Shown here: piece by piece, positions 1 through 44,267 of the stretch | How positions within the stretch are numbered: position 1 is the first letter of the stretch | How the letters are laid out: each line of letters starts with the position of its first letter | NCBI GenBank assembly: GCA_002720635.1 | Contig: PBJD01000008.1 | Coordinates: forward strand, 1-44,267 | Length of the DNA: 44,267 bases | DNA from: Flavobacteriales bacterium | GTDB taxonomy: Bacteria; Bacteroidota; Bacteroidia; Flavobacteriales_C; GCA-002722245 | Reading direction: 5' to 3' | Translations under genes and position numbers: made by a program | Notes under the pieces: generated by a model | Seen by the model: the letters and a program-made list of their open reading frames with translations, nothing else | Databases searched by the model: none | What the model was told of the DNA's origin: nothing

Positions 1-723
1 AAGGGAAAGGGACAAAGTGAATCTGGCGTTGGTCCTCATCCACACCGTGGATTCTCTCCGGTTACTTTTGTTTTTAAAGGTGGTGTTCAACATCAGGATT
101 CATTGGGAAACAATGAAACTGTTTTGCAAGGAGGGACACAATGGATTAATGCAGGAAAAGGAATTATTCACAGCGAACGGCCCACTAAAGAAATGGTTGA
201 ACACGGTGGAGAAAATGAAATTATTCAATTTTGGGTAAATACTCCAGGCAAATACAAAATGGAAAATCCTGATTACCTGCCATTATCTAAAGAGGATACG
301 CCAGCCATTTATAAAGAAAATGCTGTTGTGCAAATAGTCGCCGGAGAATTTGAAGATGCAGTGGGGCCTGCAAAAACATATAGCCCTCAAACTTTATTGC
401 GATTTGAAACAAAATCAGGAGCTGAATTATCCATTGATTTACCAAAAAGTTATAACACTCTTATTTATCTATTGGATGGTGCCATTGAATCTTGTGATAA
501 AACCATCCACGAAAAGGAAATGGTTTGGTTTGAGAACGATGGTGACTGTGTTCAACTTAAAGTCACAAAAAGTGCGCGTTTCATACTATTGTCCGGGGAA
601 CCTATTGGGGAGCCTTTAATAACTTATGGTCCTTTTGTAATGAACTCACAAGAAGAAATCAACCAGGCAATTATTGATTATCAAAATGGTGAAATGGGCA
701 GTCTTCAGGAAAGTTTTGACTAA
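1..723 (+). CDS. Pirin family protein (5' end outside window)
   Basis: The frame is open from the first base. It encodes the pirin hallmark GPHPHRGFSPVTFVFKGG at bases 31-84, and an HQDSLGN motif just after it. The cupin metal site of pirins lies in this first domain (HPHRG and the following H). The second half (from about base 300) fits the C-terminal pirin cupin, ending with the family-like PFVMNSQEEI and a final helix. An internal ATG at 103 would discard the metal-binding motif, so the gene is better read as a fragment missing only its N-terminus. Pirins are iron-binding cupins; some act as quercetinases or transcriptional cofactors. The specific role here cannot be told. It stands alone, with about 150 bases before the next gene. 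Confidence 0.93.
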   Translation, partial: KGKGQSESGVGPHPHRGFSPVTFVFKGGVQHQDSLGNNETVLQGGTQWINAGKGIIHSERPTKEMVEHGGENEIIQFWVNTPGKYKMENPDYLPLSKEDTPAIYKENAVVQIVAGEFEDAVGPAKTYSPQTLLRFETKSGAELSIDLPKSYNTLIYLLDGAIESCDKTIHEKEMVWFENDGDCVQLKVTKSARFILLSGEPIGEPLITYGPFVMNSQEEINQAIIDYQNGEMGSLQESFD

Positions 724-876
724 TCGTTAATACAAAAAGAATAATTTCACTTTTCAAATTATACCGGATTCACTCGAACCTATTAATTTAAGTATCGTAA
801 ATTACTTTAGTAAAAACCGGTTTATTTATACAGTTGTAATAACTTAACTGGATAATTACTGGTGAATCAACAAAAA

Positions 877-1632
877 ATGAATGCAAATTCAAACATGGCC
901 GTTTTAATTGATGGCGACAATATTCCATCGGCTCACGTTAAAGAGATGATGGAAGAAATCACAAAGTATGGTAACCCATCCATAAAGCGAATCTATGGAG
1001 ACTGGACAAGGCCCGGTTTAAATAAATGGAAAAACCTTCTGCTTGAAAATGCCATAACTCCTATTCAACAATATGGATATACAAGTGGTAAAAACGCCAC
1101 AGATTCCGCAATGATTATTGATGCAATGGATATTTTATACAGCGGTAAGGTGAATGGTTTCTGTTTGGTTTCAAGTGATAGTGACTTTACCAGATTGGCT
1201 ACGCGATTAAAAGAAGCAGGAATGCAGGTGATTGGAATTGGTGAAAAGAAAACACCCAACCCATTTATTGTTGCCTGCGACCGATTTATTTATATTGAAA
1301 TCTTAAAGAAAAAATCGGAAGAAAAGGTTGAAAACAAAGATACTAACGAGCTTATTATTGATAAAATAACAAAAAAAGAGATACAACTTATCTCAACGAC
1401 CATTAAGGATTTATCCGATGATGACGGTTGGGCTTTTTTAGGTGATGTTGGTAGTTTACTGCAGAAAAAACGTCCTAATTTTGACTCCAGAAATTATGGG
1501 TTTGAAAAACTAACTCCACTCATAAAATCAATTGGAAAATTTGAAATTGAACAACGTGAAAATTCAAAAAGCCGACATAAATTAATTTATGTGAGAATTA
1601 TCGAGAAGCACCCATCAAAAGCTAAAAAATAA
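877..1632 (+). CDS. NYN-domain (PIN-like) putative RNase with C-terminal LOTUS/OST-HTH domain
   Basis: The N-terminal half carries the NYN (LabA/DUF88) acidic motifs: AVLIDGDN near the start, a central ATDSAMIIDAMDIL, and LVSSDSDFTRL. These Asp residues form the PIN-like nuclease metal site. The C-terminal 70 or so residues (DDDGWAFLGDVGSLLQKKRP then a YGFEKLTPLI segment) match the OST-HTH/LOTUS fold, thought to bind RNA. NYN-LOTUS proteins are widespread in bacteria and are inferred to be RNA-processing or RNA-decay enzymes, with few direct tests. An in-frame GTG at 862 would add five residues. I prefer the ATG at 877, though ATG at 895 is also possible. The 3' end overlaps the convergent membrane-protein gene by 11 bases. 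Confidence 0.9.
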   Translation: MNANSNMAVLIDGDNIPSAHVKEMMEEITKYGNPSIKRIYGDWTRPGLNKWKNLLLENAITPIQQYGYTSGKNATDSAMIIDAMDILYSGKVNGFCLVSSDSDFTRLATRLKEAGMQVIGIGEKKTPNPFIVACDRFIYIEILKKKSEEKVENKDTNELIIDKITKKEIQLISTTIKDLSDDDGWAFLGDVGSLLQKKRPNFDSRNYGFEKLTPLIKSIGKFEIEQRENSKSRHKLIYVRIIEKHPSKAKK

Positions 1633-2032
1633 ACTTTTCAGCGGATAATATTAATAAAATAAACCATGCTGTTGTTCTCATCCAATTAAGGTAAATCAAC
1701 TTATTCAAAAATTTGCGATTAAAATTACCTTTCGATATTTCAGTGTGCATAGGAGCAAATTTTAACAAAGTAACGATCCATAAAAAAAGTACAAGTAATA
1801 CATAAGTAATCGAAGTGATAGTCGCCACCAAATAAACTTGAATTAATGAGATTGTAAGCTGACTGAGCATAAGCGGAAGAACAATAAGAGCAATCTTTTT
1901 TGTATAAATCTTATGCCATTTTAAAAGATTTTCTCTTTCATAATAAATAAAGCTGGGATAGACGATTATCTGAACTATTACAATCAGTACAAATAAACAG
2001 GAATCAATAATCAACCTCAAATATTCAATCAT
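1622..2032 (-). CDS. Small integral membrane protein, function unknown
   Basis: A 136-residue protein with four predicted hydrophobic helices at about residues 5-28, 45-68, 70-92 and 115-133. The loop between the third and fourth helices is polar and contains KFAPMHTEISKGN. The first loop has YYERENLLKWHKIYTKK. The spacing looks like a conserved Bacteroidota membrane family, but I do not recognise a named function. The ATG at 2032 is the natural start. It is convergent with the NYN-domain gene and overlaps its end by 11 bases. It appears to be a single-gene transcript. Confidence that it is coding rests on the clean membrane-protein pattern. Confidence 0.75.
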   Translation of the reverse strand: MIEYLRLIIDSCLFVLIVIVQIIVYPSFIYYERENLLKWHKIYTKKIALIVLPLMLSQLTISLIQVYLVATITSITYVLLVLFLWIVTLLKFAPMHTEISKGNFNRKFLNKLIYLNWMRTTAWFILLILSAEKFIF

Positions 2033-2164
2033 AGAGAATTAAATCTAAAATTTCAAAGGTTAAACGAACTTAATAAAAATAAAAACTAATTTTAGTTGAG
2101 AGCCCTATAAATAATATTCACAAAGAATATTAGATTTACCGAATTCTAAATCAAAGCCAATTTT

Positions 2165-2680
2165 ATGTCGGGAATAAGTTACACACTAAAAGATGTTTTT
2201 GAATGTTCTCAAGAAAGAGCATTTCAAGCGCCGATTCTAGGAGATGCAACGAAATTTATGAAAGGATATCTTTTTCAACCACCAGTCACGGGATTTGAAG
2301 AGGATAAAACCTGGGGGGAAATCAACGGCCTACGATACCCCATTAACAATGGCAATTTACTGGTTAAAAAAGGTAGAATGTTTAAGGACGTTATTCTCAT
2401 ACGTGATGAAAACAAATACTGGAAATGGACAATATTTGATTTTGAGTTTAAAACTCTTTTTTTCATCGAAAAAGCAATTGGTGAGTGGGAAGTGAAAAAA
2501 TTAAGTGATAATAAAATAGAGGTTGTTTACACCTACACGTACTACTCCAAAAAGAAATTATTTAATCCTTTAACATGGCTTTTGGTAAATATTCAAATTA
2601 AAGGAATTATGATAAGAGCTCTTGCAGAAATAAGAAAACAAGCCGAGTCTGGGGAAGAGTTTATTTATAAATTAAACTGA
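2165..2680 (+). CDS. SRPBCC-like (START/Bet v1 fold) protein
   Basis: The 171-residue product has the SRPBCC layout: an N-terminal strand (ISYTLKDVFECS) followed by a helix region, a run of beta strands with Trp-rich segments (YWKWTIFDFEF, GEWEVKKLSDNKIEVVYTYTYYS), and a long C-terminal helix (IKGIMIRALAEIRKQAE). This fold makes a ligand cavity, usually for a lipid or other hydrophobic molecule. No catalytic residues are evident, so the ligand is unknown. There is no signal peptide, so it is probably cytoplasmic. The next gene, a flavin amine-oxidase-like enzyme about 96 bases downstream on the same strand, could be co-transcribed, but nothing shows a functional link. Confidence 0.8.
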   Translation: MSGISYTLKDVFECSQERAFQAPILGDATKFMKGYLFQPPVTGFEEDKTWGEINGLRYPINNGNLLVKKGRMFKDVILIRDENKYWKWTIFDFEFKTLFFIEKAIGEWEVKKLSDNKIEVVYTYTYYSKKKLFNPLTWLLVNIQIKGIMIRALAEIRKQAESGEEFIYKLN

Positions 2681-2776
2681 TTTTAAATTCAATTCTTATC
2701 GTAAAATAAAATAAATTAGGCTTACTAAGCTTGAGCATGATAATTTAATTTTACAGGCAAGTACTAAATCATAAAA

Positions 2777-4036
2777 ATGGATTCAAAGAATCAAAAAGTT
2801 CATATTGTAGGAGCTGGTGTTAGCGGCCTGATTGCTGCTCGTATTTTAGAAGAATATGGATTATCCCCAATTGTTTTAGAGGCTACCGATAGAGTTGGTG
2901 GCAGGGTTAAAACGGACCTTATTGAAGGTTTTCAATTGGATCATGGTTTTCAGGTTCTATTATCCAGTTATGCTGCTGCAAAAAAGTATCTGGATTACGA
3001 CACTCTAAATCTTCAGGAATTTAAATCCGGGTCTTGTATTTTTATTAACGGCAAAAAAAAGTTTATTGGTGATCCTTTGAGAGATTCATCAATCTTGTTT
3101 TCAACCTTGTTTTCTGGAATTGGAAGTTTGTCGGACAAATTGAAAATATTAAAATTGAATAAATCCCTGAAAAAAAAATCCATTCCGGAAATTTTCAGTT
3201 CCAAAGAAACTACAACTATTGAATATTTAAATAATCTGGGATTTTCAAAAGGTATTATCCATAAATTCTTTCAACCATTTTTCACGGGTATCTTCTTAGA
3301 GCCCGACTTAAAAACCTCCAGCAGAATGTTTGAGTTCGTGTTTAAAATGTTTGGAGATGGATCTGCCGTTATGCCCGAGGGGGGAATTGAAGACATTTCA
3401 AAACAATTGAAAAATAAATTAAAGAATACCGCTTTTCAATTCAATACCAGAGTAAAAAGTGTACAAGGGCAAAACATTGAACTCGAAAATGGAGAAATCT
3501 TATCTACTGACTACACAATAATAGCTACTGAAGCGAATAATCTGATTCGTAATTTACGAAACCAGCAAGTTGATTGGAAATCCTGTCAAACTTTATATTT
3601 TAAAGTAGCCGATAGAATAATTGAAAAGCCGTTTATTGGGCTAATTCCAAACAAAGAATGTCTGACCAATAATATTTTTTATCATACCAGTCTAAAAACA
3701 AGAAAAAAAGGTTCAGGTGAATTGTTATCTGTAACCGTTGTGAATCAACACAATTTAACCAATGACCAGCTGATTGAAAAAGTAACAAAAGAGCTCGATC
3801 AAGAATGTTCTATTATTGATGTTGAATTTTTGAAAATATACACTATTACAAAAGCTTTACCTAATCTAAGCAACCTTCAGTATGAGGTTTCAGCTTCTGA
3901 AACAAAACTTACAGATCATATATTTCTTGCAGGTGATGTTCAGCTTAATGGCTCATTAAATGCAGCCATGATTTCAGGGGAACGCGCTGCCCTTGGTATA
4001 TTGGAAGTAATGCAAAAATCAACTGTTTTTGGATAA
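2777..4036 (+). CDS. NAD(P)/FAD-dependent amine oxidase/desaturase-like oxidoreductase
   Basis: The 419-residue protein opens with a dinucleotide-binding fold VHIVGAGVSGLIAARILEE, an acidic strand end (PIVLEATDRVGGRVKT) with the second-glycine signature of the flavin amine oxidase superfamily, and a DHGFQVLLSSY segment. Near the C-terminus, IFLAGDVQLNGSLNAAMISG is the usual FAD-closing motif. The family includes phytoene desaturases, protoporphyrinogen oxidase-like enzymes and amine oxidases. This member lacks enough landmarks to name a substrate. No carotenoid genes (crtB, crtI pairs) are nearby, which argues against pigment biosynthesis as the default assignment. It ends 24 bases before a convergent gene. 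Confidence 0.88.
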   Translation: MDSKNQKVHIVGAGVSGLIAARILEEYGLSPIVLEATDRVGGRVKTDLIEGFQLDHGFQVLLSSYAAAKKYLDYDTLNLQEFKSGSCIFINGKKKFIGDPLRDSSILFSTLFSGIGSLSDKLKILKLNKSLKKKSIPEIFSSKETTTIEYLNNLGFSKGIIHKFFQPFFTGIFLEPDLKTSSRMFEFVFKMFGDGSAVMPEGGIEDISKQLKNKLKNTAFQFNTRVKSVQGQNIELENGEILSTDYTIIATEANNLIRNLRNQQVDWKSCQTLYFKVADRIIEKPFIGLIPNKECLTNNIFYHTSLKTRKKGSGELLSVTVVNQHNLTNDQLIEKVTKELDQECSIIDVEFLKIYTITKALPNLSNLQYEVSASETKLTDHIFLAGDVQLNGSLNAAMISGERAALGILEVMQKSTVFG

Positions 4037-4060
4037 TTCCATTATGAAAAAATTCAATGA

Positions 4061-4630
4061 TTATTTTATTTCCACATAAATATCATCAAACCAGGCGGTT
4101 CCTGTAGCAGTACCGCACATTAAATTAATTTCAATAAAATTACATCCTTTCGGTATGGAGTATTTTCTTTTGTATTTTTTCCAGTCGGATGTTGCCTTAG
4201 CCTCTCCAACAACTGGTGGATACTGTTTACCAACATAGTTCTCCATATCTTCTTCATCACTTGTTTTCATAAATCGAACCCCTATTCGCGCGTTGTTCCA
4301 GGGTTTGCCAATCGGAAAAATTTCTTTTGTTTTTATCCAGCCTGAAACCACTATTTTTTTTGCGCTTTTGGGACATTCAATAATCTGTGATGCACCACGC
4401 CATTCTTGGGTTTTAGCTTGTATTTTACAGCTTGTTTCCCCAGAGTGTTTTTTGGTTCTATCCAACTCCATCCCCCACCATTTATTCCATCTGAAATCAC
4501 CGTTTTCGAATCCTCCATTGGTAAGGTCATTGCTGTTGGATGAAGTAAATGAAATCAGCACAATAGTAACCCATGTAACCAAAAAACAAAAAATGGCTGT
4601 TGAGATTTTATTTTCACCCACTATACTCAT
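4061..4630 (-). CDS. Membrane-anchored or secreted carbohydrate-binding-like (jelly-roll) protein
   Basis: A 189-residue protein with an N-terminal hydrophobic segment at about residues 9-29 that could be a signal anchor or uncleaved signal peptide. The rest resembles CBM4/9-type or generic jelly-roll beta-sandwich domains: NGGFENGDFRWNKWW near the start, a hydrophobic GVRFMK strand, and a closing GTATGTAWFDDIYVEIK, the classic last strand of these modules. No catalytic domain is attached, so it would be a stand-alone binding protein. The ligand is unknown, and sugar binding is inferred from fold similarity only. Start ATG at 4630; no operon partner on this strand. Confidence 0.75.
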   Translation of the reverse strand: MSIVGENKISTAIFCFLVTWVTIVLISFTSSNSNDLTNGGFENGDFRWNKWWGMELDRTKKHSGETSCKIQAKTQEWRGASQIIECPKSAKKIVVSGWIKTKEIFPIGKPWNNARIGVRFMKTSDEEDMENYVGKQYPPVVGEAKATSDWKKYKRKYSIPKGCNFIEINLMCGTATGTAWFDDIYVEIK

Positions 4631-4760
4631 AGTATAAAGTAGTGAAATTTGTTGTGAAAATCAATGTAAAACACTGGTAATAAGACCTTTTGATTTTTTA
4701 ATTGACATAAATAATTTTTTAAGAAGATTTTTTCCAATAGTATTGTACAAAATTTAATTT

Positions 4761-5321
4761 ATGGAATCTTTACTTCAAGGACATTGGCCCTGGTATATCA
4801 CGGGAATACTTTTTGGTTTAATTGTACCGCTCTTACTATTTGTTGGCAATAAACCTTTTGGAATTTCAAAATCACTAAAAGATATCGCTTCTTTGTTACC
4901 ACAAAATAGATTTCACCAAATAAAACATGATTTAAAACCCAATTTTTGGCGTATTTATTTTGTTGTTGGAATTATCATAGGGGGTTACTTAGCGGTGTTG
5001 TTTTTAAAAGGAAATGCCACTATAGATTTATCAAATTCTACTAAAAGTGATTTAGAAAATATAGGAATTGTAAGCTTTGATGGATTGGCACCTTCTCAAA
5101 TATTCAATTGGGAGTTTTTACTATCCACTAAAGGATTATTAATTATGGTACTTGGGGGATTTCTGATTGGCTTTGGTGTCCGTTACGCAAATGGTTGTAC
5201 TTCCGGTCATGCGATTATGGGACTATCGATTTTTAGTTCTTCCTCATTAATTGCAGTCTTGGGTTTTTTTGCTGGAGGACTTTTAATGACGCATATACTC
5301 TTTCCCCTACTCTTTAATTGA
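4761..5321 (+). CDS. YeeE/YedE family transporter, first half
   Basis: A 186-residue membrane protein with about five hydrophobic helices. It carries the YeeE/YedE (DUF395) signature FGVRYANGCTSGHAIMGLS, with the conserved Cys in the membrane re-entrant region. In characterised relatives such as TsuA, similar Cys-containing segments pass thiosulfate; other members move other sulfur compounds. In many Bacteroidota the transporter is split over two adjacent genes, and that is the case here: the second half begins right after this stop. The substrate is inferred as a sulfur species. No sulfurtransferase, rhodanese or sulfur-oxidation gene is seen nearby. Confidence 0.92.
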   Translation: MESLLQGHWPWYITGILFGLIVPLLLFVGNKPFGISKSLKDIASLLPQNRFHQIKHDLKPNFWRIYFVVGIIIGGYLAVLFLKGNATIDLSNSTKSDLENIGIVSFDGLAPSQIFNWEFLLSTKGLLIMVLGGFLIGFGVRYANGCTSGHAIMGLSIFSSSSLIAVLGFFAGGLLMTHILFPLLFN

Positions 5322-5326
5322 ATCTG

Positions 5327-5740
5327 ATGAAAAATTTAAAATACCTGGTAATTGGAACTTGGTTTGGAATACTTTTAACGAAGTCTGAGGCTGTATCCTG
5401 GTTTCGAATTCAGGAGATGTTTCGTTTTCAAGCATTTCATATGTATGGAATAATTGGGATGGCAGTAGTTGTGGGAATGATTTCTCTTTTGGTAATTAAA
5501 AAATTTAAAATCAAGTCTCTTAATGGAGAAAAAATTAATCCTGCTCAAAAACCACTTCAATTTAAATCCAACTTAATTGGTGGGTTTGTTTTTGGACTGG
5601 GATGGGCATTAACAGGTGCTTGCCCGGGTCCCATTTATGCACTTATTGGAAATGGGCTAATGGTATTTGTTGTTGTTTTAACGGCTGCTCTTATTGGTTC
5701 AATCGTTTATGATTTGATAAAAAAGCATTTGCCACATTAA
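5327..5740 (+). CDS. YeeE/YedE-type transporter, second half (DUF6691-like)
   Basis: The 137-residue partner of the preceding gene. It has four hydrophobic helices and a second copy of the signature loop, FGLGWALTGACPGPIYALIG, again centred on a conserved Cys. A TTG at 5318 in frame would create an overlap with the upstream stop. The ATG at 5327, five bases after that stop, gives the normal N-terminus MKNLKYLVIGTWFGILLTKSE, a start motif typical of this half. The two half-proteins are expected to assemble into one pseudo-symmetric transporter, and tight coupling supports equal expression. The intergenic stretch after it (5741-5844) holds only a weak AT-rich hairpin. Confidence 0.92.
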   Translation: MKNLKYLVIGTWFGILLTKSEAVSWFRIQEMFRFQAFHMYGIIGMAVVVGMISLLVIKKFKIKSLNGEKINPAQKPLQFKSNLIGGFVFGLGWALTGACPGPIYALIGNGLMVFVVVLTAALIGSIVYDLIKKHLPH

Positions 5741-5844
5741 AAATGGCAGCCCTCTTTTTGTAATTCATTAAGGATGAATTCATTTAAATGCGATTGAATT
5801 GAAACCTTAGGGTTGAATTTTTCGATAAGAAATTAAAATGATCT

Positions 5845-6282
5845 ATGACAGAGCGTCATTTTAAGAAATTGCGAAACATGTACTTACAAGCAAATATCAA
5901 TAAGATGATATTTGATACAACTACTTGTGTTATTTCACAGAAAAAATCAGAAATTTCACTAAACATCACAGAAAAATATTTTCATGCTTTAGAGGCCATT
6001 CATGGATCAGTTTATTTTAAACTTTTAGATGATGCGGCGTTTTTTGCTGCCAGCTCTGTGATTGAGGATGTTTTTGTATTGACTACCTCGTTTACAATTA
6101 ATATTACCAGGCCTGTTAGCCAAGGGACTATTAAAGCTATAGGTAATGTAAGATTTGAATCCAATAATTTAATTGTTGCCGAATCCTCTTTATACAACGC
6201 AGAAGGAAAAGAAATTGCTTTTGGAACGGGAAACTTTGCAAAAAGTAAAATTTTATTAAAAGATACTGAAGGGTACGTATAG
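5845..6282 (+). CDS. PaaI/hotdog-fold thioesterase-like protein
   Basis: The 145-residue length and layout match the PaaI-type hotdog family: a long N-terminal helix, then AIHGSVYFKLLDDAAFFAASS, where HGS..F...D.A is the active-site helix motif (HGG..a..D.a in most members). This is followed by strands including TTSFTINITRPVSQGTIKAIG. Such enzymes hydrolyse acyl-CoA thioesters, usually as dimers or tetramers. The Asp in LLDDAA is the probable general base or nucleophile. The substrate is unknown. It lies eight bases before an alpha/beta hydrolase and is likely co-transcribed with it. Confidence 0.86.
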   Translation: MTERHFKKLRNMYLQANINKMIFDTTTCVISQKKSEISLNITEKYFHALEAIHGSVYFKLLDDAAFFAASSVIEDVFVLTTSFTINITRPVSQGTIKAIGNVRFESNNLIVAESSLYNAEGKEIAFGTGNFAKSKILLKDTEGYV

Positions 6283-6289
6283 AATAGCC

Positions 6290-7339
6290 ATGAAGAGAAT
6301 CTTAAAAATTATAAAATATCTGGCCATTGTGCTTTTGATACTGTTCCTGGTTTTTACTATTGGTGGGTTAATTATAAAAAACAAAGGCCAGAATGATATA
6401 GACAGAAAAGCTCTGTTAAACGAAGGAGGGAAGCTTGCTCTGGACCAAAATGGTAGAAAAATTGAATATTTCACCTACGGAAGCAAAGACACAAACGCTC
6501 TTGTTATTATTAATATACATGGTTCTGGATTGGACGCAACTTTTGAAAAGCTGGTTCATCAAAACTCATGCAATGAGCTCAATGTAAAAGGGATTTCCAT
6601 TTCATTACCAGGCTATGGAAATACGGATGTGAAAATTGGTCGTTCTGTTATTGAGTGGGCATCTGAGGATTTAAACACAGTATTAAATCTTGAAAATGTA
6701 AATGAATTTATGATTACAGGACATTCCCAAGGGAACCCACATGCTATGGCAGCTGCCTTTCATTTTAAAGAGAGATGTGTTGGACTGGGCTTGAATGCGC
6801 CTTTATTACCGGGTGATTTAACTAATGAAATTAATATTGAAGGTGCTCTTGGATACGAACAATTGAAAACTACGGAAGAATTAAAAAGCCCTTTAAATGC
6901 CTGGTGGTTTTTCACAATATATTTAGCCACTGATTTATTTTCTCCAACTGTACCATTGAGTGCTCTTATCTATACAGATGAAAAAGTTGAAGAAGATACT
7001 GCTTTAGTTGAAATGGTTTCTTATTCAATTAAAAGATCGGTTCTTAGAGGTTCGGTGGGAAGTACATGGGAGACAGCAAAAGATGTATGTTATGACTGGA
7101 ATTTCGACCCAAGAAAAATAGAGACAAAAAGCATATGTATTTGGCATGCTTCAGATGATGACTTATGTCCCCCTGAAATTGGAGAATGGTTGTCCGATTA
7201 TTTTAAAAAGAAAGGTGCAAATGTTAATTTTAAAAACGATAATATAGGTTATGGTCATATGACCTATTGCAACAGCTATTATCAAAAAACAGAAAACAGC
7301 CTAGTTAAAGCTTTGTTGGATATGCATTTAAAAAATTAA
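6290..7339 (+). CDS. Membrane-anchored alpha/beta hydrolase
   Basis: 349 residues. Residues 4-30 form a hydrophobic N-terminal anchor, so the enzyme probably faces the periplasm or is tethered to the inner membrane. The alpha/beta-hydrolase core shows the oxyanion-loop motif INIHGSG (about 74-80), a nucleophile elbow GHSQG with Ser146, a likely acid in IWHASDDDLCP, and a catalytic His in the NIGYGHMTY segment. The usual HGG or HGF and GxSxG arrangement is intact, so it should be active. The ester or amide substrate cannot be told. It is the middle gene of a three-gene run of hydrolases with spacings of 7 and 5 bases. Confidence 0.88.
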   Translation: MKRILKIIKYLAIVLLILFLVFTIGGLIIKNKGQNDIDRKALLNEGGKLALDQNGRKIEYFTYGSKDTNALVIINIHGSGLDATFEKLVHQNSCNELNVKGISISLPGYGNTDVKIGRSVIEWASEDLNTVLNLENVNEFMITGHSQGNPHAMAAAFHFKERCVGLGLNAPLLPGDLTNEINIEGALGYEQLKTTEELKSPLNAWWFFTIYLATDLFSPTVPLSALIYTDEKVEEDTALVEMVSYSIKRSVLRGSVGSTWETAKDVCYDWNFDPRKIETKSICIWHASDDDLCPPEIGEWLSDYFKKKGANVNFKNDNIGYGHMTYCNSYYQKTENSLVKALLDMHLKN

Positions 7340-7344
7340 TTTCA

Positions 7345-8235
7345 ATGAAAAATATACTGATTGCCTTTTTAATTGTTTTCTTTTTTTGGGGATGTCGTAA
7401 AAAAGAGTGTTGTATTCCGGAAAACAATTATGACTATTCTTCAGAAATTCAATCCATTGTGCATAATGGTATTTCAAGGGAGTACTTGATTTACTTTCCT
7501 TCAAGTTTTAATGGTGCTTCTGCTGCCCCGTTAGTTTTAAACTTCCACGGATTTGGTGGTAATTTTAGTGAATATGCAGCATATACCTCTATGCGATCAC
7601 TTGCCGACAAAGAAGGTTTTATTTTAGTATATCCACAAGGGTCATTAATGAATGGATACTCCCATTGGAACCCTTCTTTACCAAGCCTTGAAAACAAAAG
7701 TAATGCAGATGATTTTGGGTTTATTGAGGCGTTAATTCAACAACTTTTGAATGATTATGTCATTGATTCAGAAAAAATATACGCGTGTGGATACTCTAAT
7801 GGCGGTATGATGAGTTTTGGTTTGGCCAACCACAAAAGCAATTTAATTGCCGCTGCCGCATCTGTATCCGGTACTATGCTGGAAACCGACAATACTCCTG
7901 ATCATCCCATGCCTGTTTTAATGATTCATGGGACATCGGACGGAGTTATTCCCTATGCTGGAAATAACGAGTATGCTTCTGTTGAATCGACTTTAGCTTT
8001 TTGGAGAAATTTTAACAGTACCGATAGTGTTCCCTATTCAAATAGCATTACCACTGGAGGCAACTCCATTGAATATGAATACTATTCTAACGGAAACAAC
8101 GGTGTTTCGGTTGAACATTATAAAATCAATCAGGGCGGGCACGAGTGGTTTGACCTTAACTATAATGGACAAAATACGGGGCAACTCATTTGGGAGTTCT
8201 TTTCTAAATACGATATCAATGGATTGAGAGAATAG
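7345..8235 (+). CDS. Lipoprotein esterase, LpqC/PHB-depolymerase-like
   Basis: A lipobox-like signal (FFFWGC, Cys17) suggests a lipoprotein. The mature part is an alpha/beta hydrolase of the LpqC/poly(3-hydroxybutyrate) depolymerase-like family: APLVLNFHGFGG oxyanion loop, YPQG, SHWNP, DDFGFIEAL, nucleophile motif GYSNGG (Ser151), an acid region in MLIHGTSDG-like sequence (here MIHGTSDGVIPY), and a C-terminal GGHEWF His. Many members are feruloyl or acetylxylan esterases rather than true PHB depolymerases, so the substrate is open. It is on the envelope surface by inference, next to another hydrolase and a thioesterase. Confidence 0.9.
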   Translation: MKNILIAFLIVFFFWGCRKKECCIPENNYDYSSEIQSIVHNGISREYLIYFPSSFNGASAAPLVLNFHGFGGNFSEYAAYTSMRSLADKEGFILVYPQGSLMNGYSHWNPSLPSLENKSNADDFGFIEALIQQLLNDYVIDSEKIYACGYSNGGMMSFGLANHKSNLIAAAASVSGTMLETDNTPDHPMPVLMIHGTSDGVIPYAGNNEYASVESTLAFWRNFNSTDSVPYSNSITTGGNSIEYEYYSNGNNGVSVEHYKINQGGHEWFDLNYNGQNTGQLIWEFFSKYDINGLRE

Positions 8236-8347
8236 TATTAAAAATACACTTCTCACAAAATTCGGATACAAATTCATTTTAAAACAAAAAAAAGGTATTT
8301 TCGTTCTGCAATATATTTCAAAACAAATCGTAATAATCCTATTTAAC

Positions 8348-8716
8348 ATGAAAGCACATACAGCAAGTTTAATAAACGCAATACTCTTAATTACTTTGCC
8401 TCTTTGGGGGTATTTATCATCAGAAACACCTTCTATAACGGCCTTAATACCCGCATTTATAGGAGTTGCTCTATTAGGAATGAATTATGGAGTTAAAAAA
8501 GAAAATAAAATAATTGCTCATATAGCAGTTTTACTCACTTTAGTGATCCTATTCGGATTGATAAAACCTTTAATGGGCGCTTTAGGTAGAGGCGATGGTT
8601 TAGCAATAGGTAGAGTTCTTGTGATGATTATCAGTACCGTAATGGCTATGGTTTTCTTTGTTAAAAGTTTCATTGACGCCAGAAAAAGAAGAGAAAAAGA
8701 GGCTTCAGAAGCTTAA
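8348..8716 (+). CDS. Four-helix membrane protein, function unknown
   Basis: 122 residues with four predicted helices (roughly 6-24, 30-47, 55-77, 86-107), and a charged, Lys/Arg/Glu-rich C-terminal tail (RKRREKEASEA). A gentle Gly-rich loop PLMGALGRGDGLAIGR lies between helices 3 and 4. I do not recognise a characterised family; similar small membrane proteins occur in Bacteroidota. It is followed 44 bases later by two related membrane proteins on the same strand and may form a transcript with them. No soluble enzymatic domain is present. Confidence 0.75.
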   Translation: MKAHTASLINAILLITLPLWGYLSSETPSITALIPAFIGVALLGMNYGVKKENKIIAHIAVLLTLVILFGLIKPLMGALGRGDGLAIGRVLVMIISTVMAMVFFVKSFIDARKRREKEASEA

Positions 8717-8760
8717 GGTTCTGTAAAAGACAATCAAATAATAACCTTAATATTTCCGGT

Positions 8761-9561
8761 ATGCAGGAAGAGCATGGAACAAAAGTTCCTACAAATCAAC
8801 TTATCCGATACGCAATATTATTTTACTGGTCACTTTTCTGGCTTTTTAATATCGTTGATAAGTTTATTGGTGGCAGTTTATTCCTTTGGGTAGGAAGAGA
8901 CCGATTTGCTCAATTCCAAAAGTTTTTCGCTTCGGCAGGATTAGAGTCACCAATAATTGCCGATGCAGCCTTGATTATTGCTGCAGGACTCGAAGTTTTT
9001 GCTTTTGTTTTTTTCGCTGGAGCTCTAATTCATTTTTTACAGAGAAAACAAGAGTCGTCTCGTTCCTGGTTTTTTGCGGGGATTCTATTTACGTTGATTA
9101 CTTTCACAGTCTTTTCAATTGGTGACCATATTTTTGGTGATAGATTTGAACTTCTCGAACATACTTTATTCTGGTTTTTAACCCTTTTCTCATGGATTGC
9201 TTTTATACGCTTGAATAAAAACACGTCTCCCCAACCGTTATTGGATAAAAAGCAATTGGCTGCAGCTTCTCTTCTAGGAGTTTTATTGGTTTCTATAACA
9301 AGTATTTCTATTTTCAACTACAACTCAAATTACTTTTCTCGCAGAACAGACGCTCTCAATGCCGAAAAAGTGGGTGAAAATATTTACAAAGTTTCGTTTC
9401 CATTTTTAGGGGGTAGTACTGTTTTTGAAAAATCTATCGATAGATTTAAAAAAGAATACCCTGAAAAATCTATCAATCACATTTACACTGTACCAAATCC
9501 ACTTCGATTAAAGAAAGCGGATGGCTTAATTTTTTACATTTTAACTGAAGATAAAAAATGA
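8761..9561 (+). CDS. Membrane protein with C-terminal extracytoplasmic domain, paralogue A
   Basis: 266 residues with about five predicted membrane segments in the first 185 residues. A soluble C-terminal part of about 75 residues follows. The sequence contains a conserved-looking VGRDRFAQFQKFF and HIFGDRFELLEH, then ITSISI and FPFL. The next gene repeats these same landmarks in the same order, showing a tandem duplication followed by divergence. The N-terminal helices with LFWLFNIVDKFI are reminiscent of DoxX-like small membrane proteins, but the resemblance is weak and no function is claimed. Its stop overlaps the start of the next gene by four bases (ATGA), implying translational coupling. 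Confidence 0.8.
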   Translation: MQEEHGTKVPTNQLIRYAILFYWSLFWLFNIVDKFIGGSLFLWVGRDRFAQFQKFFASAGLESPIIADAALIIAAGLEVFAFVFFAGALIHFLQRKQESSRSWFFAGILFTLITFTVFSIGDHIFGDRFELLEHTLFWFLTLFSWIAFIRLNKNTSPQPLLDKKQLAAASLLGVLLVSITSISIFNYNSNYFSRRTDALNAEKVGENIYKVSFPFLGGSTVFEKSIDRFKKEYPEKSINHIYTVPNPLRLKKADGLIFYILTEDKK

Positions 9562-10337
9562 AGGAGAGAGCAATAGTTCGTTTTTCAATACTGATTTTCT
9601 GGACGTTTTTCTGGGGACTTAGTGTAGCGGATAAAATCATACCAGATGTACATAATTTATGGGTTGGAAAAGATTTCTTTGCATTATTTGTTAAATTTTT
9701 CGGATCCCTTGGACTTAAAAATCCAATTTTTGCTACTTCTGCTTTAGCTGTTGTCTCTGCTTTGGAAGTGATTAATTTTGTATTTTATTTACTGGCAATT
9801 ATCAACTTCTCAAAGAAAAAAGGAAATATCGCAGAAAAATGGTTTTTCAGAGCTGTTTTCGCATCTATGATATTATTTAGCTTGTTTTCCATTGCCGACC
9901 AGGTTTTTGGCGATCGATTTCAGCTTTTAGAGCACGGTTTATTTTGGCTGATTCTAATTGCTTCGTGGTTTTTGTTTAAATACGTTACAAATTCCGAAGA
10001 TCATGCAATTTCATTCAAAAATTCCAGGAGTTTTAAATTCACCGTATTGATTGGTTTTGTTCTTACTATTATTACATCCATTTCAATAGTTGACTTTTCC
10101 AACAAAACGTTTTCCAACGTAGATTCTCCTGTTACCGGAGAAGAAGTTGCTTCAGGCGTATTCAAGTTTAACTTCCCTTTCCTCGCAGATAAATTAGTTT
10201 GGGAAAAAACCATTAATACTTTCAAGGATAATCACCCTGAATTAAAAATAAATTACATTTATACAGGCCCGTCAGAATTGAACTCAAAAAAGAAAACTCA
10301 CTTATTGCTCTATGTTTTTACAGAAAAAAACAAATAA
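9558..10337 (+). CDS. Membrane protein with C-terminal extracytoplasmic domain, paralogue B
   Basis: 259 residues, clearly related to the preceding protein. Shared positions include LWVGKD.FALF.KFFGSLGL, SIADQVFGDRFQLLEHGLFW, TIITSISI, FPFLADK and YIYTGPS, in the same order and spacing, but with many substitutions between. The protein has about five membrane segments and a soluble tail ending in a Lys-rich stretch. It starts inside the stop of paralogue A (ATGA) and so is very likely co-translated with it. This invites a heterodimer hypothesis, which the sequence alone cannot confirm. It ends just before a hairpin and T-run. Confidence 0.8.
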   Translation: MKERAIVRFSILIFWTFFWGLSVADKIIPDVHNLWVGKDFFALFVKFFGSLGLKNPIFATSALAVVSALEVINFVFYLLAIINFSKKKGNIAEKWFFRAVFASMILFSLFSIADQVFGDRFQLLEHGLFWLILIASWFLFKYVTNSEDHAISFKNSRSFKFTVLIGFVLTIITSISIVDFSNKTFSNVDSPVTGEEVASGVFKFNFPFLADKLVWEKTINTFKDNHPELKINYIYTGPSELNSKKKTHLLLYVFTEKNK

Positions 10338-10387
10338 GACCTAATAAATAAACTTAGGTAAAACACTATCAATATGGTATAACGTTT

Positions 10388-10427
10388 AAAAAAGAACAAC
10401 AAATTTTAACTCTGTTGTTATTTTTTT
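10388..10427. terminator. Likely bidirectional terminator
   Basis: A 7-base inverted repeat, AACAACA at 10395-10401 and TGTTGTT at 10413-10419, is flanked by an A-run on the left and a T-run (10421-10427) on the right. It therefore works for transcripts arriving from either side. It separates the tandem membrane paralogues (plus strand) from the cupredoxin gene (minus strand) and overlaps the cupredoxin stop codon. The stem is short and AT-rich, so the strength is uncertain. Confidence 0.5.
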
Positions 10428-11008
10428 ATCAATTTTCCCGAGACAGTTTCCTTATTGGCATTTATTATTTTATATAGATAAATTCCAACAGGCAGTTCAT
10501 CTGTTAGTAATTTATAATTGTCGTTAGTTATTAACTCATTAACTTCCAACTTACCTATTACGCTGTATAAATAAACCTCTCCTCCATTACAACCTTTTAC
10601 GAATACTGAATTTTGAAATGGATTAGGGAATATGTTTGAATGAGATGCATAATCTCGACCTTGAACAGAAGTATTGCTTTGCACTATTACTTTTCCCTTC
10701 ATTCCAGCATTAGCATGAGGATTACATTGAAAATCAAACTCTCCCGCAATTGAAAAAACATGTTTGTAAGTCCACCCGGAACCAACAGAATTACCAAAAC
10801 TCTCAGGGTTATTCGGAAATGTCTCTTGAGTCCCATTGATATTATGAGAACCGCCCGTGTTTATAAATGTTACCGTGTCACCAATTTCAATTGTTAATTG
10901 TGATGGCGAAAATGACATACCGGAAGTAGATATTGTATGATTTGTTTGAGCCGCAGAAATAAGGCTGAAAAGCAAAGAAAAAACCAAAGTGAAATTTTTG
11001 ATGCTCAT
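10418..11008 (-). CDS. Secreted cupredoxin (plastocyanin/azurin-like) with T9SS sorting domain
   Basis: A signal peptide (residues 1-20, ending SAAQ) precedes a single cupredoxin domain of about 90 residues. Type-1 copper ligands are visible: His55 (GGSHNING), Cys95, His98 and Met103 in FQCNPHANAGMKGKV. The last 70 residues look like a type A T9SS C-terminal domain: FPNPFQNSVFVKG, then GIYLYKI and the ending GKLIKK. So the protein is predicted to be exported through the Sec system, then across the outer membrane by the type IX system and released or attached. Blue-copper domains usually carry electrons; the partner is unknown. A 10-base inverted repeat lies about 60 bases upstream of the start. 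Confidence 0.93.
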   Translation of the reverse strand: MSIKNFTLVFSLLFSLISAAQTNHTISTSGMSFSPSQLTIEIGDTVTFINTGGSHNINGTQETFPNNPESFGNSVGSGWTYKHVFSIAGEFDFQCNPHANAGMKGKVIVQSNTSVQGRDYASHSNIFPNPFQNSVFVKGCNGGEVYLYSVIGKLEVNELITNDNYKLLTDELPVGIYLYKIINANKETVSGKLIKK

Positions 11009-11068
11009 ATTGTTTTATTTTTTCGATTAAACGAAAGCTTAATATCAGCAAATTTTAATCGTTTTGCA

Positions 11069-11089
11069 AAAATCATTTAAAATGATTTT
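11069..11089. repeat. AT-rich inverted repeat upstream of cupredoxin gene
   Basis: Perfect 10-base arms AAAATCATTT and AAATGATTTT around one central base. The centre is about 70 bases upstream of the cupredoxin start codon, in the expected promoter region. It could be an operator for a dimeric regulator. At this base composition a 10-base arm pair can arise by chance in a window this size, so it is only suggestive. Confidence 0.35.
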
Positions 11090-11180
11090 ATAGTTCCAGA
11101 AAAAACCTTTTACATTACCGATTTATAATTTTTTAAGAATAAAGTTGTTGTATCCTGAATTCATCGATTTGATAATTCAC

Positions 11181-11564
11181 TTAACTCATTCGGTTTATAC
11201 TGTAGGGGTTTAATATTTTATTAATCACATAATATCCCCCTCCTCCCATACAGTACATGAGAACATCGAACCAATCTCCTGTATATCGACTGCTAAATCG
11301 GGGAAGCACAAATTCAAAAAGGAATGAGAAATAAAGAACACCAAAAATAATCTTAGTTATGGATAAACTGAAATTAATTTTTAAGATTCTGAATATCGCT
11401 TCAACTAAATAAAAAACAATAGGCATACAGATTAAATCCGCTAAATAATAGTTTAAAAAACTCTTATTCGGGATATGAAATTTCACATACAAAGTCCAGG
11501 CGTATAAAGCAGTAAACAATATATGTAAAATATGGTATGTCAAAAAAGTTAGCCTGGAAGCCAT
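11181..11564 (-). CDS. Small membrane protein, VanZ-like/'magnesium citrate transporter'-type family
   Basis: 127 residues with four hydrophobic helices. The start is placed at the ATG at 11564 (MASRLTFLTYHILH). The longer open frame back to 11630 would run through the coding part of the upstream gene, so it is not chosen. Features include NYYLADLICMPIVF and a C-terminal FEFVLPRFSSRYTGDWFDVLMYCMG segment. A similar pattern of polar residues occurs in a small Bacteroidota membrane family often labelled 'magnesium citrate secondary transporter', a label without strong support that I know of. It overlaps the preceding zinc-ribbon gene by 16 bases, so the two are likely translated together. Confidence 0.68.
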   Translation of the reverse strand: MASRLTFLTYHILHILFTALYAWTLYVKFHIPNKSFLNYYLADLICMPIVFYLVEAIFRILKINFSLSITKIIFGVLYFSFLFEFVLPRFSSRYTGDWFDVLMYCMGGGGYYVINKILNPYSINRMS

Positions 11565-11839
11565 GCAACTAGAAAAGCAATAAAAGATAAAATAGAAAAG
11601 TAGACAAACCAAATAGAGTATCCAAACCAATAAGTCAACTTAAGGATTGGATTTTTTGTGTTTTTCCACTTTTTTAAAACCAGATCTATTTTTTCGGGTT
11701 CTGCAGATTCTTTTTGTGTTTTAACGTCTCTTATTTTTTGAACCCGAACTCGCTTTGGGTTTGAATCAAAACCACATTTTGGACAAACATCCGTTGAAAT
11801 CCAAACACCACAGCCTGAGCATTTTCTTTCAACTAACAT
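11549..11839 (-). CDS. Zinc-ribbon membrane protein, function unknown
   Basis: 96 residues. The N-terminus holds a zinc-ribbon: Cys7 and Cys10 (CSGC) and Cys19 and Cys22 (CPKC), as in many bacterial zinc-ribbon headed membrane proteins. A polar, Lys/Glu-rich linker follows (about 24-65). One or two hydrophobic helices close the protein (SIWFVYFSILSFIAFLVAWL). The ribbon would be cytoplasmic if the helix is a simple anchor. Function unknown. It shares 16 bases with the next gene. The 240-base region upstream to the SDR gene at 12079 holds no further gene that I can see, only AT-rich sequence with presumed promoters in both directions. Confidence 0.7.
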   Translation of the reverse strand: MLVERKCSGCGVWISTDVCPKCGFDSNPKRVRVQKIRDVKTQKESAEPEKIDLVLKKWKNTKNPILKLTYWFGYSIWFVYFSILSFIAFLVAWLPG

Positions 11840-12078
11840 AGTATATTATTGATTTTTATAAATAACTTTTCAAGTATTAAATAACAAATATAAAAGTAGC
11901 TTGCTTACTTGTGTTATATTTCAGCATAAAATTACAGTGACTTTTTATTGTATGCATGTTTTAAGAAGTAAAAACTCATTATCAATATTTACTATCAAAA
12001 AAAATATTTTTATTCTTCATAAAATATCATCTTAAGGTGTGATTTCAATTTGTTGTTCATCATTTAAAAATCAATAAA

Positions 12079-12774
12079 ATGAAAAATTATGTTATAATAG
12101 GAGGTTCCTCAGGGATTGGTAATGAGTTGGTAAAAATCATTGAAAAACAGGGAGATAATATTATTGCCACATACAATTCAAACGAGATACAGAGTAGGGA
12201 AAATGTACAGTATTTTAAGTTTGATGTTAATCAAGATGTTTTACCACTGGAAAATCTGCCAGATGAAATTCATGGTTTAGCGTATTGTCCTGGAGCAATT
12301 AATTTAAAACCATTCACACGATTCAAAGAAGAAGATTTTATAGAAGATTTTAAATTTCAAGTGCTCGGAGCGACGCGGATAATTCAGCATATCTTACCCA
12401 ACCTAAAAAAAAGCGGTAATGCATCCATTGTCTTGTTCTCAACCATTGCTGTGCAATCTGGATTCAATTACCATACTCAAGTTGCAATGTCCAAAGGCGC
12501 TATTGAGGGCTTAACACGTTCATTGGCTGCTGAATTATCACCTTCTATTCGAGTTAATGCTGTTGCTCCTTCCTTAACAAATACAAATTTGGCCAGTAGA
12601 TTTCTAAATAGTGAAGAAAAAATAAAAGTTCAATCTGAAAATAATCCATTAAAAAAAGTAGGAGATCCAAAAGATATTGCAGAAGCTGCAGCCTTTCTAT
12701 TAAAGCCTAATTCATCCTGGGTTACAGGTCAAATAATACACATTGATGGTGGTTATTCAGTTGTAAAAAAATAA
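12079..12774 (+). CDS. SDR-fold protein with non-canonical active site
   Basis: 231 residues of the short-chain dehydrogenase/reductase fold. The NAD(P)-binding motif is GGSSGIGNELV (residues 8-18), and the C-terminus is typical (RVNAVAPSLTNTNLA, then VTGQIIHIDGGYSV). The catalytic residues are changed. The YxxxK position reads VAMSK (Val135 to Lys139), so the catalytic Tyr is absent, although a Tyr131 sits four residues before it. The usual NNAG loop reads YCPG, and the structural Asn site reads Gln94. The Ser region (FSTIAVQSG) is kept. A group of bacterial SDRs with 'QVA.SKGAIEGLTR' shares these changes, so this is a lineage feature rather than decay. Substrate unknown. Confidence 0.9.
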   Translation: MKNYVIIGGSSGIGNELVKIIEKQGDNIIATYNSNEIQSRENVQYFKFDVNQDVLPLENLPDEIHGLAYCPGAINLKPFTRFKEEDFIEDFKFQVLGATRIIQHILPNLKKSGNASIVLFSTIAVQSGFNYHTQVAMSKGAIEGLTRSLAAELSPSIRVNAVAPSLTNTNLASRFLNSEEKIKVQSENNPLKKVGDPKDIAEAAAFLLKPNSSWVTGQIIHIDGGYSVVKK

Positions 12775-12806
12775 TTTCTCGACAAGCCTGTGAAAATGAA
12801 GAACAA

Positions 12807-12833
12807 AAAAGCCCCACAAATTGCAGGGCTTTT
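12807..12833. terminator. Bidirectional rho-independent terminator
   Basis: An 8-base stem AAAAGCCC (12807-12814) and GGGCTTTT (12826-12833) with an 11-base loop, with A's before and T's after. Placed exactly between the convergent SDR and mdh genes, it can end both transcripts. Confidence 0.85.
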
Positions 12834-12854
12834 AATTATTAGTAATTATAGTAC

Positions 12855-13802
12855 TTAAGCTTCCGCTTCAGCGTTCATTTTTGTTAAAACTGACATCACA
12901 TCTTTAACTGCTACAGCAGACTCTTCTAATAATGCCTGCTCATCAGCCGTTAAATTCAATTCAATGATTTTTTCAATACCTTCTTTACCAAGCACACAAG
13001 GAACTCCCAAATAAACGTCTTTTAGTCCGAACTCACCAGTTAGCCATGCACAAACAGGGAAAATTCTTTTTTGATCCCTGACGATTGCCTCAACCATTTG
13101 CGCAGCAGCAGCACCTGGAGCATACCAGGCCGATGTACCCATGAGGTTTACCAATTCACCACCTCCTTTTTTGGTTCTTTCAACAATAGCATTTAATTTT
13201 TCTTCTGAAACTAAATCGGTAACAGGAACTCCTCCAACGTTTGTAAATCTTGGAAGTGGAACCATTGTATCACCGTGTCCTCCCAATAATAATGCCTGAA
13301 TATCTTTTACTGAAACTCCTGTTTCATCAGCTAAGAAAGCTTTGTAACGAGCAGTATCCAATATACCAGCCATTCCCATAACCTTATTCGATGCTTTTTG
13401 AGCTGTTAAATAAGCACAATAAGTCATAACGTCTAATGGATTAGATACAACTATAATAATTGCATCAGGAGAATGTTTAATTACGTTTTCAGTTACTGAT
13501 TTTACAATACCAGCGTTCGTTGCAATTAAATCATCACGGCTCATACCTGGCTTTCTGGGTAATCCGGATGTAATTACAACTACATCAGAACCTGCAGTTT
13601 TCGTGTAATCGTTCGTTGAACCAACTGTTTTTGTGTTATACATATTTACTGCGGCAGTTTGCCACATATCTAAGGACTTCCCTTCTGCAACACCTTCTTT
13701 GATGTCTAATAAAACAACCTCAGTTGCCAGTTCTTTGTGTGCGCAGACGTTAGCACAAGTTGCTCCAACGTTACCAGCACCTACAACAGTAATCTTACTC
13801 AT
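12855..13802 (-). CDS. mdh: Malate dehydrogenase (NAD-dependent)
   Basis: 315 residues of the LDH/MDH superfamily. The N-terminus gives VVGAGNVGATCANV, the NAD-binding glycine motif, with Asp at the end of strand 2 (VVLLDIKEG) selecting NAD. GLPRKPGMSRDDL carries the substrate-binding arginines typical of malate rather than lactate dehydrogenase. VVSNPLDVMTY follows the NAD-site strand. LLLGGHGDTMVPLPR supplies the catalytic His (in HGD). The enzyme interconverts malate and oxaloacetate in the TCA cycle in the cytoplasm. It stands alone with about 120 bases before the next gene upstream, and a strong terminator sits behind it. Confidence 0.97.
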   Translation of the reverse strand: MSKITVVGAGNVGATCANVCAHKELATEVVLLDIKEGVAEGKSLDMWQTAAVNMYNTKTVGSTNDYTKTAGSDVVVITSGLPRKPGMSRDDLIATNAGIVKSVTENVIKHSPDAIIIVVSNPLDVMTYCAYLTAQKASNKVMGMAGILDTARYKAFLADETGVSVKDIQALLLGGHGDTMVPLPRFTNVGGVPVTDLVSEEKLNAIVERTKKGGGELVNLMGTSAWYAPGAAAAQMVEAIVRDQKRIFPVCAWLTGEFGLKDVYLGVPCVLGKEGIEKIIELNLTADEQALLEESAVAVKDVMSVLTKMNAEAEA

Positions 13803-13925
13803 AATATAAATTGTTAAAAATAGATGTAAAAAATTGAAAAGCTAAAATAGTCATTCAGTGTCAGATATTAAAAGAATAAGCAGTTTAGTTTAAATGGTTT
13901 ATGAATTTAATTCAAAAATTCATTC

Positions 13926-14153
13926 TTAATCATCTAAAATATCATTTAACGGTTTTCTTTTCTTAATTTTTTTCCAAAAAACATCCAGATAACTGAGGAC
14001 TATGAAACAATATATTAAATAGTAGATGTACTGAATATATTGACTTGTCAAACCCAACTCATCACTCATAATTATTATTAAAACAGATACAAAAACTAAT
14101 GTGATCAACACTAATCTCCAATTGGAAATTTCGCTTTTAAAGAAATTTTTCAT
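13926..14153 (-). CDS. Small two-helix membrane protein, function unknown
   Basis: 75 residues with two hydrophobic helices (about 14-31 and 40-57), then a basic stretch KKIKKRKP and an acidic end (NDILDD). I do not recognise a family. Its start codon overlaps the stop of the upstream M16 gene by four bases (14150-14153), so it belongs to the M16 operon. The overlap and clean membrane pattern support a real gene. Confidence 0.65.
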   Translation of the reverse strand: MKNFFKSEISNWRLVLITLVFVSVLIIIMSDELGLTSQYIQYIYYLIYCFIVLSYLDVFWKKIKKRKPLNDILDD

Positions 14154-15418
14154 GCATGCTTGCCTCCCGCCTTAACGAACACAAAATCCTCCCATTTTAA
14201 GTATTGAATTGAAATTTTTTGAATCCCCTCTGGATTTATGGTCTCGAGTGTTTTTATATACTCATCATAGTAACTCCAACCCAAACCAAATGAATCAACG
14301 GAAAAAAAGCGATCTATTTGTTCAAAGGCACCATCAAACCCTTTCAAAAGGTTCCCTTTTAAATAATTTTTTAAAATGTCCAGCTCTTTTTCTGAAATCA
14401 GTTCATTTTGAAGTCTGGTGATTTCCTTTTTTATTTCTTTAAAGGTATCGTCCCCTTTATCATGTAACACGTCTGCTGAAATTACTAAACTGGTAGCTTC
14501 TTCATAATTAATAATAGTCGAGTGGATTCCATACGTCCAACCTTTTTCTTCTCTGATATTTTGCATTAATCTCGACCCGAAATAACCACCTAATAAAGCA
14601 TTTGTTATGGATATCTGATGATAATCCGGATGTGTTTTTCCTGGCAATAATTTTCCCAGCATTACGCTGCATTGTTCCGAATCTTTTGAAATGATATGCA
14701 GTTCCTTTTTCGGGTTGCACTTTTTTGCCTCTTTTTTAGTTCCTTTTGAACTTATTTCCAATGACTCCAAAAAGTTTGTGAGTAATACTTTAGATTTAGT
14801 GGAAATGCTTCCTGAAACTAAAAATTTAAAGGGAGTATTAACGATATAATCATAAACAAAAGACTTCGACATCTGATATTCTACATTATCAAAGTCTTTA
14901 TAGTGCGCAACTTTTCCGTATTCACTTTCATTGAACAAAACCTCTGCAAATCTTTGGCGAGCTAAAAAGGATGTTTTCTCACAGTCCACCATAAAATCAT
15001 TTTTTTCCTTTTGAAGAAGACGGTTAAACTCTTCTTCTGGCAAATTGGGATGAGTAATAACTTCCTTAATCAAATCCAATAGTGCGTTTAAATTCCTCTC
15101 GAGAACAAAAAAAGAAAGTGTCCCGAAATCCTTGAAAACATCCATTCCATAATATACTCCAAGACCATTTATAGATTCTTTAAATGCTTTTCCGTTTATT
15201 TTTTTTGACCCATCGCGTAAAATATCAAAAGCCAAAGAAGCAACCAATGGTTGTGATTGGTATTTAGAACCTGCATTGTATACCAATTCCAATTTTAATA
15301 ACGGTGCACTTCCTCCATTAACATAGTTGACCTCAACTCCATTCACTATCTCTTTTTGAACACTGAGTTTTGTTAACTCAATTTGATTTTTAATTTCGGG
15401 AGCTATACTTCTATCCAT
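14150..15418 (-). CDS. M16 family peptidase-like subunit lacking the zinc site
   Basis: 422 residues with the M16 fold but without the HxxEH zinc motif; the expected position reads LVASLAFDILRDGSK. The family's C-terminal domain landmark is kept as LGGYFGSRLMQNIREEKGWTYG, where the Arg and Tyr help bind and position the substrate. This fits the non-catalytic partner of an M16B heterodimer, as in mitochondrial MPP alpha/beta and bacterial two-gene M16B proteases. The catalytic partner lies immediately upstream, with an 8-base overlap. No signal peptide is apparent, so localisation is probably cytoplasmic, though some relatives are exported. Confidence 0.94.
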   Translation of the reverse strand: MDRSIAPEIKNQIELTKLSVQKEIVNGVEVNYVNGGSAPLLKLELVYNAGSKYQSQPLVASLAFDILRDGSKKINGKAFKESINGLGVYYGMDVFKDFGTLSFFVLERNLNALLDLIKEVITHPNLPEEEFNRLLQKEKNDFMVDCEKTSFLARQRFAEVLFNESEYGKVAHYKDFDNVEYQMSKSFVYDYIVNTPFKFLVSGSISTKSKVLLTNFLESLEISSKGTKKEAKKCNPKKELHIISKDSEQCSVMLGKLLPGKTHPDYHQISITNALLGGYFGSRLMQNIREEKGWTYGIHSTIINYEEATSLVISADVLHDKGDDTFKEIKKEITRLQNELISEKELDILKNYLKGNLLKGFDGAFEQIDRFFSVDSFGLGWSYYDEYIKTLETINPEGIQKISIQYLKWEDFVFVKAGGKHA

Positions 15419-16655
15419 TACTCGATTTTATTACATGTAGTTTACTAAGTGTACTTTCTTTCAGGGTTTCCTGAACCCAGGTTTGAACGTGTAAGGTTTG
15501 AACTGATTGATAGGCTTTTAATTCTAAATTAATGTTCTCAACATCGTTACATAGCTCTGCATAAGATAGGTTCATGGCTTTATTCATTACATTCATTTCA
15601 CCATAAACATGCGCTGTCTCAAACTTGTTTTTAACCTTCTGAAGATTTTCATTGGAAATCCCTTGTTTCTTAAGTTGATTAATGATGCGCCAAATTTCTT
15701 TTTCAACGGTTTCAAATTCAACTCCATCGTTTATCTTTCCTGAAATTATCAACATCCCTGGTCCTCTATCTCCTGTGAGATAGGCACTAATGTTGGACAC
15801 CAATTTTAACTCAATTGCCAATTTTTGATACAATAATGAACTTTCATCACGTCCTAAAATGTCACTGGTCAGGTCAGCAATGGGGAAATCATTATCTGTC
15901 CTTGAACCAACTTTAAAAGACCATAAAAATGCATTTAGCGGAACAGATTCCTCAACGGTCTCAACCCTTTGTTCGAGTTGCTGTCTTTCTTCAATTTTAG
16001 GTTGGCGAGCAATTTCAGAAGAAGGTATATCCCCAAACCATTTTTTTACCAACACAAACGTCTCTTCATAATCAATGTCTCCACAAATCGATAAAACGCA
16101 ATTGTTTGGGGCATAAAACTGTTGGTAAAAATGTTTGGCATCTTCCAGGGTTACTTTTTCAATATGACTTATTTCCAATCCAATTGTTGACCACTGGTAT
16201 GGATGGTCTTTGTAGGTTAATTTTCTTAGCTGTGCTAGATTATTGCCATAAGGTTGATTTAAATACCGCTGTTTAAACTCCTCTATAACTACCTGACGTT
16301 GGACCTCCAAACTTTTTTTATCCAAATTTAATTGAAACATTCGGTCCGCTTCCAACCACAAGGCCAATTCCAAATTATTTTTAGGTAGAGTTATATAATA
16401 ATTAGTATAATCATTGGTGGTAAAAGCATTGTTTTGACCTCCTGCGTTTTGAACTTGAACATCGTAATCTGGAGCGTTTTTACTTCCCGAAAACATGAGG
16501 TGCTCAAAATAGTGAGCTAAACCTGTCATATCTGGATTTTCATCCCGAGCTCCAACATCAAATGCTAAATTAATTGCAGCTATTGGTGTGGATTTATCCT
16601 GATGAAGAATGACTTTTAAACCATTATCGAGTTGATACTTTTTGTAGTTAATCAT
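15411..16655 (-). CDS. M16 family zinc metallopeptidase, catalytic subunit
   Basis: 414 residues with the inverted zinc motif HYFEH (His48, Glu51, His52) and a downstream acidic ligand in VVIEEFKQRY (about Glu125 or Glu126), giving the complete HxxEH...E site of M16 proteases. The C-terminal half is the second homologous domain. No N-terminal signal is evident. It should pair with the M16 protein encoded just after it, which lacks zinc ligands but keeps the substrate-positioning Arg/Tyr. The start overlaps the preceding gene by eight bases, and the end overlaps the next gene by eight bases. Substrates are probably small, unstructured peptides. Confidence 0.96.
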   Translation of the reverse strand: MINYKKYQLDNGLKVILHQDKSTPIAAINLAFDVGARDENPDMTGLAHYFEHLMFSGSKNAPDYDVQVQNAGGQNNAFTTNDYTNYYITLPKNNLELALWLEADRMFQLNLDKKSLEVQRQVVIEEFKQRYLNQPYGNNLAQLRKLTYKDHPYQWSTIGLEISHIEKVTLEDAKHFYQQFYAPNNCVLSICGDIDYEETFVLVKKWFGDIPSSEIARQPKIEERQQLEQRVETVEESVPLNAFLWSFKVGSRTDNDFPIADLTSDILGRDESSLLYQKLAIELKLVSNISAYLTGDRGPGMLIISGKINDGVEFETVEKEIWRIINQLKKQGISNENLQKVKNKFETAHVYGEMNVMNKAMNLSYAELCNDVENINLELKAYQSVQTLHVQTWVQETLKESTLSKLHVIKSSNG

Positions 16656-17592
16656 TAAATGAAAATAGATTTGATTTTGCTGATTCGTAGTCGGTAATTA
16701 TTTTTCGAATAATATCTGCCACACTCTCTACTGACTGTATAACTGCAGATATCTGTCCAATTTCCAGATTGCCCTCATGAACATCTCCTTCAAAAATACC
16801 CTTTTTTATCCTGCCTCTGCCAAGTAACCTGGAGAGCTCTTCCCTCGATGTTCCTTTTTGATAAAGAGCTAAAACCTGCTGGTAAAAATCATTTTTCAAC
16901 ATTCTTACCGGAGCTAATTCTTTTAATGTTAATACGGTGTCTCCATCTTTAGAATTTACAACGTAGGACTTAAATAACTCATGGGCACTGGATTCTTTTG
17001 AAATGGCAAATCGACTTCCGATTTGAACTCCATGCGCACCCAAACTCATTGCAGCCAACATTGTTTCACCTGTTGCAATACCTCCCGCAGCGACAACGGG
17101 AATGGATACATGCTGAAGAATTGATGGAACCAGACACATGGTAGTTGTTTCATCTCTTCCATTATGACCTCCAGCTTCAAACCCCTCTGCTATAACTGCA
17201 TCTACTCCTGCATCCTCAGCTTTTTTAGCAAACTTTGTATTGGCAATCACATGAAGCACAATGATACCCAATTTCTTCATTTTTTGTGTGTAAAGTCCGG
17301 GATTTCCGCCAGATGTAATAACAACCTTAACTCCTTCCTCGAAAAGAATTTCAAAAAGTTCTTCAATCTGAGGATAAAATAACGGAATGTTTACAGCAAA
17401 TGGATTTTTTGTAGCCTTTTTACACTTTTGAATGTGTTCTCTAAGTACTTCAGGATACATGCTCCCGGCTCCAAGAACACCTAAAGCACCGTTATTAGAT
17501 GCTGCTGATGCTAATTTCCAACCACTGCACCAAACCATCCCTGCTTGAATAATTGGGTATTTTATACCCAGCAGACCTGTAATATTATTCAT
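16648..17592 (-). CDS. Nitronate monooxygenase/FabK-like flavoprotein
   Basis: 314 residues with the 2-nitropropane dioxygenase/FabK TIM-barrel pattern: KYPIIQAGMVWCSG at the start, EGFEAGGHNGRDETTT near residue 140 (the conserved His of the motif EAGGH), VPVVAAGGIATGETMLAAMSLGA-type FMN-phosphate-binding region, and GVQIGSRFA. FMN is the expected cofactor. In this superfamily both nitronate monooxygenases and enoyl-ACP reductase II (FabK) share these motifs, so I cannot decide which reaction is carried out from sequence alone. No fab genes are adjacent. It sits between ftsE and the M16 pair, overlapping both by eight bases. Confidence 0.9.
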   Translation of the reverse strand: MNNITGLLGIKYPIIQAGMVWCSGWKLASAASNNGALGVLGAGSMYPEVLREHIQKCKKATKNPFAVNIPLFYPQIEELFEILFEEGVKVVITSGGNPGLYTQKMKKLGIIVLHVIANTKFAKKAEDAGVDAVIAEGFEAGGHNGRDETTTMCLVPSILQHVSIPVVAAGGIATGETMLAAMSLGAHGVQIGSRFAISKESSAHELFKSYVVNSKDGDTVLTLKELAPVRMLKNDFYQQVLALYQKGTSREELSRLLGRGRIKKGIFEGDVHEGNLEIGQISAVIQSVESVADIIRKIITDYESAKSNLFSFND

Positions 17593-18268
17593 ATACCGAA
17601 GGTTGAACTTCTGAAATGAGTCCCTCTTCGCATTTCAAAACTCTTCCAGGATAATTTTCGACTAAGTCCATATCATGCGTTGCCATAATAATTGCTGTTC
17701 CACCTTTTGAAATAACAGATAACAAATTCATGATCTCATGAGAAGATTCAGGGTCTAAATTCCCTGTGGGCTCATCTGCTAAAATTACTTTAGGAGAGTT
17801 TATCATGGCTCTTGCTATAGCTACCTTTTGTTGCTGACCACCCGATAACTGATGCGGATATTTATCAAGTATGTCTGGTAAATTTACTTGCTCAAGAGTA
17901 ATTTTCGCATGATTTTTCATAGCTTTTTTATCTCGCCAACCTGTTGATTGCATGACAAAAAGCAAGTTTTCCTCTATACTTCTGTCTGGAAGTAATTGAA
18001 AATCCTGGAACACTACCCCCAATTGTCTTCTTAATTTATGAACCTGCGAATATCTTAGCTTTTTCAAATTCAAACCCACGACTTCCCCCTCACCTTCTGC
18101 TATATCCATTTCTTTATAAAGTACTTTAAGCACAGAACTTTTTCCACTTCCCGTTTTTCCTATTAAATAAACAAACTCCCCTTTTTGCACTGAAATATCA
18201 ACGCCTTTGAGAATTTGTTTCTTTCTATGAAATGCTTTTACGGATTTTAACTCTACTAATTTTTCCAT
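17585..18268 (-). CDS. ftsE: FtsE-like ABC transporter ATP-binding protein
   Basis: 227 residues with a full ABC ATPase set: Walker A IGKTGSGKSS, Q-loop VFQDFQLLPDRSI (the FQLLPDR form is characteristic of FtsE), signature LSGGQQQK, Walker B VILADEPTGNLDPESS and switch His in ATHD. In most bacteria FtsE partners the membrane protein FtsX to activate peptidoglycan hydrolases at the division septum. No ftsX gene is adjacent here; in Bacteroidota it often lies elsewhere, so its absence is not strange. The gene starts seven bases after murB ends, linking it to cell-wall synthesis, and overlaps the next gene by eight bases. Confidence 0.93.
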   Translation of the reverse strand: MEKLVELKSVKAFHRKKQILKGVDISVQKGEFVYLIGKTGSGKSSVLKVLYKEMDIAEGEGEVVGLNLKKLRYSQVHKLRRQLGVVFQDFQLLPDRSIEENLLFVMQSTGWRDKKAMKNHAKITLEQVNLPDILDKYPHQLSGGQQQKVAIARAMINSPKVILADEPTGNLDPESSHEIMNLLSVISKGGTAIIMATHDMDLVENYPGRVLKCEEGLISEVQPSVYE

Positions 18269-18275
18269 CTTTTAA

Positions 18276-19289
18276 CTAGTATATATTTACTTCTCGCTCC
18301 AGTTGAACGCCAAATTTCTCTTTTATTGAATCTAAAATTTCTTCTGATAAATCATATATTTCTCTACCTGATGCACCTCCATAATTAACCAAAACTAAAG
18401 CTTGATTTTTATGGACTCCATAATTACCAAACGTTTTTCCTTTCCATCCTGCCTTCTCTATCAACCAGCCAGCAGCAAGCTTAATTAAATCTTTACCTAC
18501 CGGGTATGCAACGACATCTGGAAAATTGGATCTAATGATATCATAACTGCTTTTAGTTACAACAGGATTTTTAAAAAATGAACCTGAATTTCCAATTTTT
18601 TTTGGATCGGGAAGTTTGGATTGCCGAATGGCTATAACTGCATCACTTATTGATTTTGCAGACAACTCTTTTATTCCCATAGTTTCCAGTTGCTTTTCAA
18701 TTGCACCATAGGAAATATTAAAGTTTGCTCTCTTTGATAGCTTATAAATCACTCTTGAAATTAAATACTGGCCTTTCAATTTATTTTTAAAAATACTTTC
18801 CCGGTAACCAAACTTACAAGCCGAATTGTTAAAATAATGTATTTCTCCTGTTTTTAAGTGAATGGCCTCCAATTCATAAAAGACCTCCTTTATTTCTACT
18901 CCATAGGCACCTATGTTTTGCATTGGACTTGCCCCTACATTACCTGGAATAAGACTTAAATTCTCTACTCCATGCCAACCTTTTTTAATGCAGTAAAGAA
19001 CAAAATCATGCCAGACAACACCTCCGCCTACTTTTACTAAAACATGTTCTTTCGTATCCTCGATTACTTCAATTCCGTGAATATTATTTCGCAATACAAT
19101 TCCATCAAAATTCTTTGTAAACAACAAGTTGGATCCTCCTCCTAATATTAATGAAGTATTTGTTTTAAACGCATTTGATTGAATCACATTACGAACATGG
19201 TCTTCATTTTCAGCCTGGCTAAATAACCTGGAAGACACATCGATTCCAAATGTGTTGAATTTTTTTAATGAAACATCAGATTCAATCAT
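18276..19289 (-). CDS. murB: UDP-N-acetylenolpyruvoylglucosamine reductase
   Basis: 337 residues of the MurB type I family. The FAD-binding region shows LGGGSNLL and SLIPGNVGASPMQNIGAYG. Catalysis-related residues are visible: FGYRESIFK (Tyr), IGNSGSFFKNP (Ser proton donor) and a C-terminal LEREVN with the Glu. The enzyme makes UDP-N-acetylmuramate in peptidoglycan precursor synthesis in the cytoplasm. It is followed seven bases later by ftsE, giving a small wall/division operon. A 109-base gap upstream separates it from the antiporter gene; that gap has no clear terminator and may contain a promoter. Confidence 0.96.
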   Translation of the reverse strand: MIESDVSLKKFNTFGIDVSSRLFSQAENEDHVRNVIQSNAFKTNTSLILGGGSNLLFTKNFDGIVLRNNIHGIEVIEDTKEHVLVKVGGGVVWHDFVLYCIKKGWHGVENLSLIPGNVGASPMQNIGAYGVEIKEVFYELEAIHLKTGEIHYFNNSACKFGYRESIFKNKLKGQYLISRVIYKLSKRANFNISYGAIEKQLETMGIKELSAKSISDAVIAIRQSKLPDPKKIGNSGSFFKNPVVTKSSYDIIRSNFPDVVAYPVGKDLIKLAAGWLIEKAGWKGKTFGNYGVHKNQALVLVNYGGASGREIYDLSEEILDSIKEKFGVQLEREVNIY

Positions 19290-19398
19290 AAATTAAAAAT
19301 AGGTAATAGTACATTTAAATTAGACAGAAGTATTTTTTATATCTCAACAAGTGAATTGTTAATTATCCTGAAAAAGTTAAAAACTTAATTAGGATTTT

Positions 19399-21336
19399 TT
19401 AGGTGGGACCAAACATCAATCCAACCTTATCAATGCTTTCCTGTGAACCAAGAATAGTTACGATATCACCTAATCTTAATCGTGTATAGCCATGGGTAAT
19501 CATCATCTGATCATTTCTGGATATTGACAAAATTAAAATATCAGATGGAAGCCTTATATCTCTTAATGCTAATCCTTGGATAGAAGCATCTCTTATTTCA
19601 ATATCTACAGCATCCTGATCAGTTTCCATTCCTAATAATATACTTGTGGCATTTGGACTTCGAACAAAATGATCCATTAAATTAACCATTGCCGAATTGG
19701 GGTCGACCACCAATGCCTCAAGCGCTTTGAATTTTTTAGCGTAATATCGATCACCACTGGCTCGAACAACAATCTCTTTTGTTCCTATTTGCTCATAGAT
19801 TAACTCACACCATTGGTAATTCTCTCGGTCAGAAAGCATAAGAACCATAGTATCGGCATTTTTGGGATTCAGTTTATTTAAACAGCTCAGTGATATGGAA
19901 TCCATAAATACAATGTCAATATCATCTACTGATTCTATCTCATCTGCTTTTCGCATGGCCGCTATCTTAACTCCCCATCCATTATTTTTCAATTGTCGAG
20001 CCAATGCCAAGCTCATGGGTTCAAATCCAAATATAATTGCATCATTATGACCGTCAAAAGCAGGTGTTTCATGCTTTTCATGAGTTTCATCAACTTTATA
20101 TAATGCATATTTAAACAATGGAGGACCAACTATTTGATTAATAACAATCACTCCAACAATAATGGTTTCAAATTGAACACCAAATTCAGGAAAGGCATGT
20201 TTAATTAGCGTGGCGAGTCCCAACCCCACACCTGCCTGAGTAACATAAGGCATCCAGTTCAAATGCCTGAATTTCCATGGATCTCCAGCTAATGTCCCTC
20301 CTACATATCCTGCAATAACCATAGCTGACAATCTTATGAAAAAGAACAACACAGCGATGCCAAATACCTGAAACAAAACTTCAACTTGTAAACTTGCTCC
20401 CGTAAGCGTAAAGAAAACAACATAAATAATCGGACCGGTTTGATGAAGTACTTCAATAAATTCAGGTCGAGATGTTGAATAATTAGTTACATAGTAACTT
20501 CCCAGAATACATATCAGTAATGGCTCAATATAAAATTTATGCCCCAATATATGCTCCTGAACTGTAAACTCTCCCAACCAATCGGCGAAAAGATAAACAC
20601 TGTAACCCAAAGAAATTAAGATAGTAACTTTGAGATATTTATTCATTTTAAATTTAAAAAACCACTTTATTATAATTCCTAAAAACCTGCCTAAAGCAAA
20701 AGAAACAATAAGTTCAATTAATAAATACACCAAAGAAAGTAAACTAAATGGCTCTCCACTCAGGAATGTTTTTGCTAAAGCGAAACAAATTGCAAACAAA
20801 ACAATAACCAAAACATCTTTTACAACGGTGACTCCAATAGATGTTTTTGTAAAAGGTCCCTTGGCTCTTAATTCATTTATAACCGCAATTGCAGAAGATG
20901 GTGAACGAGCCACAAAAATAGTAGCCATTAATATTCCTACAGACATTTTTTCAGCAAAATTCATTTCAACCATAAAGGGGATATACTCACTTGCTAAAAA
21001 AACACCTAAAACGCCCAGGCTAAAAGTTATAACCAACTGCCCAAGTGTATTCCAAAGTATACTTTTAAACTGACTTCTTATTTCTTTTAAATATAACTCG
21101 GAACCCGCAGCAAAAGCGATGAAAGCTAATGAGATTTCATTTAAAAAGTTTAAACGACTTGTATTTTCAGAAGGTATTAATCCAAATCCATCTGAACCCG
21201 CAAGAATACCTGCTAAAAGTAACCCTGTAATTAAAGGGAACTTAATTTTCGCAAAAAATTTCGATATATGATTTGCTGAAAGGGCAATAATTAAAAAGCC
21301 TCCCAATGCAATAAATATTTCTTTACTATACTCCAA
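19399..21336 (-). CDS. CPA2-family cation:proton antiporter with C-terminal RCK (TrkA-N/TrkA-C) domains
   Basis: 645 residues. The first 400 contain about a dozen hydrophobic helices of the monovalent cation:proton antiporter-2 family, with segments such as FPLITGLLLAGILAG, VARSPSSAIAVINELRAKG and VTVVKDVLVIVLFA (an Asp in the core helix). After a polar linker comes a Rossmann-like TrkA-N region (AIIFGFEPMSLALARQLKNN) and a C-terminal TrkA-C region (GLALRDIRLPSD, then GDIVTILGSQE). The glycine motif of the Rossmann part reads GFEPMS rather than GxGxxG, so nucleotide binding may be weak or different. The ion carried (sodium or potassium) is not clear. Five bases separate it from the helical repeat gene upstream. 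Confidence 0.92.
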   Translation of the reverse strand: MEYSKEIFIALGGFLIIALSANHISKFFAKIKFPLITGLLLAGILAGSDGFGLIPSENTSRLNFLNEISLAFIAFAAGSELYLKEIRSQFKSILWNTLGQLVITFSLGVLGVFLASEYIPFMVEMNFAEKMSVGILMATIFVARSPSSAIAVINELRAKGPFTKTSIGVTVVKDVLVIVLFAICFALAKTFLSGEPFSLLSLVYLLIELIVSFALGRFLGIIIKWFFKFKMNKYLKVTILISLGYSVYLFADWLGEFTVQEHILGHKFYIEPLLICILGSYYVTNYSTSRPEFIEVLHQTGPIIYVVFFTLTGASLQVEVLFQVFGIAVLFFFIRLSAMVIAGYVGGTLAGDPWKFRHLNWMPYVTQAGVGLGLATLIKHAFPEFGVQFETIIVGVIVINQIVGPPLFKYALYKVDETHEKHETPAFDGHNDAIIFGFEPMSLALARQLKNNGWGVKIAAMRKADEIESVDDIDIVFMDSISLSCLNKLNPKNADTMVLMLSDRENYQWCELIYEQIGTKEIVVRASGDRYYAKKFKALEALVVDPNSAMVNLMDHFVRSPNATSILLGMETDQDAVDIEIRDASIQGLALRDIRLPSDILILSISRNDQMMITHGYTRLRLGDIVTILGSQESIDKVGLMFGPT

Positions 21337-21341
21337 AAAAA

Positions 21342-22862
21342 CTATCCTTTAATCCATTCAACAGTAACCAGATCAATTAACGTTTTATAATAATCTCCCC
21401 CATTAATTTTACTTTTCAAATAAGCATAAAATGCCATTGCCTGTATATTTTCCCGTTTAAAAGGGGTAAACACAAACTTATCCAATTCTTTTTCCAGGCC
21501 ATTAAACCCGCCCCGGTTTATAGAAGAGTTAATGACGTTTAAAAAGATGTTAAGGTTCTTATAATTCGGGTTCAACTTTATAACCTCTCTTATAATTCGC
21601 TTCAATGCACGCATTCTTGAAAGTACTAAATCAACTTTCCCTGTTTCTAAAAAATACAGCATTTCTATTATTTGAAATTTCACACGAAATTCTAATCCTT
21701 TTTTCTTTTGAATCCATTGTATCGAGTGTTTAATGGATTTTATAACACCTATTCCTCTTGAATATTCACCTGATGCAAAAAATGAAGTGATTAAATTTAA
21801 CTTTCGATCCAGATCATAGGATACATTTTTTTCAAAAGGAGAATCTGATTCATGTAACAAAAGTCGATGTATTGAAGCATTAAGATTATTATCATAAAAA
21901 TCACATGCCCACTTGAGCAACTCAATTTTACAAAATAACTCTTCTTTTTTTGCTTTGTGTAATTCACCTTTTTCGAGATCAATTTCTCTAAGTATTTCTC
22001 TTGCTTTAGGAATCTTTTTTAATCGATACAGAGCGTGAGCGTAAAAATAGACAAGCTCCCAGTATTCATAACTATAAACAGTCAGCCCTTCTTTTTTATG
22101 AATCTTTTTAATTCGAGTTTTTAAAAATGACTCTACTCCTTCATAATCTTTGGAAACCAATGAACTACTTCTGATTATTTTTGTAATGTAATTTAAATTT
22201 TCAACAGAGTGAAAATCTTTCTTTTTCAATTCAAGCCCCTCTGTTACATCCCTGATAATCGTATCAATATTTATGTCCTTTAACTGCTGTTTGTATTGCT
22301 CAATTTTTCTCTTAATAATACTTAAAGCTAATTTAAGCCTTTGTTCTTTTTCTGCTTTATCTTTTGAATCAACATAGAGCTTGTATATTGCGTTAAACTT
22401 TTCATTGCCTTGATAATCCTCCCAATTTTCCAGCCACAACAAATATATTTTTGACTGCAGATTATAGTTACTCTTTTTTAACTCACTTCTATGAGCTCTA
22501 CTAAGATATTGCCAGCCAGGTTCATAAGCACCTCTTTCAAATAAGTAAGTCGATAAGTTTAACAGGCCCTCTGATGTGTAATGAGTAGTTCCTTTTTGTT
22601 CATTTATTTCTTTTAAGGAAATAAACTCAATCAAATGGCCCAGTAATCTTTTTCGTAAAGCATGATATGCTTCTTTTTCATTTACACCTTTATACAATAC
22701 TTTGAACGCTTCCTCTTGTGTTAACTTATCTGGACGTGAAAATCGATGGAACAAATCCAGATCTTTCCTGTTTTCTCTGACCCTAAAGCGATTAACAAAA
22801 TGTTCAAATCCTTTTTTCTCTTCTTCAGTAAAGGATTGAACTAAAAAATGAAGCTTATCCAT
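21342..22862 (-). CDS. Large alpha-helical (TPR-like) protein, function unknown
   Basis: 506 residues from the ATG at 22862 (MDKLHFLVQSFTEEEKKGF). A longer frame runs up to 22919 but begins with a short hydrophobic tail that looks like untranslated leader. The protein is nearly all helix, rich in Lys, Glu, Leu and aromatic residues, with helix-turn-helix units resembling TPR repeats between about 100 and 450 (for example KIPKAREILREIDLEKGELHKAKK). There is no signal peptide or membrane helix, so it is cytoplasmic. It looks like a Bacteroidota-restricted family. It lies five bases upstream of the antiporter gene, suggesting an operon, but no role is inferred. Confidence 0.85.
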   Translation of the reverse strand: MDKLHFLVQSFTEEEKKGFEHFVNRFRVRENRKDLDLFHRFSRPDKLTQEEAFKVLYKGVNEKEAYHALRKRLLGHLIEFISLKEINEQKGTTHYTSEGLLNLSTYLFERGAYEPGWQYLSRAHRSELKKSNYNLQSKIYLLWLENWEDYQGNEKFNAIYKLYVDSKDKAEKEQRLKLALSIIKRKIEQYKQQLKDINIDTIIRDVTEGLELKKKDFHSVENLNYITKIIRSSSLVSKDYEGVESFLKTRIKKIHKKEGLTVYSYEYWELVYFYAHALYRLKKIPKAREILREIDLEKGELHKAKKEELFCKIELLKWACDFYDNNLNASIHRLLLHESDSPFEKNVSYDLDRKLNLITSFFASGEYSRGIGVIKSIKHSIQWIQKKKGLEFRVKFQIIEMLYFLETGKVDLVLSRMRALKRIIREVIKLNPNYKNLNIFLNVINSSINRGGFNGLEKELDKFVFTPFKRENIQAMAFYAYLKSKINGGDYYKTLIDLVTVEWIKG

Positions 22863-22992
22863 AGAAAATTGAATTAGGTTTAAAGTAAAAATATTAAAAA
22901 TAAAGAGCCGTTTTATCACTATTCACTTTTCATTTTTAACATTTTTATCAACCGTTTCTGCTTTTCTTTCTGTTTTTGCGACGGAAAATTTA

Positions 22993-23000
22993 TAACTTTG
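22993..23000 (+). promoter_or_regulatory. Candidate -7 box for psd
   Basis: TAACTTTG matches the Bacteroidota -7 consensus TAnnTTTG and lies 49 bases before the psd start codon. The best upstream TTG sits 14 bases away, closer than usual, so the -33 element is weak. Confidence 0.4.
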
Positions 23001-23049
23001 CAAACGCTTTTAACTTCCTCTTCAATTGAGGTTAAAAACATTAACTAAT

Positions 23050-23862
23050 ATGGCAGTTGCTAAATTAATCTTAAAGAGAAGCTTTTTTAGCTTTATTTCA
23101 ATTTACGTTTGGGGCATAATGCCCGGGAGAACTCAAAGATGGATAAGCAGAATTTATGCGGATGTTTACAATAAGAACTGGTCAAAAAAATTAATTAAAC
23201 CATATTGCAAAGCCCATTACCCCGACCCTAACTACATTGATCAATTTATACCGGCAAGTGGAGCCGAAACCTACAAAAACTTTCAGGATTTCTTTACCCG
23301 ATTATGGAAAGTACCACCAACTATTAAAACGGAACATGTATGGGCCTGTGAAGGATTACTTTGTGAATACGGAAATATTGATAATTTAAATTTAGTTCGA
23401 GTTAAAGGCCAGAAAAGACATTTAAGAACCATTTTTGGCGAAGCAGGGGAGGGTATCCCTAAAGGATATTACTTTTCCAATATATTTCTGCACAATAACA
23501 ATTATCACAGAATACATGCTCCTGTAAACGGAAAAATTTCCCGAATTGAACATATTCCCGGAGATTTAGTATTACTTCGCCCATGGGCCTACAAAAACCC
23601 TTCTTTGCCGGCTCTAAGAAATGAGCGAATCAATGTTGATATTGTTGATGAAGAAGGTAATACATGGTATCTGTCAATTGTTGGAGGACCTGGTGTTGGT
23701 GCGATCGTTCTGGGTGATGAAACTTCAATTGAATCCTCTGTTGAGGCTGGTAAAGAAATTGCTACATTTTTACTGGGCTCTACCTGTTGTATCGCAAGCC
23801 CCATACCAGTCACAAAAAATAAAATCGGTGACCAGGTTTTTATGGGTGAACCACTTCAATAA
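23050..23862 (+). CDS. psd: Phosphatidylserine decarboxylase
   Basis: 270 residues from ATG 23050 (MAVAKLILKRSFFS). A TTG in frame at 23026 would add eight residues and is less likely. PSD landmarks include a hydrophobic N-terminal segment, the HNNNYHRIHAPVNGKI region with the conserved histidines, NERINVDIVDEEGN, and the C-terminal autocleavage motif LGST at FLLGSTCCIA. Cleavage before that Ser yields the alpha chain with a pyruvoyl cofactor. The enzyme converts phosphatidylserine to phosphatidylethanolamine at the inner membrane. The length fits the long bacterial form rather than the short, archaetidylserine-type one. A LysE-type transporter follows nine bases later; a role for the pair is not evident. 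Confidence 0.94.
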   Translation: MAVAKLILKRSFFSFISIYVWGIMPGRTQRWISRIYADVYNKNWSKKLIKPYCKAHYPDPNYIDQFIPASGAETYKNFQDFFTRLWKVPPTIKTEHVWACEGLLCEYGNIDNLNLVRVKGQKRHLRTIFGEAGEGIPKGYYFSNIFLHNNNYHRIHAPVNGKISRIEHIPGDLVLLRPWAYKNPSLPALRNERINVDIVDEEGNTWYLSIVGGPGVGAIVLGDETSIESSVEAGKEIATFLLGSTCCIASPIPVTKNKIGDQVFMGEPLQ

Positions 23863-23871
23863 AAATATTTG

Positions 23872-24552
23872 ATGAATTTTTTTTTATTCTTAGGATTCAT
23901 TTTAGTAATTGGAATTGGATTCGGAATAATTTCATCAACCCCTCTCGGACCGATTAATCTTCTTGTTGCAGAAAACTATTTAAGCAAAAAAAAAATAAAA
24001 ATCATCCCATTTCTGTGCGGGGTAATTATTATCGATTCCATATTTGGATACCTTACATTCTGGGGGTTTAAAGAATTTCTCAGTGATTACGAAATTGTAG
24101 GTACCGGAATTGGACTTTTTGGAGGGATTGTAATTATAGTTTTAGGAGGAATCGGTCTATATCAGCAATTCAAAGGAAAGCACAATCCAGATAAAAAGAT
24201 CGAAATTAAAAAGAATATATTCTTAAAATCTTCAACAGCCAGTTTTTCTAAAGGTTTTTTTTTATGTGGAAGTAATCCGGGTTTTATTGCATTTTGGAGT
24301 TGGGTAGCTTATAATGCTAAAACCTGGACGAGTCAGGCTTTTCCTGAATTTGAAATCAACTTTTACAATCTCATCCTTTTTCCTGTTGGCATTATAATTG
24401 GTGACTTTCTTTGGTTCGGTATATTCACATATTTACTAAAAAAAGGGGCCAGAAGATACAGCGGAAGTATAATTGACAAAATCAGGACATTGATTTCATG
24501 GGGGCTAATTGCTCTTGGTTTGTTTACAGTATATACATCATTACCTTTTTAA
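23872..24552 (+). CDS. LysE-family transporter
   Basis: 226 residues with six hydrophobic helices and the LysE signature STPLGPINLLVAENYLSKK at the start of the family fold. A TTG directly before the ATG (23869) is also in frame; the ATG gives the same protein minus one residue. LysE proteins export basic amino acids or related small molecules. The cargo here is unknown. The middle loop is Lys-rich (KGKHNPDKKIEIKKN), typical of a cytoplasmic loop. It likely shares a transcript with psd. Confidence 0.88.
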   Translation: MNFFLFLGFILVIGIGFGIISSTPLGPINLLVAENYLSKKKIKIIPFLCGVIIIDSIFGYLTFWGFKEFLSDYEIVGTGIGLFGGIVIIVLGGIGLYQQFKGKHNPDKKIEIKKNIFLKSSTASFSKGFFLCGSNPGFIAFWSWVAYNAKTWTSQAFPEFEINFYNLILFPVGIIIGDFLWFGIFTYLLKKGARRYSGSIIDKIRTLISWGLIALGLFTVYTSLPF

Positions 24553-24607
24553 GGATAAAATTGATTTAACTCAATTAATGCTTTGAAGTTTATACGATTA
24601 AAAGATT

Positions 24608-25453
24608 TTACAGTACTGCCGATACTTTATACCCTTTAAGGCGTAATAATTCGATTAATCCACTTTTACCCGATAAATGAGCTGCACCAACACAAATCAA
24701 ATTGGATTGTTGAGTCAATAGATGTTCTATTTTAGGAATCATTCTGATGTTCCTTGAATCATTTAATAGCTCCTTACTCAAATATTTATGATTTTTAAGA
24801 TTATCCAGTAGAATTGCTACCCCTTTAATGTCTTGATTTCGATATACTGAATCAATTTGATAAAACGCAGTTTTCAGACTATCTTCTTTTTGAACAGCAT
24901 CCAGCAATTCTTTTTTCTGAAAATCTATGGGCAAACCATATAATAGATCATGTTGCATTTGAACGGATTCCAAACTTGCAACGGTTTTACCCATTCTTTT
25001 AAAATCATTTTGCAAAAGTTGATCAATTGCGCCTGTTGTATCTGGCGGGAGTATAATTTGAAAAAGAAGAGTAGTTAAAGCGATGGGTTTAAATTGATTT
25101 ACTACTAATTTTTGAAGTCCAAGTTTTGATTTAAAATAATTGAAAATTACAGTTCGTTCTTCGACAGAGCATATATCCTCCAATTTTTCTCCAGGATTTG
25201 CTTTTAAAGATGATGCAATAAAAGCCATTGAATCGGGTTCAAAAACAATTTCAAAAATTCCGGCATCTACCTTTTTCTTGATTTCATGAACTTTTGAATT
25301 AACGTGAAAATATTTTTTATTTGCTAAATGTATTGTACCGTATAAATACGAGGTATCCTTTACATTTTCTTTGGTTATTTGCCATAATAGAGAGTTTTGT
25401 CCCATACAGGATCCACTCAATAATGATATTAATAGTATCGTGCGATAAATCAT
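24608..25453 (-). CDS. TraB/GumN family protein
   Basis: 281 residues with an N-terminal signal that ends SCMGQNS, so it may be a lipoprotein (SGSC). The TraB/GumN domain is shown by SYLYGTIHLANKKYF at the start, a central EIVFEPD acidic stretch, and ICVGAAHLSGKSGLIELLRLKGY at the end. Members have conserved His and Glu/Asp residues resembling metal-dependent hydrolases. TraB degrades the cAD1 pheromone in Enterococcus, but for most bacterial relatives the function is unknown. The start overlaps the stop of the preceding LolA-like gene by four bases, so the two are co-translated. Confidence 0.93.
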   Translation of the reverse strand: MIYRTILLISLLSGSCMGQNSLLWQITKENVKDTSYLYGTIHLANKKYFHVNSKVHEIKKKVDAGIFEIVFEPDSMAFIASSLKANPGEKLEDICSVEERTVIFNYFKSKLGLQKLVVNQFKPIALTTLLFQIILPPDTTGAIDQLLQNDFKRMGKTVASLESVQMQHDLLYGLPIDFQKKELLDAVQKEDSLKTAFYQIDSVYRNQDIKGVAILLDNLKNHKYLSKELLNDSRNIRMIPKIEHLLTQQSNLICVGAAHLSGKSGLIELLRLKGYKVSAVL

Positions 25454-26205
25454 TTAACTCTTTGCATGTTTTGTTTAGTAAAAAATGAGCCGTTTAGTTG
25501 CTGACTGGTATCCAGCTTATCAATCTTCATAATTGTTTTATTTCCTTTTTTACCCGAAGGAATCATTTCCAGTTTAGTAGCTATTTTTATTCCACTCATT
25601 ACTTTTACTTCTGAGGCCTTTAAGACATTTACCAACTCACCATCCTCATCGTAATTTTCACTTCTTAAAGTAATAAAATCCTTTTTATCGATAAACAACT
25701 TGATTTTACCCCATATAATATTAGTCCCTTCATTGGGTATTAATTCAATTTGGTAACACATTAAACTATCCAGGACTGTATCCTTTAGTAAACTGTATTT
25801 AAAATCATCAACCTTACTGGACTCTTTAACCAAGTCATCATTTGTTAAATCTGTGCCCATCCAACTTTGGGACATAGCTGCCGGGGGTAACTTTGTTACT
25901 CGATTAAACTTGGGTATATAACTCCAGACCTGTTTATCTGCTTTTAAAAAAACACTGCCTTTATCCCGTGCCGGAGCACTAATTAAAATCATACTGTAAT
26001 TCGTCCCTTTTGCCCAGGACTTTAACTTCATTTCTCTACTCCATTTTGGACGAACAATATTTATTGTAATTTCAGTGTAAGCCTGCTCACCTCCTCTAAC
26101 TTTATCCTCTGATTTTTTAATGATTTGCTTTGGAGTGAGCTCTTGACCAGAACTAAAGAGATGGATTAAAAATAACAGTGAAATAAACAATATCCTTTTT
26201 ATCAT
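25450..26205 (-). CDS. LolA-like outer-membrane lipoprotein-sorting protein
   Basis: 251 residues with a signal peptide (residues 1-20, before QELTPKQ). The remainder fits the LolA-like fold: LTPKQIIKKSEDKVRGGE, KLKSWAKGTNYSMILIS, SVFLKADKQVWSYIPKFNRVTK, MSQSWMGTDLTNDDLVK and an ending of strands. The SWMGTDLTNDDLV block is characteristic of the COG2834 subfamily that often accompanies exporters. LolA proper carries lipoproteins between membranes; many of these long members are uncharacterised lipid carriers. Here it sits beside a TraB/GumN gene, not an exporter. Start ATG 26205. Confidence 0.92.
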   Translation of the reverse strand: MIKRILFISLLFLIHLFSSGQELTPKQIIKKSEDKVRGGEQAYTEITINIVRPKWSREMKLKSWAKGTNYSMILISAPARDKGSVFLKADKQVWSYIPKFNRVTKLPPAAMSQSWMGTDLTNDDLVKESSKVDDFKYSLLKDTVLDSLMCYQIELIPNEGTNIIWGKIKLFIDKKDFITLRSENYDEDGELVNVLKASEVKVMSGIKIATKLEMIPSGKKGNKTIMKIDKLDTSQQLNGSFFTKQNMQRVK

Positions 26206-26355
26206 AGTATTTGATTTAATATAAAAATGCCTTTAAAAAATGATTTTTCAAATAACTTCACGACAAAAGATGGAAAAAATCATACCGAATATTATAAATT
26301 CATTGGTAAAATTATATTTTAACCAATTCTAAAGAATCAAACACCGAATTTAAAA

Positions 26356-27144
26356 GTGGAATTAAAACAAATTACCGAAAAAGTATGCTCAATATCAAAA
26401 GAAGTTGGAGCGTTTATTAAACAAGAGTCTACAAAATTCAGTTTTGAAGATATTGAAACAAAAAGTAAGAATTCTTTGGTTACTTACGTTGATAAAACGG
26501 CTGAAAAAATAGTAGTGGATTTCTTATCCGAACTCATTCCGGAATCGGGTTTTATCGCTGAAGAGGGCACCTCAGATAAAAAAGGTGAAGTATACAACTG
26601 GGTAATCGATCCACTGGATGGAACAACCAACTTTATTCATGGTATCCCAACATATTGCGTAAGTATTGCCTTATTAAAAAATAAAGAACTGGTTGTTGGA
26701 GCAATTTATGAACCCAATCAGGATGAAATGTTTTGCGCCTGGAAAAATGGAGGGGCTTATTTAAATGAAATACGAATTTCTGTTAGTACTACTGAAAAAA
26801 TTTCTGACGCACTGTTGGCTACAGGATTTCCTTACTATGATTATAAAAGACTTGATGGTTATATGAATATTCTCAAATGGCTTATGCACAATTCAAGAGG
26901 TGTGCGACGAATTGGCTCTGCTGCTATTGATCTTGCCTATGTTGCCTGCGGACGTTTCGATGCATTTTATGAATATTCTCTGAACCCCTGGGACGTTGCT
27001 GCCGGAGCAATAATTGTTAATGAAGCTGGTGGTTCGGTGAAGGACTTTAATGGTGGAACAGACTACCTTTTCAATAAGGAGATTGTGGCATCAAATTTGC
27101 ACGTCGAAAGTGAATTATTAAACATAATTAAAAGCTCTTTTTAA
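26356..27144 (+). CDS. Inositol monophosphatase family enzyme
   Basis: 262 residues starting at GTG 26356. The next ATG is far inside, and the N-terminal helix is part of the fold, so the GTG is preferred. Metal-site motifs are complete: AEEGTS (Glu70), WVIDPLDGTTNF (Asp85, Asp88) and the later WDVAAGAIIVNEAGG. This is the Mg2+-dependent phosphatase signature of inositol-1-phosphatase/SuhB/CysQ relatives. A cytoplasmic phosphatase is expected; the exact substrate cannot be set. About 150 bases precede it, holding a possible 31-codon frame on this strand. It stands alone before prohibitin, separated by 143 bases. Confidence 0.95.
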   Translation: MELKQITEKVCSISKEVGAFIKQESTKFSFEDIETKSKNSLVTYVDKTAEKIVVDFLSELIPESGFIAEEGTSDKKGEVYNWVIDPLDGTTNFIHGIPTYCVSIALLKNKELVVGAIYEPNQDEMFCAWKNGGAYLNEIRISVSTTEKISDALLATGFPYYDYKRLDGYMNILKWLMHNSRGVRRIGSAAIDLAYVACGRFDAFYEYSLNPWDVAAGAIIVNEAGGSVKDFNGGTDYLFNKEIVASNLHVESELLNIIKSSF

Positions 27145-27287
27145 GCTAATTCTATGTACTGAAAACAATTTAAAAAAATGCTGTTAAAAAAATTAGTACT
27201 AAAAAGTAAATTTAATTCGTTTAAGATTTTACATTTTTTATTTTTATTGTTGCAAATAATTAAATTTAATTTCAAAAAACATTTAGT

Positions 27288-28067
27288 ATGAAAAAAATCT
27301 GTCTCATTTTTAGCGCTATTGCTTTATTAACTTCATGCGCTATAATAAACCCAGGAGAAGTGGGTATTAAACAAACACTTGGAAAACTGCATGGAAAACC
27401 CAAATCAGAAGGTGCTGTCGTTATTAATCCATTTGTAACTCAAGTAGTTAAGGTTCGAACAGCTACTGTTAACAGAGAAGTAAGATTAAACTTACCTTCA
27501 AAAGAAGGATTAAATGTTAAAGCTGAAATATCAATTTTGTATCATGTTCAACCGGATAAGATTATTTCTGTTCTTCAGGAAGTTGGATTAGGCTATGAAA
27601 GAACACTTATTTTAAGTACATTCCGTTCTTCGGCTGCTGACGTATGTGCGCGATTCTTTGCAAAAGATATGCACTCAGGGAAACGAGCTGAAATTGAACA
27701 CGCAATTAAAAAATTAATGATTGAACGACTCAAAGACAGAGGTGTTGTTATTGAAGGTATTCTACTAAAAAGTATTGCACTCCCAGATCGTTTATACAGA
27801 GCTATCGAGGAAAAACTTAAGGCGGAGCAGGAAGCACAGCAAATGCAGTTTGTTTTGGATAGAGAGCGTCAGGAAGCAGAGAGAAAGAAAATCGAAGCGG
27901 AAGGAATAAAAAATGCTCAGCAAATTATCAAGGCAGGAATTACTGATCAGAATATTGAGTGGAAAAGTTTAGAAGTTTTCCAGGAGCTGTCCAAGTCACC
28001 GAATACTAAAATAATCATCTCTGATGGTTCTACACCAATGATAATAGATTCGAATAAATCTGAATAA
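27288..28067 (+). CDS. Lipoprotein-anchored prohibitin (SPFH domain) protein
   Basis: 259 residues. The signal (MKKICLIFSAIALLTSC) ends in a lipobox, with the lipidated Cys17 expected just before the SPFH domain, which begins IINPGEVGIKQTL. The SPFH/prohibitin core runs to about residue 165 (VKAEISILYHVQPDKIISVLQ, then RVVIEGILLKSIALPD-like). A coiled-coil of charged heptads follows (EEKLKAEQEAQQMQFVLDRE and a KKIEAEGIKNA stretch), then a short C-terminal tail. Prohibitins form ring-shaped assemblies, usually on the inner membrane; the lipid anchor here suggests a periplasmic-side assembly. It is followed by a strong terminator. Confidence 0.93.
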   Translation: MKKICLIFSAIALLTSCAIINPGEVGIKQTLGKLHGKPKSEGAVVINPFVTQVVKVRTATVNREVRLNLPSKEGLNVKAEISILYHVQPDKIISVLQEVGLGYERTLILSTFRSSAADVCARFFAKDMHSGKRAEIEHAIKKLMIERLKDRGVVIEGILLKSIALPDRLYRAIEEKLKAEQEAQQMQFVLDRERQEAERKKIEAEGIKNAQQIIKAGITDQNIEWKSLEVFQELSKSPNTKIIISDGSTPMIIDSNKSE

Positions 28068-28086
28068 TAAATTTTATGACATATTA

Positions 28087-28117
28087 AAAAAAAACGGGCG
28101 TAATGCCCGTTTTTTTT
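28087..28117 (+). terminator. Strong rho-independent terminator after prohibitin gene
   Basis: AAAAAAAACGGGC (28087-28099) pairs with GCCCGTTTTTTTT (28105-28117) around a five-base loop GTAAT. The GC core ACGGGC/GCCCGT followed by a run of eight T's is a textbook intrinsic terminator, and the A-run also lets it act on the opposite strand. Confidence 0.92.
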
Positions 28118-28244
28118 ATTTCACATCTAAAATATTTTATCATTTATTCACAATAAAAATCCATTATTAAAAAATAACAAAAATAACATGCAATAAAATT
28201 GATTGACAAATTAACTCTTCATTCATGTGTTTTAAATTCACTTT

Positions 28245-28988
28245 ATGAAGAGCTTATTTTTTCTATTCACATTAATGAATATGAAAATGGTTTTTTCGCA
28301 AGAACCCATTCAATTTAGTTTCTGGAATAAAGAAATTAACCCTGCATTTTCTATAAATGAGACGAATCTGGCCTATGTTTTATATGAAAACAAATTCTTG
28401 TTAAAAGAATGGAACAACAAGCTGATTGGTTTGGATATAAAAACTAAAGATGGGCGAATCAACATGCATTTCGGTCAAAAAGGAAACATTAATTTTTCGA
28501 GCAACAAAACATCTGTCGGCTATGCTCAAAAAATGTCTCCAAAACTTAACTTAGGTCTATCAGTTGAATATACTTTTTTTCATCAGAGAGAAATTAAAAA
28601 TAACCCAGCTTTACTAACTCCAACTTTTGGAATCAACTTCAAACAGTCTGAACTAAACTCTTTTTATTTTTCGATATATAACTCAGGTATTATTTTTCAT
28701 AATAATGGACTTCCAAACAGTTTGATTATTTTTTGGAATCACCAGGTAAATGATAACTCATCATTTTCTTTAGGAAGTATAACAGAAAAACAAATGATAT
28801 ACGCTTCATTTGCCTTCCATTATTTCTACATGGATTCTGTTAAGTTGACTTTTGAAATTAACTCTTCTGAAATCCCTGTTAATTTCGCTATCACGTGCTC
28901 TTTAAAATCATTTGAATTTTTGCTTGAAAACAATTATCACCAAAAGTTAGGAATTTCGAATCAAATTGGACTTGCATACAAATGGTAA
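28245..28988 (+). CDS. Outer-membrane beta-barrel-like protein, function unknown
   Basis: 247 residues with a signal peptide (ending MVFSQ) and then an alternating pattern of short polar turns and amphipathic strands with many aromatics (for example KLNLGLSVEYTFFHQRE, SFYFSIYNSGIIFHNN). It ends with Trp after a hydrophobic stretch, in the manner of many outer-membrane barrels. It is small, enough for 8-12 strands. I do not recognise a named family. Its end overlaps the start of the helix-hairpin-helix protein by seven bases, so they are likely made together. Confidence 0.75.
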   Translation: MKSLFFLFTLMNMKMVFSQEPIQFSFWNKEINPAFSINETNLAYVLYENKFLLKEWNNKLIGLDIKTKDGRINMHFGQKGNINFSSNKTSVGYAQKMSPKLNLGLSVEYTFFHQREIKNNPALLTPTFGINFKQSELNSFYFSIYNSGIIFHNNGLPNSLIIFWNHQVNDNSSFSLGSITEKQMIYASFAFHYFYMDSVKLTFEINSSEIPVNFAITCSLKSFEFLLENNYHQKLGISNQIGLAYKW

Positions 28989-30919
28989 GAATTTTGATGA
29001 TAACTTTCCTGCTTTCCTCTACTCTTTCAAAAGCTCAGGACGCTGTTGATAAAGCTGTTGAATATTTGCAATCACTTTCTCTTGAAGAAAATGACTGGGA
29101 AAATACGGCTCTTGTTTTGGAAGAGTTTCTGGAAAATCCTTTGGAAATAAATAATCTGAATTTTAACCGTATTCAAAATTTCCCTTTATTGAATTCCCGA
29201 CATTTCTTTGTGATTAAAAAATACAGGAAGTTAAACGGGACTGTATTTACCGCGAACGAATTAAAAGCTCTGCCTTTTTTTACGCCTGAACTGATTAAAA
29301 CAATTCTGCCTTTTATCACTTTTAAATTCAGACAAACAACTTCTAAGATTCAAGGGACTATCATACATAAAACCTACTTTAACATTGAACCTTCCAAGGG
29401 ATTTTTCCGATTGGACAGCATGAATTTCCTGGGAGGAAGAACGCAGGAGACTACGCGATTTAAACTCTCAAACTATAAACATAATTTTGCTTTCGTATGG
29501 GACAAGGATAAAGGAGAGAGAATAAATAATTCCTTTTTAAAAATTGGATATCAAGGAAGTTTCAATCACAATATAAAACAAGTTAATGTTGGTGCCTACT
29601 CTCTTTGTATTGGAGAAGGACTTATTCATTCGAATGATTTTATTGTTGGAAAAAATAATCCTCTGAACAGTTTTTATAAAATACAACGCTCATTAAAACA
29701 AAATTCAAGCTCAACAGAATACAATTATGAAAACGGAGTTGCTGTTATATACGAAAGAAAAAAAATGAAGATACTAGGATTTTACAGTATGAATGCATTG
29801 AATGGAAATGTTGAAAATGATACTATAAGGAGCCTAAAACAGGATGGTTTGTTTAGAACAAATAGTGAAATAAATCACAAAAAAAAAGGCCATTACTATT
29901 TAATTGGAAACAGTATCAATTATGAGTTTCGCAAAACAGCAATCGTTTTCAACACATTAAAAACAAGCTTTTCCAAACCCTATCACCCTTTACCCAACTA
30001 CTATAACACAAACTATTCAATGTATAAATTGTGGAACAACAGTATGAACTATCGTTTTTTTGATGGTGATAAAACTGTTAAAGGCGAAATTGCGATGGAC
30101 CATAACGGAAATATGGCAACTACTCACTTTTTTGTTTTTAAATTATCCGACGCCTATAATTTAATGGCAAATGCTCGGTATTTTTCTCCAAAATACAAGA
30201 GTTTTCGAGCAAATGCTCTTTCGGAGGGGTCAAGAATTCAGAACGAAAAAGCGGTATTGTTTGCAGGAGATTATCAGGGGGAAAAAACTCATATATACGT
30301 TAGCACTGATTTTTTTTCTTTTCCGGTACCTAAATACCTTGTTCAACTGCCTTCCTATGGAAAAGAATTTATGGGATATTTGAATTATCAAATTACAGAT
30401 TCCTTAATCTTTAAACTTTTTTTCAGACAGAAGTTGAAAGATAAAAATCAAAAATCGGAATTTATGAATGAGCCCAGAAGATATACCTTGTCTCATGTTT
30501 ACGGAAAGATTTTAATAAAAGCTAATAAAGGGACAACCATTAGATGCAGGATGGATTTCAGTAAGCACCAAACCAATGGATTGAATACTTTTGGAAGAAC
30601 ATCATATTTAGATATTAGCCACAAAAAAGAATTGAGCTCCTTCTCTGCACGTATGGTGTTTTTCAAAACGGATAATTGGGATACAAGGATTTACTTATAT
30701 GAGAAAGATGTATTGTATCATTTTAGTGTTCCCGCTCTGTATGATGAAGGCACACGGTTTTACATTAATTATAATCGAACTATGGGGAAATACATCAAAA
30801 TATGGCTGAAATATGGCCGTACTATTTTTGAAAACAAATTCTCAATAAGTAGTGGTAACAATGAAATCAGAGGTAATTTAAAAACTGAAATCAGGGGGCA
30901 GATCCGAATTAATTTTTAA
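28982..30919 (+). CDS. Secreted helix-hairpin-helix protein with beta-rich C-terminal region
   Basis: 645 residues with a signal peptide (ending SKAQ). Residues 40-115 resemble ComEA-type helix-hairpin-helix repeats: NPLEINNLNFNRIQNFPLL and GTVFTANELKALPFFTPELIK, where short loops normally contact the DNA backbone. The remaining 500 residues are beta-strand-like and aromatic, suggesting a beta-barrel or propeller-like envelope domain. The Bacteroidota 'HhH domain-containing protein' class with this length is known, but its role is not. A DNA-binding surface facing the periplasm would fit DNA uptake, which is inference. Its end overlaps the convergent PorP/SprF gene by four bases. Confidence 0.85.
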   Translation: MVRILMITFLLSSTLSKAQDAVDKAVEYLQSLSLEENDWENTALVLEEFLENPLEINNLNFNRIQNFPLLNSRHFFVIKKYRKLNGTVFTANELKALPFFTPELIKTILPFITFKFRQTTSKIQGTIIHKTYFNIEPSKGFFRLDSMNFLGGRTQETTRFKLSNYKHNFAFVWDKDKGERINNSFLKIGYQGSFNHNIKQVNVGAYSLCIGEGLIHSNDFIVGKNNPLNSFYKIQRSLKQNSSSTEYNYENGVAVIYERKKMKILGFYSMNALNGNVENDTIRSLKQDGLFRTNSEINHKKKGHYYLIGNSINYEFRKTAIVFNTLKTSFSKPYHPLPNYYNTNYSMYKLWNNSMNYRFFDGDKTVKGEIAMDHNGNMATTHFFVFKLSDAYNLMANARYFSPKYKSFRANALSEGSRIQNEKAVLFAGDYQGEKTHIYVSTDFFSFPVPKYLVQLPSYGKEFMGYLNYQITDSLIFKLFFRQKLKDKNQKSEFMNEPRRYTLSHVYGKILIKANKGTTIRCRMDFSKHQTNGLNTFGRTSYLDISHKKELSSFSARMVFFKTDNWDTRIYLYEKDVLYHFSVPALYDEGTRFYINYNRTMGKYIKIWLKYGRTIFENKFSISSGNNEIRGNLKTEIRGQIRINF

Positions 30920-31842
30920 AAAACGAAGTTCCGGTCATCATAACCTTCTTTTGATCCAAACCTAAAAACAACTCCCAGTTCATGAGAACCTCCCGTTTGA
31001 TTGCTTAGTGTTGATGTGGTTAAATCATAAGAATATTGAACTTTTAATCGATTCAAGTTAACTCCTATACCACCGATAAATGAATCCTTATTTCGATATC
31101 CAATAAAAGAATTAACAAACTTATATTGAGATGAAATACCATAAAGTATGGAGTTAAACTCATTCTGAACAGCATAAACCAATAGCGGATAAAATTTAAT
31201 TGTTTGATGCACAAGCAATGGATACGAAAGATAAGTGGTAAATCTTCTTGGAATGGAACTACTTAATTTATTCACAATCCCGTCATTTGGCTCATTAATA
31301 TTTGCGCAACTGAAACCCAGGTTACCTCTGAAAATTTTAAAATCAATTCCAACTGTCAAATTCATATAATTTACCTTATTCTGCTGTGGATCTGAATTAA
31401 TTGAATCCAACGTAAATCCATATCGATTATCTATCTGGTCACCAAGAGTCCAATTTGAATAATCAACACTTTTTTGTCCAAAATCAATCTTTAGTCCCAA
31501 AGCAACTTCAAAGGTATCTTGTTTACCAAACCTTTTTGCTGCATTTATTCCCGCATGAGTGGTGTTCAAACTTCCATCTCCGGCCTGATCGTTTAGTATA
31601 GTTACTCCCAACCCTGCTTTATACTTTGACACATTTTTTTGAACTCCAAGAACAGTTGTTTGGTATGCATCTATTTTATGCCATTGATTTCGGTACTGAC
31701 TATTCAGTTGCCAACCCTTCAACTCCCCTGTTAAAGCAGGGTTTAAATACATTAACTGCATATATGTTTGAGAAAACAATGGGTCTTGAGCTCGAACAAA
31801 AAGAAACGAAATAAAAAAAAGCAAGAAAAAAAATACTCTCAT
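30916..31842 (-). CDS. PorP/SprF family type IX secretion-associated outer-membrane protein
   Basis: 308 residues with a signal peptide (ending VRAQ). The mature protein starts with the family motif DPLFSQTYMQLMYLNPALTG, typical of PorP/SprF, followed by the strand-turn pattern of an outer-membrane barrel (for example GLGVTILNDQAGDGSLNTTH). It closes with a RVQYSYDL-like strand. PorP/SprF proteins associate with T9SS and gliding-motility machinery and often occur in several copies; each may serve particular adhesins such as SprB. No adhesin gene is adjacent here. It is convergent with the helix-hairpin-helix gene. Confidence 0.94.
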   Translation of the reverse strand: MRVFFFLLFFISFLFVRAQDPLFSQTYMQLMYLNPALTGELKGWQLNSQYRNQWHKIDAYQTTVLGVQKNVSKYKAGLGVTILNDQAGDGSLNTTHAGINAAKRFGKQDTFEVALGLKIDFGQKSVDYSNWTLGDQIDNRYGFTLDSINSDPQQNKVNYMNLTVGIDFKIFRGNLGFSCANINEPNDGIVNKLSSSIPRRFTTYLSYPLLVHQTIKFYPLLVYAVQNEFNSILYGISSQYKFVNSFIGYRNKDSFIGGIGVNLNRLKVQYSYDLTTSTLSNQTGGSHELGVVFRFGSKEGYDDRNFVF

Positions 31843-31931
31843 TGGAAAATTTCAATTTATAATTCAGGAAAACGAAAAAGATACACGTTTACATAATTTG
31901 TTTAAAACCGAAAGGTATTTAGCTTTATTAA

Positions 31932-32228
31932 TTAACCAAATATTATTTCTTTCACGATTTCTGTTCCTAATTCATCATTAAGCGATTTCACAATTTTTGA
32001 TTTCCCAAAAGAAAGTTCATTACGTAAAGCTGCAGAGTCCAGGCGAATCAAAAGCTTACCATCAATTAATTGTTTTGAAACCGTGTGGTTTTCTATAGTT
32101 GGTCCCAGTACCTTACCCCAGGCCTCATACAAACGAACTTCATTCATTTTCACATTTAGCTTATAGGTATCCATAAGCTCTTTTAAGGCATCTCCCATTT
32201 TTATTTGATTGTCTTTTCTCTTTCTCAT
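31932..32228 (-). CDS. DUF721 (DciA-like) protein
   Basis: 98 residues from the ATG at 32228, which overlaps the pdxH stop by four bases. A frame start at 32252 would lie deeper within pdxH and is not needed. The DUF721 pattern is clear: MGDALKELMDTYKL, EAWGKVLGPTIENHT, then a LLIRLDSAALRNELSFGKSK segment. The DUF721 domain is found in DciA, the replicative helicase loader, and in other small proteins of nucleic-acid metabolism. This short form has only the core domain. It is the last gene of the xseA operon. Confidence 0.9.
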   Translation of the reverse strand: MRKRKDNQIKMGDALKELMDTYKLNVKMNEVRLYEAWGKVLGPTIENHTVSKQLIDGKLLIRLDSAALRNELSFGKSKIVKSLNDELGTEIVKEIIFG

Positions 32229-32866
32229 GGTGCTAATCTTTTTCTTTTCCAACTCCCTTCAATCAGTTCATATACGATTCTGTCATGCAATCTGCTCGAA
32301 GCGCCTTGCCAAAACTCAAAATAAGAAGGAACCAGCCTTAACCCACCCCAGTTTTCTGGACGGGTAACTTCTTTACCATCAAATTTATTTTTTATTTCTT
32401 CAACAGCATCCTCTATTTCTTTTCGACTTTTAATTTCTTTACTCTGTGGTGAGGCCCATGCTCCAATTCGACTTCCCTCCGGGCGACTCATAAAATAATC
32501 GTCCGACTCCTTTTCAGTCACTTTTTCCACCTTACCCTCTATGCGTATCTGACGCTCCAGATCTCTCCAAAAAAATGCAAGTGATGCATTTTGATTAGTA
32601 TTGGTTTCCTGAACTTTAGCACTGTTGTAATTCGTAAAATATGTAAATCCTTTTTCATCAAGATTTTTAAGCAACACTACTCTGGATCTTGGCATATCAT
32701 CCTTTAAAGTACTCAAGATCATCGCGTTTGGATCTTTAACCACCTGATCAAGTGCTACTTTATACCATCCTTTAAAAAGTTCAAACGGATTATCAGGCAA
32801 CTTATTTTCGTCCAGAAAATCATTCTTTAAGTAGTCAATACGTTGATTGTAAATATTATCTGACAT
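32225..32866 (-). CDS. pdxH: Pyridoxamine 5'-phosphate oxidase
   Basis: 213 residues, full-length PdxH. Recognised features are the N-terminal helix region, SRVVLLKNLDEKGFTYFTNY, NASLAFFWRDLERQIRIEG (FMN-binding area), SRIGAWASPQS, and the C-terminal block FEFWQGASSRLHDR with the substrate-binding Arg/His. The terminus RKRLAP is the family's usual end. The enzyme makes pyridoxal phosphate from PNP/PMP using FMN and O2. Its start overlaps the xseB stop by one base (TAATG), and the next gene overlaps its stop by four. Confidence 0.97.
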   Translation of the reverse strand: MSDNIYNQRIDYLKNDFLDENKLPDNPFELFKGWYKVALDQVVKDPNAMILSTLKDDMPRSRVVLLKNLDEKGFTYFTNYNSAKVQETNTNQNASLAFFWRDLERQIRIEGKVEKVTEKESDDYFMSRPEGSRIGAWASPQSKEIKSRKEIEDAVEEIKNKFDGKEVTRPENWGGLRLVPSYFEFWQGASSRLHDRIVYELIEGSWKRKRLAP

Positions 32867-33072
32867 TATTCTGAATCGTTTAATTTCTCAATTATTTTGT
32901 CAACTTCTTCTTCAGTATTTTTTAACTTTTCTGAACATACATTTAAAAGCTTACTTGCTCTTTCGACTTTTTTTGCCAGTTCATCAACATCCACTTCTTC
33001 ACTTTCAATTCCATTAACAATATCTTCCAATTCTTCCAACGCTTCTTTATATGTCATTTTTTTTTCACTCAT
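32866..33072 (-). CDS. xseB: Exodeoxyribonuclease VII small subunit
   Basis: 68 residues with the XseB layout: two helices linked by a turn, MTYKEALEELEDIVNGIESEE and VDELAKKVERASKLL, followed by a third coiled-coil stretch rich in Lys/Glu. It stabilises the XseA nuclease. The gene starts on the xseA stop codon (one-base overlap, TAATG), the classical xseA-xseB arrangement, so stoichiometry is probably set by coupling. Confidence 0.96.
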   Translation of the reverse strand: MSEKKMTYKEALEELEDIVNGIESEEVDVDELAKKVERASKLLNVCSEKLKNTEEEVDKIIEKLNDSE

Positions 33073-34367
33073 TATTCTGAAATTTTTGATTTTTTAATTC
33101 CGTCTTTTAATTTTATCTCTATATCTTCTCCATTTGATAACTGAGAGACACTTTTCACTACGTTTCCTTCTTTCATAATAATTGCATAACCTCTTTTCAG
33201 AACGTTGGCCGGATGAATTAGTTTGATTGTATTTTCAACTAATTTAAGTTTTACACTCTCCTTTTGAATAATCTGCTTTGGTAAAACATTCAATGATAAT
33301 TCAAATTGAAATGTTTTTTGCTGCTTACTTTTAAAAAACGCATCTGATATACGGGGAAGATCACTTTTTATTTCTATCAAACGCTTCCTGTTTCTTTCCA
33401 ACCCCTTTTGCGTGGCTGTTTTTGCAGCATGTGAGAGTTCCTTTAAAACAATATTGTTTTGCGTTATCTTTTCTCTGGCAAAATAAATTAAAGCATCTCT
33501 TAAGCCAGAATAATATTCTTCAAAACTTGACATTTTTTCAATTAAAAACTCAGCTACGGCAGTGGGTGTTTTTAACTTTGTATGAGCCACAAGATCCGGA
33601 ATTGTTTCATCACGCTCATGCCCAATTCCTGTCAGAACAGGTAATTTATAATTAGCAATAGCTTTTCCCAAATCAAAATCATCAAAACCAGCTAAATCCA
33701 GACTTGCACCTCCACCTCGAATTAAAACAACACAATCAAACTTTTCATTAGAAATTGTATTTAGACTCTCCATTACGGAAAATGCAACATTCTCACCTTG
33801 CATTGTTGAATGAAACAACTTGGTTTCAAAATGATACCCATTGGAATTTATATTCAATTGATTCATAAAATCACCATATCCAGCTGCAGTTTCACTGGAA
33901 ATAATCGCAATTCGTTTTGGAACAAGAGCTAACTCAAGCTCTGCATTTTTACGAATTAAATTTTGAACAGTCAATTCCTTAATAATTTCTTTTTTTCGTC
34001 TCTCCAGATCACCTAAAGAATAATTTGGATCTATATTTTTAACTACCAGACTAACTCCGTATTGCTCATGAAAAGTTACATTTACACTAAACAAAACCTT
34101 CATACCGCGTTGAATTACATTTCCTGTAGCTGCGAAAAGATCTGACGCAATTCTTTCGTATTGAAATTTCCAAATATTGGCCCTCATTCTTGCCAAAATT
34201 TTACCTTCATTTTTCTCTACTAAATCCATATAGCAGTGACCTGCACCAGCAATACGCATTTCTGCAATTTCAGCTACTAACCATACCTCATTCAAAAAAC
34301 TCATTTCAATAGAATTTCGAATAATTCCATTTAATTGAGAGAGAGAAAGGTGATTGTCGTTTTCCAT
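33072..34367 (-). CDS. xseA: Exodeoxyribonuclease VII large subunit
   Basis: 431 residues. The N-terminal OB-fold region (LSQLNGIIRNSIEMSFLNEV, then GHCYMDLVEKN) binds DNA. The central catalytic domain contains PKRIAIISSETAAGYGDF, VVLIRGGGASLDLAGFDD, a TGIGHERDETIPDLVAHTKL block, and TPTAVAEFLI, all standard XseA motifs. The C-terminus is a coiled-coil plus a small ending domain (HPANVLKRGYAII). The nuclease degrades single-stranded DNA from both ends in repair and recombination. It heads the operon xseA-xseB-pdxH-DUF721, driven by a probable promoter at 34385-34417. Confidence 0.97.
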   Translation of the reverse strand: MENDNHLSLSQLNGIIRNSIEMSFLNEVWLVAEIAEMRIAGAGHCYMDLVEKNEGKILARMRANIWKFQYERIASDLFAATGNVIQRGMKVLFSVNVTFHEQYGVSLVVKNIDPNYSLGDLERRKKEIIKELTVQNLIRKNAELELALVPKRIAIISSETAAGYGDFMNQLNINSNGYHFETKLFHSTMQGENVAFSVMESLNTISNEKFDCVVLIRGGGASLDLAGFDDFDLGKAIANYKLPVLTGIGHERDETIPDLVAHTKLKTPTAVAEFLIEKMSSFEEYYSGLRDALIYFAREKITQNNIVLKELSHAAKTATQKGLERNRKRLIEIKSDLPRISDAFFKSKQQKTFQFELSLNVLPKQIIQKESVKLKLVENTIKLIHPANVLKRGYAIIMKEGNVVKSVSQLSNGEDIEIKLKDGIKKSKISE

Positions 34368-34384
34368 GAATTAAAATAATGCTT

Positions 34385-34417
34385 CAAATGTAAACATTTC
34401 TTACTCTCATTTTCCAA
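34385..34417 (-). promoter_or_regulatory. Candidate promoter of the xseA operon
   Basis: On the minus strand TACATTTG (34392-34385) matches the Bacteroidota -7 box TAnnTTTG, 18 bases before the xseA start. A TTG at 34417-34415 sits 22 bases upstream of it, within the usual spacing for a -33 element. Confidence 0.5.
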
Positions 34418-34436
34418 TGCGATAAAAGTTGTTAAT

Positions 34437-34481
34437 AATAAGCTATATAAATACTTTAGATTCCTTATCAAATAGCTTATT
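34437..34481. repeat. Inverted repeat in a divergent intergenic region
   Basis: Perfect 10-base arms AATAAGCTAT (34437-34446) and ATAGCTTATT (34472-34481) flank a 25-base spacer between divergent xseA and the PD40 gene. It could be a regulator site or a leader hairpin of the PD40 transcript. Chance is not excluded at this AT content. Confidence 0.35.
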
Positions 34482-34536
34482 TTAGAAGTTTGGTATGGCT
34501 GTTGATTAAATTATCCAAACAGTGTTATTTTATATT

Positions 34537-36267
34537 ATGAAACCTAAACTTTACTTTGCCTTTTTAATTCTGTTACCCACCCTTCATATAAATGCTCAGG
34601 ATTGTGATCAAAAAGCCACAGGAAACAGCAAAATAGCCGGTGATTACTTCTCATGGGGAATGTATCCTTGTGCCTTGAAAGAATACCTTATTATCTATTC
34701 AAAAAAACCAGATAACAAAAAAGTCAACCGTAGAATTGCCCAATGCTACATTAACTCAGCCGGAGCAAACAAATCATTAGCTATCAAACATTTAGATTTC
34801 CTGATTAAATCCGGCAAACCTGCAAACGAGGTTTATTTTGAACTGGGACAAGCTTATTTATACAATAAAGAATATGATAAGTCCATTGAATGCTTAAACA
34901 AATTCATTGAGTTAACAAACCCAGGGAAAGAAATTTTAAAAATCATTGAAAAGTTCAAATCTCAGGCATATTTCTCAAAAGAAATAATAAAACACCCTGT
35001 AAATGTCACGTTTAAAAACCTTGGTGAAGATGTAAATAGTATGTATAACGATATGCATCCCTACCTCACTGAAAAAGAAGATTTTATCATATTTACAAGT
35101 GATCGGAAAGGGGTTAGAGGTGGATTCAGTAACGGTGATGGTTATTTTCCGGATATAATGCTTACAAAAGTAAAAAAAGGAAGGGATTCTTTTAAAGGTG
35201 CCAGAAGTATGGCCGGTTCATTTAATACTGAATTTGATGAAATGGCTGCTGGAGGATCACCTGATGGAGCATATTTAATTTATACCACAAACGAAGAATT
35301 TCAGGTATTTAATTTAAAAATCACATACAAGGCACCTAAAAAAAGATCATATCCTACTGCAAAACCCATGGAGGGCGTAAACGGTAGAAACAGCAATGAA
35401 ATGTCGGCAACAATAACCAACGATGGCGAATTATTGATTTTTTCGTCAAATAGAAAAGGAGGATTTGGAGGATTTGACCTGTGGATGAGTAAGAAACTAC
35501 CCAATGGAAAATGGGGAAAACCAATAAATATGGGGCCTGATATTAATACGGAATTTGATGAAACATACCCTAATTTTTCTTATGATCAAACATTCTTTAC
35601 CTTTTCCTCCAATGGACTTAAAGGAATGGGAGGATTTGATTTATTTAAAACTCAATTTTCAGAGGAGTTAAAAATCTGGACCAAACCTAAAAATCTGGGA
35701 TATCCAATCAACACCGCTTACGACGACAATACAATCACTTTTGTTAAGAAAGGGAGGTATGCTTACAAATCGGATATTCGAAAAGATTCCTATGGAATGA
35801 GAGATATTTATCGCTTAACTTTTAATGATGTACTTCCTATTTATACTGTTGTTAAATCATCAGTGCTGGCAGACACCTTAGTTAACATGGATGAAATTAC
35901 AAGCTCAATATCCCAGGAAGTTAATGCTTCAAAAAGACAACTCGATTCTGTTAAGTCAATTAACGCAAGTACTGAAACAATTGAGGAATACCAAAAAGAA
36001 TATATAACCAAACAACAACAATTAGACAATACAGACCCATTTAAAAACAATTTTGTAGAGGTCACTACTGATGATGGTGAAATATACGGTCAATATAAAA
36101 CAAACGGACAGGACGGTAAATTCATCATGATATTAGAGCCAGGAGTATACAACATTGCTATATCTCATGAAGGTTTTAATACAATAAAAACAAAAATCCG
36201 GATATATGATAAATCGAATTTCACACCTGAACTAAAAAAACACTTTTACTTAAAGCCCAATTTATAA
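34537..36267 (+). CDS. TPR/PD40-repeat secreted protein, T9SS PorE/SprE-type but without an OmpA domain
   Basis: 576 residues from ATG 34537 (MKPKLYFAFLILLPTLHINA), a signal peptide cleaved before QDCDQ. An in-frame GTG at 34522 is unlikely. Residues 30-130 show TPR-like helices (YPCALKEYLIIYSKK, YLYNKEYDKSIECLNKF). Residues 160-410 hold PD40/WD40-like beta repeats with FTSDRKGVRGGF, FSSNRKGGFGGFDLWM and FSSNGLKGMGGFDLFK. The final 70 residues look like a carboxypeptidase regulatory-like beta-sandwich. PorE has this order plus an OmpA peptidoglycan-binding domain, which is missing here. It is probably an envelope scaffold; the partner is unknown. Exonuclease gene starts one base after. Confidence 0.88.
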   Translation: MKPKLYFAFLILLPTLHINAQDCDQKATGNSKIAGDYFSWGMYPCALKEYLIIYSKKPDNKKVNRRIAQCYINSAGANKSLAIKHLDFLIKSGKPANEVYFELGQAYLYNKEYDKSIECLNKFIELTNPGKEILKIIEKFKSQAYFSKEIIKHPVNVTFKNLGEDVNSMYNDMHPYLTEKEDFIIFTSDRKGVRGGFSNGDGYFPDIMLTKVKKGRDSFKGARSMAGSFNTEFDEMAAGGSPDGAYLIYTTNEEFQVFNLKITYKAPKKRSYPTAKPMEGVNGRNSNEMSATITNDGELLIFSSNRKGGFGGFDLWMSKKLPNGKWGKPINMGPDINTEFDETYPNFSYDQTFFTFSSNGLKGMGGFDLFKTQFSEELKIWTKPKNLGYPINTAYDDNTITFVKKGRYAYKSDIRKDSYGMRDIYRLTFNDVLPIYTVVKSSVLADTLVNMDEITSSISQEVNASKRQLDSVKSINASTETIEEYQKEYITKQQQLDNTDPFKNNFVEVTTDDGEIYGQYKTNGQDGKFIMILEPGVYNIAISHEGFNTIKTKIRIYDKSNFTPELKKHFYLKPNL

Positions 36268-36268
36268 T

Positions 36269-37120
36269 ATGAAATTAAAACTGAAAAGACCTATTTGCTT
36301 TTTTGATTTAGAAACTACGGGTACTAATATTTCCTCTGATCGTATTGTTGAGATTGCAATAACAAAAGTTTACCCTGACGGAAAAGAAGAAGTAAAGTGT
36401 AGAAAATTAAATCCAACTATCCCAATTCCAATAGAGGCATCTCTTGTTCATGGTATTTATGATGAAGATATAAAGGACGAAAAAACTTTTGCACAGGTTG
36501 CGAAGGGACTTTTCGAATTAATAAAGGGGTGTGATTTAGGTGGGTTTAACTCAAATAAATTTGATGTTCCTCTTTTAGTTGAAGAATTTTATCGCGTTGG
36601 AATTGAATTTGATATAGCTAAGATCAACCTGGTAGATGTTCAAAATATATTTCATCAGATGGAACAGCGTACTTTAGTTGCTGCCTATAAATTTTATTGC
36701 AACAAAGATTTAACAGATGCGCACAGCGCTGAAGCTGACACAAATGCTACATATGAGGTATTACAAGCCATGCTGGACAAGTACCAAAAAACAGAGTTTA
36801 TAAATCAAGACAAAGAAGTTTCCATACCCGTAGTGAATGACATGGAAAAGCTTGCTGAATTTTCCAAAAGAAATAACAATATTGACCTGGCAGGAAGATT
36901 TGCATTTAACAAAAACAAAATAGCATGTTTCAATTTTGGAAAGCACAAAGGAAAGCCAGTAGAAGAAGTCTTTTCAAAAGAAGACTCATATTATCATTGG
37001 ATGAAAAAAGGCGAATTTTCGAGGGATACAATAAGACATTTAGAGAACTTATGGGAAAATCATCAAAAAAATAACGAAAACAAAAAGCTTCAATTGTTAC
37101 AAGAAAAATTTGGTAAATAA
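36269..37120 (+). CDS. DEDDh 3'-5' exonuclease (DNA polymerase III epsilon-like) with C-terminal module
   Basis: 283 residues. The N-terminal 165 carry the DEDDh exonuclease motifs: FFDLETTG (Asp and Glu), the HGIYDED region, NSNKFDVPLL with the second Asp, and DAHSAEADTNAT with the catalytic His and last Asp. From about residue 215, FNFGKHKGKPVEEVFSKED and YYHWMKKGEFSRDT resemble a small domain (FGKHKGK..E, like DUF3820) found fused to exonucleases. Thus it may bind or recognise a specific substrate end. It is not the polymerase subunit itself by context. Upstream is the PD40 gene, with a one-base gap; FAH follows three bases later. Confidence 0.93.
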   Translation: MKLKLKRPICFFDLETTGTNISSDRIVEIAITKVYPDGKEEVKCRKLNPTIPIPIEASLVHGIYDEDIKDEKTFAQVAKGLFELIKGCDLGGFNSNKFDVPLLVEEFYRVGIEFDIAKINLVDVQNIFHQMEQRTLVAAYKFYCNKDLTDAHSAEADTNATYEVLQAMLDKYQKTEFINQDKEVSIPVVNDMEKLAEFSKRNNNIDLAGRFAFNKNKIACFNFGKHKGKPVEEVFSKEDSYYHWMKKGEFSRDTIRHLENLWENHQKNNENKKLQLLQEKFGK

Positions 37121-37123
37121 CTC

Positions 37124-37738
37124 ATGAAAATTATTTGTATCGGTAGGAACTTTGCTGACCATGCTAAAGAATTAGGCAATGACAAACCTTCTTCGCCTGT
37201 TATATTCCTCAAACCTGATACAGCTCTTTTAAGAAACAATGATCCCTTTTTTCTACCGGATTTCTCAAAAGAAATCCATCATGAAATAGAACTGGTCATA
37301 AAAATAAAACGTCTTGGAAAAAATATCCAGGCAAAATTCGCTCACAAATATTATGATGAGATTGGTTTAGGTGTTGATTTCACAGCAAGAGATGTTCAAT
37401 TTGAACTCAGAGAAAAAGGTTTACCCTGGGAAAAAGCAAAGGCTTTTGATTCATCAGCTGCCATATCAAAAAAATTCATTTCCAAAACCGAATTGGGAGA
37501 CTTAACTGATTTGAGCTTTCATCTGGAAAAAAATGGTGAAAAAGTTCAAATTGGAAATACAAATCAAATGATCTTTACAATTGAAGAAATCATTTGCTAC
37601 GTTTCAAAATATTTCACCCTGAAAATTGGAGACCTGATCTATACCGGTACGCCTTCCGGCGTGGGCAAAGTTGAAATTAATGATGAACTTTCGGGATATT
37701 TAAAAGATTATAAATTGTTTGATTTTAAAATAAAATAA
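37124..37738 (+). CDS. Fumarylacetoacetate hydrolase (FAH) family protein
   Basis: 204 residues, the short FAHD1/acylpyruvase-like form. It has the MKIICIGRNFADHAKELGN start with the N-Y/F-xxH motif, the metal-binding block HHEIELVIKI (Glu/Glu pair with a His before), the GLGVDFTARDVQFELREKG region with Asp, the WEKAKAFDSSAA loop and the terminal GDLIYTGTPSGVG. FAH enzymes cut carbon-carbon bonds in acylpyruvates or decarboxylate oxaloacetate with Mg2+. No catabolic partner is near, so the substrate is open. Its stop shares a base with the next gene's start. Confidence 0.94.
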   Translation: MKIICIGRNFADHAKELGNDKPSSPVIFLKPDTALLRNNDPFFLPDFSKEIHHEIELVIKIKRLGKNIQAKFAHKYYDEIGLGVDFTARDVQFELREKGLPWEKAKAFDSSAAISKKFISKTELGDLTDLSFHLEKNGEKVQIGNTNQMIFTIEEIICYVSKYFTLKIGDLIYTGTPSGVGKVEINDELSGYLKDYKLFDFKIK

Positions 37739-38067
37739 TGAGAACCACCCTACTTTTTTCAATTACCTGCATACTCTTTTCATGTTCAAAACACGAGAAC
37801 AGAATGGAGGGTTCCTGGTTTGTAAACTACTTTGTAAATGACTCAAAAACAGGAGATTTCACATTAAAACTCGATGAAGGTGGCATAGGAAAAAAAGATG
37901 GTTCAACAGACATTACCTGGACGATAAATAAAAAAGAGCTTACCTTGATTATTAATGGTTATTCTCAAATATGGGAAAATAACCAAAACAAAAGGAATAA
38001 TCAGTTTTACCTATCCAGTGACAGCAGCGGTAACTACTTAAGGATGGAAATGGAAAGAATCAAGTAA
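37738..38067 (+). CDS. Small lipoprotein, lipocalin-like
   Basis: 109 residues. The signal MRTTLLFSITCILFSCS ends in a lipobox (LFSC), so Cys16 would be lipidated. The remainder is short beta strands (EGSWFVNYF, GDFTLKLDEGG, DITWTINKKELTLII) ending in RMEMERIK, as in the small lipocalin-like or META-like lipoproteins of Bacteroidota. The function is unknown. It overlaps the FAH gene by one base, so the two are co-transcribed. Confidence 0.8.
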   Translation: MRTTLLFSITCILFSCSKHENRMEGSWFVNYFVNDSKTGDFTLKLDEGGIGKKDGSTDITWTINKKELTLIINGYSQIWENNQNKRNNQFYLSSDSSGNYLRMEMERIK

Positions 38068-38113
38068 TGCTTTACTTGTGTGGCAAAAATGCTTATCTTT
38101 TAAAGAAAGTATC

Positions 38114-38527
38114 ATGAAAAATTTTTCAGGGTCTTTATGGCTCTCTTTAATCCTGTGTTTCACTCTGTCTTCTTGTGGAGGATCGTCAACAACTCATGAT
38201 TCTTGTTCTGCTAAATGTAAAAAAGAATGCAGTGCTTCAAATGCAGATGGAACAAAAAGTCATGATTGCGCTTCAAATTGCACAGAATCATGTCACAATT
38301 CGAAAAACGAATCAAGTAAAACTAAAAAATGTGATTCTGAATGTGTTAAACCGTGTTGTACAGGTAACGAAAAAGAATCTTGTGCATTAGATTGTGAAAA
38401 GGTATGCTGTTCATCCAAAGAAAAACAAGTTGAAGTTAACAGTTGTAATGCTGATTGCATGGAACCTTGTTGCTCTGGGGAAGAAAAGAAATCATGTTCT
38501 CCAGAATGTGAAAGAAACTGTTGTTAG
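38114..38527 (+). CDS. Cysteine-rich lipoprotein with CX3CX3C repeats
   Basis: 137 residues from ATG 38114. A GTG at 38078 is in frame but would put 12 residues before the signal. The lipobox is LSSC (Cys21). After it come 22 more cysteines in about 116 residues, arranged as six CX3CX3C units. The last four form two 27-residue repeats with the pattern CX3CX3CCX7CX3CX3CC; the first two have the same spacing without the final Cys. No other domain is seen. This is a metallothionein-like pattern, suggesting binding of soft metals (copper, zinc, silver) at the envelope, or disulfide-based structure. Function unknown. It follows a small lipoprotein gene by 46 bases. Confidence 0.83.
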   Translation: MKNFSGSLWLSLILCFTLSSCGGSSTTHDSCSAKCKKECSASNADGTKSHDCASNCTESCHNSKNESSKTKKCDSECVKPCCTGNEKESCALDCEKVCCSSKEKQVEVNSCNADCMEPCCSGEEKKSCSPECERNCC

Positions 38528-38580
38528 GAAACAAAGCTATTCTTCTTAAAATCAATCTTTTATATTTGAGACTTAAGTAG

Positions 38581-39258
38581 CTATTTGTACAAGGATGATA
38601 AAATTTTCTTCTTAAGACCTCTGGTAATGTTGAGTGCCTTTTGATCCACAACCAATGCGAAAACAACGTCGTATTTGTGCTTTGCAGTTTCTACATTTTT
38701 ATCGATAATATAAAATCTTCTTTTACTGCGGTATGATAAATCTTTAGGAAGATCTTTAAAGGATTTTAAACTACCTGTTTGAATATCGTAGAAGGCATAT
38801 TTTCCTTTTTTTACATCGAAAGTTTGACCACCTGCTTGAAAAATATTATTCTTTTGGTACTGAATAGAATCATACAATAGAACATTTTCAACTTTATATT
38901 TACTGTAAAGTAAATCCAGTTCATATTCAAAATGAGCGTATCTAAAATTCGAACTTCTTGAACAGCGATCAATAGAGAGGCCATTAAACCAGAAAAGAAT
39001 ATAGGATTTACCGGTATCTAACCTAAAATATTCTGAATTGAATTCTTTACGCTCAAACTTAACAAAGTTACCAATTGAATCGCCTTTCCATTTTTTTGCA
39101 ACCTCAACAAGAATGGAATCACCTTGAATTTTTTTTGCATGTACAATCGCAATATTTTGAGTCATTTCAAACTCCTGCTTTAAGGTTATGCTTTCACATT
39201 GTGCCTTAACTGAAATGGATGTATAAAAAATTAACAAGTAAATAAGGGCTTTTCTCAT
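38581..39258 (-). CDS. Secreted TIMP/NTR-like protein, function unknown
   Basis: 225 residues with a signal peptide (ending VKAQ). The mature protein starts with Cys, [23 protein letters not shown], then [18 protein letters not shown] and a [11 protein letters not shown] strand, and a second Cys in [10 protein letters not shown]. This follows the layout of bacterial TIMP/netrin-like OB-fold proteins (N-terminal Cys, W-K-G, GxxYL). The C-terminal half (residues 120-225) is Lys-rich and not recognised. Inference only: a secreted binding or inhibitor domain. Its start overlaps the pyrD stop by four bases (ATGA), which ties it to that transcript. A tail-to-tail gap of 53 bases separates it from the cysteine-rich lipoprotein. 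Confidence 0.75.
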
Positions 39259-40292
39259 TGTATTATCGCCTTATTAATGCGCTTTATTAAACCTGGCCCC
39301 TCATATATAAACCCTGTATATACCTGTATTAACCTCGCTCCTGCATTAATTTTTTCCAATGCGTCTTTTTCGGAGTGAATCCCTCCTACTCCTATGATTG
39401 GGTAATCATCCCCCAATTGTTTATATAAGTATTGAATTACTTTTGTTGAACGTTCTGTTAAAGGTTTTCCACTCAATCCCCCAGGCCACCCAATTTCATT
39501 CAGCGTTTCTTCTTTGGTTTTTAAACCATCTCTGTTTACTGAAGTATTTGCAGCAACAACACCATCCAGTTTTAAAGTCTTTATGATATCTATGACATCA
39601 TCCAATTCTTGCTCACTTAAATCCGGGGCTATTTTTAATAATAAAGGCTTTGGACTTGATTTTTTCTTGTTAATCAAAGATATCTTTTGCATCAGTTGCA
39701 TCAGCGGTTCTTTTTCTTGCAACCTCGTTAAGTTTCCTACATTTGGACAGCTTACATTAACAACAAAATAATCAACATAATCAAATAGAACTTCAAAAAC
39801 CTGAATGTAATCCTCATCGGTTTTTGAAGATTCTGTTGTTGTGTTTTTTCCAATATTACCGCCAATAATAATATCTGATTTTTTATTTTTCAAGCGCTCA
39901 ACAGCCGCTTCAACACCTTGATTGTTAAAACCCATCCGGTTTATAAGAGCATTATCCTCAGGCAGCCGAAATAATCTTGGCTTAGCGTTTCCTGGTTGTC
40001 CTTTTGGTGTTAATGTGCCAATTTCTATGAACCCAAAACCAAAATCAGCCAATTCATTAAACAATATAGCATCTTTATCAAAACCGGCTGCCAAACCGAC
40101 CGGATTGGGAAATTTTAATCCAAAAACTTCTCTTTCAAGCTGCTTATTGTTTAGTTTAAAAACAGAACGGTTTATGGCTGAAAACCCTGGAATTTTTGAT
40201 AAAGTTTTAACCATATTAAAAACCTTGTGGTGCACTTTTTCGGGATCTTGTGAAAAAAGAAATGGTTTTATAATGGTTGTATATATTCCCAT
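39255..40292 (-). CDS. pyrD: Dihydroorotate dehydrogenase (quinone), class 2
   Basis: 345 residues, with the N-terminal membrane-association helix region expected of class 2 ([22 protein letters not shown]), then [46 protein letters not shown] and [13 protein letters not shown]. The base position reads [11 protein letters not shown], i.e. Cys182 where Escherichia coli class 2 has Ser175 (SSPN). Cys is normal in class 1 enzymes. Otherwise the class 2 architecture is intact. The product oxidises dihydroorotate to orotate with quinone, the fourth step of pyrimidine synthesis. One base separates it from ispH upstream. Confidence 0.96.
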
Positions 40293-40293
40293 A

Positions 40294-41523
40294 TTAATTT
40301 TCGTATAATTCTTCTACTTCTTTTAAAACCTCCTCAACCGGTCTTGTATTTTCATAAAAACCAAGAACCTTTCTTAAAACAGCTTCAACCGTACTGTCAG
40401 GGCAGCTCGCACCTGAGGTAAGTATAATGTCTATTTTCTTACCATCTGGTAAATAATTTAAAGAAGTACCTTCTTCCTTTTTCCTCCAGTCAAAATGCGC
40501 TATCTCTTTATCGCTTAGTAATTTATCTTTCCCAGTAACAAAATAGGTTGGGCATTTTTCTTCACACAATTCCACAAGGTGTGTAGTATTGGAGCTATTA
40601 TACCCACCTACAACGATTGCTAAGTCAGCACCTTCCTCCAACAGCCCGTAGGTAGCGCTTTGATTATCATTAGTGGCGTAACACAAAGAATCTCTGGTGT
40701 CGGCAAAAGCTTTATTTTCACTACCGTAAAGATCTTCAACAACTCCTTTGATATATGCAGCAATTTCTTTTGTTTCACTTGCCAGCATAGTAGTCTGGTT
40801 AACTACACCAATCCGTTTTAAATGAATTTCAGGATCAAACCCTTCACTATATTTCCCTTTAAAATCATTGTAAAAATCATTTTTGGATTTTTTGCCTCTT
40901 ATGTACTGTTCTAAAACCTTGGTTTCTTCAATATTTTTAACAATAATTGCAGGCCCTTCCTGAGAAGCATGGGAGAACGTAGCTCTTGTTTCTTCATGGT
41001 TACTCTTTCCATGAATTACAATGGTATACTCTTTATCACCCAGTTTTTTGCTCATCTTCCAAACTCTTTCTACAAAAGGACATGTAGTATTATATTCCTC
41101 AGTATGGACGCCCTTCTCCGAAAGTATTTCTTTAGTTTCAATAGTTGTACCAAAAGCAGGCACAATCACTAAATCTTCTGAAGTTATCGAACTCCATTCA
41201 ATAAGTTGATTGCCTTTTGTATCCATAATGAATTGAATTCCTCTACTCTGTAAATCAGAATTCACAAGTGGATTATGAATCATTTCACTCAAAAAATATA
41301 TGTTCTTTCCTGGATTTTCATCTAAAGCTTTATAAGCTCTTTCAATGGCATTTTCCACACCAAAACAAAATCCAAAATGGCGAGCAATTAAGAACCGAAC
41401 TGGACCAAAATCCAATTTAGTTGGTGAAAAATCTTTCTTTTTGGGGTCAAGAGTTTTCCTGATATCTTTAAGCATAGATATAATGGGACTTCTGTAGAAC
41501 TCTGGAACTTCAAATTCTCGCAT
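40294..41523 (-). CDS. ispH: 4-hydroxy-3-methylbut-2-enyl diphosphate reductase
   Basis: 409 residues, the long Bacteroidota/chloroplast-like form with an N-terminal extension of about 45 residues. The three 4Fe-4S cluster cysteines are in [12 protein letters not shown] (Cys53), TTCPFVERV, and [12 protein letters not shown]. The motifs [28 protein letters not shown] and [13 protein letters not shown] complete the substrate pocket. The enzyme makes IPP and DMAPP in the last step of the MEP pathway. So isoprenoids are made by MEP rather than mevalonate, at least for this step. Candidate -7 box at 41540-41547. Confidence 0.96.
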
Positions 41524-41539
41524 ATCAAAAAGATTACTA

Positions 41540-41547
41540 CAAACTTA
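41540..41547 (-). promoter_or_regulatory. Candidate -7 box for ispH
   Basis: The minus-strand read of 41547-41540 is TAAGTTTG, matching TAnnTTTG, and ends 17 bases before the ispH start. I see no good -33 TTG at normal spacing. Confidence 0.35.
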
Positions 41548-41566
41548 CAAATAACCCTTTATTCTT

Positions 41567-41600
41567 AATAGTTTATCATTATAATAAATCTTAAACTATT
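41567..41600. repeat. Inverted repeat in divergent region upstream of ispH
   Basis: Nine-base arms AATAGTTTA (41567-41575) and TAAACTATT (41592-41600) around a 16-base AT spacer. Its position near the ispH promoter and 46 bases before a small lipoprotein would allow control of either gene. Chance is not excluded. Confidence 0.3.
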
Positions 41601-41645
41601 CGTGTACACTCGAAATAATACTTAATTTTTATCGTTCAAGTAACT

Positions 41646-41792
41646 ATGAAACTAAAAAAGGTCCTGATTTTTGTTGTACTTATTGTATCAACTTCAATAC
41701 TATTTAACTCGTGTAGTTCTGGTAAATACTGTGAAGGCGGGAAGAAAAAATACAAGAGAATGAAAAAAGACACCAATATGATGGTTTTTTAA
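41646..41792 (+). CDS. 48-residue lipoprotein, function unknown
   Basis: An ATG at 41646 opens 48 codons ending TAA at 41790-41792. The product is a lipoprotein signal (residues 1-22, a hydrophobic core LIFVVLIVSTSILF) with lipobox FNSC (Cys23), then only 25 more residues: CSSGKYCEGGKKKYKRMKKD and a short hydrophobic end. The clear signal, lipobox and basic tail argue for a real gene rather than chance. Similar tiny Cys-Lys lipoproteins occur in Flavobacteriales, but I know no function. It lies between ispH (divergent) and the zinc-ribbon SDR. Confidence 0.65.
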   Translation: MKLKKVLIFVVLIVSTSILFNSCSSGKYCEGGKKKYKRMKKDTNMMVF

Positions 41793-41833
41793 ACCTTGCT
41801 AGTACATTCTCTGATAAAAAGCACAAGTCTTAG

Positions 41834-41841
41834 TATCTTTG
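41834..41841 (+). promoter_or_regulatory. Candidate -7 box before zinc-ribbon SDR gene
   Basis: TATCTTTG fits TAnnTTTG and ends 19 bases before the ATG at 41861. No TTG is seen at the expected upstream distance. Confidence 0.3.
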
Positions 41842-41860
41842 AAAAGTAATTCTTTAATTA

Positions 41861-43408
41861 ATGTGCGATTCAGATAAGTGTAAGGTAAGTGAAGAAGAAA
41901 TATCTTTAGCAACTAAAATTCTTGAAAAACTAGTGGCCAATCCCGTTCAACTGTTCGAAATAGATGAACAAAAACGAATTGAGCTAATGAAATTCTCAGG
42001 CCAGTTGAGTCGTCCTGGTCGTGATGAATTTAAGCAACGTAAAAAAAACGCAAAGAAGGCAGCTGAACGAAAAAGAAGAGAACGAGAAAAGCATGCACGT
42101 AAAGAAACAGGTATTCGAAGTGCTCGGGAAAACACGGTATTTGTTGCTCCAAAAATGTTGGGTAATTCCGATATTTCTATTCAAAAAGTTGGCGAACTGG
42201 AAAATCCTCGCAACTGTTACGTTTGTAAATCAATGTTTAAAAAACTGCATCATTTTTACGATGCAATGTGTCCTGAATGCGGAGATTTTAATTATGCAAA
42301 GCGCTTCCAAACTGCAGATTTAAAAGGTCAGGTTGCGGTAGTTACAGGTTCTAGACTTAAAATTGGATACCATATTGTTTTAATGTTATTGCGCGCTGGA
42401 GCAACTGTTGTGGCTACTACTAGATTTCCAGTTGACTCTGCATTACGCTACTCAAAAGAATCCGATTACAATCAATGGAAAGACCGTTTAAGTATACATG
42501 GTTTGGACTTACGCCATATTCCAAGTGTTGAAATTTTTTGCAACTACATGGAACAAACGTATGGTAATCTGGATATTTTAATCAACAACGCTGCACAAAC
42601 TGTACGTCGCCCAGCTGGTTTTTATGCGCATTTAATGGAGAATGAAGACAAACCAAGAAGCAAGCTTTCACACGACGTTTTAAATTTATTGCAAAATCAC
42701 CATCTATCAATTGATGAATTGAAGAATTTAGCTCTTGCTTCAACTAGTGAGCAAAACACACAACTCCCTGTTGCCTGGCATGCAACTGAACCTGGAGTTG
42801 GGATAAGAGCTTCTGCCAAGCTATCTCAAATACCCTATAGTTTTGATAACTCCTTACCTACTCAGGATGTTTTTCCCGAAGGAAAACTTGATGCCGATTT
42901 GCAGCAGGTCGACTTGAGAAAAACGAACAGCTGGCGTTTAAAACTCGGAGAAGTAGAAACATTGGAAATGATAGAGGTTCAACTGGTTAACTCTGTTGCT
43001 CCATTTGTATTGTGTAGTAGATTATCAAAAATCATGCGCAAAGAAAATACAGGCATGAAGCACATTATTAATGTTTCAGCAATGGAAGGTAAATTTCACC
43101 GATTTTTTAAAGAAGACAGGCACCCTCATACCAATATGGCGAAAGCAGCCTTAAATATGATGACGCATACCTCTGCTCTTGACCTGGCTAAGGATGGTAT
43201 TTATATGAATGCAGTTGATACAGGCTGGGTTACCGATGAAGATCCCGTTGAACTTTCTGAACAAAAGGAAAAGGTACACGATTTTCAACCTCCTCTTGAT
43301 ATTGTTGATGGTGCCGCCAGAGTTTTAGACCCATTATTTGATGGTATTAATACAGGTAAACACTGGTGCGGTAAATTTTTAAAAGATTACAAACCAATTG
43401 ATTGGTAA
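41861..43408 (+). CDS. SDR-family protein with N-terminal zinc-ribbon extension
   Basis: 515 residues. The first 100 form an acidic helical region and then a basic coiled stretch ([20 protein letters not shown]). A four-Cys cluster CYVC (119, 122) and CPEC (137, 140) makes a probable zinc-ribbon. From residue 157 the fold is [22 protein letters not shown] (NAD(P) motif TGSRLKIG), NNAA at 242-245, a Ser at 406 (NVSAMEG), and Lys428 in TNMAK; the YxxxK Tyr position is Thr424. A large insertion (about 250-370) lies between the cofactor and catalytic parts. The length and fusion match a conserved bacterial and plant group whose reaction is unknown. truA overlaps its stop by one base. Confidence 0.9.
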
Positions 43409-44202
43409 TGGCTAAATGGGGGAAATTTTATTTAATTCGTATCGAGTTTTTAGGCTTTCGTTATCACGGATGGCAAAAACAACCGAACTTCCGAAGTGTT
43501 CAGGGAATGGTCGATAAAACTTTTGAATTTATATTTCAACATAACGATTTTAAAACTCATGGGTGCGGAAGAACTGATGCAAAAGTATCGGCTGATGATT
43601 ATGCATTTGAATTGTTTGTTTTAAAAGATTTTGAAATTGAGCCTGAAAAATTGTTAATGGAACTCAATAGAAATCTACCATCAGATATTCGGGCCAAAAG
43701 TATTATTGAAGTAAACTCTGAATTTAACATCATTCAAAACTCCTCTGTAAAGGAATATCATTATTATTTCTCCAGTGGCAGAAAAAGTCATCCTTTTAAT
43801 GCGCCCCTAATTCGAGATTTTGGGGCTCAACTAAATATTGAAAAAATGAAGGAAGCTGCTGCTTGCTTTTTGGGGAAGCATAACTTTAAAAGATTTGCAA
43901 GTAAACCTTCTTCAAGTTCAGTATTTGAAAGAGATATTTTAAAGTCTGAAATTGTTCTAAACAGGAACATAACAGCCAACTTTACTCCAGATCAATCCTA
44001 CATTTTTAAAGTTAAAAGCAAAGGTTTTTTGAGATATCAAGTCCGATTAATGGTTGGTGCATTAGTAAATGTAGGCAGAGGAGACTGGAGTATAGATGAG
44101 CTTCATGACACGTTAAATAACCCTAACGGATCACAGGTTAAGCACATTGCCCCTTCTTCTGGATTGGTACTTCACGAAGTTTGTTTTGACCAATACTCTT
44201 AA
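43408..44202 (+). CDS. truA: tRNA pseudouridine(38-40) synthase TruA
   Basis: 264 residues from ATG 43408 ([19 protein letters not shown]), one base inside the SDR stop (TAATG). A TTG at 43402 is less likely. Landmarks are YHGWQKQPNFRSVQG, the catalytic motif GCGRTDAKVSA with Asp57, the GKHNFKRFASK block, FLRYQVRLMVGALVNVGRG and a terminal SSGLVLHEVCF. The sequence is a diverged TruA but retains the catalytic Asp and RNA-contact motifs. It isomerises uridines in the anticodon arm. Coupling to the SDR is by overlap only. Confidence 0.93.
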   Translation: MAKWGKFYLIRIEFLGFRYHGWQKQPNFRSVQGMVDKTFEFIFQHNDFKTHGCGRTDAKVSADDYAFELFVLKDFEIEPEKLLMELNRNLPSDIRAKSIIEVNSEFNIIQNSSVKEYHYYFSSGRKSHPFNAPLIRDFGAQLNIEKMKEAAACFLGKHNFKRFASKPSSSSVFERDILKSEIVLNRNITANFTPDQSYIFKVKSKGFLRYQVRLMVGALVNVGRGDWSIDELHDTLNNPNGSQVKHIAPSSGLVLHEVCFDQYS

Positions 44203-44267
44203 TCTTTGGCACTTTGCTCCATAATCATTGTATTCAACTCAACCTTGGCCTGATCCTCTGTTTGTAT
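44199..44267 (-). CDS. C-terminal end of an unidentified minus-strand protein (truncated)
   Basis: A minus-strand frame enters from the right edge and ends with TAA at 44201-44199. It encodes only 22 residues in the window: IQTEDQAKVELNTMIMEQSA then KD. The hydrophilic, helical composition and the tail-to-tail four-base overlap with truA would suit a real gene end, but the length is too small to name it. Confidence 0.4.
   Translation of the reverse strand: MQTEDQAKVELNTMIMEQSAKD

Follow-up and report, generated by a model that had tools for sequence, protein, structure and literature searches.

The window analysed here, a stretch of 44,267 nucleotides (contig PBJD01000008.1) from the genome of a Flavobacteriales bacterium (GCA_002720635.1), carries on its forward strand two overlapping genes, here termed A and B, that encode paralogous predicted membrane proteins. 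The features discussed below are as follows.

8761..9561, + strand: gene A, 266 aa (open reading frame, AlphaFold model, relatives), with a predicted layout of five transmembrane (TM) helices, a short helix between TM1 and TM2, and a C-terminal beta-beta-alpha-beta-beta domain.
8887..8928, + strand: WVGRDRFAQFQKFF of A, residues 43-56, in the short helix between TM1 and TM2; third by conservation (model, conservation).
9133..9174, + strand: FGDRFELLEHTLFW of A, residues 125-138, at the TM3-TM4 turn on the predicted periplasmic side; top conserved window (model).
9361..9558, + strand: C-terminal domain of A, approximately residues 201-266, predicted beta-beta-alpha-beta-beta (model) and periplasmic by helix count.
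9558..9561, + strand: ATGA, shared by the stop codon of A and the start codon of B (sequence; overlap in relatives).
9558..10337, + strand: gene B, 259 aa, a paralogue of A with the same predicted layout (open reading frame, BLASTP to A, model, alignment).
9906..9947, + strand: FGDRFQLLEHGLFW of B, residues 117-130, at the TM3-TM4 turn as in A (alignment, conservation, model).

The reading-frame coordinates and the 4-base ATGA overlap claimed in the initial annotation were both verified in the sequence. BLASTP aligned A with B at 41% identity across 254 residues with a single gap (E = 1e-68). The two proteins had been described as sharing a series of ordered landmark motifs while differing elsewhere; all of the landmarks were found, but the remainder of that description understated the relationship, as the similarity spans the whole protein. 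The gene overlap is also conserved in relatives. Among the 23 GenBank loci described below, 20 could be measured, with an overlap of -4 in 17 and -1 in 3; a second set of 29 pairs, which shares some members with the first and is limited to full-length proteins, had 26 that could be measured, with -4 in 21, -1 in 2, and -8 in 3. In the cell, A and B may be made together by translational coupling. An 8-base perfect inverted repeat (TTAAGGTT/AACCTTAA, 8713-8720 and 8743-8750) lies between the upstream gene and A; it was set aside because it is missing from the nearest relative, L004.

When A was used to scan GTDB species genomes, 23 GenBank loci were obtained, all titled as MAGs and labelled Flavobacteriales, Crocinitomicaceae, Bacteroidetes, or, in one case, Euryarchaeota. 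Many of the locus names suggest, in the analyst's reading, marine samples. The Euryarchaeota archaeon locus (L025; contig PBNL01000007.1) carries a pair and neighbours that match those of the Bacteroidota loci L021 and L022, and it is probably a mislabelled or misbinned contig. Homologues were found as pairs at several scales. Both genes were present in 22 of the 23 loci, counting one (L007) in which just the first 30 residues of B precede the contig end and two (L010 and L026) with a broken gene, and the remaining contig (L023) stops within A. In four MAG contigs (L010, L026, L156, and L160), some of which may represent one organism twice, one gene of the pair is broken, and assembly error cannot be told apart from decay. 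It should be noted that this locus search used A alone, so that a lone B could escape it, while the profile searches used both proteins. With a profile of both, a scan of the class found 4 of 395 genomes to be positive, all 4 with pairs, and a draw from the phylum found pairs in 2 of 395 genomes plus one chance match (G442; E = 5.7e-5), which covers the C terminus only and falls within a very long open reading frame for another kind of protein. A match at E = 0.27 in contig 34 of G000 was likewise dismissed. In the order to which genome G069 belongs, 28 of 199 genomes were positive; 27 of these had both genes, a few of them broken or cut, and the sole exception (G785) had a fragment at a contig end. 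The window's own order had the family in 2 of 10 genomes (searched with A alone), and a single A/B pair was found in the genome from which the window comes (size 1.95 Mb; completeness 77.8%). No intact lone copy was seen in the genomes searched either with A or with the two-protein profiles, some of which are the same organisms as the GenBank loci. Two sets of A/B matches were found in G851 (contigs C112 and C139), of which one is truncated by the end of its contig; the second set is possibly an extra copy or the product of a mixed bin.

A tandem duplication with retention of both copies, as first proposed, agrees with the BLASTP similarity and with the phylogeny. When 36 A and 37 B sequences were placed in one tree, a single branch with support of 100/100 divides all A from all B, and the highest A-B identity (0.43) is lower than the lowest A-A (0.44) and B-B (0.46) identities, indicating that the duplication predates every sampled copy. 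Exchange of sequence between A and B was not seen in this set. The A and B subtrees are alike by eye, if not in every detail, with L172 placed differently.

The history of the pair departs from that of its hosts. In a tree of RpoB, in which G070 is a long branch, G069 falls within family f52 (95/95), while in the pair tree G069 joins G070 with support of 97/96 for A and 100/100 for B. These two genomes are 66% identical in RpoB and 62% identical in A, and the A of G069 is 46-49% identical to its counterparts in the four further f52 genomes included. Further, G772 and G882 belong to one genus and share 92% identity in RpoB versus 61% in A, and the window and G770 share 79% (A) and 78% (B), with the RpoB of G001, a near twin of the window, being 74% identical to that of G770. 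Other than the 79% and 78% for the window's A and B, these identities derive from a table of 15 genomes that gives pair identities for part of them; 4 rows have no values because exact-duplicate proteins had been removed or stood under a different locus name.

Gene neighbourhoods are similarly inconstant. Among 26 loci compared, the pair cluster was present in all 26, while the next most common neighbour cluster, an SDR that lies 1.7 kb downstream in the window, was present in 9, and a photolyase-like cluster was present in 8; since many of the loci are short, these neighbour counts are lower bounds. In other clades, the pair lies beside genes for PorP-like and thioesterase-like proteins, a desaturase-like protein, an M42-like peptidase, or a PHB-depolymerase-like esterase, where names outside the window were read by eye and family scans covered the window proteins. 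Because the neighbours differ between clades, the pair looks like its own unit, and gene context was dismissed as a guide to function. Together, the disagreement between the RpoB and pair trees and the lack of conserved neighbours suggest an autonomous bicistron that most likely undergoes horizontal transfer in one piece. A matched nothing in plasmid or phage records, and the 36 pattern matches that profile A3 produced in viral contigs included no relative, so that no vehicle for such transfer was found.

Several other genes in the window were recorded. At 4761-5740 (+), two overlapping genes of 186 and 140 aa each match Pfam Sulf_transp (YeeE/YedE type) and are apparently the split halves of a thiosulfate/selenium-type transporter. 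A PHB-depolymerase-like extracellular esterase is encoded at 7345-8235 (+; NCBIfam, 167.9 bits versus a cut-off of 150), and in locus L006 a relative of this esterase directly follows the pair with a 4-base overlap with B. In the window, the pair is directly followed, at 10418-11008 (-), by a plastocyanin/azurin-like copper protein with a T9SS sorting tail.

The initial annotation had regarded the proteins as members of an unrecognised family, and library searches concur, where absence refers to the libraries scanned: Pfam, NCBIfam, PHROGs, PADLOC, and PDB sequences. No significant match was obtained in Pfam (best weak row for A, Acyl_transf_3; E = 0.0033, 17 bits versus a cut-off of 31), NCBIfam (best weak row for A, PspM; E = 0.057), PHROGs (best E = 0.047), or PDB sequences (none with A and one at E = 0.5 with a profile), and the anti-phage defence models of PADLOC gave none for A or B up to E = 1. 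A clear match to a characterised transporter or quinone enzyme family did not emerge, nor was a catalytic signature of known families found in A or B. A search of open-licence papers by topic words found no published work on the pair, and the family is nameless.

AlphaFold models of A and B as single chains, built from 28 (A) and 42 (B) aligned sequences, are of moderate confidence (A, pLDDT 77.1 and pTM 0.66; B, pLDDT 77.6 and pTM 0.58). Both models have the same layout of five membrane helices, a short TM1-TM2 helix, and a beta-beta-alpha-beta-beta C-terminal domain. The small loops between TM2 and TM3 and between TM4 and TM5 are richer in Lys and Arg than the TM3-TM4 loop, as would fit a cytoplasmic N terminus. 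The TM1-TM2 loop (28 aa with about 3 Lys/Arg) and the C-terminal domain (about 78 aa with 10-11 Lys/Arg) are also basic, such that charge alone leaves the topology unsettled; the C-terminal domain is placed outside on the basis of the model and the helix count.

Foldseek gave no match at E <= 0.001 with either model, and the H-NOX proteins in its top rows, with TM-scores of about 0.2-0.3, were dismissed. In VIA-align, the first row for both models was NACHO/TMEM35A (9h9e_B; Z 11.6), superposed over 130 (A) and 129 (B) of 133 residues with an rmsd of 3.2 and 3.5, respectively, and leading the next row by 2.0 (A) and 2.3 (B) Z units. Helical bundles reach Z values of about 13-14 by chance in this method, and values below about 13 may reflect a common arrangement. 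In Foldseek, NACHO ranked 15 for B (TMt 0.65) and was not among the best 50 rows for A. Since A and B are homologues whose models draw on overlapping alignments, the match of the second model is just a partial replicate of the first, and with a Z in the chance range and no significant Foldseek match, the likeness to NACHO is treated as a lead. At the level of sequence, PDB searches gave no match to NACHO up to E = 10 (phmmer with A; profile A3), nor was it retrieved by profiles A5 and A6.

Conservation was assessed over the 36 A and 37 B sequences, a set without exact duplicates in which near-identical MAG sequences remain. Underlying alignment A1 omits L014, L023 (cut by a contig end), and L026 (broken A); alignment A2 omits L007 (cut), L010 (broken B), and L023; and profile A3 comprises 28 rows picked by hand from the A1 and A2 rows. 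The motif FGDRFxLLEH had been singled out as the likely functional site in or next to the membrane. Over these sequences, the top 14-residue window is FGDRFELLEHTLFW (FGDRFxLLEHxLFW), with a mean frequency of the commonest residue of 0.923 versus a whole-protein mean of 0.583; the overlapping FSIGDHIFGDRFEL ranks second (0.869) and WVGRDRFAQFQKFF third (0.829). The motif is thus conserved in homologues and is the most conserved block, and in both models it sits at a helix-helix turn. Other conserved blocks in the alignments (FPFL, YTxP, and LKK/SKK) belong to the C-terminal domain. A total of 36 residues are invariant in 73 of 73 sequences, and the charged ones among them (A numbering: D33, K34, D47, E78, D122, D127, E133, and H134) are mostly found close to or at those ends of TM1-TM4 that are predicted to be periplasmic. 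Conservation is concentrated on one face in TM1 (p = 0.011), TM2 (p = 0.008), and TM5 (p = 0.002), marginally so in TM3 (p = 0.058), and not in TM4 (p = 0.39) or the short helix (p = 0.79). Cysteine is not conserved and is entirely absent from 10 of the 36 A sequences and 24 of the 37 B sequences.

At 11 sites, A and B are fixed for different residues (>=95% in each): 4 in the TM1-TM2 loop, 2 in TM3, 1 at the end of TM5, and 4 in the C-terminal domain. Position 123 is His in 34 of 36 A sequences (Gln in the other 2) and Gln in all 37 B sequences, and position 130 is Glu in all 36 A sequences versus Gln in 35 and Thr in 2 of the 37 B sequences. The occurrence of His123 and Glu130 in A where B has Gln points to A as the likely active subunit, with B in a supporting role and partly degenerate, with the caveat that two A proteins carry Gln at 123 as B does.

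The pair is always found together where both genes can be read and appears to have moved jointly between lineages; A and B are thus probably the parts of one two-part machine, and plausibly a heteromer. The overlap and co-occurrence are also compatible with two proteins that act in one pathway without contact. The reading preferred here, to which a probability of roughly one in three is assigned, is that A and B each provide one subunit of an obligate heteromeric complex in the inner membrane, with a polar pocket at its outer face. Each subunit would comprise a NACHO-like four-helix bundle extended by another helix and by a small alpha/beta domain in the periplasm. The eight invariant charged residues would line the predicted pocket at the outer membrane face, which most likely would bind or modify a small amphipathic ligand (a lipid, isoprenoid, or similar) of the outer leaflet, with A as the likely active and B as the supporting subunit.

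Other readings were weighed against the same data. That NACHO is the first structural row for both models invites the possibility that A and B form a NACHO-like membrane chaperone or assembly factor, which would hold another membrane protein while it is assembled, with the TM3-TM4 turn and periplasmic domain touching this client. A Z in the range of common helical bundles and the modest standing of NACHO in Foldseek argue against this, as do the absence of any constant client gene among the neighbours and the size of the NACHO chain, which at 133 residues and, as described in PMC9318448, four predicted TM helices is too short to account for the fifth helix and alpha/beta domain; this role is accordingly considered unlikely. 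A heteromeric channel or transporter of about ten helices for a small solute or ion, in which the invariant acidic and His residues form the path or gate, is about equally improbable. A self-contained module without fixed partners would suit a transporter, and the pair appears to be such a module, horizontally moved, with conserved charges in or beside the membrane. However, those charges gather toward one end, the two subunits share one predicted layout and thus form no inverted repeat, and no transporter family appeared among significant matches.

A quinone-linked oxidoreductase of the DoxX/DoxD kind acting on a sulfur compound, as does thiosulfate:quinone oxidoreductase, is very unlikely. 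By eye, A and B have a DoxX-like order of polar residues (a basic end of TM1, a Glu in TM2, and a polar end of TM3), and the coupled Sulf_transp pair lies 3 kb upstream in the window; however, sulfur genes were seen near the pair only in the window's genus, and the enzyme reading sits poorly with the absence of a conserved Cys. Profiles of DoxX, DoxX_2, and MauE gave no match at curated cut-offs for A or B up to E = 10. Among 28 members of the family, MauE was matched in 2 (best E = 0.087), and neither DoxX and DoxX_2 nor the DoxD/DoxA models of thiosulfate:quinone oxidoreductase (DoxDA) were among the best 25 of 26 families; DoxD/DoxA likewise gave no match to A or B up to E = 10. In profile-profile comparisons, with DoxX, DoxX_2, and MauE proteins taken from the same 40 related genomes and empty or partial rows filtered out, alignment A4 or the 73-row alignment matched these three families at 0.1-4.7%, versus 80-88% (77.7% once) among the three families themselves and 0.3-0.4% (CvpA) and 0.1-1.5% (reversed; top 1.45%) for decoys. 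One DoxX alignment reached 4.4-4.7% (E = 0.0086 at 4.7%), above all decoys and with the TM2 glutamates in register, but fell to 0.1% with a larger DoxX set. By sequence, A and B are not members of the DoxX family. Least probable of these alternatives, and only slightly so, is a light-related role (photoprotection or the handling of retinal or carotenoid) in sunlit waters. A photolyase-like gene, named by eye, is directly upstream of the pair in 7 of 26 loci and nearby in an eighth, and a rhodopsin gene was found in 19 of 28 genomes with the pair versus 76 of 171 others (Fisher p = 0.025, uncorrected for relatedness and completeness), an association that is only a hint of life in sunlit water. 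Against this, rhodopsin was unmatched in 9 of the 28 pair genomes, other clades have unrelated neighbours, and a promoter-like TAGATTAG was seen by eye between the photolyase-like gene and A in several such loci.

A further reading, slightly less probable than the preferred one, is that a family absent from the libraries searched forms an obligate, anciently duplicated two-subunit complex with NACHO-like bundles, an active and a pseudo-active subunit, and a biochemical activity unlike that of any known family, spread among Bacteroidota as a self-contained module. The retention of the pair and of 36 invariant residues among 73 sequences from several bacterial families points to a strong and specific function, one without a name in the libraries searched, in a pair known mostly from uncultured Bacteroidota. 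Because the pair is independent of its neighbours and spreads as a unit, the two genes alone may suffice in a laboratory host, making the question testable. If the NACHO-like fold is correct, A and B would constitute a bacterial, duplicated counterpart of a eukaryotic assembly-factor fold.

Among known systems, NACHO/TMEM35A (9h9e chain B), a eukaryotic assembly factor, offers the closest comparison, as the predicted four-helix bundles of A and B superpose on nearly its whole chain. Unlike NACHO, A and B add TM5 and a C-terminal domain, occur as a tandem pair, and have neither a sequence match to it nor a known client. NACHO is itself DoxX-like. As described in PMC12068001, it assembles pentameric ion channels. 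The DoxX, DoxX_2, and MauE families (PF07681, PF13564, and PF07291) are, like A and B, small multi-helix membrane proteins, in which, by eye, basic, Glu, and polar residues follow one another along TM1-TM3 in a similar order, but the motifs of A and B differ from theirs and are accompanied by an extra helix and domain. The sigma-2 receptor TMEM97 has polar residues inside its membrane bundle. Its structures (PDB 7m93 and 7mfi) were retrieved with the A model (Z 7.8 over 131 residues, in the background range) and were not among the best 50 rows for B, and no sequence link was found.

Follow-up and report, generated by a model that had tools for sequence, protein, structure and literature searches.

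The window analysed here (all 44,267 nucleotides of contig PBJD01000008.1, from a marine Flavobacteriales bacterium, assembly GCA_002720635.1) encodes a Cys-rich lipoprotein of 137 residues (Table 1), whose frame opens with an ATG at 38114 and closes with a stop codon at 38525–38527. The protein begins with MKNFSGSLWLSLILCFTLSSC, which reads as a basic n-region, a hydrophobic core and the lipobox LSSC. Hence, Cys21 is the expected site of lipidation. The GGSST that follows lacks the acidic surface-export motif of the Bacteroidota LES—C-X-K-(D/E)2, SDDDD, and SDDFE (PMC5080379)—as defined in those species whose signal is known. The 46 bases ahead of the gene might hold a promoter of its own. 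For the lipoprotein gene directly upstream, no metal link was seen. This gene (37738–38067, forward strand) and 38581–39258 on the reverse strand encode exported proteins that are conserved but match no family, and both flank the Cys-rich gene within the genus.

Table 1. Features of the locus and HMA fusions of the Cys unit in other genomes
Feature	Position or locus	Strand	Basis
Gene of the Cys-rich lipoprotein, 137 aa	38114..38527	+	Open frame; syntenic orthologues; purifying selection
Predicted lipoprotein signal peptide, residues 1–20, LSS before Cys	38114..38173	+	Sequence reading
Predicted lipidated Cys21	38174..38176	+	Lipobox LSSC in sequence
Unit 1, CX3CX3C, residues 31–39	38204..38230	+	Cys spacing
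Unit 2, CX3CX3C, residues 52–60	38267..38293	+	Cys spacing
27-residue repeat A, units 3 (73–82) and 4 (90–99), CX3CX3CCX7CX3CX3CC, residues 73–99	38330..38410	+	Cys spacing; profile match
27-residue repeat B, units 5 (111–120) and 6 (128–137), spacing as in repeat A, residues 111–137	38444..38524	+	Cys spacing; profile match
Intergenic stretch, 46 bases, with TATCTTTT, conserved in G002	38068..38113	+	Alignment
109-aa lipoprotein, upstream neighbour, no Pfam match, kept in G002 and G003	37738..38067	+	ORF and Pfam search
FAA-hydrolase-family gene, syntenic anchor of the locus in G002, G003, and G004	37124..37738	+	Pfam PF01557
HMA domain with Cys-unit tail	Algibacter luteus, L013		HMA E 7.8e-14
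HMA domain with Cys-unit tail	G314, L066		HMA E 9.3e-13
HMA domain with Cys-unit tail	G355, L067		HMA E 2.2e-14
HMA domain with Cys-unit tail	G055, L005/L055		HMA E 4.6e-13

Cys accounts for 15.5% of the open frame, compared with 3.9% in the runner-up among the window's frames of at least 100 aa. Past Cys21, the protein has 116 residues, 22 of them Cys and every one of these inside a unit: 31, 35, 39; 52, 56, 60; 73, 77, 81, 82; 90, 94, 98, 99; 111, 115, 119, 120; and 128, 132, 136, 137. CX3CX3C thus occurs six times, CX3CX3CC four times, and the double unit CX3CX3CCX7CX3CX3CC twice, with the last CC of unit 6 forming the C terminus. The first-pass annotation had described 22 Cys and six CX3CX3C in about 116 residues, the last four units forming two 27-residue repeats of identical spacing; the residue count bears out both statements. 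Chance composition as the source of these repeats is ruled out by 200,000 composition-preserving shuffles, in which CX3CX3C occurred 0.66 times on average, at least six copies appeared in 0.03%, and four CX3CX3CC in none. The same 116 residues bear no F, W, or Y and only six I, L, V, or M; hence, a hydrophobic core is absent, as in metallothioneins. Two AlphaFold models of low confidence (pLDDT 48 and 52) show nothing but short helices, located on the units, so that no fold can be read from them.

A syntenic orthologue in G002—the MAG Flavobacteriales bacterium SP330, of the same genus—is 57% identical. All 23 mature Cys (22 of them post-lipid) are aligned, compared with 47 of the 91 other mature positions (52%) being identical, and dN between both genes (0.27) lies well below dS (1.47). 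The gene is therefore real and constrained, and a spurious ORF is ruled out by the low dN and the kept synteny. A Cys framework kept by selection, as suggested before, agrees with this alignment. The residues in between, described before as differing, are nevertheless not free: across genera, the second Cys tends to be preceded by D and followed by E and K, and the CC to be preceded by P or A. The unit consensus is CxxDCEKxCC, with CxxDC(E)KxCC as its cross-genus form. These recurrent residues exceed the shuffled expectation even if units picked by the CEK pattern are left out; the residue-position test gave P = 4e-4 for four units found without this pattern and 2e-5 with more units, values that are supportive only, as they come from few and partly related sequences.

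Within the genus, the Cys content of the locus varies strongly, with 22 post-lipid Cys in the window and in G002, 16 in G004, and 5 in G003. The G004 protein is a diverged orthologue adjoining the same FAA-hydrolase-family gene. The complete genome G003 (listed as 100%) encodes a lipoprotein of 91 residues at this position with a lone CEAESSKACC, and no match was found in G001 (74% complete). As far as such comparisons reach, the placement of Cys is the conserved trait and the number of units shifts quickly between species.

No named family with this repeat had been recognized at first, and this holds in Pfam, NCBIfam, and the PDB. The window protein matched no Pfam entry at E up to 10 and no NCBIfam entry at E up to 1, metallothionein models included. 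A PDB search by sequence and profile returned no match and no Csp chain—only a chance-level ribosomal match with the profile—and the open-access papers searched held nothing specific on the motif, on Cys-rich lipoproteins, or on HMA/Cys fusions. The profile search with the 27-residue repeat that the first-pass annotation had proposed did yield relatives: the unit was matched in 8 of 395 genomes of the class, and a DNA pattern for CxxxCEKxCC in 17 of 395, both scattered. Some of the pattern matches are not Cys-rich export proteins and were set aside on reading. A phylum-wide profile search recovered the window's own protein as sole member; hence, either few genomes carry the module or a profile of 27 positions is underpowered. 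No match was found in plasmids or viral contigs, which rules out plasmid or viral spread as far as these were searched.

Full sequences were read for stand-alone lipoproteins (G312, G070, and G195) and for secreted proteins (G186, G157, G265, and G215) with the unit. Many of the stand-alone relatives carry His-rich ends, such as NEHKHDHNHNGHSHSGHNHSH, HHSHEGHDHDH, or GGHNHSH. In three lipoproteins (L051:5083-5400 in G312, L052 in G195, and L050 in G070), an extra Cys/His unit, HVCxxxC...CxH, follows the CX3CX3CC units. We group these as Bacteroidota CX3CX3CC exported proteins, to which the window protein belongs by its export signal and its repeated CxxDCxKxCC units. The family is real, lineage-restricted, and apparently undescribed. 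By ORF reading, the same neighbours, a YchF-like GTPase and a glycosyltransferase, lie near the gene in both G312 and G070. One relative adjoins an MgtE magnesium transporter gene, which we do not count as evidence.

Exported HMA proteins of four genomes carry the unit as their tail (Table 1); the HMA domains are of the CopZ/MerP type. The fusion in A. luteus was found by patterns derived from the Cys-rich protein and not from HMA; its tail is 56% identical to the stand-alone G312 lipoprotein (E 4.7e-9), although homology statistics are fragile for Cys-rich, low-complexity sequence. As most related HMA lipoproteins lack the tail, it was acquired or lost as a module. The CX3CX3C(C) unit is hence reusable, alone or fused to HMA. 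These HMA lipoproteins of Flavobacteriia (L013, L066, L067, and L005) share the lipoprotein signal and the CX3CX3CC unit of xxDCxKxCC flavour with the window protein. They carry, however, an N-terminal HMA fold, whereas the window protein consists of Cys units only, and more of them; a Pfam search found no HMA domain (PF00403) in it. The HMA lipoproteins are comparable to periplasmic CopZ/MerP-like proteins noted in Bizionia argentinensis, the tails of those proteins left aside; in that organism, a search for Csp1, CueP, and CusF relatives was negative (PMC11213822). The window genome encodes a separate HMA-domain lipoprotein (G000:C34:7719-8084; L056:5220-5585, forward strand) that ends in GCCQYDRPNDVK and is a candidate partner of the Cys-rich lipoprotein. 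Upstream of it (L056, about 3373–4769), many ambiguous bases keep the genes from being judged.

Of the known systems, the bacterial metallothioneins SmtA/BmtA and MymT are likewise small, extremely Cys-rich, and devoid of a hydrophobic core. Their Cys spacing differs, though, the window protein matches no Pfam or NCBIfam model, and neither SmtA nor MymT is known as an exported lipoprotein. SmtA bears a zinc-finger fold and MymT has only 4.9 kDa (PMC7558416). In the broad, functional sense, the window protein resembles a metallothionein, being small, very Cys-rich, regular in its Cys motifs, and free of aromatic residues. Csp1 and Csp3 with their CXXXC motifs resemble it in their CX3C thiol pairs, in export (for the Csp1 branch), and in multi-ion Cu(I) storage as its likely role. 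CX3C pairs in Csp proteins bind Cu(I), and Csp1 uses a Tat signal. Before copper binds, Csp is already a rigid four-helix bundle tetramer (PMC7558416). The window protein appears too poor in hydrophobic residues for such a bundle, and its lipoprotein signal contains no twin arginine. The twin CX3C or alpha-hairpinin proteins are eukaryotic disulfide proteins with CX3C pairs on short helices and two disulfides per hairpin. Such pairs on short helices are the likeness to the window protein, which differs by its six units and its compartment; besides, the disulfide oxidases VKOR and DsbB were not found in five genomes of its genus.

Since relatives carry the repeat on copper-chaperone-like domains or beside His-rich ends, the most likely role is that of a metal sponge in the envelope. 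We therefore regard the window protein as probably a membrane-anchored, metallothionein-like metal buffer. The first-pass annotation had left this role and a disulfide stalk side by side. For the latter, the units would pair as twin-CX3C-like helical hairpins with the CCs closing the ends, giving a rigid spacer in the envelope. Export to an often oxidising compartment, strict Cys spacing, the short modelled helices of low confidence, and Cys counts that are even in the window protein and in both of its closest orthologues agree with such a ladder. A stalk would, however, call for an envelope disulfide oxidase and for a Cys number that is even throughout the family. Of the 11 stand-alone proteins, 6 have an odd number, and a search of five genomes of the genus, among them one with a listed completeness of 100%, turned up neither VKOR nor DsbB, the oxidases covered, while positive controls in other bacteria matched. 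In addition, copy number and linker length vary, and HMA fusions and His-rich ends are unexpected for a stalk. Hence, these features, together with a composition free of aromatics, favour the metal buffer, and we consider the stalk unlikely. The odd Cys counts, the failure to find VKOR or DsbB, and the HMA or His-rich partners lean toward metal; a third oxidase or intermolecular bonds would be compatible with them as well.

A membrane-bound Cys pool for taking up oxidants or reactive electrophiles, in which metal binding is only incidental, would suit an exposed, thiol-rich protein whose Cys number changes fast between species. A plain thiol pool needs neither exact CX3CX3C spacing nor conserved D, E, K, and P, though, and its fusion to HMA domains speaks against it; we hold this to be quite unlikely. 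Very unlikely is a metallochaperone that serves as Cu(I) donor, either for cuproenzyme assembly or for export through an HMA lipoprotein. The HMA lipoprotein in the same genome, the fusion of both modules in other Bacteroidia, and heavy-metal P-type ATPases in three other species of the genus would fit a donor, whereas 22 thiols fit storage better than single-ion transfer and no cuproenzyme or transporter is co-localised. The metal buffer has points against it, too. The syntenic neighbours of the window gene are housekeeping or unknown, with no metal-linked gene beside it; the same mostly applies to the relatives, and a metal-resistance operon was seen neither at the window locus nor around them. 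A heavy-metal P-type ATPase was not found in the window's own genome (78% complete). The five post-lipid Cys in G003 imply a dispensable or rapidly varying function, and the periplasm may oxidise the free thiols.

For the metal buffer, we infer metal binding, the identity of the metal, and the thiol state. Lipidation of Cys21 would tether the protein to a membrane, probably the outer one, on its periplasmic side. Each unit might form a short helical turn that aligns three thiols (i, i+4, i+8), the CC adding a fourth, and paired units on a flexible chain would then enclose soft-metal thiolate clusters. Copper is usually buffered in the periplasm. Given this, the CopZ/MerP-type HMA domains that accompany the unit, and the Cu(I) binding of CX3C in Csp, Cu(I) appears the most likely metal, with Zn(II), Ag(I), Cd(II), and Hg(II) being possible. 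If known metallothioneins and Csp proteins are a guide, 22 thiols might hold roughly 7 to 15 ions. Incoming periplasmic metal would be soaked up and possibly handed on to the separate HMA lipoprotein.

Exported Cys-rich metal buffers as such are a known kind, and the novelty lies in the repeat itself, the lipid anchor, and the HMA fusions. Few bacterial metallothioneins have been characterised, mostly cytosolic ones, and what is known of exported copper storage comes mainly from the Csp1 of methanotrophs and Neisseria, which leaves the cytosol by the Tat route. Tentatively, and with more doubt than confidence, we propose that Bacteroidota have a family of exported metallothioneins, anchored to the membrane and not described before, whose helical CX3CX3CC modules, differing in number from species to species, would hold periplasmic Cu(I) clusters and pass them to or receive them from HMA lipoproteins. 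Some flavobacteria would have fused the two parts of this copper buffer into a single protein. If true, such a modular, membrane-anchored buffer, spread over Bacteroidia and in part joined to HMA domains, would point to how a large bacterial group buffers soft metals in its periplasm; the CX3CX3CC repeat is, in any case, a motif missing from family databases.

Some minor observations were made along the way. HMA lipoproteins of two other genomes (L070 and L072, in G197 and G248) bear a different, simpler Lys/Cys-rich tail, for example KKSCCAGKLSCGEKK, which is perhaps an independent gain of thiols. In the window itself, 40294–41523 on the reverse strand encodes a LytB/IspH-family protein of 409 aa, exceeding the 267 positions of the Pfam model. 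A short-chain dehydrogenase (41861–43408, forward strand) bears a long N-terminal extension with a zinc-ribbon-like CxxC...CxxC stretch, and the end of its gene, which is conserved in G002, overlaps the following tRNA pseudouridine synthase gene.
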